Shown here: positions 1-64,000 of the stretch, in pieces | How positions within the stretch are numbered: the first letter of the stretch is position 1 | Layout: the number at the start of each line of letters is the position of its first letter | Assembly (NCBI RefSeq): GCF_030643905.1 | Contig: NZ_CP121446.1 | Coordinates: 2,604,001 to 2,668,000 of the forward strand | Source of the DNA: Flavobacterium sp. IMCC34852 | GTDB lineage: Bacteria > Bacteroidota > Bacteroidia > Flavobacteriales > Flavobacteriaceae | DNA length: 64,000 nucleotides | Reading direction: 5' to 3' | The notes under the pieces: model-generated | What the model saw: only the letters and a program-made list of their open reading frames with translations | What the model was told of the DNA's origin: nothing | The model's database searches: none | Translations under genes and position numbers: made by a program

Positions 1-1
1 T

Positions 2-589
2 TCTTTTGCGGCCAATGACACTACCAAAGTGGTCAACAAAGACGGTTTTCATGTCGATTGGAAAATTTTAGACATCAACCGCACTTTTTCGCAGCAATAC
101 GCCAATGTTTTACCCAATTTAGAAGATTACCGCTTTGGGGTAAAATTAATCGATACTGTCGACGAATACCAGCAAAACGAACGCGTTTCAAAGTATGGCT
201 TCCTGGTAATCGGTTTGACATTTCTGATTTTCTTCTTAATTCAGTCGATAAGCAAAATCAATATTCATATTTTTCAATATTCAATGATTGGTATTGCGCT
301 GATTATGTTTTACACTTTATTGATTTCAATTACTGAACACAGTAGTTTTAGTTTAGCTTATGCCATTTCCGGAATTGCGGTGGTAGTTATGATTACACTC
401 TATTCGATTTCGATTTTGAAGAATAGAAAATTCCCGCTGTTTATTGCGACGTCACTTTCTGTTTTGTACACCTTCATTTATGTGATTATCCAAATGGAAG
501 ATTATGCGCTTTTGGTGGGAAGCATTGGCTTATTTTTCATCCTCGGAGCCGTGATGTATTTCTCCAGAAAAATTGATTGGGGAAAGTAA
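2..589 (+). CDS. creD: CreD-like inner membrane protein, C-terminal part (5' end outside window)
   Basis: The reading frame is open from the left edge, so this is the C-terminal roughly 195 residues of a longer protein. It has a short soluble stretch, then about six hydrophobic segments starting near VSKYGFLVIGLTFL, followed by the SITEHSSFSLAYAISG region. This order (SKYGxLxIGLTFLxFFL, later SEHxxFxxAY) is typical of the CreD / cell envelope integrity family, which usually has about 450 residues. CreD proteins sit in the inner membrane and in enterobacteria respond to the CreBC system; the role in Bacteroidota is unclear. The only possible internal start, GTG at 29, is not the real start because the frame continues upstream. 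It ends at a bidirectional hairpin shared with menC. Confidence 0.8.
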   Translation, partial: SFAANDTTKVVNKDGFHVDWKILDINRTFSQQYANVLPNLEDYRFGVKLIDTVDEYQQNERVSKYGFLVIGLTFLIFFLIQSISKINIHIFQYSMIGIALIMFYTLLISITEHSSFSLAYAISGIAVVVMITLYSISILKNRKFPLFIATSLSVLYTFIYVIIQMEDYALLVGSIGLFFILGAVMYFSRKIDWGK

Positions 590-600
590 CTTTTTAAAGC

Positions 601-632
601 AAAAAAACCTGTTCAAATGAGCAGGTTTTTTT
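601..632. terminator. Bidirectional hairpin terminator between creD and menC
   Basis: A run of A, a 7-bp stem (CCTGTTC / GAGCAGG, one G-T pair) with loop AAAT, then a run of T. The A and T runs extend the stem and give a U-tract in either direction, as expected between convergent genes. It overlaps the menC stop codon by 2 bases. Confidence 0.8.
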
Positions 633-1677
633 ATTCAAAATCATCCAAATTAATTTTCCAATCGGACTCATTTCTATACCAAAGTTGGCCTTGTGAAACT
701 TGCAGCGGACAATCAAAATTATTGGTATACAAACTTCCGGTTCCTAAACCTTGTGGCATTAAATTGTTTTGTAAAAAAGTAAATTGAGCAATCGCGTTCA
801 AACCGACATTACTTTCTAAAGCGGAAGTAATCCACCAACCGATATTTAATTTTTCGGCCAGGGAAATCCATTCTAAAGTACCGCGAAAACCACCGATGAA
901 ACTTGGCTTCAAAATGATGTATTGGGGTTGGATTTTTAACAGTAATTGTTCTTTATCTTCCAAAGAAAATACACCAATGAGTTCTTCATCCAAAGCAATT
1001 GGCAAATTGGTTGATTTACACAAAACTGACATCGTGTCAGTATGGTTTTTCTGAATCGGTTGCTCTATGCTATGTAATTTAAAACCAGTTATTTGATTAA
1101 TTTTATCTAAAGCTTCATTTTCAGAAAAAGCACCGTTAGCATCAACCCTAATCTCAATCGTATTTTCATCAAAATTTTGACGAATAAAGCGCAATAATTC
1201 GATTTCTTTGTTGAAATCTATGGCGCCAATCTTCATTTTTATACAGGTAAATCCTTGGGCAATTTTTTCTTCTATTTGGCGTTTCATAAAGGCTTCATCA
1301 CCCATCCAAACGAGTCCGTTGATGACGATAGATTTTTCGCCCGAGGTAAATTTTGACGGAAATAAAACAAAAGGATTTTCACTTTTTAAAGACAAAAAAG
1401 CCATCTCTACTCCAAATTGAATGGATGGAAATTCGATCAATTCTTGCCATAATTTTTCCTCGCCAAGGTGAATATTTTCACAAACCCAACGCAATTTTTC
1501 TTCATAATCGGGACGATCATCAGCCGATAATCCGCGTAAAATTCCGCACTCGCCTATGCCTTTTTTACCGTCTTTTTCGAGTATTAAAAACCAGGTTTCT
1601 TTGTCGGTCAAAACGCCTCGAGAAGTGCCTGAAGGTTGCTTAAAATGAAGAACGTATTTATGGTAAGTTGCTGTCAT
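631..1677 (-). CDS. menC: o-succinylbenzoate synthase (MenC)
   Basis: Enolase-superfamily enzyme that dehydrates SHCHC to o-succinylbenzoate in menaquinone synthesis, in the cytoplasm. The 348 residues carry the expected catalytic set: the KMK pair (K147, K149), metal ligands D179 (in RVDANGAF), E205 (in SIEQP) and D230 (in ALDEE), and the second lysine K257 (in ILKPS). The length suits the family. The start lies 4 bases after the stop of the TPR protein gene, so the two are probably co-transcribed. With menA and menB nearby on the same strand, assignment to MenC rather than another enolase-superfamily racemase is well supported. Confidence 0.93.
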   Translation of the reverse strand: MTATYHKYVLHFKQPSGTSRGVLTDKETWFLILEKDGKKGIGECGILRGLSADDRPDYEEKLRWVCENIHLGEEKLWQELIEFPSIQFGVEMAFLSLKSENPFVLFPSKFTSGEKSIVINGLVWMGDEAFMKRQIEEKIAQGFTCIKMKIGAIDFNKEIELLRFIRQNFDENTIEIRVDANGAFSENEALDKINQITGFKLHSIEQPIQKNHTDTMSVLCKSTNLPIALDEELIGVFSLEDKEQLLLKIQPQYIILKPSFIGGFRGTLEWISLAEKLNIGWWITSALESNVGLNAIAQFTFLQNNLMPQGLGTGSLYTNNFDCPLQVSQGQLWYRNESDWKINLDDFE

Positions 1678-1681
1678 CTTT

Positions 1682-2881
1682 TTAGTCTAAAACGCGTAAA
1701 ACTTTTTTAAAATTATCGGTAGGAAAACCATTTTTTTCAAACTGTTGCATGTCGGTTTTGGCTTGGCTTGCCCAACTTTTATTCCCCGACAAATTGTTTT
1801 GTTTGTATTTTTTATGGATGTCTTTCGCCTTATTTATTCGATCGGTAAACATATAAACATGTGCCAATTGCAAACGATAATGCAGCTCCGACGGATTCAG
1901 GGCAATGGCTTTTTCAAAAGCTTCCTCCGCTTTTACAAATTGTTTGGACGACAAATACAAACCGCCCAGCAAACCATAATCTGTAGCTGTGGCTCTGTTT
2001 TTTTCAATGATTTCCTTTTGAATTTTAGCAATAGCTTCTTCTGATTTATTGGTAAAATTCAGTTTTTTAGCTTCGCTCCTGATTTTTTCCAAATAGCCGG
2101 TCAATTGTCCTGAATTAACCAAGCTTTCTTCTGCCATAGTATCAATGGTTTTGGCTTTCTCAGCCGCCAGAAGCTTTTTATAATCCGAATAAGTATATTT
2201 AGTTGTAAAAGCCTTTAAGAAATCGCCTAAAAACAAATCTTTATTGGCCACTTTTGAAGTCATTTCTAATTTTTCGACCAAGGCTAAAATCTCTTTTTTA
2301 TTCTCGGGTGTCCAACCGCTTCGCAGATTGTAATTTACCCAAGGCACAACTTCCAAAACGATTTTTTCTTTCATCACCCAATTGTCGCTTTGAAAGCCAA
2401 ACCAGAGATTTCGAGTATTTAGTGGCAGACATTTTGATTTCTCGGTAAGTAGTTTGGCCGCTTTATTCACCGGCTCGTCTTGAACAATACAAGCATTCTT
2501 GGGTGTTCCGGTCTTTTCGTATTGTAACGCGTCATTTTCACTGGTAAACACCGCAAACTTACACTTGTCATCACCGGAAATGGTTGAAAGTAAAAACACT
2601 GTTCCCGCAGCACCTTGACTGATTCCTGTTGGATCCGGAATTGCTTTTAGTACAGAAACCAAACTCGAACTGATTTTTTGATTGTCATCCAAAAGCAAAA
2701 TGCGATAAACCACCTCAGTAGTTCCAATCGGGAAATCGGTTGTTTTGATTACTTTTCGTTTTCCGGCCTCAAGAATAATAGTTTCATCGGTTGTCCTGAT
2801 GTTGTCCCAAAAACCCTCATTGCTTTGTCCGAATGTACCAATAGTGAATGTTAACAGTATTCCTAAAATTGAAAATTTCAT
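1682..2881 (-). CDS. Exported TPR-repeat protein in the menaquinone cluster
   Basis: 399 residues with an N-terminal signal peptide (hydrophobic residues 4-18, cleavage likely after TFGQ). The first part is not recognised. Residues about 285-370 form at least two TPR-like helices (ATDYGLLGGLYLSSKQFVKA; HYRLQLAHVYMFTDRINKAK). The protein probably works in the periplasm. It is directly upstream of menC with a 4-base gap, but nothing in the sequence ties it to quinone chemistry, so the link may be only positional. Function unknown. Confidence 0.75.
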   Translation of the reverse strand: MKFSILGILLTFTIGTFGQSNEGFWDNIRTTDETIILEAGKRKVIKTTDFPIGTTEVVYRILLLDDNQKISSSLVSVLKAIPDPTGISQGAAGTVFLLSTISGDDKCKFAVFTSENDALQYEKTGTPKNACIVQDEPVNKAAKLLTEKSKCLPLNTRNLWFGFQSDNWVMKEKIVLEVVPWVNYNLRSGWTPENKKEILALVEKLEMTSKVANKDLFLGDFLKAFTTKYTYSDYKKLLAAEKAKTIDTMAEESLVNSGQLTGYLEKIRSEAKKLNFTNKSEEAIAKIQKEIIEKNRATATDYGLLGGLYLSSKQFVKAEEAFEKAIALNPSELHYRLQLAHVYMFTDRINKAKDIHKKYKQNNLSGNKSWASQAKTDMQQFEKNGFPTDNFKKVLRVLD

Positions 2882-2904
2882 AAGATATTTTTCGTTCCCA
2901 AAAC

Positions 2905-2934
2905 AATAAGAGTGCCAAAAATGACACTCTTATT
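2905..2934. terminator. 10-bp perfect hairpin between metallo-hydrolase and TPR genes
   Basis: AATAAGAGTG at 2905-2914 and its exact complement at 2925-2934 enclose a 10-base loop. It lies after the stop of the hydrolase gene on the minus strand; the U-tract on that strand is weak, so this may attenuate rather than fully end transcription into the TPR-menC pair. Confidence 0.55.
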
Positions 2935-2950
2935 TTCTGTATTAATTAAA

Positions 2951-3628
2951 TTAAAGCGAAATGCTCTCTCCAATTTCCAAAAGCATCAAGTCTTTTCCGG
3001 CGTCGAAGAATTTCTTTTTGGCTTCATCATGGTTGATGACAATAAAACCGAAAGTATCATAATGACAACCTAAAATCTTATCACAATCAACAAAATCAGC
3101 TGCTATGATTGCGTCTTCAACATCCATTGTAAAGCAATTACCAATAGGGAAAATAGCTAAATCAAGTTTCGTTCGCATTGGAATCAACTTCATATCCATG
3201 GTCAAAGCTGTATCGCCGGAGATGTAAATGTTTTTGTGTTCACCTTCGATTACAAATCCTCCGGGGTTGCCACCGTAACTACCATCGGGAAAAGAACTAG
3301 AATGGATGGCGCTTACATATTTTACTTTACCAAAATCAAACTGCCAACTTCCGCCGTGGTTCATCGGATGGTATTGAAAGCCTTTATTGCCGAAATGAGT
3401 TGCGATTTCCCAATTGGATACAATAACTGAATTATTTTGCTTGGCAATGGCTTCTACATCTGCAATATGGTCGAAATGAGCATGTGTAATCAGGATGTAA
3501 TCTGCTTTTAAAGTATTGATATCAATATGAGCCGCTTTTTCATTTCCGGTAATAAACGGATCGATTAAGATGTGTTTTCCGCTGACTTCAATTCCGATAC
3601 AGGCATGTCCGTAAAAAGTTATTTTCAT
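2951..3628 (-). CDS. Metal-dependent hydrolase, UPF0173 (metallo-beta-lactamase fold)
   Basis: 225 residues, a single metallo-beta-lactamase domain. The metal-binding motif THAHFDH gives H49, H51, D53 and H54; further ligands are likely H114 (IHSSSFP region), D139 (SGDTAL) and the histidine in GCHYDTF. The family (UPF0173, YtkL-like) is widely conserved but the substrate is unknown. No signal peptide, so cytoplasmic. It follows menA by 15 bases and is probably in the same transcript. Gene identity as a family member is certain; a role in menaquinone metabolism is only suggested by context. Confidence 0.88.
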   Translation of the reverse strand: MKITFYGHACIGIEVSGKHILIDPFITGNEKAAHIDINTLKADYILITHAHFDHIADVEAIAKQNNSVIVSNWEIATHFGNKGFQYHPMNHGGSWQFDFGKVKYVSAIHSSSFPDGSYGGNPGGFVIEGEHKNIYISGDTALTMDMKLIPMRTKLDLAIFPIGNCFTMDVEDAIIAADFVDCDKILGCHYDTFGFIVINHDEAKKKFFDAGKDLMLLEIGESISL

Positions 3629-3643
3629 AATTGTCGGTTTAAA

Positions 3644-4567
3644 TTAAACATAGTTCACCACTACATCTGAAATAAAGAAAATCAGACACAAGGCCAAAAG
3701 AACCGAAAGCAGAAACGTGCTGATGGCTAATTTCTTCAATTCGGGATCTAAAAGTTTAGGGTTTTGGTTTTTATAAACAGTAATCAAATGACTTATCAAT
3801 GGGAAATAAGCCACCACAAAAATATATTGGTCGAAGTGAAAATCGTTTAAAAAAGCAAATATCAACACTAAAATCATGGCCGAAATCACCAAAAAGAAGT
3901 GGTATTTTTTAGCCGCTGCGCCACCCATTTTGACCACGATAGTATTTTTTCCGGCTTTTCGGTCGCTTTCTTCATCACGCATATTGTTTAAGTTTAAAAC
4001 TCCAACACTCAAGAAGCCAATAGCTGTGGCAGGTAATAACAACAACCAATCAATGGTTTTCGAGAACATAAAATAAACCCCGAAAGCACTCACCAATCCG
4101 AAGAAAATAAACACAAATAAATCGCCGTAACCTCGGTAACCGTAAGCACCTTTTCCAACCGTATAGCGAATCGCTGAAGCAATCGCTAAAATACCCAATA
4201 TCAAAAAGACAAAAGAATACAGTAGATAACTTTCTTTAAAAGCAAAATAGATTAGCAAAACCGCAAAAGCCAAAGTAATTAAAGCTGTAATCACCATCGC
4301 TTTTTTCATGGCTTGTGGTGTTATGAGCCCGCTTTGAATGGCGCGTTTGGGTCCAACTCTGTCCTCGTTATCCGTACCTTTTACCCCATCGCCGTAATCG
4401 TTGGCAAAATTGGATAAGATTTGCAATCCTAAAGTGGTCAGCAACGCAAAAATAACGATGTTCCAATTGAACATTCCCTGTGACATCGCATAAAAACTTC
4501 CAACAATAATACCCGATACCGAAAGTGGTAAAGTTCTAACTCGCGCGGCTTCAACCCAGTGTTTCAT
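3644..4567 (-). CDS. menA: 1,4-dihydroxy-2-naphthoate polyprenyltransferase (MenA)
   Basis: UbiA-superfamily membrane prenyltransferase that attaches the polyprenyl tail to DHNA to make demethylmenaquinone. 307 residues with 8-9 membrane segments. The first Asp-rich motif is NDYGDGVKGTDNED followed by RVGPKRA, as in MenA proteins; the second is NMRDEESDRKAGK. The N-terminus (KHWVEAARVRTLPLSVSG) is also typical. It lies 16 bases after the large PH-domain gene and before the UPF0173 hydrolase, on the same strand as menB and menC. Confidence 0.95.
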   Translation of the reverse strand: MKHWVEAARVRTLPLSVSGIIVGSFYAMSQGMFNWNIVIFALLTTLGLQILSNFANDYGDGVKGTDNEDRVGPKRAIQSGLITPQAMKKAMVITALITLAFAVLLIYFAFKESYLLYSFVFLILGILAIASAIRYTVGKGAYGYRGYGDLFVFIFFGLVSAFGVYFMFSKTIDWLLLLPATAIGFLSVGVLNLNNMRDEESDRKAGKNTIVVKMGGAAAKKYHFFLVISAMILVLIFAFLNDFHFDQYIFVVAYFPLISHLITVYKNQNPKLLDPELKKLAISTFLLSVLLALCLIFFISDVVVNYV

Positions 4568-4583
4568 AGTAATTTTAATTTAT

Positions 4584-6086
4584 TTACATCCAATTGCTGT
4601 TAGAGGTTTCTATCTCGTACAGCCAAAGGTTTACATATTCGTTTATTTTGTCAAATTGGCCCAAATGAAAGGTAATGTTTCCCCCAGCGGTATGCATCGT
4701 CAACGAACCAATATTCAGGCTTTTATGCCAAAACAACTGCGAAGTCGTGATGGCTTGTATTTTACCGATTTCAATTATTTCATGATCAACATCCCAAGCA
4801 CCGCTTTGTTTGATGATATGATTGTCATTGACAAACAAACGGTAATTTCGGAATCCGAAAAACAGCAAAACCGACATGAAAATAGTGTAAAAAACAGCAA
4901 TGTTTGCGTAATCAAACACTATGGGTTCCGCATATTTTCCGAACAAAAAATAACCCGTTAAAGGTAGCACAATAATGATAAATACCGAAAAAATCAGTTT
5001 TCGAAAATTAGGTTGCATCAACGCCCCTTTTTCAGGCAATTGTTTGAACAATAATTTTAAAATTTCATCTCGTTCAGTCGTATTACAACCCGGAATTTCA
5101 ATCAGCGATTTATTGTCTTTCTTTTCGTTGCTGATGGCTTGTCTGATTTTGATTTCCAACACATTGAGTTTCTTTTGGAAATAGTTACTCGAAATCTTAA
5201 CAATCTGTACCTTCTCGGGTTTTAATATCGTACTTTGGGTATTGATTAAGCCGTAAGTCAACATCAGCGAGCCTTTTTGCTTGGTCACCGTATAGTCGAA
5301 AAACTTAATGATGGTTCGCAAAATATTAATCAGAAACACTACGGTGAACATGATCAAGATAAAGACCAATGCCGAATACCAAACCGAATTGTTATCGACA
5401 AAACCTTCCAATTTTTCTGTGCTGATAACATCTTCTGCGCCGGCTTGATGAAGGTTTTCATAAATGGTAAAGAAGAACGTCAATATCAAACCCACGCTTT
5501 TCACATAGTTGGAAGTAATGCCGATTTTGAGCAAACTGCCCAAATTAATTTTAAGAAACGGAATCGCTTTGTATTCGGGCTTTTCGGCTGCAATTACTTC
5601 TTCGGTAACGGCTACTTTTGTACCTTCATTTTCCAATAATTTCGATTTCAAAGCCAAAGCTAAATCGTGCGAAATGGCTTTGATATTGCCTTCTTTTTTG
5701 TCGCTTCCGGCAGTATCAACATCCAACGCATAAACACCGATAAACCTTTGAATTAAGTTTTGTTTGATGTTAACCTGCTGTATTTTGTGGAGTTGAATCG
5801 TCGTTTTGGTCTTATTGATGATTCCGTCACTAACGATAAACTCTTCATTTTCCTCATCAATGTAAAAAGTGAAATTTCGATAATTCAAATAAGAATAAAT
5901 CCCTAACCAGGCTAGCATGCCTAGTAAAATCATTGAACCGATAAAAACAGATTGAGTATTCGCTTTCAATAAAGTAATGACAATAATCGGCCATGTGGCT
6001 TTGAGTACCTGAAAAACCATCTCCAGGAAAATCACCAAAATACCCACCAAAGACTGGCGTTGCGGCTGATTGAAATTGGATTCCAT
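4584..6086 (-). CDS. Membrane protein with bacterial PH (DUF304/bPH2) domains, YdbT-like
   Basis: 500 residues. Paired membrane segments near the N-terminus, around residues 195-255 and again around 360-405 are each followed by a bPH2-type segment (FTFYIDEENEEFIVSDGIINK; KQKGSLMLTYGLINTQSTIL; RLFVNDNHIIKQSGAWDVDH). This three-module layout matches the YdbT half of the Bacillus YdbS-YdbT pair. Function is not established; a membrane-stress or export role has been proposed for relatives. Its ATG overlaps the stop of the upstream PH gene (TAATG), which suggests translational coupling and a YdbS-YdbT complex. Confidence 0.8.
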   Translation of the reverse strand: MESNFNQPQRQSLVGILVIFLEMVFQVLKATWPIIVITLLKANTQSVFIGSMILLGMLAWLGIYSYLNYRNFTFYIDEENEEFIVSDGIINKTKTTIQLHKIQQVNIKQNLIQRFIGVYALDVDTAGSDKKEGNIKAISHDLALALKSKLLENEGTKVAVTEEVIAAEKPEYKAIPFLKINLGSLLKIGITSNYVKSVGLILTFFFTIYENLHQAGAEDVISTEKLEGFVDNNSVWYSALVFILIMFTVVFLINILRTIIKFFDYTVTKQKGSLMLTYGLINTQSTILKPEKVQIVKISSNYFQKKLNVLEIKIRQAISNEKKDNKSLIEIPGCNTTERDEILKLLFKQLPEKGALMQPNFRKLIFSVFIIIVLPLTGYFLFGKYAEPIVFDYANIAVFYTIFMSVLLFFGFRNYRLFVNDNHIIKQSGAWDVDHEIIEIGKIQAITTSQLFWHKSLNIGSLTMHTAGGNITFHLGQFDKINEYVNLWLYEIETSNSNWM

Positions 6087-6601
6087 TAGAGTTGTTTTTG
6101 AATTTTACCCATCAACAATTGCTTGATGTTTTCGGCTTCCTCTTTGGCAATCCCCGGAATCTCCAAATCGCTGGAAATGCCGCCGGCAGTAAAAATTTCC
6201 ACTTTGGCCAAACCAAAAAAACGAGCAATAAAACCCTCATGAAGTGCTACGTGTTGGACACGATTATACGGAATCACCATCGTATTGGTCGCGATAATAC
6301 CGCTTCTGAAAATCACATCATGGTTTCTGAAAGCATAGGCTTTTTTCTTGAAGCTAATTCGCGACAATAATAAAGCAATAGCAAAAACAGCGGTGTAGGC
6401 CGAAAAAATTAACGGCTTCTGCTCTACTACTTCATCCACCAAAAAAAACAAAATAACCATAATGGCTAAACCCAAGAAAAAAAAGCTAAAAATACTAATC
6501 AAAATCACTTGCCAATATTTGGAATCAATTGGTGACAATTGAACCGTTTCAAAACGTGGCAAAGCCTTCGTGTCAATGGTTTCGTTGGTAAAGTTTTCCA
6601 T
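6086..6601 (-). CDS. Small membrane PH-domain protein, YdbS-like
   Basis: 171 residues from the ATG at 6601. An upstream in-frame TTG at 6631 would add ten residues but is a poor start and the ATG begins the usual hydrophilic leader (MENFTNETIDTK). Two membrane segments (about residues 30-80) are followed by one bPH2 domain (FRNHDVIFRSGIIATNTMVIPYN; RVQHVALHEGFIARFFGL). It overlaps the following, larger PH-domain gene at TAATG. Such small/large pairs resemble YdbS/YdbT; biochemical function unknown. The cluster position between menB and menA suggests co-expression with menaquinone genes. Confidence 0.8.
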   Translation of the reverse strand: MENFTNETIDTKALPRFETVQLSPIDSKYWQVILISIFSFFFLGLAIMVILFFLVDEVVEQKPLIFSAYTAVFAIALLLSRISFKKKAYAFRNHDVIFRSGIIATNTMVIPYNRVQHVALHEGFIARFFGLAKVEIFTAGGISSDLEIPGIAKEEAENIKQLLMGKIQKQL

Positions 6602-6644
6602 ATATTCTTTTATAATTATTTTATAAATCAAATCTGAACTGTCA

Positions 6645-6663
6645 TTCCCAACTTGATTGGGAA
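6645..6663. repeat. Short intergenic hairpin TTCCCAA-CTTGA-TTGGGAA
   Basis: A perfect 7-bp inverted repeat lies between menB and the small PH gene. There is no U-tract on the minus strand, so it is more likely an mRNA hairpin or a copy of a dispersed intergenic repeat than a terminator. Confidence 0.5.
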
Positions 6664-6676
6664 CTGAACACTGATT

Positions 6677-7519
6677 TTATGGAATCCATTTGTTTTTACC
6701 GAAATTGGGTTTTCTTTTTTCCAAAAAGGCATTTCGCCCTTCGATGGCTTCATCGGTCATATACGCCAAACGAGTGGCTTCACCGGCAAATACTTGTTGT
6801 CCTACCATACCGTCATCGGTTAAATTCATGGCGAATTTCAACATTTTAATAGACGTTGGCGATTTCTCTAATATTTCTTGTGCCCATTGGTAAGCGGTAT
6901 CTTCCAATTCTTCATGCGGAATCACAGCGTTCACCATGCCCATATCAAAAGCGTCTTGCGCAGTATAATTTCGACCTAAAAAGAAAATCTCGCGGGCTTT
7001 TTTCTGACCGACCATTTTGGCCAAATACGCCGAACCGTAACCGCCGTCAAAACTCGTTACATCAGCATCGGTTTGCTTAAAAATGGCGTGTTCTTTACTG
7101 GCTAATGTCAGGTCACAAACCACGTGCAAACTGTGTCCTCCACCAACAGCCCAACCCGGAACTACAGCAATTACGACTTTGGGCATAAAGCGAATTAAGC
7201 GTTGGACTTCCAATATATTCAATCGGTGATAACCGTCTTCGCCTACATAACCTTGATGACCGCGGGCTTTTTGGTCGCCACCGCTGCAAAATGACCAGAT
7301 ACCGTCTTTAGTACTTGGTCCTTCGGCTGAAAGCAAAACCACTCCGATAGAAGTATCTTCCATAGCATCATAAAAGGCTTGATACAATTCACTGGTCGTT
7401 TTCGGACGGAATGCATTGCGAACATTCGGTCGGTTAAAGGCTATTCGGGCTACACCGTCGCATTTTTTATAGGTAATATCTTCAAATTCTTTGGCAGTAA
7501 TCCAATTGATAGTGCTCAT
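6677..7519 (-). CDS. menB: 1,4-dihydroxy-2-naphthoyl-CoA synthase (MenB)
   Basis: Crotonase-family enzyme that closes o-succinylbenzoyl-CoA to DHNA-CoA. 280 residues, with VRNAFRPKT near residue 37, the oxyanion-hole region SFCSGGDQKARG, the GWAVGGGHSLH segment, and the MenB-specific FDGGYGSAYLAKMVG. The C-terminus (NAFLEKRKPNFGKNKWIP) is also characteristic of MenB. It is the first minus-strand gene of the cluster, about 75 bases before the PH pair, and diverges from the C1 peptidase gene. Confidence 0.96.
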   Translation of the reverse strand: MSTINWITAKEFEDITYKKCDGVARIAFNRPNVRNAFRPKTTSELYQAFYDAMEDTSIGVVLLSAEGPSTKDGIWSFCSGGDQKARGHQGYVGEDGYHRLNILEVQRLIRFMPKVVIAVVPGWAVGGGHSLHVVCDLTLASKEHAIFKQTDADVTSFDGGYGSAYLAKMVGQKKAREIFFLGRNYTAQDAFDMGMVNAVIPHEELEDTAYQWAQEILEKSPTSIKMLKFAMNLTDDGMVGQQVFAGEATRLAYMTDEAIEGRNAFLEKRKPNFGKNKWIP

Positions 7520-7560
7520 GTCAAAACTTACTTTATAAGGATTATTATATTTTAGTTAAA

Positions 7561-7620
7561 AATAGTTGTCAGCAAACAAAAACTATTATTTTAGCGTAAA
7601 AATAACTCATTTTTTGAGTT
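7561..7620. promoter_or_regulatory. Inverted repeats in the divergent menB / C1 peptidase intergenic region
   Basis: Two inverted repeats occupy the 126-base divergent gap: AATAGTT (7561-7567) with AACTATT (7581-7587), and AACTCA (7604-7609) with TGAGTT (7615-7620). They could be operator or mRNA hairpin elements for one or both genes. No convincing Bacteroidota promoter boxes could be paired here. Confidence 0.35.
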
Positions 7621-7645
7621 TAACCTCATCACCAAACATATTCTT

Positions 7646-8737
7646 ATGAATAAAACTTTCATCACCGTTACAGCATTATTTTTAAGTTTAAATACTTTTT
7701 CGCAAAAGTATGATTTTCAAATAATTAAAGATATCGAAGCTACTCCGGTAGTTGCCCAACAAAACACCGGAACTTGTTGGAGTTTCTCCACTACTTCATT
7801 TTTGGAAGCGGAAATTATACGTCTTAAAGGCACCAATGTAGACCTTTCAGAAATGTACAATGTGCGAAACATTTACTTAGACAAAGCAGATAATTATGTC
7901 ATGCGTCAGGGAAAAGCGCAATTTGGCGAAGGCGGTTTAAATCACGATGTCATCAACAGTGCTCGAAAATACGGCATTGCTTTGCAAAGTGATTTCTCTG
8001 GTAAAATTAACCCCGATGACCCATATGACCATACTGAAATGGTGGCTGAACTAGAAGAAATTCTTAAATCAGCCGTAGATCTAACCCCTGCTAAATATGC
8101 TAATTGGAAAGAAGACTACAAAGCTGTTCTGGATAAACATATGGGCAATACTGATGGCGTGAATCCTATTATTGCACAAAAAATTTCAGCGGAGTATAAG
8201 ATTGATTTGAATGATTATATCACGATAACTTCTTTCACACATGAACCCGTTTATTCTAAATTTATCTTGAATATTCCTGACAACTTTGCCAATGGTTTCT
8301 TTTATAATTTGCCTTTAGACGAATTTGTTCAAAATATTGATTATGCCCTTAACAATGGTTTTACGCTTGCTTTAGACAGCGATGTAAGTGAAACAACTTT
8401 TTCCGGACCAAAAGGGATTGCTGTGATCCCCGAAAAAATCGAAGATGCCATGGCCATATTAGAGGAAATCAAACCCGAGAAAAAGATTACCGCTGATTTT
8501 CGCCAAGCCGAATTTGAAAACTACAATACAATGGATGACCATTTGATGCACATAGTGGGCAAAGCCAAAGACCAAAAAGGAAATATTTATTACAAAGTCA
8601 AAAATTCTTGGGGAACAGCTTCGGGTAGAAACGGATTTGTGTATATGAGTGTTGCCTACCTAAGATTAAAAGCAATATCAGTATTACTTCACAAAGACGG
8701 TTTACAACCACAGACCCGGAAAGCATTGGGTTTATAG
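7646..8737 (+). CDS. Secreted C1-family cysteine (amino)peptidase, bleomycin hydrolase-like
   Basis: 363 residues with a signal peptide (1-19, ending NTFSQ). The papain-fold catalytic site is complete: Q39 and C44 in QQNTGTCWSFS, the histidine in DDHLMHIVG, and the asparagine in VKNSWG. The motif spacing and the extra loops are like C1B aminopeptidases (PepC / bleomycin hydrolase), but the protein is shorter than the classical 440-450 residues and is exported, as is common in Bacteroidota. It probably degrades peptides outside the cytoplasm. It stands alone and ends at a strong hairpin. Confidence 0.88.
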   Translation: MNKTFITVTALFLSLNTFSQKYDFQIIKDIEATPVVAQQNTGTCWSFSTTSFLEAEIIRLKGTNVDLSEMYNVRNIYLDKADNYVMRQGKAQFGEGGLNHDVINSARKYGIALQSDFSGKINPDDPYDHTEMVAELEEILKSAVDLTPAKYANWKEDYKAVLDKHMGNTDGVNPIIAQKISAEYKIDLNDYITITSFTHEPVYSKFILNIPDNFANGFFYNLPLDEFVQNIDYALNNGFTLALDSDVSETTFSGPKGIAVIPEKIEDAMAILEEIKPEKKITADFRQAEFENYNTMDDHLMHIVGKAKDQKGNIYYKVKNSWGTASGRNGFVYMSVAYLRLKAISVLLHKDGLQPQTRKALGL

Positions 8738-8738
8738 C

Positions 8739-8767
8739 AAAAAAGGAAGCAATTAGCTTCCTTTTTT
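8739..8767. terminator. Bidirectional terminator between C1 peptidase and dioxygenase genes
   Basis: A 12-bp stem (six A, GGAAGC) with loop AATTA and the complement GCTTCC followed by six T. It fits a two-way intrinsic terminator between these convergent genes. Confidence 0.85.
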
Positions 8768-8769
8768 AT

Positions 8770-9648
8770 TTATCCTATTTTAACCGAAGTCATCGTCAAT
8801 GAACCGCCGACAGCTTTGTCATTGAAGAAACTTACTTCATCGGTTTTATCTTGTAATCCCAAAGTGTACAATAAAGGATAATAATGATCCGGTGTTGGGA
8901 TAGCCAACTTGGCCGCACTACCCAACTTTTCATAAGCAATAAGCGACTTAGCATCTCCTGCCATTATTTTGTCTTTAAAAACCTCATTGATTTCATTTGC
9001 CCAATCGTAACCGAATTCGGGTTCGTTAAGTTTGTCCCAAGCCACCATTCTCAGATTGTGAACCATATTACCGCTGCCGATAATCAAAACGCCTTTTTGG
9101 CGCAATGAGGCCAATTCTTTGGCTAAATCGTAATGGTATTGAGGCGGCTTACTATAATCAATACTCAACTGCAACACCGGAATATCCGCATCGGGATACA
9201 TATGTCGTACGACGGTCCAAGTTCCGTGGTCTAAACCCCAATCGTGATCGAGTTCAACTTGGGTTGATGTGATTAATTTAGAAGTCTCTTGAGCCAACTC
9301 CGGACTTCCTTTTGCCGGATATTGCACGTCAAATAAAGCTTGAGGAAATCCACCAAAATCGTGTATGGTTTTCGGATTTTCCATGGCGGTAATATGAGTC
9401 CCATTGGTTAACCAATGTGCGGAAACTACTAAAACTGCTTTAGGTCTTGGAATTTCTTTTCCATATTTGGTCCACGTTCTTGAGAACTCATTGTCCTCAA
9501 TGCCATTCATAGGAGAACCGTGACCAATAAACAAAACCGGAAGTTTAGTATCGGTTGTTTTTAAGTCTTTTGACCAATTGTATAAAGGGTTTAATGCCAT
9601 CATTGTCGTTCCTCCTATTGCTAATTTTATAAAATTACTACGTTTCAT
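8770..9648 (-). CDS. Exported LigB-family dioxygenase (4,5-DOPA extradiol dioxygenase-like, YgiD)
   Basis: 292 residues when started at the ATG at 9648 (MKRSNFIKLAIGG); the longer frame from 9672 adds eight residues with no support. The LigB-type metal ligands are visible as LFIGHGSPMN, VVSAHW, GNMVHNLR and TPDHYYPLLY, and the region DHGTWTVVRHMYPDADIPV is typical of the YgiD / plant DODA group, which opens the ring of catechols such as L-DOPA. Unlike Escherichia coli YgiD it carries an N-terminal signal-like segment (residues 1-22), so it is probably exported. The natural substrate is unknown. Confidence 0.88.
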   Translation of the reverse strand: MKRSNFIKLAIGGTTMMALNPLYNWSKDLKTTDTKLPVLFIGHGSPMNGIEDNEFSRTWTKYGKEIPRPKAVLVVSAHWLTNGTHITAMENPKTIHDFGGFPQALFDVQYPAKGSPELAQETSKLITSTQVELDHDWGLDHGTWTVVRHMYPDADIPVLQLSIDYSKPPQYHYDLAKELASLRQKGVLIIGSGNMVHNLRMVAWDKLNEPEFGYDWANEINEVFKDKIMAGDAKSLIAYEKLGSAAKLAIPTPDHYYPLLYTLGLQDKTDEVSFFNDKAVGGSLTMTSVKIG

Positions 9649-9760
9649 ACCACAAGACATTTGTATATACAAATTTATATTTATTTCATGTTAAACAAAC
9701 AATATTTCAAAAACTTTAACACCTCAAAAAAATAAAAGTCAGCACAAGATGAAAAACTTC

Positions 9761-9768
9761 TATATTTG
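9761..9768 (+). promoter_or_regulatory. TAnnTTTG-type -7 box upstream of the MFS gene
   Basis: TATATTTG matches the Bacteroidota -7 consensus 26 bases before the MFS start codon. No clear TTTG box was found 17-23 bases upstream. Confidence 0.45.
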
Positions 9769-9794
9769 ATTGTTACTGTTTAAATTATTATAAT

Positions 9795-11039
9795 ATGCAA
9801 CAATTTACCCGAGAAGAAAAGCTCAAACACCTGTTTGGTTTTCCTGTTGTTATTGCCTCTTTGGGCTATTTTGTAGATATTTATGACTTACTACTGTTTG
9901 GCATTGTTCGCATTCCAAGCTTGAACGATATGAATTTGGATGCCGATACAGTGGGCACGATGATTATCAATTACCAAATGATTGGTTTGGTTTTGGGTGG
10001 GATTATTTGGGGTGTTTTTGGTGATAAAAAAGGAAGACTTTCAGTATTGTTTGGTTCGATAATTGTTTATTCATTGGCCAATATTGCCTGTGGTTTTTTA
10101 CCCCAAATGGATTTTGCCGACAAAGGGATAATTTATGCTTGGTTGCGCTTTATCGCCGGAATTGGTTTGGCCGGAGAACTAGGCGCCGGAATTACCTTAG
10201 TTTCCGAAACTTTACCCAAAGAATTGCGAGCCATTGGTACTTCTATAATTGCAGGTTTTGGCGTTTTAGGCGCTGTTGTAGCGCAATTCACAGTAGAATT
10301 GGCAGGAAGTTGGACCACCGCCTATTTCATCGGTGGCGGATTGGGTTTGATGTTGTTAGTTCTCAGAATCAGTGTGGCTGAAAGTGGCATGTACCAATCG
10401 GTTAAAGAAAATACTTCCGTTAAAAAAGGAGATTTTTTGGCCTTTTTTACGAGCAAAACACTTTTTGTCAAATATTTAAAATGCATCTTGATTGGTGTTC
10501 CGATTTGGTATTGTATCGGAATCTTGGTCTTCATGGCCAACCAATTTGCTCCCGAAATGGGCATCACTTCCATCGATCCGGGAAAAGCGATTATGTGGGC
10601 ATATATTTTGACTTCTATTGGTGATTTCTCGAGCGGATTTATATCCCATGCTTTGCACTCGCGTAAAAAAACCATCCTATACATGTTATTGTTTACTTTA
10701 GTTGGTGTGGCTTTGCTCCTTTTCAGCGGTCATAAAACCGAAAACATGTATTATTTTTATTGTGGCTGGATTGGTTTAGGTTGCGGCTTTTGGGCCATGT
10801 TTGTCACAGTCTCTGCAGAACAATTTGGCACTAACATGAGAAGTACGGCAGCGACTAGTATTCCGAATATGGTTCGCGGTACAGTGCCAATCATGTTAAT
10901 AGGATTCGACTATCTGAAGCAAACCAATTCGGTGATTACCTCCGCTGCAATTGTAGGTTTGATTGCTTTTGCTTTGGGTATTTATTCCACTTTGACCATC
11001 AGTGAAACACATAATAGGCATATGGATTTTGTGGAGTAA
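9795..11039 (+). CDS. MFS transporter, metabolite:H+ symporter type
   Basis: 414 residues with about 12 membrane helices. The family signature GVFGDKKGRLSVLFGS lies between helices 2 and 3, and RFIAGIGLAGELGAGITLVSE in helix 4 is like the sugar-porter / metabolite:H+ symporter group (for example ShiA, ProP and benzoate carriers). It is an inner-membrane importer; the substrate cannot be read from the sequence. It is divergent from the YgiD-like gene, and transport of an aromatic acid would fit that neighbour, but this is only a guess. A small membrane protein follows after 14 bases. Confidence 0.85.
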   Translation: MQQFTREEKLKHLFGFPVVIASLGYFVDIYDLLLFGIVRIPSLNDMNLDADTVGTMIINYQMIGLVLGGIIWGVFGDKKGRLSVLFGSIIVYSLANIACGFLPQMDFADKGIIYAWLRFIAGIGLAGELGAGITLVSETLPKELRAIGTSIIAGFGVLGAVVAQFTVELAGSWTTAYFIGGGLGLMLLVLRISVAESGMYQSVKENTSVKKGDFLAFFTSKTLFVKYLKCILIGVPIWYCIGILVFMANQFAPEMGITSIDPGKAIMWAYILTSIGDFSSGFISHALHSRKKTILYMLLFTLVGVALLLFSGHKTENMYYFYCGWIGLGCGFWAMFVTVSAEQFGTNMRSTAATSIPNMVRGTVPIMLIGFDYLKQTNSVITSAAIVGLIAFALGIYSTLTISETHNRHMDFVE

Positions 11040-11053
11040 TTAATTCAGAATAT

Positions 11054-11575
11054 ATGAAAAAACTCGGAATCTTTATCCTCATTGTTGTCATTTCAGTACT
11101 AATAGCTTCTGTTTATGGAGCTTTACATGACCAGGTAACTTATTCTATTTCAAGTGAATATTTCACCATATTCAAATTTGACCAATTCGGTTTTACAGAT
11201 TGGGGAAATAATAACCCGAGACCAACAACAGCTTTAATTGGTGTATTAGCCACTTGGTGGGTTGGATTATTTATTGGTGTCTTTCAAGGTTTAGTAGCTC
11301 TTATTCATAAAACCCCAAGATTAATGTTCAAATATGCCTTCAGAGCAGTTTTAATAACATTAGGAGTAACAATAATATTTGGTCTAATAGGTTACATAGC
11401 GGAAACATTTAACCCTCAAACTTATCCTGATTGCTGTTTTCCCTACTCAATCAAAGACGGTAAAAGTTTTCATATTGTAGGCTCTATTCACAACTACGGT
11501 TTTGCCGGTGGTGAAATAGGAGCATTTATAGGGATTGTATATCAAATTATTATGAAGAGAAGAACGGCTGTTTAA
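11054..11575 (+). CDS. Conserved membrane protein of unknown function
   Basis: 173 residues with about four hydrophobic segments (4-23, 75-105, 112-135, 150-165). Distinct features are a soluble part after helix 1 (FKFDQFGFTDWGNNNPRP) and a double cysteine (DCCFPYS) before a histidine-containing stretch (SFHIVGSIHNYGFAGGEIG). I do not recognise a named family. It starts 14 bases after the MFS gene and probably shares its transcript. The coding sequence is more AT-rich than its neighbours. Confidence 0.65.
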   Translation: MKKLGIFILIVVISVLIASVYGALHDQVTYSISSEYFTIFKFDQFGFTDWGNNNPRPTTALIGVLATWWVGLFIGVFQGLVALIHKTPRLMFKYAFRAVLITLGVTIIFGLIGYIAETFNPQTYPDCCFPYSIKDGKSFHIVGSIHNYGFAGGEIGAFIGIVYQIIMKRRTAV

Positions 11576-11634
11576 ATTACCTTTTTAACATCAATTTTGG
11601 AATCCAAAATTCTGTATTCTAACTCCAACCTTTG

Positions 11635-11642
11635 TATCTTTG
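11635..11642 (+). promoter_or_regulatory. TATCTTTG -7 box of lipA
   Basis: A perfect TAnnTTTG box 20 bases before the lipA ATG. The expected upstream TTTG is not clear (TTCTG at about the right distance). Confidence 0.5.
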
Positions 11643-11661
11643 CCATTCGAAAATTGCAATT

Positions 11662-12531
11662 ATGGAATCAGTACTCGAAAGCAACCAACCTGTTGGTAAA
11701 CCTAAATGGCTAAAAGTCAAATTGCCTATCGGCCAAAAATACACCGAACTCCGCGGTTTGGTCGATAAATACAAGCTTAACACTATTTGTACCTCGGGCA
11801 GTTGTCCTAATATGGGAGAATGTTGGGGTGAAGGAACTGCAACCTTTATGATTTTGGGTAATATTTGTACGCGTTCGTGTGGTTTTTGCGGCGTAAAAAC
11901 CGGCAGACCCGAAACCGTTGATTGGGACGAACCCGAAAAAGTAGCGCGTTCGATTAAAATCATGAAAATCAAACATGCCGTAATCACCAGCGTTGACCGT
12001 GATGATTTGAAAGATATGGGTTCGATTATTTGGTTCGAAACTGTACAAGCCATTCGCAGAATGAATCCGGAAACCACTTTAGAAACGCTAATTCCCGATT
12101 TTCAAGGCGTAGAAAGAATTATTGACAGAATCGTTGAAGCCAATCCTGAAGTAGTTTCCCATAACGTAGAAACCGTTCGCCGTTTGACTCGTGAAGTGCG
12201 TATTCAAGCAAAATACGATAGAAGTTTGGCCGTTTTGAAATATTTAAAAGACAAAGGCATCCGCAGAACCAAATCGGGTATCATGCTGGGCTTAGGCGAA
12301 ACTGAAGAAGAAGTTATCCAAACTATGCAGGACTTACGCGATAATAATGTTGATATCGTAACCATTGGTCAATACTTGCAACCCAGTAAAAAACATTTAC
12401 CTGTAAAAGAATTCATCACTCCTGAACAATTTGAGAAATACGAAAAAATAGGGAAAGAAATGGGCTTCCGACATGTGGAAAGCGGTGCCTTGGTGCGTTC
12501 GTCTTACCATGCTGAAAAGCATATTCTTTAA
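11662..12531 (+). CDS. lipA: Lipoyl synthase (LipA)
   Basis: Radical-SAM enzyme that inserts two sulfurs into protein-bound octanoyl groups. Both iron-sulfur motifs are present: the auxiliary cluster [12 protein letters not shown] (C-x5-C-x5-C) and the radical-[11 protein letters not shown] (C-x3-C-x2-C), with the closing arginine-serine signature [10 protein letters not shown]. The start at the ATG at 11662 gives 289 residues; an in-frame TTG 30 bases upstream falls inside the promoter box and is rejected. It is followed by gap in the same direction. Confidence 0.96.
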
Positions 12532-12582
12532 TTAAGAATTGAAATTGATTATTGACATTGTAATTGTAATTGACATTAAACT

Positions 12583-13575
12583 TTGAATAAAACTCAAATT
12601 GCCATCAACGGTTTCGGAAGAATCGGGAGAAATTTATTCCGCTTGCTTTTAAACCATCCTACGATTGAAGTGGTTGCCATCAATGACATTGCTGACAATC
12701 GAACCATGGCGCATTTAATCAAATACGACAGCATACACGGCGTTTTGCCTTATGAAGTTTCGTTTGATGAAAATTCGATTATAGTTGACGGAAAACATTA
12801 CACTTTCTTCCATGAAAAAGAAATCAGCAAACTTCAATGGAACAACATTGATTTTGTGGTTGAAAGTACCGGCAAATACAAAACCTTTGAAGACATTAAC
12901 CAACATATATTGGCCGGAGCCAAAAGAGTAATTCTTTCCGCACCGAGCGAAGTACCCGAAATTAAAACGGTAGTTTTAGGCGTAAACGAAAACATTTTAG
13001 ACGGTACAGAACTAATCGTTTCCAATGCCAGTTGTACCACTAACAATGCTGCGCCGATGATTAAAGTCATCAACGAATTGTGTGGTATTGAACAGGCTTA
13101 CATCACCACGGTTCACTCCTACACCACCGACCAAAGTTTGCACGACCAACCCCATAAAGACTTACGCCGTGCTCGCGGTGCCAGTCAGTCGATTGTGCCT
13201 ACCACAACAGGCGCTGCCAAAGCATTAACCAAAATTTTTCCCGAAATGGAAGGCAAAATTGGTGGCAGCGGTATTCGCGTTCCGGTACCGGATGGTTCAC
13301 TTACAGATATTACATGCTATGTTAAGAAACAAGTAACCATTGAAGAAATCAATACCGCTTTTAAAAAAGCATCGGCGACCAATTTAAAGGGAATTCTTGC
13401 TTATACTGAAGATCCGATTGTTTCGGTAGATATTTTAGGCAATCAAAACTCTTGTCTGTTTGACGCACAATTAACTTCTGTCATTGACAAAATGGTAAAA
13501 GTTGTAGGCTGGTATGACAACGAAATAGGCTATTCTTCTCGAATAATTGACTTGATAATTTTGTTAAAAAAATAA
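12583..13575 (+). CDS. gap: Glyceraldehyde-3-phosphate dehydrogenase, type I (TTG start)
   Basis: 330 residues. The N-terminal NAD-binding motif QIAINGFGRIGRN, the catalytic cysteine in SNASCTTNNAAP, the catalytic histidine region TTVHSYTTDQ and the C-terminal WYDNEIGYSSR are all intact. It converts glyceraldehyde 3-phosphate to 1,3-bisphosphoglycerate (or the reverse). The only possible start is TTG: a stop codon lies two codons upstream in frame, and the next ATG is far inside the NAD-binding fold. The 51-base gap from lipA is a low-complexity stretch of repeated ATTGAcATT / TAATTG words. Many Flavobacteria have more than one gap; this may be the anabolic or catabolic copy. Confidence 0.95.
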   Translation: MNKTQIAINGFGRIGRNLFRLLLNHPTIEVVAINDIADNRTMAHLIKYDSIHGVLPYEVSFDENSIIVDGKHYTFFHEKEISKLQWNNIDFVVESTGKYKTFEDINQHILAGAKRVILSAPSEVPEIKTVVLGVNENILDGTELIVSNASCTTNNAAPMIKVINELCGIEQAYITTVHSYTTDQSLHDQPHKDLRRARGASQSIVPTTTGAAKALTKIFPEMEGKIGGSGIRVPVPDGSLTDITCYVKKQVTIEEINTAFKKASATNLKGILAYTEDPIVSVDILGNQNSCLFDAQLTSVIDKMVKVVGWYDNEIGYSSRIIDLIILLKK

Positions 13576-13621
13576 ATTTGCTACATTTATAGTCCTGAAT
13601 CCTATAAAATCCTGCAAATTT

Positions 13622-15790
13622 ATGAGATGGTTATTCCTATTATTACTATTTCAAACTCTTGTTTACGGACAACGAAAAGTAGCTTTCTCAAAAGACAGCA
13701 CTGCCTACTATATTGATTTAGCCAATTTTAATAAAAAAATCAACAACTATAAATCATCGCTTTACTTTTCACAAAAAGCGATTAATTATGCCTTATCTAA
13801 AGGGAATTCGAAGCAAAAAGCTGACGCTTTATTTTCTTTGGGTTCAACCTATTTTGAGTTAAAAAAATACGAAGACGCCATTGAGTTTTTTTCAAAGTGC
13901 TCAACAATACAAAGTTCGGTTCCACCAAACAGTCAGCAGGCTATTTGCTATTACAACATCGGAATGTGTTATATGAATTTAGAGGAATTTCCTAAAGCGG
14001 AACACAATTTTAACAAAGCACAAGCCGTTTACAACATACTAAAAATTGATGCTTCGGAACCTTTAAAACTTCAAAAAGGAATATTATATAAAGCCAAAGG
14101 AAAAACAGACTTAGCCGCAAAATTGTTCAATCAAATTGTTTCAAAATCTGATATTGAAGATATTTATAAAACCAAAGCCGAAGCCTTGTATCAATTGGGC
14201 ACCATTGAAGAAAGTTTAAATCACAATAACTTAGCCCTTAATTATTACAATCGAGCGCTGAACTTAAATGACCGAAGCAAAAATTTAGACCAAAAGGCCG
14301 CTATTTTACTGGCATTAAGCAGAACCAATGAAAAGCTTTTAAATTTAAAAAAATCACACGACTATCTAAAAGAACATTTGGCCTTAAAAGACAGTCTCTC
14401 TGAAGCTAGCCAACAAAAATTGGATGCCAACGATTATCAGGAATTCAAGGAAAGTGAACGCATGAAAGCGATTGAACAAATGACAAAAGAAAGCGAAGCC
14501 CAAAAAAGAACTAACAAATTCGTTAAACTAATCAGTATTCTGGCTATTGCCTTAATTTCAATTCTTTCTTTATTGAGCTTGTCCTTGTACAAAAACAACA
14601 TTATCAGAACCCGCTCAAATGAACTTTTGAAAGAAAAAAACTTTGAATTACAAATGGCTAAAGACAAAGCCGAAAAAGCCTCAAAAGCCAGAGCTGAATT
14701 TCTTTCAACCGTAAGTCACGAACTGCGAACACCACTCAACGCTATTAACGGAATTACCCATTTGCTGATTGAAGATAATCCGAAGCAAACCCAACTACAT
14801 TACCTCAACTCACTAAAGTTCTCCGGAAATTATTTGCTCACTTTTATCAATGAAATACTGGAAATTAACCGAATTGATTCGAGCAACATTGAGATTGAAT
14901 ACATTGATTTCAATTTGAAACGATTACTGCAGGACATACAAAATTCAATGAGTGAAATTGCTTCGAAGAACAACAACAAATTCACTTTGGAAATTGACCA
15001 AGACATACCGGAAGTCTTGTTGGGCGATCCGACAAAGCTTTCCCAAATCTTTATCAATCTAATCAATAATGCTTTAAAATTTACCAAAAATGGTGAAGTT
15101 ACAGTCATTGCCCAATTGGTTGAAAAAGGCGGTGATTTTTCACGAATAAACTTTGCCATCAACGATACCGGAATCGGAATACCCGAGGAAAAACAAGAAA
15201 CTATTTTTGACAGTTTCTCGCAAGGTTCTATTGAAATCAACCGCAAATATGGCGGTACCGGATTGGGCTTAACCATTGTTAAAAAATTAGTTGACTTATT
15301 AGGCGGCGAAATCGGATTAAAAAGTGAAGTGGGCGTTGGAACCTCTTTTGCCTTTGAACTTAATTTACTTAACGGCTGTAAAGAAATTATCCAAGAAAAA
15401 CCTAAATCCTATTCCGATGATGTTTTGATTGGTAAAAATGTTTTAGTGGTTGAAGACAATAAAATCAATCAAATGGTAACCAAAAAAATGTTGGAAAATA
15501 AAGGCATGCAATGCAAAATTATTGACAATGGTGAAGAAGCCATTGAAGTAATGAAAACCGATAATAATTTTGATTTAGTTCTAATGGATGTTCATTTACC
15601 CGGAATCAACGGAACAATTGCTACACAACACATTCGCGAGTTTAATACCGAGATGCCCATCATTGCACTAACGGCAATTTCATTAAATGAAAACAGAGAA
15701 ATGCTTTTGTCTTTCGGGATGACTGATGTGATTACCAAGCCATTCGAGCCTGAAAATTTCTATCGGGTAATTGCGATGAATTTAGTTTAG
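13622..15790 (+). CDS. Hybrid sensor histidine kinase with TPR sensor region and receiver
   Basis: 722 residues: signal peptide (1-16), a periplasmic region of TPR-like repeats (about 25-265), one membrane helix (about 302-322), coiled coil, HisKA domain with phospho-accepting H366 in VSHELRTPLNAI, HATPase domain with N box NNALKFTKNG, G1 DTGIGIP and G2 GGTGLGLTIVKKL, and a C-terminal receiver with VEDNKINQ, phospho-acceptor D656 in LMDVHLPG and the lysine in VITKPFEP. TPR-sensor hybrids of this kind are frequent in Bacteroidota. No output domain is present, so the phosphate must be passed on to a partner encoded elsewhere. The last 3 bases overlap the convergent punA stop. Confidence 0.92.
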   Translation: MRWLFLLLLFQTLVYGQRKVAFSKDSTAYYIDLANFNKKINNYKSSLYFSQKAINYALSKGNSKQKADALFSLGSTYFELKKYEDAIEFFSKCSTIQSSVPPNSQQAICYYNIGMCYMNLEEFPKAEHNFNKAQAVYNILKIDASEPLKLQKGILYKAKGKTDLAAKLFNQIVSKSDIEDIYKTKAEALYQLGTIEESLNHNNLALNYYNRALNLNDRSKNLDQKAAILLALSRTNEKLLNLKKSHDYLKEHLALKDSLSEASQQKLDANDYQEFKESERMKAIEQMTKESEAQKRTNKFVKLISILAIALISILSLLSLSLYKNNIIRTRSNELLKEKNFELQMAKDKAEKASKARAEFLSTVSHELRTPLNAINGITHLLIEDNPKQTQLHYLNSLKFSGNYLLTFINEILEINRIDSSNIEIEYIDFNLKRLLQDIQNSMSEIASKNNNKFTLEIDQDIPEVLLGDPTKLSQIFINLINNALKFTKNGEVTVIAQLVEKGGDFSRINFAINDTGIGIPEEKQETIFDSFSQGSIEINRKYGGTGLGLTIVKKLVDLLGGEIGLKSEVGVGTSFAFELNLLNGCKEIIQEKPKSYSDDVLIGKNVLVVEDNKINQMVTKKMLENKGMQCKIIDNGEEAIEVMKTDNNFDLVLMDVHLPGINGTIATQHIREFNTEMPIIALTAISLNENREMLLSFGMTDVITKPFEPENFYRVIAMNLV

Positions 15791-16599
15791 TATTGTAAAA
15801 TCAGTTCTTTAATCAAATGCCTTACTTTAGGTTCCGCTTCTTGTGCCGCTTTTAAAACTTCTTCGTGGGTTATACTTTCCAGATGTTCTTCGCTACCAAT
15901 GTCGGTAATCACTGAAATTCCAAAGGTTTCCAATTCCATGTGACGCGCCACAATAACCTCGGGTACCGTCGACATTCCGACGCAATCGGCTCCTAAAACT
16001 TTGACCATTTTGTACTCGTGTAAGGTTTCAAAGGTTGGTCCTTGCAAACCAAGATAAACCCCATCATGCACTTCTATATTTGAAGCCTTGGCAATTTCTT
16101 TAATTTTTTCAATCATTTTTAGGCTATAGGGTTCGCTCATATTGACAAAACGAGGTCCGAAACGGCTATCGTTTTTCCCTCTTAAAGGATGTTCGGGCAT
16201 CATATTGATGTGGTCGCTTATAATGGCTATCGAGCCCACTCTATAGTTAGGATTTACACCACCGGAAGCATTGGAAACAATCAATTTGGTCACACCAATA
16301 TATTTCATTACTCTCACCGGAAAAGTAACTTCCTGCATCGAATACCCTTCATAATAATGAAATCTTCCTTGCATGGCTACGACTTTTTTATCGCCTATGC
16401 TTCCGAAGACCAAAGCGCCTTTGTGCCCTTCAACTGTTGATACCGGAAAATTAGGGATTTCATGATATGGCAAAGTGAATTCGACTTTAATATCATCTGT
16501 AAAACTACCTAATCCTGATCCTAAAATGACACCGTATTCAGGTGTAAAATTGGTTTTATTCTTAATATAATTAACGGTTTCTTGTACAAGTTCCCACAT
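15787..16599 (-). CDS. punA: Purine nucleoside phosphorylase
   Basis: 270 residues, trimeric-type PNP that splits (deoxy)guanosine and inosine with phosphate. Motifs: VILGSGLGSF phosphate loop, STVEGHKGALVFG, GRFHYYEGYSMQEVTFPVRV, SNASGGVNP, GPTFETLHEYKM and MSTVPEVIVARHM. It is convergent with the histidine kinase and overlaps it by three bases, leaving no space for a terminator between them. The 216-base upstream gap to the Rrf2 gene is AT-rich. Confidence 0.95.
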   Translation of the reverse strand: MWELVQETVNYIKNKTNFTPEYGVILGSGLGSFTDDIKVEFTLPYHEIPNFPVSTVEGHKGALVFGSIGDKKVVAMQGRFHYYEGYSMQEVTFPVRVMKYIGVTKLIVSNASGGVNPNYRVGSIAIISDHINMMPEHPLRGKNDSRFGPRFVNMSEPYSLKMIEKIKEIAKASNIEVHDGVYLGLQGPTFETLHEYKMVKVLGADCVGMSTVPEVIVARHMELETFGISVITDIGSEEHLESITHEEVLKAAQEAEPKVRHLIKELILQY

Positions 16600-16815
16600 G
16601 AATTTTAAATTTTATATATTATTTCGTTATCTGTGACAATATTAAAAAACTTTAGAGCAATACAACTATAATTGGCTACTCATTTTTAAACAAAGTAAAA
16701 CTATAAATTTTCAGAAGCTTATGATTTTTATCATAAGTCGATTTTCCAACTTTAAAAAAAATAGCTTAATTTTGGTCAAAACAAAAGGTACTCTTTTGAA
16801 GTAAACCCAACATTT

Positions 16816-17229
16816 ATGCTCTCTAAAAAAGCCAAATACGCTATAAAAACGCTTATTTATTTACATCAAAATAAGACTTCCACACCAATCTCAGCTAAAA
16901 TTATAGCCGAACAAGAGAGAATTCCATACAAGTTTCTAGAAACTATACTGCGTGATTTAAGACAACACAAAATTCTAAAAAGTACTCGAGGTCCTGAAGG
17001 TGGTTATAGTTTTTTAAAAGACTCCAACACCATTACCGTTGCTGAAATCATTCGATTAATTGATGGTCCAATTGCTTTAATTCCTTGTGTTTCTGAAAAT
17101 TTTTACAGCAAATGCAATGAATGCAGTGACGATGAAGAAACCTGCAAAATAAGAAAACTTTTTGGCCAATTGAGAAACGAAATGCTACCGATTCTCAATA
17201 AAACTATTGAAGAACTAAATTCAATTTAG
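16816..17229 (+). CDS. Rrf2-family transcriptional regulator with four cysteines
   Basis: 137 residues. The N-terminal winged helix includes LSKKAKYAIKTLIYL and the wing RGPEGGYSFLKD. The C-terminal part has C91, C100, C103 and C110 (C-x8-C-x2-C-x6-C), a pattern that could bind an iron-sulfur cluster or zinc; IscR itself uses three closely spaced cysteines. Rrf2 proteins sense Fe-S status, nitric oxide or cysteine supply (IscR, NsrR, CymR). It is directly upstream of the barrel and TauE genes, which it probably controls. Confidence 0.88.
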   Translation: MLSKKAKYAIKTLIYLHQNKTSTPISAKIIAEQERIPYKFLETILRDLRQHKILKSTRGPEGGYSFLKDSNTITVAEIIRLIDGPIALIPCVSENFYSKCNECSDDEETCKIRKLFGQLRNEMLPILNKTIEELNSI

Positions 17230-17250
17230 TTTTTTTTGAAAATTATATCA

Positions 17251-17287
17251 TATATATTTGATGGGAATTATATGTTTTATATATTTG
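17251..17287 (+). promoter_or_regulatory. Promoter (TTTG-N19-TATATTTG) within a direct repeat, upstream of the barrel gene
   Basis: TTTG at 17257-17260, a 19-base spacer and TATATTTG at 17280-17287 match the Bacteroidota housekeeping promoter. The same ten bases TATATATTTG occur at 17251-17260 and 17278-17287, so the two promoter elements lie in a direct repeat that could also be read by the adjacent Rrf2 protein. The start codon is 16 bases after the -7 box. Confidence 0.7.
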
Positions 17288-17303
17288 GACCAAATTATGC
17301 CGA

Positions 17304-18809
17304 ATGATTAAATATAAAAACCTCCTTTTATTGCTTTGTTTTATTGCACATACAAACATGCATGGACAAAATGATTCTATCGCTTCAACCAAAGTAAATA
17401 AAAAAGAAAATCGCACCTCTTATTACATTGAAGCCGGTAGTTATGGAACAAAAAGAGAGACTGAGCCTCAAAGCTATGTATTGAATTACAGTGAAATAAA
17501 CGGTGATAAATCTTCTAAATCCAATTGGCTAAACCTTGGTTTATATACCAGAACGAGAGCTGAATGGCGTCACAATGATATTCGAAGAACGGATACTTAC
17601 AGCAATGATTATCCTTTACTTTTTAAAACACGCGCCTACATTGGAATAATTAATATTCTTGATCCTATTAGAGGTTCGATTGAATTTGGCGATTCAAGAA
17701 GAAACAACGGATTGTATCCTGAGGACAATAGAGATGTGAATACTACTGATATCATACAAGCTTATGCCGAACTCTATTTTGATAAAATATTACCAAGAGA
17801 TAAATTAGGAAACAAACGCCCAACGTTCCTAAGATACGGTAGAATGGCTATGGAAATGATAGACCGACGATTGATTGCCACCAATCAGTGGCGAAATACT
17901 ACCAATAATTTCAAAGGTTTCAGAATGCAAATTGGTCAGGATAAAAACGATTGGCAAATGGATTTTTTGTTTTTAAATCCAATCCTGAGAGATATTAACG
18001 ACTATGACAAACCCGATACTAACCAAGAATTCAGCGCCATTATCGGTCATTGGCGAAAATGGTCAAACATCATTACCATTGAACCTTATTATTTGTCCTT
18101 AAAGCAAGAGGCTGCAATTGCCAATGGAAATAAATCCAGAAACATTCACAGTCTGGGACTTCGATTGTATGGTTGGATAAAAAACACCGGTTTTAACTAT
18201 GATATCACCGGCATACATCAATTTGGTACTGACAATAACAAAACACAAAAAGCGTATGCTGCCACTGCAGAAATTGGATACACATTTCAAAAGACAAAAT
18301 ATAAACCAAGGCTAAGCGCTTTCATAGGGTATGCCAGCGGTGATAAAAATCCTAATGATAACGAAAGTAATCGCTTTGAAAGGTTTTTCGGTTTTGCCCG
18401 TCCGTGGTCAGCCGATGACTATATCATCATGGAAAATATTATTGCGCCTAAAATCAAACTGGAATTCCAATCAAAAATTAAAAACACTTTGGTAAAAGTA
18501 GATACCGGTTACAATTTTTATTGGCTGGCCAACAAAAAAGACCGTTTTAATAATCTATTAGGTGGTACAACAAACAATAGAGACTTAACTGGACAAAGTG
18601 GTTCTTTTTTGGGTCATAATTTCGATTGCAGAATTCGATTCATTCCTGTAAAATATCTCGAAACCAATATTGGATACTCCCATTTTATCACCGAAGAATT
18701 TGTGCAAAACCAACAAATAGCACAAAACGGAAATTATGCTTCCAACTCAGACTTCGTTTATCTCGAATTGACTTTCAACTTTTTAGAATTAATCAAGAAA
18801 ACAAAATAA
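17304..18809 (+). CDS. Outer-membrane beta-barrel protein, alginate-export-like family
   Basis: 501 residues with a signal peptide (1-22, ending NMHGQ). From about residue 70 there are repeated alternating aromatic beta strands and the protein ends in a strand with aromatic residues (DFVYLELTFNFLEL). The stretch SNWLNLGLYTRTRAEWRHN and GRMAMEMIDRRLIATNQWRNT resembles the alginate export (AlgE-like) barrel family, which is broad and not specific for alginate. It probably forms a pore for a small anion. Located between the Rrf2 gene and TauE, 12 bases from the latter, so outer- and inner-membrane parts of one transport route are plausible. Confidence 0.78.
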   Translation: MIKYKNLLLLLCFIAHTNMHGQNDSIASTKVNKKENRTSYYIEAGSYGTKRETEPQSYVLNYSEINGDKSSKSNWLNLGLYTRTRAEWRHNDIRRTDTYSNDYPLLFKTRAYIGIINILDPIRGSIEFGDSRRNNGLYPEDNRDVNTTDIIQAYAELYFDKILPRDKLGNKRPTFLRYGRMAMEMIDRRLIATNQWRNTTNNFKGFRMQIGQDKNDWQMDFLFLNPILRDINDYDKPDTNQEFSAIIGHWRKWSNIITIEPYYLSLKQEAAIANGNKSRNIHSLGLRLYGWIKNTGFNYDITGIHQFGTDNNKTQKAYAATAEIGYTFQKTKYKPRLSAFIGYASGDKNPNDNESNRFERFFGFARPWSADDYIIMENIIAPKIKLEFQSKIKNTLVKVDTGYNFYWLANKKDRFNNLLGGTTNNRDLTGQSGSFLGHNFDCRIRFIPVKYLETNIGYSHFITEEFVQNQQIAQNGNYASNSDFVYLELTFNFLELIKKTK

Positions 18810-18821
18810 ACACCAAAAACC

Positions 18822-19685
18822 ATGGAAAGAATTAGACTAAGACACATCGGAATTTTTATTGTATTGTTAAAACTCTCATTAATTGCCATAGTGGTTATAA
18901 AATATTTACCCGGAGCAAAGCCTGAGGATTTAACTTTTGACCAAACCTTTTTATGGTTTGTATTGGCCGGTTTCTTAGCCCAAATTGTAGATGGCGCCCT
19001 AGGAATGGCTTATGGAGTAACCTCCAATACATTGCTGTTAAGTTCCGGCCTTTCGCCTAAAGTTGCCTCTGCAGCAGTGCATACAGCAGAAGTTTTTACT
19101 ACCGGTGTTTCGGGATTGTCGCACATTAAATTCGGAAATTTTGACAAAACACTTTTTTTCAAATTAGTCATTCCGGGTGTTATAAGTTCGGCCATTGGGT
19201 CTTATCTTTTGGGAAATATTATTGATGGTGATTTCATCAAACCATACATTATGATTTACTTATTGGTTTTAGGAATTATAATCCTTAAAAAAGCATTTGC
19301 TAATAAAATTAATAATGAAAAAAACATAAAAAACGCTCCCTATTTGGCGTTGTTTGGTGCATTCCTGGATTCGATTGGAGGTGGTGGATGGGGTCCGATT
19401 GTGACTTCAAATTTAATCAACAAAGGAAATACACCTAATATTGTTATCGGAACGGTAAATACTGCCGAATTCTTTATCACTTATGTAAGTGCCGGAATTC
19501 TGATTTATTTTGCCGGAATCCAAAGTTGGCAAATCATATTGGGATTAATTGTGGGTGGCATTGTGGCTGCGCCTCTGGGTGCTTATTTTACCAAAAAAAT
19601 ATCCAGAAAATCATTAATGACCATGGTTGGAGTGCTAATTATAATAACCTCACTTTATGGTATTATAAAAGCATTTTGGTTATAG
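18822..19685 (+). CDS. TauE/SafE-family sulfite/anion exporter
   Basis: 287 residues with about eight membrane helices. Family signatures are repeated in both halves: DGALGMAYGVTSNTLLLSSG and the AAVHTAEVFTTGVSGLSH segment, then DSIGGGGWGPIVTSNLINKG and TVNTAEFFITYVSAG. TauE/SafE proteins move sulfite, sulfoacetate or other organosulfonates or carboxylates across the inner membrane. Coupled with the Rrf2 regulator and the barrel, this suggests a sulfur-responsive unit. The 3' end overlaps lpxK by 6 bases. Confidence 0.9.
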   Translation: MERIRLRHIGIFIVLLKLSLIAIVVIKYLPGAKPEDLTFDQTFLWFVLAGFLAQIVDGALGMAYGVTSNTLLLSSGLSPKVASAAVHTAEVFTTGVSGLSHIKFGNFDKTLFFKLVIPGVISSAIGSYLLGNIIDGDFIKPYIMIYLLVLGIIILKKAFANKINNEKNIKNAPYLALFGAFLDSIGGGGWGPIVTSNLINKGNTPNIVIGTVNTAEFFITYVSAGILIYFAGIQSWQIILGLIVGGIVAAPLGAYFTKKISRKSLMTMVGVLIIITSLYGIIKAFWL

Positions 19686-20684
19686 TTGCATTGCTTTTAA
19701 TACAAGTGTGTCAAATTGGTCTTGATGGGAAATAAATTTAGATTTAATAGGTAAATAATACAATTTCCCGCCAAAATCATAAGTCATAAGTCGAACAAAA
19801 TCCTTTTCGGTTGTAACGATAATTTTATCCTTGGCTTGGCTTTTTATATTCAAAATGTCGCTTTCGCTAAAATGATGATGATCAGCGTAAGTCATAACGG
19901 TATCATCCCCAGACTGTAAATAATCAAAAAACGGTTTCGGCTTGGCAATTCCGGCTAATAATACTTTTTCTTGCGTCTTGGTTGCGGAAACATTCAAACT
20001 TCCGTTTTGATTGTAAACCTTGTCATCGTATTTTACAAAACTGAAGAAAACAGGTACATGTAAACCAATTTTCTTTTTGATATTTTGCTGCGCGAGTTCG
20101 CTAATTTCAGACGGACATTTGGTAACAATTATTAGGTTAGCTCTTTTAGCACCATTTCGGCTTTCGCGTAAATTTCCCATGGGTAACATAAAATCGTCAC
20201 AAAACAAATCGTCAAAGGAAGTCAACAGTATATAAAATCCGGCTTTTACTTTTCGATGTTGAAAAGCATCATCGAGTAAAATCACTTCAGGCTTGTCTTT
20301 TTGTGCCAATAATTGTGTGATGCCGTTACGTCGGTCAGCATCAACTGCGACTTGTATCTGCGGAAATTTTTGAAAATACTGAAACGGTTCGTCTCCGAGA
20401 ATTGCCGCATTCGCATTGGCATCCGCCAAAATAAATCCTTCCGACTTTCTCTTGTAACCCCGACTCAAAGTAGCTACTTTATATTTAGGAGAAAGCAACC
20501 GAATCAAATACTCAATTTGTGGTGTTTTTCCGGTGCCGCCAACGCTGAGATTTCCAACAGCAATCACCGGGATATCGAAAGCATAAGATTTTAATATACC
20601 TTTATCATAAAGATAATTTCTAACTGAAGTGATAATGCCATAAAGAATGGCCAAAGGGAAAAGTAATTTTCGCAACAAAATCAT
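19680..20684 (-). CDS. lpxK: Tetraacyldisaccharide 4'-kinase (LpxK)
   Basis: Phosphorylates the 4' position of the lipid A precursor at the inner membrane. From the ATG at 20684 the protein has 334 residues; a TTG 51 bases upstream is rejected because the ATG gives the usual membrane-binding N-terminal helix (RKLLFPLAILYGIIT). The kinase P-loop GNLSVGGTGKTP lies at residues 44-55; LSRGYKRKSEG and LLDDAFQHRKV are the other conserved LpxK motifs. Convergent with, and overlapping, the TauE gene. Confidence 0.94.
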   Translation of the reverse strand: MILLRKLLFPLAILYGIITSVRNYLYDKGILKSYAFDIPVIAVGNLSVGGTGKTPQIEYLIRLLSPKYKVATLSRGYKRKSEGFILADANANAAILGDEPFQYFQKFPQIQVAVDADRRNGITQLLAQKDKPEVILLDDAFQHRKVKAGFYILLTSFDDLFCDDFMLPMGNLRESRNGAKRANLIIVTKCPSEISELAQQNIKKKIGLHVPVFFSFVKYDDKVYNQNGSLNVSATKTQEKVLLAGIAKPKPFFDYLQSGDDTVMTYADHHHFSESDILNIKSQAKDKIIVTTEKDFVRLMTYDFGGKLYYLPIKSKFISHQDQFDTLVLKAMQL

Positions 20685-20688
20685 AGCA

Positions 20689-20713
20689 CGAAAGTAACGA
20701 TTTTTTATCTTTG
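20689..20713. promoter_or_regulatory. Divergent -7 boxes for lpxK (minus) and the small exported protein (plus)
   Basis: On the minus strand TACTTTCG (20696 to 20689) lies only 4 bases before the lpxK ATG; on the plus strand TATCTTTG (20706-20713) lies 28 bases before the ATG at 20742. Both fit TAnnTTTG or one mismatch. Matching TTTG -33 boxes were not evident. Confidence 0.45.
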
Positions 20714-20741
20714 AATGAAAATATAACAGTTCCAATCACTA

Positions 20742-21311
20742 ATGAAACTATTCAACCTGCATTTTCTTTTCTTGTTACTGTTGATTACGCCATTGTCTTT
20801 TGCTCAAGAAGCAGACAATACCGCCATATTAAAAATTATTTTTACCAAATACTATAAAAACGAAAAAGTCATTGCCAAAAACAGATTGCAACTCCTGAGT
20901 TTTTATTGCAACAAAGCGCCCAACAACGAAGAAGTTTTAGAAGTAATAGCTGGGAATGAACTCTTAAAAAAATACAGTGCGGAAATCAAAAAACAAATCG
21001 TAATCGGTATCAATGAAGATTGGTCAAAAGAATACAATGTTTTGTTTAATAATCAAAACCAATATTTAAAGAGTAAAGTCAACGCCTGTTTATCACTGGA
21101 AGAGTTTCAAAAAGTATCCGAACAATACGGTGAAAATAACCAACGCTTGTTAATTATCAACAAACCGATTTACTTTGCCAAAAACCAACATGCCTTAGTA
21201 AAAGTCGCTTTCTACCGAAGCATCGAACACAACAGCGGTCGATTTTTATTGCTGGAAAAAGTCAATGGCGAATGGATTATTAAGGAATACTTGAACGAAT
21301 GGGCAACGTAA
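20742..21311 (+). CDS. Small exported protein of unknown function
   Basis: 189 residues with a clear signal peptide (hydrophobic 8-19, cleavage after SFAQ). The mature part is helical, rich in lysine and asparagine, and has two cysteines (FYCNKAP, NACLSLEEF). No known domain recognised. The last 13 bases overlap the lipoprotein gene that follows, so the two are probably translated together. Confidence 0.65.
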   Translation: MKLFNLHFLFLLLLITPLSFAQEADNTAILKIIFTKYYKNEKVIAKNRLQLLSFYCNKAPNNEEVLEVIAGNELLKKYSAEIKKQIVIGINEDWSKEYNVLFNNQNQYLKSKVNACLSLEEFQKVSEQYGENNQRLLIINKPIYFAKNQHALVKVAFYRSIEHNSGRFLLLEKVNGEWIIKEYLNEWAT

Positions 21312-21958
21312 ATTATAACATAAAAAAAATTATTTGTCTGATATGTGTTATCGTTTGCTTTTCGTGTAAGCATGGCAACCAAGACATTCAGATAAACAAT
21401 TCGGTACCTAAAAGAAAAGTTCAAACGCAAAATGATTATTCCAAATCCAACTTTGATGCGTTCAAAACAGCCCTTTCTGAAAACGACTTGGTAGCGCTAA
21501 AATCCTACATGCGATTTCCCATAGAAACCGATACTTACATGTCTTGGCATTATGCCAAGGAGCGAGATGCCGAAGGTGGCGAAGACATTTCGTTGACCAG
21601 TGATGAATATGACCTCAACATGGAACAATTTTTTCCGGAAGCTTTATGTGCTATGATTAAAAATGTCACTATTGACGAATTAGTAAAAAAAGAGAACATC
21701 TCTTTGTCTTTCACTGATGAAGAAGGCAAAGAATATGAAGTGGAATGTATTTATGAAGCTAAACTGAACCAAATCTGTTTGCTGTACATCGAGAAAAACA
21801 CCATTCATATAAGAGATGAAAACGACAAGAGTGAAACAGAATACACCGAAGCAGAACTTGAAGCTTATCGAATAAAACAGTTTGATGACATCCGTTACTT
21901 TTTCGATGTGGATAAAAACTGGCAAATCAAACTAACCAAAATTGACGCTTACAAATAA
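21299..21958 (+). CDS. Lipoprotein of unknown function
   Basis: 219 residues. Signal peptide ends in the lipobox VCFSC (C23), so the protein is lipid-anchored. The mature part is very acidic in its middle (KERDAEGGEDISLTSDEYD; RDENDKSETEYTEAELEAY), with no recognised domain. The ATG overlaps the upstream gene by 13 bases. It is followed 3 bases later by the Nif3-family gene, but there is no functional link visible. Confidence 0.65.
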   Translation: MGNVNYNIKKIICLICVIVCFSCKHGNQDIQINNSVPKRKVQTQNDYSKSNFDAFKTALSENDLVALKSYMRFPIETDTYMSWHYAKERDAEGGEDISLTSDEYDLNMEQFFPEALCAMIKNVTIDELVKKENISLSFTDEEGKEYEVECIYEAKLNQICLLYIEKNTIHIRDENDKSETEYTEAELEAYRIKQFDDIRYFFDVDKNWQIKLTKIDAYK

Positions 21959-21961
21959 ATT

Positions 21962-23056
21962 ATGAAAATTAAAGAAATTCTCCCGATATTAGAAGAAATG
22001 GCGCCATTAGCCTATGCCGAAGATTTTGATAATGTAGGCTTACTTGTTGGCGATGCCAATGCCGAAGCCACCGGTATCCTAGTTTGCCACGATGCTTTAG
22101 AAAATGTAATCGATGAAGCGATTGCTAAAAAATGCAATCTCGTGGTTTGCTTTCATCCCATTATTTTTTCAGGTTTGAAAAAAATCACCGGCAAAAATTA
22201 TGTCGAGCGTGCAGTGTTGAAAGCCATCAAAAATGACATCGCTATCTATGCGGTTCATACCGCTTTAGACAACCACAAACACGGGGTGAATAAAATCTTC
22301 TGTGACGCATTGGGCTTGACCCAAACCAAAATATTAGTTCCCAAAGTAAACTTTATTCAAAAGCTCGTTACCTATACAATTCCCGAGAATGTAGAAAATC
22401 TGCGCAATGCTCTATTCGACGCCGGCGCCGGAAAGATTGGTAACTATGAAGATTGTAGTTTCAACTCCAAAGGCATCGGCACTTATATGGGCAATGAGGA
22501 TAGCAATCCCGAAGTGGGCGAACGCTTCGAATTTGTAGAAAACGAGGAAATCAAAATAGAAGTGACTTTTGAAAAACATTTACAGTCTAAAGTACTCAAA
22601 GCGCTATTCTCCAATCACGTTTACGAAGAAGTGGCTTATGAAATTTACGAATTGCAAAATGCCCACCAAAATATAGGCCTCGGCATGATAGGCCAACTCG
22701 AAAAACCCATGAGTGAAGCTGATTTTCTTTCCTTTGTCAAAAATAAAATGCAATGCGGCGGTATTCGACACAGCGCTTTGTTAGGAAAACCTATTCAAAA
22801 AGTAGCCGTACTTGGTGGCTCAGGAAGCTTTGCTATCAGTAATGCCAAACAAGCCGGAGCCGACATTTTCCTGACCGCCGATTTGAAGTACCACAACTTT
22901 TATGAAGCTGAAAATCAACTGGTTTTAGCCGACATCGGCCACTTTGAAAGCGAAAGATTTACAAAAAATTATATTGTTGATTTTCTTAAGAAAAAAATCC
23001 TTAATTTTGCCATCATTTTTTCGGAAGAAAATACAAATCCAGTTAAGTACTTATAA
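21962..23056 (+). CDS. Nif3-like dinuclear metal center protein (DUF34, YqfO type)
   Basis: 364 residues, consisting of the two Nif3 halves with an inserted PII/CutA-like domain (about residues 130-230), as in Bacillus YqfO. Metal-ligand motifs: VCFHPIIFSGLKK, AVHTALDNHKHG and the C-terminal DIGHFESERF. In the first motif the usual pair of histidines is FH. The family is proposed to act as a GTP cyclohydrolase-type or metal-related hydrolase, but the physiological role is not settled. It is 3 bases from the next gene, a conserved pairing in many Bacteroidota. Confidence 0.9.
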   Translation: MKIKEILPILEEMAPLAYAEDFDNVGLLVGDANAEATGILVCHDALENVIDEAIAKKCNLVVCFHPIIFSGLKKITGKNYVERAVLKAIKNDIAIYAVHTALDNHKHGVNKIFCDALGLTQTKILVPKVNFIQKLVTYTIPENVENLRNALFDAGAGKIGNYEDCSFNSKGIGTYMGNEDSNPEVGERFEFVENEEIKIEVTFEKHLQSKVLKALFSNHVYEEVAYEIYELQNAHQNIGLGMIGQLEKPMSEADFLSFVKNKMQCGGIRHSALLGKPIQKVAVLGGSGSFAISNAKQAGADIFLTADLKYHNFYEAENQLVLADIGHFESERFTKNYIVDFLKKKILNFAIIFSEENTNPVKYL

Positions 23057-23059
23057 AAT

Positions 23060-23839
23060 ATGGCGACTACAAAAGAACTAAGTGTTGAAGACAAATTAAG
23101 AGCTATCTACGACTTACAAATCATAGATACCAGAATTGATGAAATCAGAAACGTTAGAGGAGAATTACCTTTAGAAGTGGAAGATTTAGAAGATGAAGTT
23201 ACCGGCTTAAGCACTCGTTTAGACAAATTAAAAAGTGATTTAGTTACTATAGAAGAACAAATCAAAACCAAAAAAAGTGCCATTGAAGAGCATCAAGCGG
23301 CCATCAAAAAATACACCGAGCAACAAAAAAACGTTCGTAACAACAGAGAATTCAACTCTTTAACCAAAGAAGTAGAATTCCAAGAATTGGAAATCCAATT
23401 GGCTGAAAAACAAATCAAGGAATTAAAAGCTTCTATCGAACACAAAAAAGAAGTAATTTCCAGCTCTAAAGAAAAATTAGACCAAAAATCAGCCCACTTA
23501 AAACACAAAAAAGCCGAATTAAACGATATCATGGCCGAAACCCAAAAAGAAGAAAACTTCTTAATGGAAAAATCAGCCGAGTTTGAAGCCCTAATCGAAG
23601 AAAGATTATTGGCAGCCTACAAAAGAATCCGTTCAAGTGTTCGCAATGGTTTAGCCGTGGTTTCTATCGAGCGTGGTGCTTCGGCAGGCTCATTCTTTAC
23701 GATTCCGCCTCAAACCCAAGTTGAAATTGCCGCAAGAAAGAAAATCATCACCGATGAGCACTCAGGAAGAATCTTAGTTGATGCAACCTTGGCCGAAGAA
23801 GAAAGAGAAAAAATGCAAAATTTATTTGCCCACCTATAA
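23060..23839 (+). CDS. Coiled-coil protein of the C4-type zinc-ribbon family, lacking the cysteines
   Basis: 259 residues. Residues about 30-185 form a long antiparallel coiled coil rich in K and E. The C-terminal tail (FFTIPPQTQVEIAARKKI, then DEHSGRILVD) lines up with the zf-RING_7 / CT398-type zinc ribbon, where these positions read CxGCxxxIPPQ and CxxCGRILY. No cysteine is present anywhere in the protein. The family is linked to flagellar export and RNA metabolism in other phyla; in this organism its role is unknown. Co-transcribed with the Nif3 gene; closed by a hairpin terminator. Confidence 0.85.
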   Translation: MATTKELSVEDKLRAIYDLQIIDTRIDEIRNVRGELPLEVEDLEDEVTGLSTRLDKLKSDLVTIEEQIKTKKSAIEEHQAAIKKYTEQQKNVRNNREFNSLTKEVEFQELEIQLAEKQIKELKASIEHKKEVISSSKEKLDQKSAHLKHKKAELNDIMAETQKEENFLMEKSAEFEALIEERLLAAYKRIRSSVRNGLAVVSIERGASAGSFFTIPPQTQVEIAARKKIITDEHSGRILVDATLAEEEREKMQNLFAHL

Positions 23840-23844
23840 TAATT

Positions 23845-23870
23845 AATCCCGATTTAATCGGGATTTTTTT
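23845..23870 (+). terminator. Terminator after the zinc-ribbon-family gene
   Basis: AATCCCGAT at 23845-23853 and ATCGGGATT at 23857-23865 form a 9-bp stem with a 3-base loop, followed by T to 23870. The U-tract touches the next start codon at 23871. Confidence 0.8.
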
Positions 23871-24746
23871 ATGAAGAAAATCAACTACTTTTTAATCACC
23901 AAATCGGTTGGTTTGTACATCAACCTCCTCAGTTTTTTCTATCCCGAAAAAGCCAAGGAAATCGCCTACACCATTTTCAGCCAACCCCGAAAAGGTAAAA
24001 TCAAAAGCGGAAAACTGCCAAAAACTTTGCAAAGTGCCCAACAAGAAACCTTACACTACGACGGTGAAGATTTCCAAACCTATATTTGGCAAGGCTCTGA
24101 GGACTCGAGCCAAAGGCGAACTGGACAAAGTCAAATCATCTTATTACTTCACGGCTGGGAAAGCAATGCTTCCCGCTGGAAAAAATTACTCAACCAACTA
24201 AAACCAACAGGCAAAACCATCATCGCCATCGATGCCCCAGGCCACGGATTGAGCTCCGGCAAAGAATTCAACGCACCTCGTTATGCCGAATTCATTCATA
24301 TTTTAGCTCAAAAATACAACCCAAAAACACTCATCGGGCACTCCATAGGCGGCGCGGCGATCACTTATTATTTGCACAAATATCCCAACGACCACATCGA
24401 AAAAATCGTACTACTGGGTACGCCCTCAAGCTTCAAAAAAATCAGCGACAACTTTGTCAACATTTTAAGTCTTAACAACAAGATGAAAAACCTCTTGGAG
24501 AAACATTATCAGGAAAAATTCGATATCCATATCAACGATTTTGCCGGACACTTATTCGCCAAAAACTTTGCGCAAAAAGCCATCATCGCACACGACATCA
24601 ACGACAAAGTCATCCTGGTGGAAGAAGGCAGAATGTACGCTTCCTCTTGGAAAAACTCAACATACATCGAAACCCAAGGTCTTGGTCACAGCATGCACGA
24701 CAAGGATTTGTACCAAAAAATAGTCCATTTTATTACAGAAGCGTAA
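23871..24746 (+). CDS. Alpha/beta hydrolase
   Basis: 291 residues. Standard fold motifs: oxyanion region LLLHGWESNASRW, AIDAPGHGLSSG, nucleophile elbow IGHSIGGAA (serine), and the C-terminal histidine in GLGHSMHD. It is probably a cytoplasmic esterase or similar, substrate unknown; the first 25 residues are hydrophobic but lack a cleavage site. Its ATG starts directly after the upstream terminator's U-tract, so it either has a promoter within the terminator or depends on read-through. Confidence 0.8.
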   Translation: MKKINYFLITKSVGLYINLLSFFYPEKAKEIAYTIFSQPRKGKIKSGKLPKTLQSAQQETLHYDGEDFQTYIWQGSEDSSQRRTGQSQIILLLHGWESNASRWKKLLNQLKPTGKTIIAIDAPGHGLSSGKEFNAPRYAEFIHILAQKYNPKTLIGHSIGGAAITYYLHKYPNDHIEKIVLLGTPSSFKKISDNFVNILSLNNKMKNLLEKHYQEKFDIHINDFAGHLFAKNFAQKAIIAHDINDKVILVEEGRMYASSWKNSTYIETQGLGHSMHDKDLYQKIVHFITEA

Positions 24747-24830
24747 AGGCTTGCGCTTTCTTGTTGTCCTCATTCCCGCTATTCGCGCTACATGGTAGCC
24801 GCTACTATCGGGGCTAAACAGTGTTTGCCT
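24747..24830. repeat. Intergenic element related to the one at 31718-31870
   Basis: The non-coding stretch between the hydrolase and cphA holds the words cattCCCGCTATTCgcgcta ... tagCCGCT ... ATCGGGGCTAA, which recur in the same order in the element at 31718-31870 with a longer middle. GCGCTA / TAGC and CCCG / CGGGG can pair. It looks like one member of a dispersed, structured intergenic family. The rest of the gap to 24996 is AT-rich with no other feature seen. Confidence 0.45.
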
Positions 24831-24996
24831 TTTGTGTCAGGAACTTTAAAAACCTGAAAATCAATAAGTCTAAAAATAAAATTCCGACGAGATGTTATCT
24901 TTTTAGCTTTTCTGCAAAAAAAGTAGCGTCGAAAAACAAATATTTCCTATTTTTAACAAAATCATTACCTATTAACGTTACAAATTATTCTCAATC

Positions 24997-27615
24997 ATGA
25001 AGATTCTAAAAATACAAGCTTTACGCGGACCTAACATTTGGAGTGTACAACGCAAAAAGCTAATCCAAATGCGATTGGATTTGGAAGAAATGGAACAATT
25101 TCCCACCAATAAAATAGAAGGTTTTCGCGAACGCATAGAAGCCATGTTTCCCACCATGATTGAACACCGCTGCTCCGAAGGAGTTCGAGGCGGTTTTTTT
25201 TCCCGCATAGAACGCGGTACTTGGATGGGTCATGTAATAGAACACATCGCCTTAGAGATCCAAACCTTAGCCGGTATGGAAACCGGTTTCGGAAGAACCC
25301 GTGAAACCAAAACCCCCGGCGTATACAATGTAGTGTTCAGCTACACCGAAGAAAGCGTAGGAATGTTTGCCGCCGAAAGTTCAGTAGCCATAGCCGAAGC
25401 CTTAATCGCCGGTAAAGACTACGATGTGGAAGCCGACATCCAAAAAATGCGTGAAATTCGTGAACGAGTGCGTCTCGGACCATCAACAGGAAGTATCGTA
25501 GACGAAGCCGTAGCCAGAGATATTCCGTGGATTCGTTTGGGCACCAATTCCTTAGTACAGCTAGGTTACGGGGTAAACCAAATGCGCTTCCAAGCTACCA
25601 TTACTTGTAAAACCAGTAATATCGCTGTCGACATTGCGTGCAACAAAGAAGAAACCAAACGCATGCTCGATTTAGCTTCCATTCCGGTAGCCAGCGGTAG
25701 CATTTGTGTTGACGAAGAAGATTTAGAAAACACCATCAAAAAAATAGGTTATCCAATCGTAATCAAACCTTTAGACGGCAACCACGGAAAAGGCGCTTCT
25801 ATTAATGTAGTCACTTGGGAAGACGCCGTTGCCGGATTAGAATATGCCAAAAAATACAGCCGAAGAGTCATCGTTGAAAAATTCATCACCGGTTTCGATT
25901 TCAGGGTTTTGGTCATCGACAATAAATTGGTAGCTGCCGCCAAAAGAGAACCGGCACATGTAGTTGGCAACGGGAAAGACAGTATCCAAACCTTAATCGA
26001 AGAAACCAACAAAGACCCGAGACGTGGTTACGGACACGAAAATGTTTTGACCCAAATCGACATCGACCGAGATACTTTAGACTTATTAGAAAAATTAAAC
26101 TATACTGTTGATTCGGTTCCCAAAAACGGTGAAATCGTTTATTTAAAATCAACTGCCAACTTGAGCACCGGAGGAACTTCCATTGACGTAACCGACATGA
26201 TGCACCCGGAAAACATCTTTTTATGTGAAAGAATTTCCAGAGTCATCGGCTTAGACATTTGCGGGATTGATATCATGGCGGAAAATCTAACCCAACCGTT
26301 GAAAGAAAACGGCGGTTGTATCTTAGAAGTCAATGCAGCGCCGGGATTCCGCATGCACTTAGCACCGAGCGAAGGTTTGCCGAGAAACGTGGCCGCACCG
26401 GTAATCGACATGCTATATCCACCCGGAAAACCAAGTCGCATACCAATTATAGCCGTTACGGGAACCAACGGTAAAACCACCACTACCCGATTGTTGGCAC
26501 ACATTGTAAAAAACAACGGTTATAAAGTAGGTTTTACCACTTCCGACGGGATTTATGTGCAAAACCACATGATGGAAAAAGGTGACACCACCGGACCGCT
26601 TTCGGCCGAATATATTTTGAAAGACCCAACGGTAGAATTTGCTGTTTTAGAAACCGCTCGCGGTGGAATTCTGCGCTCAGGTTTGGGTTTCAGCCGATGT
26701 GATATCGCTATTATCACCAACATCCAAGAAGACCATTTAGGTTTAGCCGACATTCATACTTTAGATGATTTGGCCAGAGTGAAAGCCACAGTTGTTCGTT
26801 CGGTAAAAAAAGACGGTTGGGCCATTTTGAACGCCGAAGACGAACAGTGTTTGAAAATTGCCAACGAATTGAGCTGCAACATCGCTTACTTCAGCATGGA
26901 CGAAAACAACCCCAAAGTACAACAATTCGCCAAAGAAGGAAAAATTGTGGCCGTTTATGAAAACGGTTACATCACCATCAAAAAAGGCGAATGGAAAATC
27001 AGGGTTGAACGCGCTACTCACGTACCATTGACTTTAGGTGGAAAAGCAAAATTTATGATTGCCAATGCTTTAGCTGCAACTTTAGCCGCTTATTTACAAG
27101 GATTCAAAACCGAAGACATCAGTTTGTCATTGCAAACCTTTATCCCAAGTGCTGCGCAAACTCCTGGTCGTATGAATATTTTTGAATTCAAAAAATTCAA
27201 AGTGATGATTGACTTTGCCCACAATCCATCGGGTTATAAAGGCGTAGAAGAATTTTTATCTTCAGTCGAAGCCACTAAAAAAATCGGTATCATTGCCGGT
27301 GTTGGAGATCGCCGTGACGAAGACATCAGAGAATGTGCTATGATTGCCGCCCGAATGTTTGACCACATCATCATCCGACAAGAAAAACACTTACGAGGTA
27401 GAACCGAAGAAGAAATCATCGGTTTAATCATGGAAGGCATTAATGCCTCAGGTAAAAATGTTACCCATGAAATCATTGCCAAAGAAGTGGAGGCCATCAA
27501 ACACGCCATCAACAGCGCCGGCGAAGGAACTTTCATCACTGCTTTAAGCGATGTTGTGACGAACGCCATCGAAATTGTTCAAGAGTATTTGGATAAGGAA
27601 AATGAAGAATCTTAA
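24997..27615 (+). CDS. cphA: Cyanophycin synthetase
   Basis: 872 residues, the usual size. Builds the aspartate-arginine polymer cyanophycin from ATP, Asp and Arg. Order of domains: N-terminal domain with RGPNIWSVQ and SRIERGTWMGHVIEHIALEIQ; ATP-grasp domain (about 220-470) with IVIKPLDGNHGKGASINV and the metal-binding end CILEVNAAPGF; Mur-ligase-like domain with P-loop VTGTNGKTTTTRLL at 487-500, ITNIQEDHLG, and FAHNPSGYKGVEEFL in the C-terminal domain. No cyanophycinase or isoaspartyl dipeptidase gene is adjacent in this window, although both often accompany cphA. Followed by a bidirectional hairpin. Confidence 0.95.
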   Translation: MKILKIQALRGPNIWSVQRKKLIQMRLDLEEMEQFPTNKIEGFRERIEAMFPTMIEHRCSEGVRGGFFSRIERGTWMGHVIEHIALEIQTLAGMETGFGRTRETKTPGVYNVVFSYTEESVGMFAAESSVAIAEALIAGKDYDVEADIQKMREIRERVRLGPSTGSIVDEAVARDIPWIRLGTNSLVQLGYGVNQMRFQATITCKTSNIAVDIACNKEETKRMLDLASIPVASGSICVDEEDLENTIKKIGYPIVIKPLDGNHGKGASINVVTWEDAVAGLEYAKKYSRRVIVEKFITGFDFRVLVIDNKLVAAAKREPAHVVGNGKDSIQTLIEETNKDPRRGYGHENVLTQIDIDRDTLDLLEKLNYTVDSVPKNGEIVYLKSTANLSTGGTSIDVTDMMHPENIFLCERISRVIGLDICGIDIMAENLTQPLKENGGCILEVNAAPGFRMHLAPSEGLPRNVAAPVIDMLYPPGKPSRIPIIAVTGTNGKTTTTRLLAHIVKNNGYKVGFTTSDGIYVQNHMMEKGDTTGPLSAEYILKDPTVEFAVLETARGGILRSGLGFSRCDIAIITNIQEDHLGLADIHTLDDLARVKATVVRSVKKDGWAILNAEDEQCLKIANELSCNIAYFSMDENNPKVQQFAKEGKIVAVYENGYITIKKGEWKIRVERATHVPLTLGGKAKFMIANALAATLAAYLQGFKTEDISLSLQTFIPSAAQTPGRMNIFEFKKFKVMIDFAHNPSGYKGVEEFLSSVEATKKIGIIAGVGDRRDEDIRECAMIAARMFDHIIIRQEKHLRGRTEEEIIGLIMEGINASGKNVTHEIIAKEVEAIKHAINSAGEGTFITALSDVVTNAIEIVQEYLDKENEES

Positions 27616-27635
27616 TTAAAAATTCCAAACTATAC

Positions 27636-27665
27636 AATCCCAAATTCCAATAGGTTTTTGGGATT
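27636..27665. terminator. Bidirectional terminator between cphA and lipoprotein gene
   Basis: AATCCCAAA (27636-27644) pairs with TTTGGGATT (27657-27665) across a 12-base loop, with T-rich flank on the plus strand. Confidence 0.65.
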
Positions 27666-27682
27666 TTAATATTAAAAATATT

Positions 27683-28471
27683 CTATTGTAATACTCTAAA
27701 ATTTGTTAAGATTTCTTCTTGTATTCCACTGTAATCAACAGGCAGATTTCCAAACTGAGAATCAAAATGAATTTCTTTTGAAGTATGAGCGTATACCATT
27801 CCAATTCCTTTTGCAAAATAGAGCTTGGATTCTATAACATTCTGATTGTCCATGTACAAGTCGATTAACGGAACGTCGTCAATAAAATACTTATTGTAAA
27901 TTTTAAGATTTAGAGTTAGCTTAACCACCATAACATCACTGTAAATATTGCCATTGGGAGTTGTATATGTTGGTAACACTTGATCTAATTCTGTCTGTAA
28001 TCGATAATCTCCATTAACATCATTTATTCCAGACTCAAACGAATTCAATCTTGTATCTGTCTTTTGCTCTACATCAATTATTGCTCCGGGAACTGCAGTA
28101 TCGTTTAAAATTGTTAGAAAGATATTGGCACTAAAAATAAAATTCTCGCAAATCTGCCAATCGACAAACCCATTGATTTGAGTAAATCCTTGATCTCTAT
28201 AAACCGCATTAGAGCCATTCATCAAGGAGGTGTAAAATCCAAAACCTTTTGAATCATAAGTTGAATAGTATTTCTCATTTGATTTAAAATTCTTTTGTAT
28301 GTATAAAGAATCCCTTTGAAATGTAATTTGATCACCAAAAACATCATATTTCCAATAATTACCTTTTTTTCCTGGCATATACTCTGAAGAAACAAAAACC
28401 CCATCCTCAGATGAAGAGCAATTGGAAAGCATTAGTAACAAACAAATACATAATAAGGAATATAGTCTCAT
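27683..28471 (-). CDS. Lipoprotein of unknown function
   Basis: 262 residues. The signal peptide ends at the lipobox MLSNC (C18), followed by SSSEDG, a sequence that in Bacteroidota favours surface exposure (serine- and acid-rich tether). The mature protein begins with a WKYDVFGDQ beta segment and is beta-rich throughout. No domain recognised. Strongly AT-rich relative to cphA. Convergent with cphA. Confidence 0.65.
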   Translation of the reverse strand: MRLYSLLCICLLLMLSNCSSSEDGVFVSSEYMPGKKGNYWKYDVFGDQITFQRDSLYIQKNFKSNEKYYSTYDSKGFGFYTSLMNGSNAVYRDQGFTQINGFVDWQICENFIFSANIFLTILNDTAVPGAIIDVEQKTDTRLNSFESGINDVNGDYRLQTELDQVLPTYTTPNGNIYSDVMVVKLTLNLKIYNKYFIDDVPLIDLYMDNQNVIESKLYFAKGIGMVYAHTSKEIHFDSQFGNLPVDYSGIQEEILTNFRVLQ

Positions 28472-28566
28472 ACAAATAGATTTTTTAAAGATTTAAAACT
28501 AATAAAAAATAAACAACGGGAGTCTTTTTAAAATCTTATTTTAAAAAAAATTACACATAATTTGAC

Positions 28567-28574
28567 TACTTTTG
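28567..28574 (+). promoter_or_regulatory. TACTTTTG -7 box upstream of the DinB-like gene
   Basis: A perfect TAnnTTTG match 22 bases before the ATG at 28597. No convincing -33 TTTG at the standard distance. Confidence 0.45.
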
Positions 28575-28596
28575 AAGTATACTTTTATAAATAAAA

Positions 28597-29055
28597 ATGA
28601 AAGACCAACTCGAGACTTGGCATATCAACAACCGCATCAATCTTTACTTACTTGACGTGATTGAAGAAAGTGCCTTGGAGGATGTTTCAGCTTCTAAGGG
28701 CAGAAAAGTCGGTGATCAATTCGCCCATCTTCACAATGTTAGACTCATGTGGCTCAAAGCCGCAGCACCGGAATTATTGGAAGGCTTACTCAAAATTGAC
28801 AAAGAAGTAAAAATCAACAAGGAAATATTGCAAACCGAACTCCACAAAAGTGCCGAAGCCATGGCCAAACTACTGGAAAAAAGTTTGGCCGAAAATAAAA
28901 TCAAAGGGTTCAAACCTCATCCTACCGCGTTTCTTGGCTATTTGATTTCGCATGAAAGCCATCACCGAGGACAAATTGTGCTAACACTTAAACAAGCCGG
29001 ACATCCAATCGATCAAAAAACTCAGTTTGGTTTATGGGAATGGGGAAGCCGATAA
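28597..29055 (+). CDS. DinB-family protein
   Basis: 152 residues, four-helix DinB/YfiT fold. Candidate metal ligands are a histidine in FAHLHNVRLMWLK and the HESHHRGQIVLTLKQAG motif near the C-terminus, the hallmark of the family. DinB-like proteins include thiol-dependent transferases and uncharacterised metal proteins; substrate unknown here. The next gene, another DinB-like protein, starts 10 bases later, suggesting an operon. Confidence 0.85.
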   Translation: MKDQLETWHINNRINLYLLDVIEESALEDVSASKGRKVGDQFAHLHNVRLMWLKAAAPELLEGLLKIDKEVKINKEILQTELHKSAEAMAKLLEKSLAENKIKGFKPHPTAFLGYLISHESHHRGQIVLTLKQAGHPIDQKTQFGLWEWGSR

Positions 29056-29065
29056 TTTTACTGCT

Positions 29066-29527
29066 ATGACAACACTACAAGAATTGCTGCAACAAATTGA
29101 AAGTCACATTCCGCAATTTGAAAAAATGAATCCTGCGGTTTCACAATCAACCGTCGGTTGGCAATTAGACCACAGTTTATTGGTCATCAACGGCGTTATA
29201 ACCCAACTCAAAAGCGCTACTCCTGAAAATTATAAATGGCAATTCAAATGGATTCGAATCTATATTCAAATCACCAATACGATTCCTAGAGGCAAAGTCA
29301 GAGCACCAAAAACTGTTACCCCAGTTAAAGTTGCTTCAACGGAAGACTTAAAAGCCAAACTGGAACAAGCCAAAAAAAACATAGCTGAGTTAGAAAGCCT
29401 TCCGCCAAATAGTTATTTCACCCATCCTTTTTTTGGCAATTTGAATCTGAAAGCTACCATTTGGTTTCTGAAATTGCATACCAAACACCATTTAAGAATC
29501 GTTAACGACATCATAAACAAAGGATAA
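29066..29527 (+). CDS. DUF1569 (DinB-like) protein
   Basis: 153 residues from the ATG at 29066; an upstream TTG lies within the preceding gene and is rejected. The sequence WQLDHSLLVINGVI near residue 40 and THPFFGNLNLKATIWFLKLHTKHHLRIV at the end give the three family histidines. The middle part includes RIYIQITNTIPRGKVRAPKT, typical of DUF1569. Function unknown. It pairs with the DinB gene upstream and may have arisen from the same fold. Confidence 0.8.
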   Translation: MTTLQELLQQIESHIPQFEKMNPAVSQSTVGWQLDHSLLVINGVITQLKSATPENYKWQFKWIRIYIQITNTIPRGKVRAPKTVTPVKVASTEDLKAKLEQAKKNIAELESLPPNSYFTHPFFGNLNLKATIWFLKLHTKHHLRIVNDIINKG

Positions 29528-29584
29528 TATTCAAAAAAGATTGTCCTTTTTTTATACATTTACGCCCAACAAAAACTTTACTTC

Positions 29585-31717
29585 ATGAACAAAAAGATTA
29601 TACTTTTCGTTAGTTTATTCGTGGCTTTAACTACTCAAGCCCAATTAAAAAAAATAACGTTAGACGAAGCCGTATTGCAACAAGGTCGAGCTTTCAGAGC
29701 CGATGGCTTAACCGGTTTTCAGTGGATTCCGAATACGAACAAATACGTATTCTATACCGATACTTGGACCAAAATGAAGTCGGCTTCCACAACCAACGAT
29801 ACCGCTGTAGAATTGGTCTCTTTGGCTGACATCAATACCGCATTGGGCACCAAACTAAGAAACTTCTTCGGATTGCAATGGATTGATTCCAACACTTTTA
29901 TGGTAACTGAAAACGGTAAATATTACCAATATAATGTAACCACTAAAACCGGAAAACAAACATTGCAAGCGCCTGAGACTGCAGAAAACAATACATTCGA
30001 CAGCAATAAAACTAACTTGGCTTTCACCGAAGAAAACAATCTGTTTATTCTAAACAGTAAAGGCGAAAAAGTAGCGGTAACCAACGAAACCAACAAAGGC
30101 ATCGTATCCGGACAATCAATTGCTCGTAACGAATTCGGGATTAGCAATGGTATTTTCTGGTCGCCTAAATCCAATTATTTGGCTTTCTACCAAAAAGACG
30201 AAACAGAAGTAGCCGATTATCCTTTATTAGACATCACCGAAACACCGGGTAAATTAGTCAACATCAAATACCCGATGATTGGTCAAAAAAGTGAAAAACC
30301 ACGTGTTGGAATTTACAATTTGACCAACGGAAAAACAGTTTTCATCACACCAAGAGGTAACCAAGATGACTATTTAACCAACTTGTCATGGACACCGGAT
30401 GAAAAATACGTTTTGATAGCCGAACTGAATCGCGGTCAAAATGATATGAATCTAAATCTGTATGACGCCAATACCGGCGCTTTCATCAGAACCATTTTAA
30501 ACGAAAAAAATCCACGTTGGGTTGAACCGGAACATGATGCTTTCTTCCCGAATGCGAAGTCCAACAACTTTGTTTGGTTCAGCGAAAAAGACGGTTTTCA
30601 AAACCTTTATTACTACACTATCGAAGGCAAATTGATCAAACAATTGACCAATAATCCATTCGTGGTAAAAGATATTATCGGAACCAATACTGCCGGAACC
30701 GAAATTTATTTCAAAGCCACCGGTCCAAATCCGACGAATATGTTGGTTTACAAAGTCGATTTAAAAGGCAAACAAACCTTAATTACCAAAGACCAAGGGG
30801 TTCACAATGTGATTCCGAGTAGCGATGGAAATTGGTTTTTTGACGAATTTTCCAATCACGATACGCCGTCGAAATCCTTGTTGTATGACAAAAGCTTGAA
30901 AGCCAAAACGCTTTTGGTGAGTAAAAACAAATACGAAGGTTACGAAATCGGTACAGCCGAAATAAAAACCATCAAAGCCGCCGACGGAACTACCGATTTA
31001 TACACGCGTTTGATTAAGCCGAGTAACTTTGACCCAACAAAAAAATACCCGGTATTGGTTTACGTTTACGGCGGACCGCATGCACAAATGATTACCAATT
31101 CCTATTTAGACGGTGCCAATTTATGGATGTATTGGATGGCGGAACAAGGTTATTTGGTATTCACCGTAGACAACAGAGGTTCTGACAATAGAGGTTTTGC
31201 TTTTGAAAGCATCATCCACGCCAATTTAGGCAACAACGAAATGGATGACCAATTAAAAGGGGTCGATTATTTAAAATCGCTTCCTTATGTTGACGGTAAT
31301 CGCTTGGCAGTTCACGGTTGGAGTTACGGAGGATTCATGACAACTTCTTTGATGCTGCGCAAAGCCGATACGTTTAAAGTGGGCGTTGCCGGCGGACCGG
31401 TAATCGATTGGAAATGGTACGAAGTGATGTATGGAGAGCGTTACATGGATACACCAACCGAAAACCCTAAAGGATTTGAAGAAAATACCGTATACAATTA
31501 TGTAAAGAACCTAAAAGGAAAATTGCTTTTAATCCACGGAACCAACGATGATGTGGTTGTTGAACAACACAATTTATCTTTAGTCAAAAAGTTCGTAGAA
31601 GCCGGAAAACAGGTAGATTATTTCCCTTACCCTATGCACAAACACAATGTAACCGGCAAAGACCGCGTGCATTTGATTCAAAAAGTACTGAATTATGTGA
31701 TTGAAAATAATAAGTAG
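29585..31717 (+). CDS. S9-family dipeptidyl peptidase IV
   Basis: 710 residues with a signal peptide (1-19). The N-terminal part (about 40-460) is the DPP-IV beta-propeller; the C-terminal alpha/beta-hydrolase domain holds S580 in GWSYGG, the aspartate in HGTNDD (D655/D656) and a histidine in PMHKHNV (H685/H687). The propeller contains the substrate-binding double glutamate segment DETEVADYPLLD-like. DPP-IV enzymes release X-Pro dipeptides in the periplasm. It stands alone and is followed by a structured non-coding stretch. Confidence 0.92.
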   Translation: MNKKIILFVSLFVALTTQAQLKKITLDEAVLQQGRAFRADGLTGFQWIPNTNKYVFYTDTWTKMKSASTTNDTAVELVSLADINTALGTKLRNFFGLQWIDSNTFMVTENGKYYQYNVTTKTGKQTLQAPETAENNTFDSNKTNLAFTEENNLFILNSKGEKVAVTNETNKGIVSGQSIARNEFGISNGIFWSPKSNYLAFYQKDETEVADYPLLDITETPGKLVNIKYPMIGQKSEKPRVGIYNLTNGKTVFITPRGNQDDYLTNLSWTPDEKYVLIAELNRGQNDMNLNLYDANTGAFIRTILNEKNPRWVEPEHDAFFPNAKSNNFVWFSEKDGFQNLYYYTIEGKLIKQLTNNPFVVKDIIGTNTAGTEIYFKATGPNPTNMLVYKVDLKGKQTLITKDQGVHNVIPSSDGNWFFDEFSNHDTPSKSLLYDKSLKAKTLLVSKNKYEGYEIGTAEIKTIKAADGTTDLYTRLIKPSNFDPTKKYPVLVYVYGGPHAQMITNSYLDGANLWMYWMAEQGYLVFTVDNRGSDNRGFAFESIIHANLGNNEMDDQLKGVDYLKSLPYVDGNRLAVHGWSYGGFMTTSLMLRKADTFKVGVAGGPVIDWKWYEVMYGERYMDTPTENPKGFEENTVYNYVKNLKGKLLLIHGTNDDVVVEQHNLSLVKKFVEAGKQVDYFPYPMHKHNVTGKDRVHLIQKVLNYVIENNK

Positions 31718-31870
31718 GAGCTAATCCCGCTTTCCGCTATATCTTTTTCGTCAGTTAGAATACAGTGACAAGCGAATAAAGAGAAGACGAAAAAGGATGC
31801 CGCTCCAAATGCGAAGCATTCTCTGAACACCGATAACAAATGTTAAATTAGTGAAGTAATCGGGGCTAAA
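31718..31870. repeat. Structured intergenic element after the DPP-IV gene
   Basis: An outer pairing (AGC and CCCG, interrupted by TAAT, with CGGGGCT at the other end) encloses an inner 10-bp hairpin CTTTTTCGTC / GACGAAAAAG. The block AATCCCGCTTTCCGCTAT and the end ATCGGGGCTAA recur, in order, in the 24747-24830 element. Such elements are scattered in Flavobacterium genomes between genes and have no assigned function. Not coding. Confidence 0.5.
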
Positions 31871-31873
31871 AAA

Positions 31874-31932
31874 AATCCCAAACCTGAACAATAATCATTG
31901 GAACCTGCCTGCCGGCAGGCAGGTTTGGGATT
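31874..31932. terminator. Hairpin with 24-bp perfect palindrome, convergent gene end
   Basis: AATCCCAAACCTG (31874-31886) pairs with CAGGTTTGGGATT (31920-31932), followed by T. Inside lies a 24-bp perfect palindrome at 31902-31925 (AACCTGCCTGCC and its complement). The right arm can pair with either partner, so two structures compete. Works as a bidirectional terminator between the peptidase and the convergent gene. Confidence 0.75.
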
Positions 31933-31953
31933 TTTTATTTGTGATTAAAACTA

Positions 31954-33213
31954 TTAAGTTTTCTGTGGTTTCTTTCTAGCCGCCGGAAACAACACATTAT
32001 TTAAAATCAAACGGAAACCCGGTGAAGTTGGATGCAAGTCGAGAACTGTTGGCTCATCGCCTACTCGATGCTGGTAATCCTCAGGATCATGACCGCCATA
32101 GAAAGTAAAAAATCCTTTTCCTTTTTGACCATGAATGTAACGCGCTTCGTCATTCAATTCGTTTTTACCCAACGTCAACACATTGGATTTAATCAAATTG
32201 CTGTCGAAAGAAGTAGTTTGACCCATAAAACCTTTCACCAATTGCGTGTGGTTTTGGCACAACATACTCGGGATCACATCCCATTTGGCAGAAAACTCCA
32301 TTAAGGTGAAATAATCTTTTTCAAACGGAATTCGTCGTTTCTCTGTCATGTCAATATCCGAAAACTCGTAGTGTTCCGGTTTTCTGTCTAAAATAAAATT
32401 CTTGAAGGCAAACGTTTTGTTGTAGTCAATTTGAGATTGGTAATTCGCATCGCTGTTATCGCCGTCAAACATCGGTTCGCAAATATCAACACCTTCAGCA
32501 GCCAATGCAATATCAAAACTATCTGTGGCCGAACACATCGCGAACATAAAACCGCCTCCGATTACAAAATCTCGTATTTTTTTGGCCACAGCCAATTTCT
32601 CTTGAGAAACTTTAGGAAAACCTAATTTGGCTGCCAACGCTTCGGCATCTTTCTTTTGTTCGATATACCAAGGCGCATTTCGGTATGCTCCGTAAAATTT
32701 TCCGTATTGTCCGGTGAAATCCTCGTGGTGTAAGTGCAGCCAATCGTATAGAATCAATTGATCGCTCAAGACTTCTTCATCATAAACTACTTTAAACGGA
32801 ATTTCTGCATAGGTCAACACCATTGTCACGGCATCATCCCAAGGTTGTTTTCCGGGTGGCGAATAAACTGCAATTTTGGGTGCCTTTTCTAAAACTACCG
32901 TTTCCATATTTTGAGACGGACTCGATATTTCTTCCAAAATCGATTGCATTTCTCCATCAGTTACCACTTCAAAACTCACGCCTCTGATTTGACATTCTTT
33001 GCGAATTTCAGGCACATCGGGCAATAAAAAAGAACCGCCTCGGTAGTTGAGCAACCAACTCGCTTTGTACTGTTTGTCTAAAGCCCAATAGGTAATCCCG
33101 TAGGCTTTGAGGTGATTTTTCTGCGCTACTTCATCCATCGGCAATAATAAAAAATTCGCCTTAACGGAAAAGGAAAGCAGTATAAAGAAAATATAAAGTG
33201 ACTTTTTAAACAT
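31954..33213 (-). CDS. Secreted protein annotated in Bacteroidota as asparagine synthetase B
   Basis: 419 residues from the ATG at 33213 (a GTG 18 bases upstream is less likely). Signal peptide at the N-terminus, cleavage after VKAN or close by. It has no Ntn-amidotransferase cysteine at position 2 and no ATP-pyrophosphatase motif, so the common name asparagine synthetase B is misleading. A segment VIGGGFMFAMCSATDSFD resembles the nucleophile elbow of class I glutamine amidotransferase-like folds. The actual activity is unknown. Its neighbours are dnaB upstream and the convergent peptidase. Confidence 0.7.
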   Translation of the reverse strand: MFKKSLYIFFILLSFSVKANFLLLPMDEVAQKNHLKAYGITYWALDKQYKASWLLNYRGGSFLLPDVPEIRKECQIRGVSFEVVTDGEMQSILEEISSPSQNMETVVLEKAPKIAVYSPPGKQPWDDAVTMVLTYAEIPFKVVYDEEVLSDQLILYDWLHLHHEDFTGQYGKFYGAYRNAPWYIEQKKDAEALAAKLGFPKVSQEKLAVAKKIRDFVIGGGFMFAMCSATDSFDIALAAEGVDICEPMFDGDNSDANYQSQIDYNKTFAFKNFILDRKPEHYEFSDIDMTEKRRIPFEKDYFTLMEFSAKWDVIPSMLCQNHTQLVKGFMGQTTSFDSNLIKSNVLTLGKNELNDEARYIHGQKGKGFFTFYGGHDPEDYQHRVGDEPTVLDLHPTSPGFRLILNNVLFPAARKKPQKT

Positions 33214-33272
33214 TTTAAGTAATATTACCACCCAAAGATAACAGATTTACTGTGAACTAAATCATAAAAAAA

Positions 33273-33292
33273 ATCCCGAGATTAATCGGGAT
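33273..33292 (-). terminator. Terminator after dnaB
   Basis: Inverted repeat ATCCCGA / TCGGGAT with a 6-base loop; on the minus strand it is followed by eight T. Located directly after the dnaB stop. Confidence 0.75.
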
Positions 33293-33298
33293 AGTATT

Positions 33299-34846
33299 TT
33301 AAAAAGGAACATCACTGTCATCGTCATTGGAATTGATATTACTTCCGAAGGCTTCATTCGCTGATGGGAGATTTTTCGTGAAAAACGGATTGTCATCGCT
33401 GTTCATTCGGGAAGGCAAATCGTCAAATCCGCCGCCGTATTCTTCTAAGTTGTCAAACTTACCAAGGTTTCCGATGAATTTCAGACGGATATTTTCTAAC
33501 GATCCATTTCTGTGTTTCGCAATAATGAATTCGGCCTGACCGGCAGTTGGTGATTGTTCATCATCATCCCATTCATCAATTTTATAGTATTCCGGGCGGT
33601 AAATAAACGATACAATATCGGCATCTTGCTCAATCGCACCGGATTCACGTAAGTCGGATAACAAAGGCCTTTTGCTCGAACCACGGGTTTCAACAGCACG
33701 CGATAACTGTGATAACGCAATAACCGGCACTTCCAATTCTTTGGCTAAGGCTTTTAAGTTTCTGGAAATGGTGGAGATTTCCTGCTCACGATTGCCGCCG
33801 CCTTTACCATTGCTGCCACCTGCGGTCATCAATTGAAGGTAGTCGACTATAATCATCTTGATGCCGTGTTGAGACGACAGACGTCTTGCTTTGGCTCTTA
33901 AATCGAAGATAGAAAGCGATGGCGTATCGTCAATATACAATGGGGCTTTTTCTAGGTCTTTTACTTTGGTAGACAATTGCTCCCATTCATGTTTTTCTAA
34001 CTTTCCGGTTCTTAGTTTTTCTGAAGACAAACCGGTTTCTGAAGAAATCAAACGGGTGATTAATTGCACGGATGACATCTCCAAAGAAAACAAGGCTACA
34101 GGATGACCAAAATCAATGGCCATATTACGCGCCATCGACAATACAAAAGCAGTTTTACCCATACCCGGACGCGCTGCAATGATAATTAAATCTGAGGGTT
34201 GCCAACCGGAAGTGACTTTGTCCAGCTTTTCAAAACCGGTAGCCACACCACTTAATCCTTCTTTATTAGCGATTTCTTCGATTCGCTTTTTGGCTTGGAT
34301 GACCAAACTTTGTGCGGTTTCCGAGCTGCGTTTGATATTGCCTTGGGTTACTTCGTATAGTTTGGATTCGGCTTTGTCTAGTAAATCAAATACATCGGTA
34401 GATTCGTCATAAGATTCTTCAATGATTTCGGAAGAAATTTTGATTAAACTTCGCTGAATGTATTTCTGTAAAATAATGCGTGAGTGAAACTCGATATGCG
34501 CTGAAGATGATATCTTTTGCGTGAGCTGAATTAAGTAAAAATCACCACCGGCTAACTCTAACTTTCCGTTCTTTTTGAGTTGGGCCGAAACTGTTAACAA
34601 GTCAATAGGCTGAGAATCTGTGAATAACTGAAAAATAGCTTCAAAAATATGCTTGTGAGCGTCTTTATAAAAGGCATCGGGTTGGAGAATGTCTATTACC
34701 TCATCGACTCCTTTTTTATCAATCATCATAGCGCCCAAAACCGCTTCCTCCAAATCCATTGCTTGTGGCGGTAGTTTACCTTTCTCTAAATTGATGATGG
34801 TAGTTTTATCTACTTTGATAGGGTTAATATTTCTGAGATTTTCCAT
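33299..34846 (-). CDS. dnaB: Replicative DNA helicase DnaB
   Basis: 515 residues. N-terminal DnaB domain from about 25 to 130, linker, RecA-like C-terminal domain with Walker A ARPGMGKT at 225-232, Walker B KMIIVDYLQLM, and the FSLEMSS and SELRESGAIEQDAD type motifs. No intein was seen; the P-loop and the DnaB signature are continuous. The C-terminal tail is acidic (SNDDDSDVPF), as in many Bacteroidota DnaB. Upstream, the -7-like TACTTTCG lies only 4 bases before the ATG, the same arrangement as for lpxK. Confidence 0.96.
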   Translation of the reverse strand: MENLRNINPIKVDKTTIINLEKGKLPPQAMDLEEAVLGAMMIDKKGVDEVIDILQPDAFYKDAHKHIFEAIFQLFTDSQPIDLLTVSAQLKKNGKLELAGGDFYLIQLTQKISSSAHIEFHSRIILQKYIQRSLIKISSEIIEESYDESTDVFDLLDKAESKLYEVTQGNIKRSSETAQSLVIQAKKRIEEIANKEGLSGVATGFEKLDKVTSGWQPSDLIIIAARPGMGKTAFVLSMARNMAIDFGHPVALFSLEMSSVQLITRLISSETGLSSEKLRTGKLEKHEWEQLSTKVKDLEKAPLYIDDTPSLSIFDLRAKARRLSSQHGIKMIIVDYLQLMTAGGSNGKGGGNREQEISTISRNLKALAKELEVPVIALSQLSRAVETRGSSKRPLLSDLRESGAIEQDADIVSFIYRPEYYKIDEWDDDEQSPTAGQAEFIIAKHRNGSLENIRLKFIGNLGKFDNLEEYGGGFDDLPSRMNSDDNPFFTKNLPSANEAFGSNINSNDDDSDVPF

Positions 34847-34850
34847 GAAA

Positions 34851-34858
34851 CGAAAGTA
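34851..34858 (-). promoter_or_regulatory. TACTTTCG box close to dnaB start
   Basis: One mismatch to TAnnTTTG, 4 bases upstream of the ATG. If used, transcription would begin at or within a few bases of the start codon (near-leaderless). No clear -33 box. Confidence 0.35.
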
Positions 34859-34940
34859 GCTCTTTTTATAAAAATTTTGGAATTGAGTTATTCAAAATCA
34901 ATGTTGATAAGTTTGTCTTTTTTGTTAACAACCCAAAAAA

Positions 34941-34966
34941 AATCCGAAACCATTGGGCTCCGGATT
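34941..34966 (-). terminator. Terminator after accA
   Basis: AATCCG / CGGATT inverted repeat, followed on the minus strand by a run of T. Located after the accA stop. Confidence 0.6.
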
Positions 34967-34986
34967 AAGATATAATTTGTCAGAAT

Positions 34987-35940
34987 TTATTCCTTGTATT
35001 CGCCCATTTTACTGTATTTATCCATCCTTTGAGACACTAATTCTTCTGTTGATAAATCTTTCAATTCATTAAAGGCTTTCATAATATATTGTTCAACCGT
35101 TTTGAATGTCGTTTCTTTATCGTAATGAGCGCCACCTAATGGTTCCGGAATGACATCATCTACCAATTTCATTTTTTTCATATCGGAAGAAGTCAGTTTC
35201 AAGGCTTCAGCTGCTTGTTCTTTGTATTCCCAGCTTTTCCATAAGATAGACGAACAAGATTCGGGAGAAATCACCGAATACCAAGTATTTTCCATCATTA
35301 AAACTCGGTCTCCAACACCTATTCCTAAAGCACCACCGGAAGCACCTTCACCGATAATCACACAGATAATCGGCACTTTTAAGCGCACCATTTCCAATAT
35401 ATTTCTGGCGATGGCTTCTCCTTGTCCGCGTTCTTCGGCTTCTAAACCGGGATAAGCTCCGGGAGTATCAATTAAAGTTACTACAGGAATGTTGAATTTC
35501 TCGGCCATTTTCATCAAACGCAAAGCTTTGCGATAACCTTCAGGACTGGCCATACCGAAATTACGCAATTGGCGCATTTTGGTATTGATTCCTTTTTGTT
35601 GTCCGATAAGCATAAACGACTGACCGTCGATTTTACCTAAACCGCCAACCATGGCTTTGTCATCTTTGAAATTTCTGTCGCCAAACATTTCTAAGAAAGT
35701 GCCTTTGGTAAGATTGGTTATATGCTCTAAAGTATATGGTCTATTAGGATGACGTGATAATTGAACACGCTGCCAAGCTGTTAGGTTTTTGTAGATTTTC
35801 CTTTTGGTTTCTTCTAATTTTTTTTCAATCTGTTTACAAGTTGCGGTGACATCAACGTTTGATTCGGCACCGATGATTTGGCATTTATCGAGTTGTTCTT
35901 CTAATTCTTTGATTGGAAGTTCAAAATCTAAATATTCCAT
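34987..35940 (-). CDS. accA: Acetyl-CoA carboxylase carboxyltransferase, alpha subunit
   Basis: 317 residues. N-terminal coiled part from [17 protein letters not shown], then the carboxyltransferase core with [70 protein letters not shown] and [11 protein letters not shown]. Pairs with AccD to carboxylate acetyl-CoA in fatty acid synthesis. AccA has no zinc motif, as expected for this subunit. The gene stands alone. Confidence 0.96.
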
Positions 35941-36045
35941 AGGGTTGTTTGTTTTGTTTAATCGAATAGCAAATATAAAATTTTAAATTGTGATAAAAAG
36001 CAAATCTTCCGGATTAGTTTTAAACAAAAAAAACCTTGCTTAACC

Positions 36046-36975
36046 TCAACTTAATTCTTTCTTTCTGCTTTTTATGATGGCATTTAAGAGAACAGTCAGC
36101 AGAATAATGGCGGCTCCGATGTAGAACTCAAAGCTCATTTTCTCTTTTTCTTCGAAAATTAAAACGGCCAAGATGATACCGTATATCGGTTCCAAATTAA
36201 TCGTCAGCATGACAGTATACGGACTTAAAAATTTCATTACTGCGGTTGAAGCTATAAAAGCATAAGCGGTACAAACGGAACTGAGTATCAATAAATAGAT
36301 CAAATCTTTGACGGAAAGCTGAAAAAAATCGGTCGAAAAACTACCGAAAAACAACAAGAGAAAAGAGAAAAACACTACGCCACCGCTGAGTTCGTAAAAA
36401 GAAATTACAGTAGCGTCATAAGATTTAACCAACCGACTGTTGATAACGGCAAACAAAGCCGACAAGAAGGCGGACAACAAAGCAAAACCGATTCCGAATA
36501 AGAATTGATTGCCACCATTAAAAATGGCAGACCATACTCCTTCTGTTCCGGTATCGGCAGAAACAGCTACGAAATACAATCCTATGATGGCCACAAGTCC
36601 CGAGAGTAATTCATACCAAACAATCTTCTTACCGTATAATATCGGCTCTAATAATGAGGCAAATAAAGCTCCGGTGGAGAGACAAGCCAAGGTAATCGAA
36701 ACATTGGATATTTTTATTGCATGAAAAAAAGTAAACCAATGCAAGGCAATGATTAAACCTGAAAAAAGGAACTGAAAGAGGATTTTGGTCGGAACCTTAA
36801 GCGGTAGTTTTTTATAGTAGGTATAAATGGCGATAAAACCAACAGCAAATAACATTCGGAACCAAACCAAAGGAAGCGCATCAAGGGTTATTAAGGCTCC
36901 GAGTATGGCGGTAAATCCCCAGATGAATACAATCAAATGAAGGTGTAAATAGCTTTTGATATTATCGTTTGGCAT
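36046..36975 (-). CDS. EamA-family (DMT) transporter
   Basis: 309 residues, about ten membrane helices in two EamA repeats (residues 10-140 and 160-300). Family features: HLIVFIWGFTAILGALI near the N-terminus and PLVWFRMLFAVG; the C-terminal repeat ends NLEPIYGIILAVLIFEEKE. Inner-membrane metabolite exporter or importer, substrate unknown. Its start overlaps the LptF/G permease gene by 14 bases, which suggests translational coupling in one operon. Confidence 0.85.
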   Translation of the reverse strand: MPNDNIKSYLHLHLIVFIWGFTAILGALITLDALPLVWFRMLFAVGFIAIYTYYKKLPLKVPTKILFQFLFSGLIIALHWFTFFHAIKISNVSITLACLSTGALFASLLEPILYGKKIVWYELLSGLVAIIGLYFVAVSADTGTEGVWSAIFNGGNQFLFGIGFALLSAFLSALFAVINSRLVKSYDATVISFYELSGGVVFFSFLLLFFGSFSTDFFQLSVKDLIYLLILSSVCTAYAFIASTAVMKFLSPYTVMLTINLEPIYGIILAVLIFEEKEKMSFEFYIGAAIILLTVLLNAIIKSRKKELS

Positions 36976-38047
36976 TTCTTAAAAGATAAATGGCTAGGAG
37001 TCCGAAAACGATGTTAGGTGTCCAAACCGCGAGCAAAGGCGGTGCTGTAGATTTTTCGGCCAATACCCCAAAAACCTTATCCAAAAAGACAAAGGCGAAG
37101 GCTAAAACAATTCCAATAGCGAGGTTGGCTCCCATTCCGCCTCGGCGTTTCATAGCCGAAACGGCCACTGCTATAATTGTCAGAATAAAAGCGGAAACCG
37201 GTATACTGTATTTTTTGTACAACACTACCAAATAAGTATTGATGTTAGAAGAACCGCGGGCTTTTTCTTTATCGATGAACTTGTGCAACTCATTTAAAGG
37301 TAAAGTTTCTGCTATGTAAACCAAAGGCGTTAAATCTTCTAAATCAAAATTAAAAATAGTATCTTTTTTTTCTCCGCGTTCAATGATATCTCCATACTCA
37401 CCTACTTTTCTTTTGCTGTAACTAAAGAGTGTATAGTTCTTAGTTTTTTCATTCCATTTGATGCGGCTGGCTATTAGTTTGTACTTTAGTTTATCACCTT
37501 CAAACTTTTCCATAGAGAAGTTGAATGCCATTTTACTGACTTCATTATAACCGCTTACAAACAAGTATTCGTCTTTACTGATTTGGCGGAAAACATCTGA
37601 ATTATCACGCATTTCATTTTGTCCGTTACCGATAAGGTATTTGTACCTAAAATTCTTAAATCCGGCACTGGCACTAGGTACCAAATACACACTCATGATT
37701 AAAGCAAAAAAAGAAACTATAGTAGCGCCAACAATGTAAGGTCGCATGAATCTTGTAAAGGAAATTCCCGAACTTAAGATGGCTATGATTTCGGTATTGT
37801 TGGCCAATTTCGAGGTAAACCAAATCACTGAAAGAAACAGAAATATGGGAAATAATAAATTGGCAAAATAAATCGTAAAGTCGAGATAATACCAAGCAAT
37901 TTCATTAAAAGGTGCTTGGTTTTCAATCATTCTGTTGACTTTTTCCGAAACATCAATCACAATTCCGATAGGAATAAACATCAGCAACATTACCGAAAAT
38001 GTAGCTAAATATCGTTTGAGGATGTATTTGTCAATTATTTTTAACAT
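36962..38047 (-). CDS. LptF/LptG-family permease
   Basis: 361 residues, six membrane helices: three near the N-terminus (MLKIIDKYILKRYLATFSVMLLM, then two to residue 130), a large periplasmic jellyroll part (about 130-270), and three at the end. This layout is that of the YjgP/YjgQ family which, with LptB, pulls lipopolysaccharide from the inner membrane. Bacteroidota usually have separate LptF and LptG; which one this is cannot be decided from sequence alone. Downstream of tgt on the same strand. Confidence 0.88.
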   Translation of the reverse strand: MLKIIDKYILKRYLATFSVMLLMFIPIGIVIDVSEKVNRMIENQAPFNEIAWYYLDFTIYFANLLFPIFLFLSVIWFTSKLANNTEIIAILSSGISFTRFMRPYIVGATIVSFFALIMSVYLVPSASAGFKNFRYKYLIGNGQNEMRDNSDVFRQISKDEYLFVSGYNEVSKMAFNFSMEKFEGDKLKYKLIASRIKWNEKTKNYTLFSYSKRKVGEYGDIIERGEKKDTIFNFDLEDLTPLVYIAETLPLNELHKFIDKEKARGSSNINTYLVVLYKKYSIPVSAFILTIIAVAVSAMKRRGGMGANLAIGIVLAFAFVFLDKVFGVLAEKSTAPPLLAVWTPNIVFGLLAIYLLRNAKR

Positions 38048-38069
38048 TGTGTATTTGGTTATTTGATAA

Positions 38070-38107
38070 TTTGGTTATTCGGATTTACTAATCACCGAAT
38101 AACCAAA
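38070..38107 (-). terminator. Hairpin between tgt and the LptF/G gene
   Basis: TTTGGTTATTCGG (38070-38082) is exactly complementary to CCGAATAACCAAA (38095-38107), giving a 13-bp stem. The flank holds further copies of TTTGGTTATT. The hairpin follows the tgt stop and precedes the permease start, so it may separate them. Confidence 0.55.
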
Positions 38108-38119
38108 ATACCGAATCAA

Positions 38120-39250
38120 CTATAGTCTTTGGCTCATTTGTTTTACCATCATGTCTTTCCAGGTTCTGAAATCTCCGGCTAAGATATGTTTTCTGGCTTC
38201 ACGAACCAACCACATATAGAATCCTAAGTTGTGAATGGTGGCAATTTGTTTTCCTAAATATTCATTCGCAGCAAATAAATGACGTAAATAAGCTTTAGTA
38301 TACTCGGTATCGACAAAAGTGATTCCCATTTCGTCTATCGGAGAGAAATCTGCTTCCCACTTTTTGTTTTTGATATTAATGGTTCCGTTAGCGGTGAATA
38401 ACATTCCGTTTCGGGCGTTACGGGTTGGCATCACACAATCAAACATATCAATTCCCAAAGCGATATTCTCTAAAATATTGATTGGTGTTCCTACGCCCAT
38501 TAAATACCTTGGTTTGTCATGGGGTAAAATGGCGGTAACGACTTCGGTCATGGCGTACATTTCTTCGGCCGGTTCCCCTACAGATAAACCCCCAATGGCA
38601 TTTCCTTGCGCTCCTGCATTGGCAATATATTCAGCCGATTGCGCTCGCAAATCTTTATAAGTACTTCCTTGAACTATTGGAAAAAAGGTTTGTTCATATC
38701 CGTATTTGAATGGCAACTTTTCCAAGTGATTGATGCATCGGTCTAACCAACGATGTGTCATGTGCATTGAACGTTGGGCATAACGATAATCACATGGATA
38801 AGGAGTACATTCATCAAAAGCCATAATGATATCGGCTCCAATGGTACGCTGTATTTCCATGACATTTTCGGGTGTAAACACATGGTATGAGCCGTCGATA
38901 TGGGATTTGAATTTTACGCCTTCTTCTTTGATTTTTCTATTGGCTGAAAGTGAATAGACTTGGTAACCACCGCTATCGGTTAAGATGTTTCTGTCCCAAT
39001 TCATGAACTTATGCAATCCGCCGGCTTTTTCAAGAATATCGGTTTGCGGGCGAAGGTATAAATGGTAAGTATTTCCCAGAATAATATCGGGATTGATTTC
39101 TTCTTTCAGTTCTCGTTGGTGTACTCCTTTTACGGAAGCTACGGTTCCAACGGGCATAAATATAGGCGTTTCAATCACGCCATGATCGGTGGTAATACTT
39201 CCGGCACGCGCGCTTGAATTAGGATCTTTGGCTAATAAATCAAATTTCAT
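38120..39250 (-). CDS. tgt: tRNA-guanine transglycosylase (Tgt), zinc site missing
   Basis: 376 residues. Exchanges G34 of certain tRNAs for the queuosine precursor. Active-site D92 in DSGGYQVYSL and the second catalytic region DCVMPTRNARNG are intact, as are GGLSVGEP and the substrate region. The region that in other bacterial Tgt carries the zinc ligands (CxCxxC before YxRAYLHHL) reads IDEMGITFVDTEYTKAYLRHL, with no cysteine; only the later histidine in ATIHNLGFY remains. Queuosine function is otherwise likely preserved. Confidence 0.93.
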   Translation of the reverse strand: MKFDLLAKDPNSSARAGSITTDHGVIETPIFMPVGTVASVKGVHQRELKEEINPDIILGNTYHLYLRPQTDILEKAGGLHKFMNWDRNILTDSGGYQVYSLSANRKIKEEGVKFKSHIDGSYHVFTPENVMEIQRTIGADIIMAFDECTPYPCDYRYAQRSMHMTHRWLDRCINHLEKLPFKYGYEQTFFPIVQGSTYKDLRAQSAEYIANAGAQGNAIGGLSVGEPAEEMYAMTEVVTAILPHDKPRYLMGVGTPINILENIALGIDMFDCVMPTRNARNGMLFTANGTINIKNKKWEADFSPIDEMGITFVDTEYTKAYLRHLFAANEYLGKQIATIHNLGFYMWLVREARKHILAGDFRTWKDMMVKQMSQRL

Positions 39251-39269
39251 AAGGGTAATTTACAGCTCG

Positions 39270-39277
39270 CAAAGATA
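39270..39277 (-). promoter_or_regulatory. TATCTTTG -7 box of tgt
   Basis: On the minus strand this is a perfect TAnnTTTG about 20 bases before the tgt ATG. The rest of the 192-base gap to the response regulator is AT-rich and holds nothing else recognised. Confidence 0.5.
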
Positions 39278-39443
39278 ACAGAATTAAGATTTAGTCCCGA
39301 CACTTCAGGATAGGATTTAGGATTTTATTTAACAAATGCGGATGAGAGTGTATAATTAATTGTTTGGCAAATAGAATTGGTAGTGATTTTTCATACACTA
39401 TCCATACCTTTGGTATGCTTTATCTATGACTAAAAGACAGTTT

Positions 39444-39848
39444 TTAAGAAGTCATTTTACAATTGGTCAAATGGGTATTGAGTACTTCTTCTAAAGCCTC
39501 TTTATAATCGCGAACATGATGCTTTTTCATCAAATAATTAACCCCTAAATCGTTAAAATGTTTGACTAACTTTTTGGGATATGCACCCGAGACCATTACA
39601 ATAGGTATCGTTTTGAGTGTATCCGACTTTTTAATGATTTCCAAGATTTCTTGGCCATTGAGTATGGGCATATGCACATCTAAAAAAATAATATCGGGTT
39701 TTTTCAATTCGGTCTCCAATACCAAGAGCATAATTCTCCCTTCGGAGAAGCCTCTAACCTTGTGTCCTAATTCTTCCGCTACTTCTTTGAAGAAGTCTAA
39801 ATCTTCATCGTCATCGTCTAAATAGAAGATTGTTTGTGATTTTTCCAT
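39444..39848 (-). CDS. Single-domain response regulator
   Basis: 134 residues, receiver domain only: acidic pair D12/D13, phospho-acceptor D57 in IIFLDVHMP, serine in IVMVSGAYP and lysine in YLMKKHH. No output domain, so it may be a phosphate shuttle or protein-interaction switch (CheY/Spo0F type). No kinase is adjacent; the nearest, at 13622, is far away. The ORF is unusually acidic at its N-terminus (DDDDEDLD). Confidence 0.85.
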   Translation of the reverse strand: MEKSQTIFYLDDDDEDLDFFKEVAEELGHKVRGFSEGRIMLLVLETELKKPDIIFLDVHMPILNGQEILEIIKKSDTLKTIPIVMVSGAYPKKLVKHFNDLGVNYLMKKHHVRDYKEALEEVLNTHLTNCKMTS

Positions 39849-40020
39849 ATTTCTATTTTTTTTATAAAACTACTTGAAAATCAAAAGAGCAGCGTTACAT
39901 AATAATTTGGTATTTTTATAAAATTCCAACCTTAAAAACACAATTTATTTCAATCTATGCCCTAAGTTGTTCTGCTTAAATTTATTATTAATAACCCTTT
40001 GATAACTAATTTATAAAACT

Positions 40021-40052
40021 TTTGCGGCTTGCAAAAAATAGAATTACTTTTG
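40021..40052 (+). promoter_or_regulatory. Promoter of the transketolase operon
   Basis: TTTG at 40021-40024, a 20-base spacer and TACTTTTG at 40045-40052 match the Bacteroidota promoter consensus. The start codon is at 40079, leaving a leader of about 20 bases. An in-frame TTG at 40022 lies within the promoter and is not the start. Confidence 0.75.
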
Positions 40053-40078
40053 AGCCCAATAATTTATATCTATTTATA

Positions 40079-40924
40079 ATGTCTAACACACAACATTTAC
40101 AAGATTTCACAACACAAGTTCGCAGAGACATTTTGCGTATGGTACATGCCGTAAACTCGGGACATCCGGGTGGTTCATTGGGCTGTGCCGAATTTTTCAC
40201 GGTGTTATACCAACACTTATTGAAAAGAAACCCTGAATTTGAAATGAACGGCATCGGTGAGGATTTATTCTTCTTATCGAATGGTCACATTTCTCCTGTT
40301 TACTACAGTGTTTTGGCCCGTTCGGGTTATTTTCCGGTGTCAGAATTGGCAACCTTCAGAAAGTTGAACACGCGTTTACAAGGACATCCAACAACTCATG
40401 ACCAATTACCGGGTGTAAGAATCGCTTCGGGATCGTTAGGTCAAGGTTTGTCGGTTGCTATTGGTGCGGCCCAAGCTAAAAAATTGAACAACGACCCTAA
40501 TCTTATTTATTCCCTTCACGGTGACGGAGAATTGCAAGAAGGGCAAAACTGGGAAGCTATTATGTATGCTTCAGCAAAAAAGGTAGACAACTTAATTGCC
40601 ACAGTGGATTACAACGGACAGCAAATTGACGGTTCTACAGAGGAAGTATTGAGCATGGGTAATTTAAAAGCCAAGTTCGAAGCTTTTGACTGGGATGTAT
40701 TGGAAATCAAAGAAGGCAACAACATTGAAGCTATCATTGCAGGAATGGAAGAAGCAAAAAGCAGAACAGGTAAAGGAAAACCGGTTTGTGTATTATTGCA
40801 CACGGTAATGGGTAACGGTGTTGATTTTATGATGCACACTCACGCTTGGCACGGAAAAGCGCCAAACAATGACCAATTGGCTGTTGGTTTGGCACAGAAT
40901 GCTGAGACTTTAGGAGATTATTAA
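40079..40924 (+). CDS. Transketolase, N-terminal (TPP-binding) subunit
   Basis: 281 residues from the ATG at 40079. Carries the thiamine pyrophosphate-binding part: RMVHAVNSGHPGGSLGCAEF, ASGSLGQGLSVAIGAA, LHGDGELQEGQNWEA with the GDG-N motif, and AWHGKAPNN. Transketolase is here encoded as two polypeptides, as in many Bacteroidota, archaea and Gram-positives. Its partner is at 41590, but an unrelated gene lies between. Confidence 0.94.
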   Translation: MSNTQHLQDFTTQVRRDILRMVHAVNSGHPGGSLGCAEFFTVLYQHLLKRNPEFEMNGIGEDLFFLSNGHISPVYYSVLARSGYFPVSELATFRKLNTRLQGHPTTHDQLPGVRIASGSLGQGLSVAIGAAQAKKLNNDPNLIYSLHGDGELQEGQNWEAIMYASAKKVDNLIATVDYNGQQIDGSTEEVLSMGNLKAKFEAFDWDVLEIKEGNNIEAIIAGMEEAKSRTGKGKPVCVLLHTVMGNGVDFMMHTHAWHGKAPNNDQLAVGLAQNAETLGDY

Positions 40925-40955
40925 TAGTGGTCAATGGTCTTTTGGCAGTAATCAG

Positions 40956-41588
40956 ATGAGAAAGATTCTATGGATACTATTGTTCTTTATAGGGCAAAAT
41001 GTTTTTTCACAGGAATATCACTTTGATTATATGTCAACCTATGAATACCGTCAACACGAAAATGATACTTTATCACAAAAAATAATTACCCTTGGAAATT
41101 CTGCAACAGAAGATTATGTTTTAAGAATCCTGATAAAAAATAATAAAATATGGTATGAATCTATCATTGATTTTGTTAAAAAGGAGGATTTTCAAATTCA
41201 TAATATCAATGAAAAATTAGAGGTTGATAATAGTCTCGTAGTTGACAAGGGGAAAGCATTAGAAATTATTGATTGTGAAAATTACACTAATAAGTACAAC
41301 GTAGAATATGTTACAATTAATGGTGTTAAGGTAATTAAAATCACAAGGTATAAAAACAAGAAGAAGAAAAAAGTTATAAATGAATGTATTATTTATACAA
41401 AACCAACTAACGTAACTAAAAATCAGCATTTCAGTTTTCCTCGATTGATATTCCCATTGCGGTGTGCTAAATTCAAATTAGAAAACGAAGATTTATTTAG
41501 CGAAGTTAATTTTATAGAGGATAATAAAGAGTTACACTTTTACAAACTAATTGATTTCAAAACCATTGATTTCAAAATAAAAATTTAA
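40956..41588 (+). CDS. Secreted protein of unknown function between the transketolase subunits
   Basis: 210 residues, signal peptide 1-19 (ending NVFSQ). The mature protein is lysine- and asparagine-rich with alternating beta strands and includes KNKKKKKVINE. Not recognised; it has no T9SS C-terminal domain. Codon and base use are much more AT-rich than the flanking transketolase genes, and it starts 31 bases after the first and ends one base before the second. It may be a recent insertion within the operon, still transcribed with it. Confidence 0.7.
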   Translation: MRKILWILLFFIGQNVFSQEYHFDYMSTYEYRQHENDTLSQKIITLGNSATEDYVLRILIKNNKIWYESIIDFVKKEDFQIHNINEKLEVDNSLVVDKGKALEIIDCENYTNKYNVEYVTINGVKVIKITRYKNKKKKKVINECIIYTKPTNVTKNQHFSFPRLIFPLRCAKFKLENEDLFSEVNFIEDNKELHFYKLIDFKTIDFKIKI

Positions 41589-41589
41589 A

Positions 41590-42543
41590 ATGAAAAAATA
41601 CGAAAATACAGGAAGTAAAGATACCCGTTCAGGTTTTGGCGCAGGCATGACCGAATTGGGACAAAAAAATGAAAATGTCGTAGCGCTTTGTGCGGACTTG
41701 ATTGGTTCGTTGAAGTTTGACGATTTTAAAAAGAACCATCCGGAGCGTTTTTTCCAAATTGGAATTGCCGAAGCTAATATGATTGGTATTGCTGCCGGTT
41801 TGACCATAGGCGGAAAAATTCCGTTTACGGGCACTTTTGCCAATTTCTCTACCGGAAGGGTTTATGACCAAATTCGTCAATCGGTGGCTTATTCTGATAA
41901 GAATGTGAAGATATGTGCTTCGCATGCCGGATTGACTTTAGGAGAAGATGGTGCCACCCACCAAATCTTAGAAGATATAGGTTTGATGAAAATGTTACCT
42001 GGTATGACTGTAATCAATACTTGCGATTACAACCAAACCAAAGCGGCTACTATTGCTTTAGCTGACCACCATGGTCCGGCCTATTTGCGTTTTGGTCGTC
42101 CGGTAGTGCCTAACTTCACTCCTGCTGACGAACCTTTTATAATTGGAAAAGCGATTATGCTAAACGAAGGAACTGATGTAACGATAGTTGCCACAGGACA
42201 TCTAGTATGGGAAGCTTTAATTGCAGCAGAAGCCCTAGAAGCTAAAGGTATTTCGGCCGAAGTAATCAACATTCATACTATCAAACCTTTAGATGATGAA
42301 GCCATTTTAAAATCAGTTGCTAAAACCGGTTGTATCGTTACTGCTGAAGAGCATAACTTTTTAGGTGGTTTAGGCGAAAGTGTTGCCAGAGTATTGTCTT
42401 TGAACCATCCTACACCACAAGAGTTTGTAGCGGTTAACGACAGCTTCGGAGAAAGCGGTACTCCTGAGCAGTTGATGGAGAAGTATCAATTAAACCACCA
42501 AGCCATTGTTGCGGCTGTTGAAAAAGTGATGAAAAGAAAATAA
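41590..42543 (+). CDS. Transketolase, C-terminal (pyrimidine-binding) subunit
   Basis: 317 residues. Contains the Pyr domain with the conserved glutamate in QIGIAEANMIGIAAGL that activates TPP, HAGLTLGEDGATHQ, and the C-terminal domain with TAEEHNFLGGLGESVA. Together with the product of the gene at 40079 it forms an active transketolase for the non-oxidative pentose phosphate pathway. The ATG follows the stop of the inserted secreted-protein gene after one base. Confidence 0.94.
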   Translation: MKKYENTGSKDTRSGFGAGMTELGQKNENVVALCADLIGSLKFDDFKKNHPERFFQIGIAEANMIGIAAGLTIGGKIPFTGTFANFSTGRVYDQIRQSVAYSDKNVKICASHAGLTLGEDGATHQILEDIGLMKMLPGMTVINTCDYNQTKAATIALADHHGPAYLRFGRPVVPNFTPADEPFIIGKAIMLNEGTDVTIVATGHLVWEALIAAEALEAKGISAEVINIHTIKPLDDEAILKSVAKTGCIVTAEEHNFLGGLGESVARVLSLNHPTPQEFVAVNDSFGESGTPEQLMEKYQLNHQAIVAAVEKVMKRK

Positions 42544-42563
42544 GTTCTTTTATTTTTGACCAT

Positions 42564-42594
42564 AAAAAAGTCCCGATGTTATCGGGACTTTTTT
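42564..42594. terminator. Bidirectional terminator after the transketolase operon
   Basis: A 14-bp stem (six A, GTCCCGAT; complement ATCGGGAC, six T) with loop GTT. Fits convergent transketolase and FKBP genes. Confidence 0.85.
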
Positions 42595-42610
42595 ATTGAT
42601 ACTATTTTCT

Positions 42611-43621
42611 TTACGGATGACAAGCAGCACTCAAATGCACTTTTTTCCCATCAGCTGCGCACAGTGGAATATCATTGAACGGAAAGGCAGTTTCGGTTAG
42701 TGGATTTATAATCTCATTTTTGGTTATAAAAAAATCACCGTCATCATCAATGTCTAAGAAATCGGGAACTCCATCTCCGTCTGTATCATCAATATTAACT
42801 TCTCCTTCTTCTAAAACCCTCACATAACCATCACCATTTAAATCTTCTTGAAAAGAGTAAATATCATCTCCATCATTATCAACTCTTTGAATTTCATATA
42901 ATTTGAAAGAAAAAATGAGCGGAGAATAAGCCGGAATTGTAGTAGAACTGCTGGCATAATAGCCCAATCCTGAAGGAAGGAACATAACTCCTGCCCCAAA
43001 ATCAGCATAAGTTAAAGTACCGTCCGGGTTTTCTGAATAAGTACCTGCTTTAAAATTAGGAAAAACTTCACCCCAACCTCTAATGGTAGAAGACAGCGTT
43101 AAAAAGGTTTGTGGATTGATACTTTCTTCAAACTGTTTCAATTTTAAAACCTCTACTTCCGCTCCGTCAACAGTTTCTTTGGCAGTGTATAAATACTGAC
43201 CCACATAAGCTGATAATACTCTGTCAACATTACAAGGTGTTTTGGCTAAATCAGCTTCAGAAGGCGGGTTTACCGAATTATCTCTATCAACATGACCTCT
43301 TATTTTTAAATAATAAAGTTTGTATGTAATATCATTGGCATCTACTGTAAAATCGGTAACCAAGTCGGGACTGTTCCATATAGAAGTTTGTGTGCCGCCT
43401 GCTGGTATTTTGGTAAAAGTAACGCTTTGGTCATCGGGGAAACCCGGGTGATCAACCACTGTATAATAATGGGTTTGCAAAAACTCTTCAATCTTATCTA
43501 GATCTGCTTCATACTGTGTAGCATAATCACGTAGAGGCTCTGTTTTATCATCATCTTTAGAGCAGGAAACTACCAGCAATACTAAGGTAAAGCAAGCTAT
43601 AGTTTTTAAAAAATTATTCAT
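42611..43621 (-). CDS. FKBP-type peptidyl-prolyl isomerase lipoprotein with calcium-type repeats
   Basis: 336 residues from the ATG at 43621. The signal peptide ends in VVSC, followed by SKDDDK, so it is a lipoprotein. The middle (about 60-245) is a FKBP-fold domain, ending RGWGEVFPNFKAGT, PSGLGYYASSSTTIPAYSPLIF, SFKLYEI. The C-terminal third holds acidic, aspartate-rich repeats (DNDGDDIYSFQEDLNGDGY, DDTDGDGVPDFLDIDDDGD) of the thrombospondin type 3 / EF-hand-like kind that bind calcium. A periplasmic or surface folding factor is likely. Confidence 0.85.
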   Translation of the reverse strand: MNNFLKTIACFTLVLLVVSCSKDDDKTEPLRDYATQYEADLDKIEEFLQTHYYTVVDHPGFPDDQSVTFTKIPAGGTQTSIWNSPDLVTDFTVDANDITYKLYYLKIRGHVDRDNSVNPPSEADLAKTPCNVDRVLSAYVGQYLYTAKETVDGAEVEVLKLKQFEESINPQTFLTLSSTIRGWGEVFPNFKAGTYSENPDGTLTYADFGAGVMFLPSGLGYYASSSTTIPAYSPLIFSFKLYEIQRVDNDGDDIYSFQEDLNGDGYVRVLEEGEVNIDDTDGDGVPDFLDIDDDGDFFITKNEIINPLTETAFPFNDIPLCAADGKKVHLSAACHP

Positions 43622-43633
43622 TTTTGTTTGATT

Positions 43634-43669
43634 TTTGAGCACGCAAGATACAATATTGATTTATTTTTG
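43634..43669 (+). promoter_or_regulatory. Promoter elements upstream of the S4 gene
   Basis: TTTG at 43634-43637 and TATTTTTG at 43662-43669, spacer 24 bases (slightly long). The ATG at 43701 follows. Confidence 0.45.
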
Positions 43670-43700
43670 TGAACTATTTAACGTTGATTTTGGAAAAAAA

Positions 43701-44078
43701 ATGAGAGTTGATAAATATTTATGGTGTGTTCGTTATTACAAAACCAGAAACATGGTAACCGAAGCCTGTCGGAAAAATCAAATCACGGTAAACGGACAGG
43801 TTGCTAAGGCTTCCAGAGAAGTTTTCCCGATGGATAAAATCACTTTCAGGAAAGACCAAATTACTTATACTATTTCGGTATTAGATATCCCTGCTAATCG
43901 CGTTGGGGCTAAATTGGTAGACATTTACCGCAAGGATGAAACACCACCGGAGGTTTTTGCCCATTTAGAATTACTAAAATTATCCAAAGAACACTATCGC
44001 AAAACCGGAACCGGAAGACCTACCAAAAAAGACCGAAGAGATTTAGAAGATTTTGAGTTTGAGGTGGATGATGACTAG
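43701..44078 (+). CDS. S4-domain RNA-binding protein, Hsp15-like
   Basis: 125 residues from the ATG at 43701 (22 upstream residues in frame are not supported). The S4 motif MRVDKYLWCVRYYKTRNMVTEACRKNQITVNGQ covers the first 35 residues; the tail is basic then acidic (EDFEFEVDDD). Hsp15 relatives rescue stalled 50S subunits with attached peptidyl-tRNA. It diverges from the FKBP gene. Confidence 0.9.
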   Translation: MRVDKYLWCVRYYKTRNMVTEACRKNQITVNGQVAKASREVFPMDKITFRKDQITYTISVLDIPANRVGAKLVDIYRKDETPPEVFAHLELLKLSKEHYRKTGTGRPTKKDRRDLEDFEFEVDDD

Positions 44079-44125
44079 AACATAGAACAATTATTTTCAA
44101 CTAAAAAAGCTTAACTTTTTTAAAT

Positions 44126-44157
44126 AAAAAAACCCATCAATTACTTGATGGGTTTTT
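44126..44157. terminator. Bidirectional terminator between the S4 gene and the giant T9SS gene
   Basis: A-run, CCCATCAA (stem) loop TTAC, TTGATGGG and T-run; 13-bp stem including A/T pairs. Convergent gene ends on both sides. Confidence 0.85.
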
Positions 44158-44176
44158 CATTATTAAGAGTTGTTAA

Positions 44177-47100
44177 TTATCTTTTAACCACACGTACAGT
44201 TTGTACTGCATCATCTTGGGTTACAACCACGTTATAAACTCCTGATGGGTAGTTGGTACCAATTGGAGCTTTATCCAATTCGGTAACAGAAGTAGTTCTT
44301 TGCTCCACTAATCTACCAACCATATCGTAAACTTTTATAGCAATTACTGAAGTACTGCTAGTTTTAACGTCGATCATAAAGTTAGCTGCAAACGGGTTAG
44401 GGTAAGCAGTAGCTTTGAACGGCTCTACAATAGTAGTCGAAACTTGTCTTGCAGGAACCGGAGTAATGATAGTACAATCTTTACCAAAGTCAGTGTACAC
44501 TCCGAACAATTCCATTGATACTCCTACAGTGTAAGTTGTACCAGGAGTTAATCCTGTGAACATACTTAAAGTAAAGTAAGGAAGTGAACTAGTTACTGTT
44601 TGTGTATAGTTTACATCACCAAACTCATCGTATCCGGTTAATCGGAAACGGTAAGCTGTTGCTCCAGGGAAAGGAATAACATTGATTAATTCAGTATCTG
44701 AAGTTACTTGGTAATCCTCACATTGAGAAGCAATCAAAGAAGACTCCGGTGCTTCCGGTGTGAATACTGAACAACGCTCTCCGTATTGTGACCAAGCTTC
44801 AAAGCCAGCCAATTTAACACGAACTTGAACATCTACTAAGTATTCAGTATTATACTGGATAGGTAAACCGATTACATCAGTCAACTTAAAGTTAGGCACT
44901 GTACGCTCTACCAAGTAAGTTACTGTTGGCGCACTGGCTAATGCTACTCTAAATCTGTATAAGTTAGTTGAACTTACACCATTAGCATTGATAGTAGAAT
45001 TAACAAATACTAAAGTGGCTCCACATTGAGAAGTTACTACTTTAGTAGTTCTAACCTCTGTAGTGGTAAGCGAACAAGTAGAACCGTAGTATCCTTGAAC
45101 ATTACCATCTAATACAACCGCAACTCTAATAGAGAAAGTAGTACCATAAGAATAGTTGCTGGCATCTGTTAACTTAAAGTGATGTTGGCTACTGAATACA
45201 ATAGATACTTCACCTGTAGACATATTAGTTACTTCAAATTGGTAACCAGTAGTCGTATAACCAGGGATGCTGATATTAGTACAGTTAATTTGGTTATTCA
45301 AACCATTATTGATACTTCCACAAACATTAGATTCAATGTTAACTACAACAGGAACAAATGAAATTTGGAAAGTCACAGGCGCTCCAACACATCCGTTAGC
45401 TACTGGTGTAATAGTTACTGTTGAAGGTGTAGCCGTTGGGATAAATGAAGGAATCTCAGTTACTCCGTTTACATCAGCTAATCCTGAAGCAGCACCACCA
45501 CTAATGTTAAAGGTAACATTTGATGGAGTACCTACTAACGGAATAGCAGCAGTTGCGAAACCGGTATAGTATGTTTGGTTTGCAGGCGCAACAACAGTTG
45601 GTGTAGGATAAACTACTGCAGGAATTGTTGAGCTTGATTTACAACCGTTTCCATTAGTGATTTCTAATGTATAGTCTCCTGTAGCAGCCGGTGTAGCATT
45701 AGCAATAGTTGGGTTAGCCAAAGCAGAAGTAAATCCGTTTGGTCCTGACCAAGCATAACTGTAAGCTGCCGGTGTAAATGTTAAACTTTGTCCGTTCAAA
45801 ATACTAGCCGTATTGAATGAGTACTGTAATGCAGAAGTACTACTGTAGTTCAATCCAATTGTAGCGGTTTGAGCGTTATCGTATCCAACTACCCCATAAA
45901 TGATGTCCGGATATACTAAGTGTATTTGACTTGTTGTTAAGTCTAACTGAATTTGGAAAGTAACAGTACCTGTTCCTGTAGCACCGAAGTTGTCTTCTTG
46001 TGTCCATTGAACAATGAATTTGTTACCAACTGTTTGTGTTCTGATAGAACCTCCTGTACCAGGTGTTAAATCATCCCATAAAGCACAGATGGTAGCTGCA
46101 GTACCTGCTAGGTTAGCAGTACTTCCAGGTAAAGCAGTATTGGTAAATCCAATATTACCGGTGGTAACACCAAAAGTCATCGCACCATTATTACCCACTA
46201 AAGCAGTAGTGTAAGGAGTACCATTATAAATAAATGACGGAATGGTTATACCATGCTCACTATCATCAGAGATAGCACCTACAGAAGTACCTGTAGCACT
46301 GATATCGATAAAGGCTACATTACTGTTGCTGTTTAAAGTATATCCTTGTTGAACAGCTACTGAAGAAGCAAAATCTAAAGAGCTTCCTTCACAGATAGGC
46401 GTATTCACAGACAATAACGGAGCTGTTGGCAACGCGTTGATTCTCAAAGTATAAGTAACTGCAGGACCTGTACATCCATTCGCTACCGGTGTGATAGAGA
46501 TTGTTGCAGTTCCGGCCGCAGTTGGTGTAAACGAAGGGATTTGAGTCACTCCGGTTTGGTTAGCCAAACCTAAAGCAGCACCACCACTGATGTTGAATGT
46601 TACTCCACTAGGCGTTCCTGTTAAAGGAGTAGCCGGTACAGTAGCATCAATACAGTAAGCTTGAGCAACCGGTGCTACAGCTGTAGGAGTAGGATAAATG
46701 GTTAATACAGCAGCTTCGCTAGTTACCGTTGAACAGTTAGTTACTGTAACAGTATAGCTTCCTGAATTCGCAGGAGTTGTACCTGTTAAAGTTAATGTAG
46801 CAGTAGTAGCAGAAGCATTACCTGTAATAGCCACATTATCTTTGTACCATTGGTAGCTTAAAGCAGTAGCACTAGACGCAGCCACACTTAAAGTAGCTGT
46901 GCTACCTTGACACAATTGTTGTGTAAGTGGTTGAGTAGTAATTACCGGTGGTGCAGCATCGACAGATACGGCAACAGAAGCAGAAGCTGTACAACCTGCA
47001 TTTGAAGTAGCAGTTACATCATACGTAGTATTAACAGCAGGATTAGCAGTTGCTCCTGCAGTAGAAGCTGTAAATCCTGAAGGTGTTGATGACCAAGCAT

Positions 47101-50100
47101 AAGTATAAGTTACAGGAGCTACCGGAGTAAATCTGTAAGTTTGACCACTTGCCGGTTTAGTTGCTAAACCGTTAGCAGAAGTTGTAGTACTGATAGCCGG
47201 AGAAGCTGTAAGGTCTTGTAATGAAATAAAGTTACTGGTAGCAGTTCCCATTAAACCAACAGAAGCACCACCTGACCCGCCAGGGTTACCTGCCGGTAAT
47301 TCATTTCTGTAAACCAATTCAACAGCATTAGTACCTTCATATAATTTCACTTGGAAAGAGATGGCATTTTGACTAGAACTCCAGTTCCATTCCATATTTA
47401 ACCACTCTACCGTTAATACTCTGTTAGGTGCAGAACCACTTACTTGGTAAGTAATTCCGGAAGCAGAACATTGTAAATCATCCCAAAGTGGAGCAATACC
47501 TGGTCTAACTCCTGAAGTAGTAGAGTTCAAAGCATTAGATGCTGTACTACTACCGGCTCCGAAAGAAAGTAAACCATTTGAATTCACTCTAAAGTTTGTA
47601 TAGTTTGTTCCACCATAGTTAAATGTGAAGCCAATAGGCAATGCACCTGAAGCAGTATCATCTGCTGTTCCTGATATTGCAGTAGCAACAGTTCCTGCTA
47701 AAGGAGTAAATGACCCACTAACCGCATTAAATTGGTAAGGAATGGCATTGATTAAATAAGACACCCCACTTAAAGGAGTTGGTGTAGCATTTAAAGTCAC
47801 AGGGTTACCCGGACAAACAGTAGCCGCAGAACTTGTAGCAGCTAAACTAAAGGCACCACCTACAGTTACAGTAGCTTGTGCTGTATTAGTACAACCATTA
47901 GAGTCAGTACCAGTTACAGTATAAGTAGTAGCTGCTGAAGGTGTAACTGCAATAGAAGTTCCTGTAGTTGTAGTGAAACCACTAGCAGTCCAAGAATAGC
48001 TACTGATATCGCTTCCGGCCGCAGTTAAAGTAACCGCAGGACCAGGAGTACAATAAGCCGCTGAACTAGGAGATACTGTGATAGTAGGATTAACTACAGA
48101 AATAGTAGCAACCGCTGATTCAGCATCTGGACACTTGTTAGCCCCAGAACCGGCACCGGTTACAAATGCTTTGTAGTAATAATTACCAACAGGCGTAGCT
48201 GCAGTAGTTGTTACTGATAAAGTATTAGAGCTAACTCCTGAATAAGAGGCGCCTGTTGGGAATCCTGCAGCAATAGTGTTCCAAGGACCACTTGCTGAAG
48301 TTGCATATTTCCACTCAACAGCCGCTACAGAACCTGTAGTTGAAATACCGAAAGAAGTGGCTGCAGCACTTGGTGCACTACATCTTACAACCGGAGCTGA
48401 TGAGAAATTATTAGTTAAAGTTACCGGAGTATTCACTGTTAAGGTAGCAATTCCACTGTCTAAGAAGAAATCTAATTGACATTTGAATTGGTAACCATTG
48501 TGAGCAGTAGTAATTCCGGATACTGATAATGTTTTAGGACTAAAATCATTAACGCCAGCAAAGGTTAAACCAGAAGCGTCAGGACCGTCAAAAATATCAT
48601 TGAAACTGGCACCACCGTCAGTACTCATTTGCCATTGTACATTGTAAGGCTCATCACCTGTAGTTACAATACTGAATGAAGTACTTGATTGACCACAAAG
48701 ATTTACATCTGCAGGTTGTGTAGAGAAACCGGTGTTAGTTACGTTTAAGATAGCTTCAATAGGAGTTAAAGTAACACATGGCGCTAAACCTGTCACCAAA
48801 CATCTGTATTGGTAAGTATCAAAAGCTAAAGTAATGTTTTGAAGACTTAACACTGCAGTATTCTCTCCGGAATAGTTAGGATCAGCAGCTAAAATATTTT
48901 GCCATCCGTCAACATTGTTATTTACTTGCCATTGGTAAGTAACCAAGCCTGTAGTTACTACTTCAAAAGTAGTTAACTGACCCGGAGAAACTGTTCTTGA
49001 TGCTGTACCTGATACAATAGTTCCAGGCTCATTTACAGTCACAGTTACTTGCTGAGTACTAGAACATGCCGGTACTGTTGTATTACTGGTAGCCGTAACA
49101 TTGTAAGTAGTAGTTTCAGTTGGACTAACCATAACAGAAGCACCTGATAAAGTAGCACCGCCACCTACCGGTGTCCAAGCATATGAATTACTTTCTAATG
49201 AAGAAGCCGATAATGTACCTGTAGTACCATTACAAATAGTAATTGGTGCTGCACTAAATACCGGTAATTGATTCACTGCAACAGTAGCGCTTCCTGAAAC
49301 AGAACATGATCCAAGTGACGCTTCAACAGAAAACTGAGTTTGAGCAGTTGGTTTAGCATACAACGTAGTAAAATTACCTGTTGTGTAAACACTAGTTGCT
49401 GCTGCATCAGTATACAAAGGTGTCGCAGGGTTAGAAGACCATGTAAGTGTAGCAGGAACACTGTACGATATAACTAATCGTACTTCTCCAAAAGTAGCGT
49501 CTATAGCGTCACCACCATCATTAAATGATTCACTTAATAGTAAATTAACTGTACCACTTGTGGCTGTAAAACCAGGTAATGCAATGCTAGCAGTTGAAAG
49601 TGTACCGCCGGTTAGTGTTGAAATGGATTCAGCAGGGTCAAGTATATGGGCACCCGATAATCCTACTCTAATTTCACTCAAAAAGGAACCACCGATGGCG
49701 CTAACATTATCCAAAACCAATTGAGCAGAAGAAATAACAGCTCCAGATGGGATACCCGTAATTTCTAAAGGCACTGAAAGTGTTACTGATCCATTAGAAC
49801 TTAAATTGGTACCAAACGATAATGGCGATGTAACAGAAATATTTCCACCCGTTGCATTTAAAGTAACTGTTGTACCGTTACAAACAGTAGCAGCACTTGA
49901 AGATAGAGCAATAGCTGTTGGGCCGGGTTGAACTGTAATAGCAGAAGAAACCGAAGGCGCCACACAACCGTTAGCATCTGTTCCTACTACCGTATAAGTA
50001 GTAGCAGATGACGGAGAAGCATTAACAACACTTCCGGTTGTAGCTGATAATCCGGCAGCAGGAGACCATGCATAAGTAGCTGCACCACTAGCTGTTAAAG

Positions 50101-52399
50101 CTACTGGAGTACCAGGATTACAATATAAAGCTGATGTAGGTGCTACTGTTACTGTTGGCAATGCATTTACTACCACTGTTACATTAGAACTACATGAAGC
50201 CCCACATGAATCACTTACAACACAAGTAAAGTTGTAAGTTCCTGCCGGTAAATTAGCAGTAATCGTTGCAGCATCAGGATAAACTCCTCCTGCCCCATCA
50301 CTCCATGCATAGGAATAAGGAGCACCTCCACCGGAAATATTAGCCGTAACCGTAAAGTCACTTCCCGCACAATTTGGTGACGTATAAGTAGCCGCAGCAC
50401 AAACTAAAGGATTAACGGATACAGTAACCGATGCCGGAGCAGCGTCACATCCATTATTTGAAGCTACCACATTAAATGTTTTGGTAGCGGCTATAGGATT
50501 AGTAGCAGTAGATTGACTAGTAGCATTTACTACATCTCCGGCAGGCGACCATGTAAAGGTAGCCGTTGGAGGAGTAAATACATAAGAAGTACCTGCAACC
50601 GGTGCAATATTATTATTATCATTAGCAGCAGAAGTGCTGGCAGTATTTGATGACAAAGTGATGCTTTGATACTGAGCAGAAGAACCTGTAAGTCCAACAG
50701 AAGCTGAACCTGAAGCACCTCCAAAAGCACCGTAACGGAATTCCACTTTGTTGCTTCCTTCATACATCCAAGCTTGGAAAGTTGAATTCGCAGGACCGGT
50801 TGTAGCTCTTGGGCTGGTTACAAACCATTGTACCACAAAAATTCTATTAGGAGCAGAACCGATAGTCAATACTTTCACATTACCGTCTGTTCCTGTAGCT
50901 AAATCATCCCAATGAGGGTATAGTTTAGGTAAGTTGGTAGACTCAGTTACTTGATTAGAAAAATCACTGCTACCTGCTGCTCCAAATTTTAACCATCCGT
51001 CAGGAGAAACAGTATAAGTAGTATAATCAACCCCATTAAAATTAAAGGTGAATGGTAAAGTCAAAGAACCCGAAGCTGTATCATCAACATTGGTTCCTAT
51101 TACTTGGGTAGCGCCAACCATTGGGTCAAGAGCAGCTCCTGAAGAAGCAGCAAAAGCATAATTATTAACCGTTGATGGTATAGAAGCGAAAGCATTAACC
51201 GTAGTAGTTCCTCCAATACAAACCGTTGGAGGTGTAGCCGTAGCCGATACTCCTTGCGGAACACCAAAAACAGTTACTGTTGCTGTAGCTGTATTTTGAC
51301 AAGCATTCCCATCAGTACCTGTTACAGTATAAGTAGTAGTTGAAGTTGGTGTAGCTGAAACTATTTGTCCAGACGTTCCAGATAAGCCGGCAGCCGGACT
51401 CCAAGTATAAGTAAGTGCGCCACCTGCAATTAAACTAACTGCAGTTCCTCCCGGATTACAATAAAAAGAAGCGGATGAGGAAACCGTTACAGGCGGTAAT
51501 TGATTTACTAAAACCGTAAATTCCGGAGTGGTAAATGTACCTCCTCCTGAACATATAATATCACATACATAATAAGTAGTAGCTGATAAATTACCCGTAG
51601 CTTGTGTAGGAGCAGTACCTAAGTCAGTATAAGGTCCACCCGGAGTAAGCGATGATTTCCATTGACGGCTAATTCCTGAAAAAGGATAAGTAGTGCTTAA
51701 TGACAAAGTCGTCCCTGTATTAGCACATAAGGCAGAAGTACCTGTAATATTTGCCGGATCAGGAGTTCCTGTACAAGCCGGTACCGATTCTGACAATGTA
51801 ACATTGTCAAAGTTCAAATAGTAATCACCCGATGACCAAGAAGCCGAAAATCTAATGTAAAGATTTCCTGCCGGTGGCGTGAATGAATGGGTCTTGCTAA
51901 TACAAGATCCATTTTGAGTTTCTTGTGATACCGTTGCAATAGTTGTCCACGGCCCTGCAGTGGAAGAAGCATACTGAACATTAAAAGAACCCCATGGATT
52001 AGTTCCCACTGTATTGGCACTCCAGTTCGCTGCTTTGTAACTGTAGCCTATGGTGATATTACCACCAGTTGCAACACCTACTAAAGGCGAAACTAAATTA
52101 CCAAATGTAGAACTTGAATACAAGTTAAACCTCATAGAGCCACCGGTGCCACCGCAAGCAGTAGTACCCGTAAATCTGGAAAAACCTGTCCAACCCGTAG
52201 AGTTGACATCAAAGTTTTGTGAAAATGAAACTTGCGCCGTTATCGTTTGCATCGAAATAAGATTCAGCGCAAATAATAAAATCACAAACCACATTTTACG
52301 CAAGCCAAACAATGAAATAGGGCTATTCCCTTCATTTGACTGCCACAAACCGAATCCCGTCGTTGAACGAGAATTCAAAATAGTGTAGTTGTTAATCAT
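44177..52399 (-). CDS. Giant T9SS cargo protein with Ig-like and NIDO-like modules, type A sorting domain
   Basis: 2740 residues. N-terminus: 35 hydrophilic residues, then a hydrophobic core and cleavage after TITAQ (about 55). A jelly-roll/MAM-like region follows (about 57-207). Most of the rest is repeated Ig-like domains with signature YCNPG...TYTWSPAAGLS...TTTYTVTGTDxNGC. Three larger modules (about 415-609, 1555-1759, 2019-2210) share DDTASGxLxxxFTFNxxGxxYT, WDDL and FVVQW motifs. From about 2350 to 2648 come three repeats each with two cysteines and ending YGxxCxIxTP. The last 75 residues (AYPNPF, KVYDMVGRLVEQ, GVYNVVVTQ, KR) are the type A T9SS sorting domain. Surface or secreted adhesin-like protein. 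Confidence 0.9.
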   Translation of the reverse strand: MINNYTILNSRSTTGFGLWQSNEGNSPISLFGLRKMWFVILLFALNLISMQTITAQVSFSQNFDVNSTGWTGFSRFTGTTACGGTGGSMRFNLYSSSTFGNLVSPLVGVATGGNITIGYSYKAANWSANTVGTNPWGSFNVQYASSTAGPWTTIATVSQETQNGSCISKTHSFTPPAGNLYIRFSASWSSGDYYLNFDNVTLSESVPACTGTPDPANITGTSALCANTGTTLSLSTTYPFSGISRQWKSSLTPGGPYTDLGTAPTQATGNLSATTYYVCDIICSGGGTFTTPEFTVLVNQLPPVTVSSSASFYCNPGGTAVSLIAGGALTYTWSPAAGLSGTSGQIVSATPTSTTTYTVTGTDGNACQNTATATVTVFGVPQGVSATATPPTVCIGGTTTVNAFASIPSTVNNYAFAASSGAALDPMVGATQVIGTNVDDTASGSLTLPFTFNFNGVDYTTYTVSPDGWLKFGAAGSSDFSNQVTESTNLPKLYPHWDDLATGTDGNVKVLTIGSAPNRIFVVQWFVTSPRATTGPANSTFQAWMYEGSNKVEFRYGAFGGASGSASVGLTGSSAQYQSITLSSNTASTSAANDNNNIAPVAGTSYVFTPPTATFTWSPAGDVVNATSQSTATNPIAATKTFNVVASNNGCDAAPASVTVSVNPLVCAAATYTSPNCAGSDFTVTANISGGGAPYSYAWSDGAGGVYPDAATITANLPAGTYNFTCVVSDSCGASCSSNVTVVVNALPTVTVAPTSALYCNPGTPVALTASGAATYAWSPAAGLSATTGSVVNASPSSATTYTVVGTDANGCVAPSVSSAITVQPGPTAIALSSSAATVCNGTTVTLNATGGNISVTSPLSFGTNLSSNGSVTLSVPLEITGIPSGAVISSAQLVLDNVSAIGGSFLSEIRVGLSGAHILDPAESISTLTGGTLSTASIALPGFTATSGTVNLLLSESFNDGGDAIDATFGEVRLVISYSVPATLTWSSNPATPLYTDAAATSVYTTGNFTTLYAKPTAQTQFSVEASLGSCSVSGSATVAVNQLPVFSAAPITICNGTTGTLSASSLESNSYAWTPVGGGATLSGASVMVSPTETTTYNVTATSNTTVPACSSTQQVTVTVNEPGTIVSGTASRTVSPGQLTTFEVVTTGLVTYQWQVNNNVDGWQNILAADPNYSGENTAVLSLQNITLAFDTYQYRCLVTGLAPCVTLTPIEAILNVTNTGFSTQPADVNLCGQSSTSFSIVTTGDEPYNVQWQMSTDGGASFNDIFDGPDASGLTFAGVNDFSPKTLSVSGITTAHNGYQFKCQLDFFLDSGIATLTVNTPVTLTNNFSSAPVVRCSAPSAAATSFGISTTGSVAAVEWKYATSASGPWNTIAAGFPTGASYSGVSSNTLSVTTTAATPVGNYYYKAFVTGAGSGANKCPDAESAVATISVVNPTITVSPSSAAYCTPGPAVTLTAAGSDISSYSWTASGFTTTTGTSIAVTPSAATTYTVTGTDSNGCTNTAQATVTVGGAFSLAATSSAATVCPGNPVTLNATPTPLSGVSYLINAIPYQFNAVSGSFTPLAGTVATAISGTADDTASGALPIGFTFNYGGTNYTNFRVNSNGLLSFGAGSSTASNALNSTTSGVRPGIAPLWDDLQCSASGITYQVSGSAPNRVLTVEWLNMEWNWSSSQNAISFQVKLYEGTNAVELVYRNELPAGNPGGSGGASVGLMGTATSNFISLQDLTASPAISTTTSANGLATKPASGQTYRFTPVAPVTYTYAWSSTPSGFTASTAGATANPAVNTTYDVTATSNAGCTASASVAVSVDAAPPVITTQPLTQQLCQGSTATLSVAASSATALSYQWYKDNVAITGNASATTATLTLTGTTPANSGSYTVTVTNCSTVTSEAAVLTIYPTPTAVAPVAQAYCIDATVPATPLTGTPSGVTFNISGGAALGLANQTGVTQIPSFTPTAAGTATISITPVANGCTGPAVTYTLRINALPTAPLLSVNTPICEGSSLDFASSVAVQQGYTLNSNSNVAFIDISATGTSVGAISDDSEHGITIPSFIYNGTPYTTALVGNNGAMTFGVTTGNIGFTNTALPGSTANLAGTAATICALWDDLTPGTGGSIRTQTVGNKFIVQWTQEDNFGATGTGTVTFQIQLDLTTSQIHLVYPDIIYGVVGYDNAQTATIGLNYSSTSALQYSFNTASILNGQSLTFTPAAYSYAWSGPNGFTSALANPTIANATPAATGDYTLEITNGNGCKSSSTIPAVVYPTPTVVAPANQTYYTGFATAAIPLVGTPSNVTFNISGGAASGLADVNGVTEIPSFIPTATPSTVTITPVANGCVGAPVTFQISFVPVVVNIESNVCGSINNGLNNQINCTNISIPGYTTTGYQFEVTNMSTGEVSIVFSSQHHFKLTDASNYSYGTTFSIRVAVVLDGNVQGYYGSTCSLTTTEVRTTKVVTSQCGATLVFVNSTINANGVSSTNLYRFRVALASAPTVTYLVERTVPNFKLTDVIGLPIQYNTEYLVDVQVRVKLAGFEAWSQYGERCSVFTPEAPESSLIASQCEDYQVTSDTELINVIPFPGATAYRFRLTGYDEFGDVNYTQTVTSSLPYFTLSMFTGLTPGTTYTVGVSMELFGVYTDFGKDCTIITPVPARQVSTTIVEPFKATAYPNPFAANFMIDVKTSSTSVIAIKVYDMVGRLVEQRTTSVTELDKAPIGTNYPSGVYNVVVTQDDAVQTVRVVKR

Positions 52400-52582
52400 A
52401 ATTTATAAAATTGGGTTAATAAGAAATGTGAATGTATATAAAATGTTAATTATATCTAAAATAATAATTAGCATATTCGATTAAAAGTATCTTATCATCG
52501 TTCAATCAAAACGACAACTTCTATTTTTCTTACAGAAATAAGATAAACCAGTAAAAGAATAAAAAACGTTTGAGAAAATAAA

Positions 52583-52617
52583 ATACCTAACCGTTTATAC
52601 TAAAAACAGTTAGGTAT
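52583..52617 (-). terminator. Terminator after the 1795-residue T9SS gene
   Basis: ATACCTAAC (52583-52591) and GTTAGGTAT (52609-52617) form a 9-bp stem; on the minus strand the stem is followed by TTTATTTT. The rest of the 232-base gap to 52399 is AT-rich without recognised elements. Confidence 0.65.
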
Positions 52618-52631
52618 CTATGTTATTGGCG

Positions 52632-55600
52632 TTAGTATACCACTTTTTTGGTTACAGTTCCACCGTTTTCTCCTTCAATTTTAACAAGTAATACTTGTTG
52701 GGTAGTAGGTAAGGTTGTAAACACAGTTACTGTGTTATCTACTTGCTTTTGGGAAGCAAGCTCTCGGCCTCTAACATCGTAAATGGTTACATTTTTCATG
52801 TTAACGGTTCCCGAGTTAATATGTAATCCTCCATTGTTTTGGTAAACCACCACCGAATTCTGATTGAATACCGGATTGTTTGTTCCCAATGCATTGGTAG
52901 TATAACGAATTCTGAATCTATTGTCAAATGTTCCGCTCTCCGTCGCAAAAGAGTAAGGTGCTGCTTTAAGGTCGTGGATTACATTCAACACTAAATCTTC
53001 TAAATAAATGTTTTGCGAAGCAAACAAACCGTCAAAATCAGCAAGATTAATAGTGTAAGTACTATTGATGGTTGATTTGTATCCTAACGGAATCATTTCG
53101 TTTACATCAAAAGCCAATTGTTTTCCTTGGATGCTCAACTTAGTGTTGTCAACCATAGTATAAAGGGTAATAGCATTACCGATATCTACCATTTCACCGT
53201 CAAACAAACGGTCTATACCATTGGTAGCCGATTCTACATAACCTACTAAAGCTTGTTTGAAAGCTCCTTCAGTATTGGTGATGTCTAACCAGTATCTGTG
53301 CTTTTCTAAGCTCAATTCTGCCTCAGCATTGTTGGCGGTGTTTGGTGACAATCTGTAGAACTGACTGTTATTTCCGGCCGCACGCATGCTGTTTTTGAAA
53401 GTAGCCGTTCCGCTCGAGAATCCTTTGATAAAGAATCCTTGACCTGAGGCAATATAGCCTAACGGCACTGCATTACTTCCTCCGCCACCGAAACCGGTAT
53501 TGGTAGCTGCACTGGTACCTCCTACTAAATTGTATATCGCATAATCACTACCGGTATATTGGTAAGTAGCATTAATTGGTGTATTGTGTGTCCAGAAATA
53601 AAGGGTTCCGTTTAAGTTGGTATTGGCCGGGTCTAAAATGAAAGCACTAGCCGATAACGCACTGGTATAAGGGTTTCCTATTAAATTCATTTGAGCGGCA
53701 CCACCTACTATAGGCGTGGTTAAAGTACCATTATTAGGTGTACCATTGAACGAAGCGGTATAAGTTGCCGGCGTATTGATATCATAATCAAATGGTGCAC
53801 GGATAATATATCCTTTACCCACATCCATCAAAGAAGTCGGATTGACATAAGCCCAGTTGTTCACACTGGCATCATAAAGATAGTAAGCATCAAATGGCGT
53901 ATTCGGAGAAACATTTACTAACGTTTGCGGATTCACCGGTGTTGACCAATAAGTGTAGTCAAACTGACGAATACCCGTAGTCGTTCTTTTGTAAGTTACG
54001 TTTCCTGAGTTACCTCCTGATACTACACCCGGCGCATTAGCTACGTCAACTACTTGATACAAACTGGCATTGTTTTCAAAAGTTAAAGTTCCGCCCGAAA
54101 CTACTACAGCGTTTTGCACGGTTAGAGTTCCTACGTCGAATAAAACTGTACCACTGGTTACAGTAACACTACAAGCCGATAAGTTTCCTGAAGTGGCACT
54201 GGCGTGTACTGATGAAGTATAGTTTCCTTGGAAATCAGCTCCAATGGTGGAAGTCGGACCGGTACCGTTTGACCAAGCCGAACCATTCCAAATCGCTTTG
54301 TTGAAAGTAATGGTTACTACATTCGAATACACATCAGAACAACCGGCTAAGTTTACTACCGCTCTAAAATAACGAGCTCCCGAGAACGTTCCTATTTGAG
54401 CAGAAGTCAAAGTAGTAGAAGCACTGGCAGCAATATCGGTAACACCCGCTGTAAAGGCAAGGTCATTGGCATACTGCCATTTCACTACCGAACCGGTATT
54501 ACCTGTTAAAGTTAAGTCGGCTGCAACTCCTGAACATACGTTTTGATCGCTCGAAGCTGTTCCGGCTACGGCACCACCAATTACAAAGGTAGCTGCAGTT
54601 CTACAAGTTGGATTAGAAGAACAAGCCGCATAGTATGTCCATGTTCCCGGAGTACTGGTATTGGCTAAGCCTGAGCCTGCCACACCCACCGGATTGAAAG
54701 GACTACCCGAGCCAATAGGAGTACCTCCTGAAGCAGCGGTGTACCATTGCACTTGAGAGTTTTGGTATAATAAAGTACTTCCTCCTGATGGTGGTGTAAT
54801 GTTCCAGGTGAAAGAAGTAGCGGTACTTCCTGAATAGAAAGTAGTATATAAGGTATAAGTAACTCCTGCAGTTAAAGTGACTACCATTCTAGGGTATAAT
54901 CCTACTCCTGAGTCGTCATCTCCAATCACAAAAGTACCGGTAGCACAACTACCCGGAGTAAAGGCTCCTATGGTAATGTACCCCATAGCGTCTATAGTAA
55001 GCGGACTTGTAAAATCAAAAGTATAAGAACCTGTAACGCTTACTTGGAAGTTTACAGAAGTATATAACTGGCTGCTGGTTGAAAAACCACAAGTAGTGGA
55101 ATTACTCGAACTGAATGGTCTTGGGGCTGAAGGATCACTTAGTGTCCATGACCCGGAGATAGCGTTTACAGCATTACCGTAACCGTCACAAACTGTTGAA
55201 CTCGAAATGGTTCCTGCACCTCCGGTACAAATAGAAGCTCCCGTAGTAACCGGTGCCGGTGCTAATACCGTAAAGTCTGTAGCACTGTTAACCGACAATA
55301 CGTTAGTAGTCACTCTAATTTTTCCTGTGGTTGCGCCTGCCGGTAAAGTAGCCGTAATTTGAGTAGTACTGTTTACCGTGAAAGTTGCTGAAGCACCTCC
55401 AAAGAATACACCGGTAATTCCGGTAAAGTTAGTTCCTGTAATAACTACGGTTGTACCGCTTACACAAGCATTATCGGAAGGCGTAAATCCGGTGATGGTA
55501 GGCACATTGCTAACACAAACAATAGAGGCTGTCCATCCGGCTCCTAATACTGAACTGTCGGAACGGAACTCAAAAGTCAACGATCCGTCTGCCGCTGTGG

Positions 55601-58019
55601 ATAAGATGCTACCCGGTGAAGCGGTTCCTGACCAGGCATCAGCCGGACAAGTTTGCGGTAAGAATCCGGCAGCTCTACCAGACGGCATCAAAGTACCGGC
55701 CGAAGAAGTTCCGCTGTAAATCATTAAACCGTCCCAGTTGTTCTCGGTGGCAAAGGAGTTGAAAATAACCATCAACTTAGCGCCCGGTGTCGCCGGTACA
55801 AAAGTATACGAATAAGGAGCATAAGTCGGATTACCGGTTCTCTCATTATTAGCATAGTTTCCTCCGGTACCACCACTATCCGTAAAAGTGATATTAGAAC
55901 CACAAGTTACATTATATGGTGTAGTAAGATCAGAAATTCTAATCGTGGTTGGTGTAGTGATATTGGTTGTAGTAAAGGTGGCAAAAGCCGGTGTCCAAAT
56001 ACTGATTTGAGCCCCACAATTGGCACGCACCCATACATAATAAGTGGTGTTAGGAGACAAGGTAGAGAAAGTAATGCTGTTAGAAGCTACGGTTCCTGTT
56101 CCTGCGTCGTTGTAATTTGGTGGTGTGTTTGAAGTTGAAATAAAGTAAGCATACCCATTTGACGGTGCTCCGGTAGCCGGTGCATTCCAGTTTAAGGTAG
56201 CTCCGAAATCATTGACACCCGAAACCGGTGATCCCGGATAAGTAGGTGGCAAACAAGTTTCTACTTCTATACGAATGTTGTCAAGGTTTAATTGTACCGA
56301 AGGATCTTCTAAATCATCTACAAAGAAACGCAAGTAATACGTTCCGGTTACTGATGGCGTGTAATTCACGATATTAGAATTAATTACCGAGAAGAAACCA
56401 TTGTAGGCAATGGAATTGCTAATATTAGAAACCGTTGGCGCAGTATTGTTAGCCGGATTACCAATATTCACATCCAAACTCGCATACCCGTTTAAGTTGG
56501 TAGAATAATCATAAGTAATACGGTATAAAGTTCCTGCCGTTAAGGTTACCCCTTGGGTGTAGAAACTATCTCCTACTTGGTTTGAGTAAATGTTACCATT
56601 AGTAGCATTAGATTGGAAAACTCCATCCGTAGAAGTACAAGTTGGTAAAACACCTCCCAGTAAACCATTGAAGTTTTCTAAATACACTACCGATTGTGGC
56701 GTACACAAGGAAGTAGCCGAAATTGGTCCGATCCAAGTACTCGTACTGCCTCCACAATTAGAACGTACCCAGAAATAATAAGTAGAAGAAGCCGATAAAC
56801 CGGTAACAGTAGCCGAAGTAGTAGCACTGGTTCCTGTAGGAGTTGTACCCGAATTAGGGGCTGTATTAGAAGTACTGTGGTAAATATCATAATTACTGGC
56901 AGTACCTGTAAAATTCAAATAAGCACTGTCGTGTGAAATACCTCCCGAAGGATTAAACGTCAAACTGGTTGGTGCCGGACAACCCACACACTCCAATTTA
57001 ATTCTGAAACCGGTTTGAGTAGTCGGAAGAGTTGGAAGTCCTGCATTTGTTGTAAACTTGTAAAACAAAGCTCCGTTGGCATCAACCGAAGTATAAGTCG
57101 CCGGGATTGTTGCACCGGAAAAGTTCATACCAGGTATTTGTGTAGCATAAGTATTGTCGGTAAATAATTGCAAATAGTCATTAGTAGCTTCTGTACTGAA
57201 AGTCTCATAAGTAGCTTTGATTTTGAAAGCCGTATTCGATGGTGTGAAATAAATACTATTCGATTGATTACCAGCAGAAGTATCAGAATCACCACCTACA
57301 TCATAAAAATAATAGGTACGGGTTACATCTAAAGTTACCGGACAAGCTGTTGCATTACCTAAAGCAGGTACTATTATATTATTTTCAGAAGCTACGGAAG
57401 AAGTCCAGGCAAAATCATCTAAACATACAGCTCCATTTGTTGGATTTATTCTGGTATCAGTTACTCTAAACTTATATCCTAGAGCAGTAGCCGGAAAAGC
57501 CGCAGTAACCTTTGCCTCTTGCCAAGTAGTATTCATTGATGGTAACACACCAGTTACACTAATTGTATTTAATGCTGTAGTAACATTATTAGTTCCTGCA
57601 GCAATATTATACCACGTAGCCCCTCCATCATCTGAAAATTGGAAAGAATAAAGAGTTGTAGCAACAGTAGCCCCCCTAATATAAAAAGAAAAGGAACTCG
57701 GCGTCATTATTAATGGCGAAGTAACTGAAGCATTTGATGTACTATTAGTAGGCTGTCTTAAACTAAAAACTCCACTTCTTACTAGTGTTGTAGTTGTATT
57801 ATGAACAAAGTTAGTTGTTCCAGCAAAGGTCCAACCATTTGCTTGCATTGTTGCTATAGAAGACGGAACACCCTCAAACCCTTGATAAGGCCCAATACAT
57901 TGCGCGTTAGTTTGTTGAAAAAGACCCAGCCAAAAAGTTAAGGCTAGCAGTAGGTATCGGAAAGAAGTAGTTTTTAATAAAATCGCATTACCCGAGGCAG
58001 TAAGTAAAGTTTTTTCCAT
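52632..58019 (-). CDS. Giant T9SS cargo protein with FN3, CUB and TIG domains, type C sorting domain
   Basis: 1795 residues from the ATG at 58019 (an ATG at 58046 would add nine). Signal peptide with a long N-region, cleavage after TNAQ. Order: MAM-like N-terminal part; fibronectin type III repeats (STYYFWVRSNC, TTYYVWVRANC); a CUB domain (about 700-840: NVTCGSNITFTDSGG, NWDGLMIYSG, GSLTFEFRSDSS); a TIG/IPT domain (PTITGFTPSDNACVSG, VVITGTNFTGITGVFFGG); then about 550 C-terminal residues shared with the neighbour at 58699, ending in MKNVTIYDVRGREL and TKKVVY, a type C T9SS sorting signal. Probably surface-attached or released adhesin or glycan-binding protein. Confidence 0.9.
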   Translation of the reverse strand: MEKTLLTASGNAILLKTTSFRYLLLALTFWLGLFQQTNAQCIGPYQGFEGVPSSIATMQANGWTFAGTTNFVHNTTTTLVRSGVFSLRQPTNSTSNASVTSPLIMTPSSFSFYIRGATVATTLYSFQFSDDGGATWYNIAAGTNNVTTALNTISVTGVLPSMNTTWQEAKVTAAFPATALGYKFRVTDTRINPTNGAVCLDDFAWTSSVASENNIIVPALGNATACPVTLDVTRTYYFYDVGGDSDTSAGNQSNSIYFTPSNTAFKIKATYETFSTEATNDYLQLFTDNTYATQIPGMNFSGATIPATYTSVDANGALFYKFTTNAGLPTLPTTQTGFRIKLECVGCPAPTSLTFNPSGGISHDSAYLNFTGTASNYDIYHSTSNTAPNSGTTPTGTSATTSATVTGLSASSTYYFWVRSNCGGSTSTWIGPISATSLCTPQSVVYLENFNGLLGGVLPTCTSTDGVFQSNATNGNIYSNQVGDSFYTQGVTLTAGTLYRITYDYSTNLNGYASLDVNIGNPANNTAPTVSNISNSIAYNGFFSVINSNIVNYTPSVTGTYYLRFFVDDLEDPSVQLNLDNIRIEVETCLPPTYPGSPVSGVNDFGATLNWNAPATGAPSNGYAYFISTSNTPPNYNDAGTGTVASNSITFSTLSPNTTYYVWVRANCGAQISIWTPAFATFTTTNITTPTTIRISDLTTPYNVTCGSNITFTDSGGTGGNYANNERTGNPTYAPYSYTFVPATPGAKLMVIFNSFATENNWDGLMIYSGTSSAGTLMPSGRAAGFLPQTCPADAWSGTASPGSILSTAADGSLTFEFRSDSSVLGAGWTASIVCVSNVPTITGFTPSDNACVSGTTVVITGTNFTGITGVFFGGASATFTVNSTTQITATLPAGATTGKIRVTTNVLSVNSATDFTVLAPAPVTTGASICTGGAGTISSSTVCDGYGNAVNAISGSWTLSDPSAPRPFSSSNSTTCGFSTSSQLYTSVNFQVSVTGSYTFDFTSPLTIDAMGYITIGAFTPGSCATGTFVIGDDDSGVGLYPRMVVTLTAGVTYTLYTTFYSGSTATSFTWNITPPSGGSTLLYQNSQVQWYTAASGGTPIGSGSPFNPVGVAGSGLANTSTPGTWTYYAACSSNPTCRTAATFVIGGAVAGTASSDQNVCSGVAADLTLTGNTGSVVKWQYANDLAFTAGVTDIAASASTTLTSAQIGTFSGARYFRAVVNLAGCSDVYSNVVTITFNKAIWNGSAWSNGTGPTSTIGADFQGNYTSSVHASATSGNLSACSVTVTSGTVLFDVGTLTVQNAVVVSGGTLTFENNASLYQVVDVANAPGVVSGGNSGNVTYKRTTTGIRQFDYTYWSTPVNPQTLVNVSPNTPFDAYYLYDASVNNWAYVNPTSLMDVGKGYIIRAPFDYDINTPATYTASFNGTPNNGTLTTPIVGGAAQMNLIGNPYTSALSASAFILDPANTNLNGTLYFWTHNTPINATYQYTGSDYAIYNLVGGTSAATNTGFGGGGSNAVPLGYIASGQGFFIKGFSSGTATFKNSMRAAGNNSQFYRLSPNTANNAEAELSLEKHRYWLDITNTEGAFKQALVGYVESATNGIDRLFDGEMVDIGNAITLYTMVDNTKLSIQGKQLAFDVNEMIPLGYKSTINSTYTINLADFDGLFASQNIYLEDLVLNVIHDLKAAPYSFATESGTFDNRFRIRYTTNALGTNNPVFNQNSVVVYQNNGGLHINSGTVNMKNVTIYDVRGRELASQKQVDNTVTVFTTLPTTQQVLLVKIEGENGGTVTKKVVY

Positions 58020-58484
58020 AGTTGTTTGTTTTTGTGGTATTGTCATTATATAGTGTAACCTTTATAAACTGTGTTACCCTACGGTTAAGATGTTAAAAAT
58101 ACATCATATTAAACATTCAATTAACATTGACTTTACCAAAAAACAACGTTTTTCGATAAATGGTCAATACAATCGACCAATGATAGCCTACTCAGCCTTC
58201 ATTGGAAGTAACATAGCATAAAAAATAATAAAAGTAGTACAATATGTTAAACAAAACTTAATATTAACTTGTTCAAACTTAGTACTTTTTGGGAGTTTTG
58301 GGTGCGCTAAATTAACAAATTGTCAATACTTTGCAACAATTGTTAATAAGTTGTAACACATTTTAGGTTTTTGACTGCGTTTTGTGTAAAAATACCTTAC
58401 TTATTTTAAAGCCCTTTATGTTAAATTAAAGTTGTGATAATCATTTCATGCCAATTTTCCGGACTTGGTGTTTTCTAAAACTTA

Positions 58485-58536
58485 TGTAACAATATTTTAT
58501 GTAACATTTTATTTTGTTACAAGTTTTTTTGTTACA
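58485..58536. repeat. Array A: TGTAACA x2 then TGTTACA x2, period 15 bp
   Basis: TGTAACA starts at 58485 and 58500; its reverse complement TGTTACA starts at 58515 and 58530. All four are exactly 15 bases apart. The spacers are A/T only apart from one G. As RNA or DNA the copies can pair 1 with 4 and 2 with 3, a nested stem. Confidence 0.85.
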
Positions 58537-58540
58537 TATT

Positions 58541-58568
58541 GAAAACACAATAGCGCATATTGTTTTCG
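58541..58568. repeat. Central hairpin between the two arrays
   Basis: GAAAACA(C)AATA and TATTGTTTTC are complementary apart from one extra C and enclose GCGCA. It separates array A and array B. Confidence 0.65.
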
Positions 58569-58578
58569 CCAATTGCTT

Positions 58579-58628
58579 TGTAGCATTTTTTTTGTAGCAT
58601 TTATTTTTGCTACTTATTTTTTGCTACA
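58579..58628. repeat. Array B: TGTAGCA x2 then TGCTAC(A) x2, period 14-15 bp
   Basis: TGTAGCA starts at 58579 and 58593; TGCTACT at 58608 and TGCTACA at 58622 are the inverted copies (the third differs at the last base). Steps of 14, 15 and 14 bases. Same architecture as array A with one base changed in each half-site (A to G, T to C), so pairing is preserved. Confidence 0.85.
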
Positions 58629-58698
58629 AGATTTATAAAGGATAGCGCAGGTAATGACGGATTGCCATTAGTACCAACTAAAAAAAGGTTTGGAAATT

Positions 58699-61600
58699 TT
58701 ATCGAATGACTTTCTTAGTCACTACGTCACCATTGACCGTAGTAATTTGAAGCAATAACACTTCGTTGGCCAAGCCACCGCTAACCGTAGTTTGTGTAGC
58801 GTTGATGTCTTTTTGTTCTCCTAAAAGACGACCGCGTATATCAAAAACCTTAACAGATTGCATAGGTAGGTTACCACTTAGAATCACAAAATTATCATCG
58901 GCGTTTTTGTAAACCACTACTTGGTTGGCGTTGAATGTTGCGTTATCTACGCCCAAAGTTCCATTGGTAAACACAACATTAAATCGACTGTCAAAAGTAC
59001 CGGCTTCAGTCACAAAAGTATAATCGCTTTGTTTGAGGTCGTGAATTACATTAAGTAAAGTATCTTCGAGGTAAATGTTTTGGTGGTCAAACAAGCCGTC
59101 AAAGTTAGACAACTTGATGGTGTAAGTACTAGCCGCCAATGACTTATACCCTACCGGAATCACCTCTGATATGGCAAACGGCAAAGCGCGTCCTTGGATG
59201 GAGAGTTTCTTTTCTTCTTGCAAAGTATAAAGGGTTACAGCGTTACCCACATCTACCATTTCACCGTCATAACCGCGGTCCATTCCGGTGTTGGTAGCAC
59301 CTTCTACATAAGCAATTAAAAGTTGTTTGAAAGCGCCTTCTTCGTTGTAAATATCCAACCAAAAACGGTGGCGTTCCAATAGATTAGCCGAATGATTTGT
59401 TGGAGGCGTATTCATTCTGAAGAACTGATCGTTATTACCGGTTAAACGCATGCTGTTTTTAAAGCTCACATTCCCCGAAGCCAATCCTTTGACAAAGAAA
59501 CCTTGTCCGGAAGCTATTTTTCCGTTAGGCACACTGTTGTTCAGTCCCACATTTGGCGCAGCCGAACCCGTGCCAACACCTCCGGCATAATTATACAAGG
59601 CATAATCTGCTGCGTTGTAATTGCCATTGGCTATAGGCGTATTGTGTGTCCACAAATAAATAGTAGCGTCAATCAAAGGCACATTATCGGCATCCGACAA
59701 AAACAAATCGGCACTCAAAGCACTCGGATAAGGATTTCCAAACAAGTTAAACTGATCGGCACCGCCCACGGCAGGAATACTAATGTTTCCGGTATTGGGC
59801 ACACCCACAAAAGAACCGGCAAAAACATTTGGCGTAGTTTCATTGAAAGGCGCATTTTCGGGCGCTCTGATCAAATAGCCTTTTCCGGGAACCATAGGTG
59901 CTGTGGTATTGGCGTAAGCCCAATTGCCTGCAGCGGCATCAAAGTAAAAGAACAAAGGCGAGTCAGGCGAAAAACCTATTAAGGTTTGCGGACTCACCGG
60001 AGTTGACCAATAAATATAATCGAAAATTTTAACCGGTGTACTGTTTCTTTTATAAGTAATATTTCCGGTGTTGGTAAATTGTACTCCGTTGTTGTTAAGT
60101 GTATTGATTTGTACCAAGCTGGCATTGTTTTGAAAGGTCAAAGAACCGCCGGTTACTTTCACATCGTTTTGGGTAATTAAGGTATGCCCTGAATTAAAGA
60201 CAACATTCCCCGAAAGTACCTCAACCGAACAAACGTTTAGATTTCCGGAAGAAGAATAATTTCCGTTAAAAATGGCTTTGATTCCTACAGACGGTAAACC
60301 GTTACTCCAAGTCGAACCATTCCAAGTAGTAGAAGGAAAACCAACAAAAACACCATTAGAATAAACCACCGGACAAGTTCCTGATTGTACGACAGCACGG
60401 TAATAACGGTTTCCGGCAAAAGTTCCTATTTGCGCAGCGGTCAGTGTCGGATTGGTATTGGCTATAGTGGTTAATCCGGTAGTAAAAGATGGATTGGTGG
60501 CATATTCCCAACGCACTATAGTACCGCCCGAGCCGGTTAAAGTAAGATCGTTTACGGACCAGTTGGCACAAACGATTTGGTCACTGGATAAAACACCCGG
60601 TGCCGGAGCCGGAAGCACAGTGATAGTAGAAGAAGCACTGGCCGAACAGCCATTGGCTCCTACTACACTTCCGGTATAAACGGTGGTAGTGGCCGGTTTG
60701 GCATAAACAGTACCGGTAGGAGTTCCTGCAATGTAAGGATCGGTAGCCGCCGCATTGAAATACAATCCGGTTGGCGGTGTCCAAGTTACTTCGGCTGCTA
60801 GGTTACCGCTGATTTTGACATTGTCAATTGCCCAACCGTAATCCCAGGTAGCTTCATATAAAAATCGGATTCTAACATCAGGATTTCCTGCATAACTGTC
60901 CATCACTACAGTTGCGTTCGAGAAATTGGAAGCAGTTCCTTGGGTAGCCAAGAAACTTCTGAGAATAGCCCAAGTAGTACCACCGTCGGTTGACACTTCT
61001 ACTCTAGCCTTGTTTCCGCCAATGTATCTGAGGTAGTGGTAAAAATTTAAGGTCGCTGAAGTATACCCAACCAAACTAATAGATGGTGATTGCAAGTAAG
61101 TAAGAGTACGATTGGTTCCCGGACTTCCTTGCGCATCAGAATTGGAAAAATAAAATTTAGACGCATCATTGCTGCTCACGTTGATATTCCAATAAGAACT
61201 GGTGTAAGTGTAAACGCTGGTTCTTTTGGTCCAAGCCGCATTGGCTATAGTACCGCCAACGGAAGCATTGATTTTAATCCAGTTATCGGTAGTACCGTTA
61301 AAGTTTTCACTGTAAATAGTGACCGGAGTTGCCGCTGCTAAGCTACCGGTAAGCGATTGAATCGCGCCTTCACAAATAGTAGCAGATGGCGGTATCACTG
61401 TAATGGCCGGTGGTTCAGGCTTAACAGTTACCGTATGAGAAATGACCGAAGTACACAAACTTCCCGAAGTTTGGGTAGCGGTTAAATTATAAGTTGTTGT
61501 GGTAATAGGTTGGAATGTATATCCGGCAGCCACCGAACCCGATAAACCTGCGGTAGTATTCCAAGTAAAATTATTATACGAACCGGCACCAGTTACGGTA

Positions 61601-64000
61601 ACCAATCCTGTGGCTTCACCTTTACAAATAATGGAAGAAGGAGAACTGAAAGAAATGGCCGGTGCTGCGGTAACCGTTGCCGTTACCGGAGTTAATAGTG
61701 AGCGACAAATATTAGAGAACTTCCAGTTATAAGCATACAAATAGAAGGTATTATCAAAACCGTTTCCAACGATACTGGCGATAGAAGAAGTATAAGGATA
61801 AGAAGCACTGTCAATATTCACAACCAGTCCGGAAGCCGGTAAAGTATTGAAGTAAACAAAGTAATTACCTTGCGCCAAATTGAGCGCCATATTAATAGTT
61901 TGCGGTGTACTTCCACCCGATACCGAAGTAACAAAGTTATAAGTAGCAATCTGCACATTAGAAGCATTTCTAATCACAATCTGTCCGCTTTGCCCTGAAG
62001 TTTGCGGATAAATATCAAAAGACTGTAAAGTAGTAGCTGCCGAGACTGAAAAACTGATAAACGTTGGGGTTTGTTGCAGACCCAAAGCGCCGCCTTGCAG
62101 CAATGGAGAAATTGGTCCGGCCAAAACCAATCCGCCCGGTGCTCTTGACTGGGCATAATAAGTTGTGGTTGCAAATAAAGTTGGTGTTACATAATTGCTT
62201 CCGGTGAATAACAGTGTATCTCCGGTGGCCTCGGCATACCATTCAATGGTAGAGCCCGGAGCACCAACCGCTTGCAAAGTAGTAGAACCACCTCCGCAGA
62301 GAGTTCCGTTGGTTACAGTTAAAGAAGTTGGCGTGGCACAATCGGTACTAAAGGTTTCAATATTACTCCAAACGCTTCGGTCAGTACCGTCACATTTTCC
62401 TCTTACCCATACATAATATAAGGTAGCGGGTGTTAAACCTGTAATAGTTGCTGTAGTAATTCCGGCACCAACCGAACCCGTCGGCGTTACCGAACCACTC
62501 GGGGTAGTATTAGAAGTACTTACATAATATTCGTAACCGTTACTTGGTGCAGGAAATGAAGCATCCCAAGAAATTCCGGCAGTAGTACTGCCTACGGTAG
62601 TTACAATCAAATTGGTAGGCTCAAAACAAGTAGGCGAAACGATTACACTTATGTCATCAATCATAATCTTGCTTTGGTTGGCAAAACTATACCCTTGAAA
62701 ACCAATGTAGAAAATATTGTTGGTTACCGGTGTAAAATCGACGGTAGCGGTTTGGTACACGGTATTGATGATATTGGACAAATCCAATATGGTATTGTTC
62801 ATTAAAGCTTCAGTCTGACCTGTTCCTAAACGCACTCTGAGGTTTTCAGCATAAGAACCCGCGCTTAGTGTGTTGTATTTGAATCGCAAACGATAAGTAA
62901 CTCCGGCGGTTAAATCCAAACCGGCAGTAAAAAACCAATCGTCGGAATCAATACCGGTATTGGTTAACAAATGCATCGAATTAGGATTGGAAGCCGAAGT
63001 AGTATTCTGTACTTTCCAAGCTACACTATCGGCATTGGTATCCGTTATGACGAAACAAGTAGGCAATGTATTGATGGGTGTTGTGTCAAAACTTTGAAAA
63101 TAAGGAATTGGGAAAGCACCACAAGGTGTTGGCACCGCCACAACAGCACTATTAACGGAACAAGAAATTCCAACAGCCCGCACTCTGAAATAATAGGTTG
63201 TCAGCGGACTCAAACCTGAAACCACATAATCCGTAGTAATTCCGGTAGCCACTCCGTTGTAAGCCGGTAATATGGCAGTAAAGCCGATGTTGGTAGAAAC
63301 ATCAAGCAAATAGTTGGTCGCACCGGTAACCGGTAACCAAGATGCAGTAAAAGAATTCCCTTCGATGGTTGAAGCAAATACTCCGGTCGGCGCTGCTATA
63401 CAAGTAGTTTTAGACGCGGTAATCATATTGCTTAAATTATAAAACGGACCACCAAGACAACCGGCATTGTATGGGATAACCCAATAGTAATAAGTTGTGT
63501 TAGGTGTTAATGCTGATTGGTTAAAAGTGGTAGCATTAGAGACACTTACCACAGTGTAAGTTCCGGCAATAATGTTATTGACTGCGTAATAAGTTCGGTT
63601 TGGTACTTCTATATTGGTTGGCGGTACATTGACAGTACTTCTCAAGACCAAATAATTGGTAGGTGCCGGACTGGCAGCCGTAAAACTATTCCCTAAAAAC
63701 GTAGTCGCATTCACGGCAGTACTTCCTACCACCAAAGCAGAAGGAGTTCCGGTTGGCGTAGTACATGGTGCCGATGGCGTGTAAGTATATTTTAAACCGC
63801 TGTTAGGATATTCGGTAACACTGACTCTGACCGTACTCGAGTTGGCAATACCAACCGTAGTTTTCCCAAGCCAAGTACTGTTGGTATTGGTTCCGGTTTG
63901 CAATCTGTTGTTAACTTCCCCTTGCAGAAAGTCGTTGGTTACACCTCTTAATCCCACTTGGGCATTGAGCACTGTAACATCGTCCGGAGCACATGCTCCA
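58699..64000 (-). CDS. Giant T9SS cargo protein with FN3 and MAM-like domains, type C sorting domain (5' end outside window)
   Basis: More than 1765 residues; the frame stays open to the window edge (codons APDDVTVLNAQVG at the border), so the GTG at 63972 is not a start. Fibronectin type III repeats (TTYYYWVIPYNAGC, TTYYFRVRAVGISC, LYYVWVRGKC), MAM/jelly-roll-like segments (IPYFQSFDTTPINTLPTCF; TVVMDSYAGNPDVRIRFLYE) and Ig-like domains. The last 545 residues (from TWNGSTWSNGL at about 60330) closely match the C-terminus of the 1795-residue neighbour and end in VKVFDIRGRLLGEQKD and TKKVIR, a type C T9SS sorting signal. Confidence 0.9.
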   Translation of the reverse strand, partial: GACAPDDVTVLNAQVGLRGVTNDFLQGEVNNRLQTGTNTNSTWLGKTTVGIANSSTVRVSVTEYPNSGLKYTYTPSAPCTTPTGTPSALVVGSTAVNATTFLGNSFTAASPAPTNYLVLRSTVNVPPTNIEVPNRTYYAVNNIIAGTYTVVSVSNATTFNQSALTPNTTYYYWVIPYNAGCLGGPFYNLSNMITASKTTCIAAPTGVFASTIEGNSFTASWLPVTGATNYLLDVSTNIGFTAILPAYNGVATGITTDYVVSGLSPLTTYYFRVRAVGISCSVNSAVVAVPTPCGAFPIPYFQSFDTTPINTLPTCFVITDTNADSVAWKVQNTTSASNPNSMHLLTNTGIDSDDWFFTAGLDLTAGVTYRLRFKYNTLSAGSYAENLRVRLGTGQTEALMNNTILDLSNIINTVYQTATVDFTPVTNNIFYIGFQGYSFANQSKIMIDDISVIVSPTCFEPTNLIVTTVGSTTAGISWDASFPAPSNGYEYYVSTSNTTPSGSVTPTGSVGAGITTATITGLTPATLYYVWVRGKCDGTDRSVWSNIETFSTDCATPTSLTVTNGTLCGGGSTTLQAVGAPGSTIEWYAEATGDTLLFTGSNYVTPTLFATTTYYAQSRAPGGLVLAGPISPLLQGGALGLQQTPTFISFSVSAATTLQSFDIYPQTSGQSGQIVIRNASNVQIATYNFVTSVSGGSTPQTINMALNLAQGNYFVYFNTLPASGLVVNIDSASYPYTSSIASIVGNGFDNTFYLYAYNWKFSNICRSLLTPVTATVTAAPAISFSSPSSIICKGEATGLVTVTGAGSYNNFTWNTTAGLSGSVAAGYTFQPITTTTYNLTATQTSGSLCTSVISHTVTVKPEPPAITVIPPSATICEGAIQSLTGSLAAATPVTIYSENFNGTTDNWIKINASVGGTIANAAWTKRTSVYTYTSSYWNINVSSNDASKFYFSNSDAQGSPGTNRTLTYLQSPSISLVGYTSATLNFYHYLRYIGGNKARVEVSTDGGTTWAILRSFLATQGTASNFSNATVVMDSYAGNPDVRIRFLYEATWDYGWAIDNVKISGNLAAEVTWTPPTGLYFNAAATDPYIAGTPTGTVYAKPATTTVYTGSVVGANGCSASASSTITVLPAPAPGVLSSDQIVCANWSVNDLTLTGSGGTIVRWEYATNPSFTTGLTTIANTNPTLTAAQIGTFAGNRYYRAVVQSGTCPVVYSNGVFVGFPSTTWNGSTWSNGLPSVGIKAIFNGNYSSSGNLNVCSVEVLSGNVVFNSGHTLITQNDVKVTGGSLTFQNNASLVQINTLNNNGVQFTNTGNITYKRNSTPVKIFDYIYWSTPVSPQTLIGFSPDSPLFFYFDAAAGNWAYANTTAPMVPGKGYLIRAPENAPFNETTPNVFAGSFVGVPNTGNISIPAVGGADQFNLFGNPYPSALSADLFLSDADNVPLIDATIYLWTHNTPIANGNYNAADYALYNYAGGVGTGSAAPNVGLNNSVPNGKIASGQGFFVKGLASGNVSFKNSMRLTGNNDQFFRMNTPPTNHSANLLERHRFWLDIYNEEGAFKQLLIAYVEGATNTGMDRGYDGEMVDVGNAVTLYTLQEEKKLSIQGRALPFAISEVIPVGYKSLAASTYTIKLSNFDGLFDHQNIYLEDTLLNVIHDLKQSDYTFVTEAGTFDSRFNVVFTNGTLGVDNATFNANQVVVYKNADDNFVILSGNLPMQSVKVFDIRGRLLGEQKDINATQTTVSGGLANEVLLLQITTVNGDVVTKKVIR

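Follow-up and report, generated by a model that had tools for sequence, protein, structure and literature searches.

Repeat arrays between two T9SS genes of a Flavobacterium look like docking sites of a large family of XRE-like HTH proteins

Introduction

In a 64-kb stretch of the Flavobacterium sp. IMCC34852 chromosome (hereafter the window), the gap between two genes for T9SS surface proteins holds two arrays of short half-sites with a hairpin between them, and the question raised by this locus is what reads these arrays and what they do there. To our knowledge, little is known about the control of T9SS surface proteins. The initial annotation of the window considered the arrays as selected rather than accidental, either as RNA or cruciform structures in which half-sites 1-4 and 2-3 pair, or as paired protein sites, and proposed that they could end, attenuate or regulate transcription. 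The observation holds and extends further than that annotation saw, and its interpretation was borne out in part: the best reading of the mechanism is that of protein-binding arrays, belonging to a known kind, the XRE-like regulators with their operators.

Results

The arrays of the window

Both arrays lie where they had been described and with the same spacing (Table 1); the third half-site of array 2 is indeed present, but it is imperfect (TGCTACT), while it had been written as TGCTAC. The hairpin between the arrays exists as well, and both flanking minus-strand genes match NF033708 (T9SS type C sorting domain) above its cut-off of 40 bits, confirming the position between T9SS genes. The arrays lie about 70-214 bp beyond the stop codon of one flanking gene and about 440-580 bp ahead of the start codon of the other. 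The distance to this start codon is at least 440 bp, and a promoter was not identified.

Table 1. Features of the array-bearing gap, its flanking genes and the resident HTH gene. Positions are those of the 64-kb window, except for the last row, which refers to the window's own genome (G000).
Feature	Position	Strand	Details
Array 1	58485..58536	.	TGTAACA 58485-58491, TGTAACA 58500-58506, TGTTACA 58515-58521, TGTTACA 58530-58536; steps 15/15/15
Array 1, convergent pairs	58485/58515 and 58500/58530		each 30 bp apart; putative pairing, after the 28-30-bp unit of HTH promoters
Array 2	58579..58628	.	TGTAGCA 58579-58585, TGTAGCA 58593-58599, TGCTACT 58608-58614, TGCTACA 58622-58628; steps 14/15/14
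Array 2, convergent pairs	58579/58608 and 58593/58622		each 29 bp apart
Inter-array hairpin	58541..58567	.	GAAAACACAATA GCGCA TATTGTTTTC
Terminator-like match in array 2	58594..58613	+	inner stem and T-rich tail; predicted from sequence pattern
T9SS surface-protein gene, arrays lie upstream	52632..58046	-	1804 aa, fn3 and TIG domains; NF033708 52.4 bits
T9SS surface-protein gene ending before the arrays	58699..63972	-	1757 aa from GTG, fn3 and Ig-like domains; NF033708 40.9 bits
Resident TGTAACA-type HTH gene	G000:C1:2021228-2021734		~641 kb from the window arrays

An exact-word scan of the window (w, w, rc(w), rc(w) at steps of 12-18 bp) recovered these two arrays and no others when 6-mers were used, and just array 1 when 7-mers were used. 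The gap is rich in A+T and could not be aligned with its counterpart in the Flavobacterium genome J49 beyond about position 58410, as might be expected if the arrays were chance repeats in AT-rich intergenic DNA. However, no array arose when the 652-bp gap was shuffled 2000 times with dinucleotides preserved, a reversed-pattern control found nothing in the 398 sampled genomes of the genus, and the arrays recur in HTH promoters (see below). We therefore regard chance as next to impossible, and the earlier claim of selection is supported.

Other repeats were observed around the arrays. Counting both strands, the 64-kb window has two copies of ATAGCGCA (58550-58557 and 58642-58649), each 20 bp after the start of an array's last half-site, and the pair is perhaps the trace of a tandem duplication. 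A perfect 8-bp inverted repeat, GTGTTTTC/GAAAACAC, flanks array 1 (58468-58475 and 58541-58548). The inter-array hairpin does not appear in the alignment with the J49 gap.

Recurrence of the arrays and the HTH family

A search of Flavobacterium genomes, as suggested by the initial annotation, recovered the array elsewhere: the pattern TGTARCA..TGTARCA..TGYTACA is present in 5 of the 398 sampled genomes of the genus and, in a phylum sample, in 1 of 395, namely the window's own. Scanning public genomes gave 87 stretches, with full arrays in several Flavobacterium, Chitinophagaceae and Hymenobacter records; others, e.g., in Clostridia, resemble coding repeats by their appearance. A first DNA similarity search produced mostly AT-rich chance matches, with the exception of an HTH promoter in the same genome. 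In G000 a second TGTAACA array precedes a small HTH gene and stops one base short of its start codon, and two TGTGACA pairs 41 bp apart (G000:C1:2905866-2905943; L369:2967-3044) are located 115 bp before a gene of 464 aa.

Arrays with the grammar of the window are found immediately in front of genes encoding XRE-like HTH proteins (about 175 aa), also in Chitinophagaceae and in one Sphingobacteriales record (L103, L108, L111, L151, L157). A profile built on ten of these proteins matched at least 69 of the 398 sampled Flavobacterium genomes at E 1e-6, often several times per genome (these counts are lower bounds, up to 8 candidates per genome being scored), and 26 proteins of one Chitinophagaceae genome at E 1e-5. 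In Pfam, the G225 ortholog exceeded the HTH_3 cut-off (29.7 vs. 23 bits), while the G000 protein (25.1 bits vs. a cut-off of 30.2) and the G147 protein remained below the cut-offs. The predicted model (mean pLDDT 89) shows long C-terminal helices and a helix at residues 27-34 that holds the reading positions discussed below; a fold search with the HTH protein returned nothing at E 0.001 or better (best 0.22). In 34 of 116 loci the HTH gene is followed by a partner gene of about 136 aa (e.g., L108:4995-5405 and L151:4856-5269), whose product is predicted as a two-helix hairpin, matched no named family above any cut-off and reached a best E of 0.15 in the fold search. PADLOC, PHROGs and NCBIfam returned only generic HTH or regulator matches for the HTH and partner proteins. 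The neighbours are otherwise mostly unrelated from locus to locus, the partner being the most frequent neighbour family. Mobility of the HTH gene as a cassette was considered for F. paronense and rejected, since its four copies lie within near-identical segments longer than 5 kb and the gene was thus copied together with larger DNA. No description of the family or of the arrays was found in a literature search that covered few of the subscription journals.

In the 220 bp upstream of the HTH genes, a repeat word exceeded the 99.9th percentile of shuffles in 77 of 118 regions and a TGT-word the 99th percentile in 87 of 117, the words being TGTGGCA, TGTAGCA, TGTGACA, TGTAACA, TGTGTCA, TGTTTCA, TGTTGCA and rarer ones. 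Spacing between neighbouring half-sites peaks at 28-29 bp for convergent, 11-12 bp for divergent and 14 bp for direct orientation. Convergent 7-bp pairs with exact words, 27-31 bp apart, occur in 66 of 117 promoters vs. 0.7% of shuffles, which for pairs as for repeat words preserve base composition only; 34 of these promoters have a single exact pair, 15 combine pairs at an offset of 38-42 bp, 8 at 14-16 bp (the window type), 4 at both and 5 at other offsets. The common unit is a pair of convergent half-sites 28-30 bp apart, and the window arrays are therefore read as interleaved pairs 1-3 and 2-4. This supports the paired protein sites of the initial annotation and makes the pairing of 1-4 and 2-3 unnecessary. 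As in XRE-like regulators, putative operators are found, by computation, at the genes' own promoters. TAnnTTTG, a promoter motif of Bacteroidota, was present in 24 of the 118 upstream regions and was uninformative.

RNA hairpins or cruciforms, with nested stems ending or attenuating transcription, would offer a different explanation of the arrays. The RNA fold of 58460-58660 forms nested stems and beats 200 of 200 shuffles (z −6.25), a result expected of any inverted repeat such as this one, and array 2 contains one terminator-like match against a mean of 0.2 expected from 50 shuffles. This match is, however, antisense to both flanking genes, and no intrinsic terminator (a G+C-rich stem followed by a T run) was found on the strand of the gene ending there; the suggestion that the arrays could end transcription may hold for a plus-strand transcript, the only match being on that strand. 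Moreover, the spacers inside the window stems are unpaired, and the two sub-threshold matches in Rfam fall outside the arrays and are not near the gathering score. Perfect palindromes of the TGTAACA word including the spacers, unlike the Flavobacterium arrays, were observed in Hymenobacter (L082:3435-3487 and L112:5071-5122) and would suit nested stems, but many HTH promoters carry the same words in tandem pairs that form none. Considering also that the word follows the residues of a protein, as described in the next section, structured RNA or cruciforms appear quite unlikely.

The word and the recognition helix

The association between word and protein was analyzed starting from 117 promoters, 87 of which passed, corresponding to 85 full-length proteins and to 81 after an 80% identity filter. 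Statistics on the variable bases x and y were based on the 55 proteins with a usable TGTxyC[AC] word; the remaining 26, whose words fell outside this form or were taken to be TGTCACG or TGTCCTT, did not enter them, and TGTCACA was treated as TGTGACA in the training test. Bases x and y co-vary with helix positions 9/5 and 8/12, respectively, above any other of the 169 columns: mutual information peaks at positions 8 (z 13.3) and 12 (8.3) for y and at positions 9 (z 13.7) and 5 (6.2) for x, whereas the best columns outside the helix reach z 3.0 for y and 4.3 for x. A G at y goes with Ser8 (25/25) and an A with Ala8 (11/14), while at x, G goes with Met9 (26/27), A with Leu9 (12/16) and T with Gly or Ala at position 5 (9/12); C as base 6 of the word goes with Arg4 in 58 of 62 cases.

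The rules of this code were recorded after a held-out set of loci had been obtained and before its inspection. The set comprised 44 proteins from six other genomes: 22 showed an exact pair with the expected geometry (vs. 0.2% of shuffles), the 22 without one were left unscored, and the removal of the near-duplicates L351 and L356 left 20. Using geometric words, x was predicted correctly in 10 of 14 cases and y in 12 of 16, against permutation means of 5.7 and 5.2 (p = 0.0076 for x and 0.0002 for y; none of 20000 permutations reached both). Geometry was chosen for scoring after the first extraction had left strand orientation open; with the first, count-only words, x was right in 12 of 16 cases, a score also obtained by always guessing G, and y in 11 of 20. 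The word read by each protein appears largely predictable from a few of its amino acids.

An HTH gene with its array follows sucD in G000 and in four other Flavobacterium genomes, with Ala8 and four TGTAACA-type half-sites in G000 and J49, and Ser8 and TGTAGCA-type half-sites in G225, G280 and FEMGT703F (in G225 one half-site is CGTAGCA). Two repeated units of G225, approximately 78% identical, differ by the same base in all four half-sites and hardly at all in the spacers. Since base pairing would not need a four-way agreement of half-sites, a reading protein explains the compensating change better. That change, noticed from the outset in all copies of the window arrays, tracks the amino acids of the cognate HTH protein.

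Arrays away from HTH genes

The helix of the resident G000 protein predicts TGTAACA, the word of array 1. No reader of TGTAGCA or TGTGACA was found among the five family matches of G000, all 10 candidates being scored to E 1, nor was one found for the TGTGTCA array of the same gap among the four matches of J49, with all candidates likewise scored. In G280 the array beside recX reads TGTAACA and the sucD-linked protein predicts TGTAGCA, a mismatch, and G225 has six TGTAACA arrays and no TGTAACA-type protein among the five matches listed (8 of 17 candidates scored). Words with no reader among the matches listed, drawn from part of the candidates, occur in G280, G225 and G147.

J49 possesses the same two T9SS genes as the window, with a gap that is well conserved up to near 58410 and beyond it contains CGTGTCA, TGACACA, TGTGTCA and TGACACA at steps of 27, 12 and 28. 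A further gap, upstream of a T9SS gene (NF033708 49.8 bits in G280) and beside a recX-like gene, carries a TGTAACA array in both J49 and G280, a degenerate half-array remnant in G000, and no array in G225, G358 and G147. A dense run of short GGAAAGCACAGTTTTTA-like repeats was observed beside recX in G225 (L307), where a separate region (G225:C1:2848001-2900000; L171-L173) shows a cassette-like cluster of small genes in the same direction; seven arrays lie there within repeated units of ~450-600 bp, and the cluster might be read as integron-like.

Arrays away from HTH genes could be relics of operators, or copies of them that spread passively, and play no present part at their neighbours, an explanation compatible with the one given for the HTH promoters. 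It would account for the words that have no resident reader in G000 and J49, the G225 arrays inside duplicated units, the arrays in convergent gaps, where no operator is expected (L302, L378), and the degenerate half array of G000. Nevertheless, between J49 and G280 the recX gap has kept 27 of 28 bases in the half-sites and only 15 of 24 in the spacers, G000 and J49 carry different arrays in the same gap, and array 1 is intact and matches a resident reader. We consider this explanation a tentative possibility for such arrays in general, a part of which may be relics.

Mobilization as REP-type palindromes by an IS200-like tyrosine transposase (RAYT) was also considered. Y1_Tnp genes were located beside an array in G797 (C43:134074 and 134577) and, in G147, some 1 kb past an HTH gene (C1:836717 and 835721). 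On the other hand, the sole Y1_Tnp match of G000 (292229) is far from every array found, G358 lacks a Y1_Tnp match despite its two TGTAGCA arrays, and the words track the helix of the HTH protein, making a RAYT origin very improbable.

Discussion

Protein-binding arrays read by XRE-like HTH proteins, serving as operators of the proteins' own genes, with array 1 addressed to a resident reader and a distal role at a T9SS gene, form a reading that we consider probable as a whole. Each HTH protein would read its own seven-base word, often of the form TGTxyCA, as convergent half-sites 28-30 bp apart. Since in most sampled cases the word is repeated just upstream of the protein's own gene, the protein most likely represses or tunes itself. 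The arrays themselves, their recurrence in HTH promoters, their 28-30-bp unit and the code linking word and helix are computed observations, from which we infer physical binding, autoregulation and control of a T9SS gene. Array 1, bearing the word of the only TGTAACA-type member of the family found in G000, is well supported as the predicted site of that protein; array 2 has the word of a sister type and may be either a relic or the site of a reader outside those found. The likeliest role of the window arrays would be that of a distal control region for the T9SS gene downstream of them (52632-58046), a role that is plausible only.

In a broader and rather unlikely scenario, Flavobacteria and Chitinophagaceae would possess an expanding address system, in which many paralogous HTH proteins each use one word, mostly of the TGTxyCA type, with half-sites spaced by 28-30 bp, arrays are re-lettered as a whole together with changes in the helix, and intergenic slots (TGTAACA and TGTAGCA here, TGTGTCA in J49) are handed from one reader to another. 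If this were true, the control of surface proteins would change hands by a change of letters. Regardless of this scenario, the family constitutes a naturally occurring code of protein-DNA recognition. Its dozens of protein-site pairs, the majority from a single genus, can be taken straight from genomes, since each protein tends to adjoin its own sites. Such a set permits testing how DNA-binding specificity diversifies after duplication, and it provides candidate regulators for T9SS surface proteins.

Among known systems, the arrays recall REP and BIME palindromes with their RAYT in being dispersed intergenic palindromic units, but differ from them in that the word is tied to an HTH protein and arrays are present in G358 with no transposase match. 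The proteins are closer to XRE/Cro-like regulators (HTH_3, HTH_19; phage 434 Cro, P22 c2), to which they show weak sequence or fold matches and with which they share an N-terminal HTH, with the predicted helix at residues 27-34; they depart from these by a long helical C-terminal part belonging to no named family, by a distance of 28-30 bp between half-sites, and by numerous paralogs, each tied to a word of its own. Controller (C) proteins, known from restriction-modification systems, are also small XRE-like proteins with upstream sites, and C.BclI and C.Kpn2I gave weak matches to the HTH protein, whose family has, by contrast, mostly unrelated neighbour genes between loci. Residues of the DNA-binding domain are reported to correlate with site bases in the MerR and LacI families (PMC5045206, PMC4052901); by comparison, the pairs presented here derive from one undescribed family and are read from the promoter beside each gene. 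The HTH family appears to be large and mostly undescribed, and the arrays look like its docking sites.
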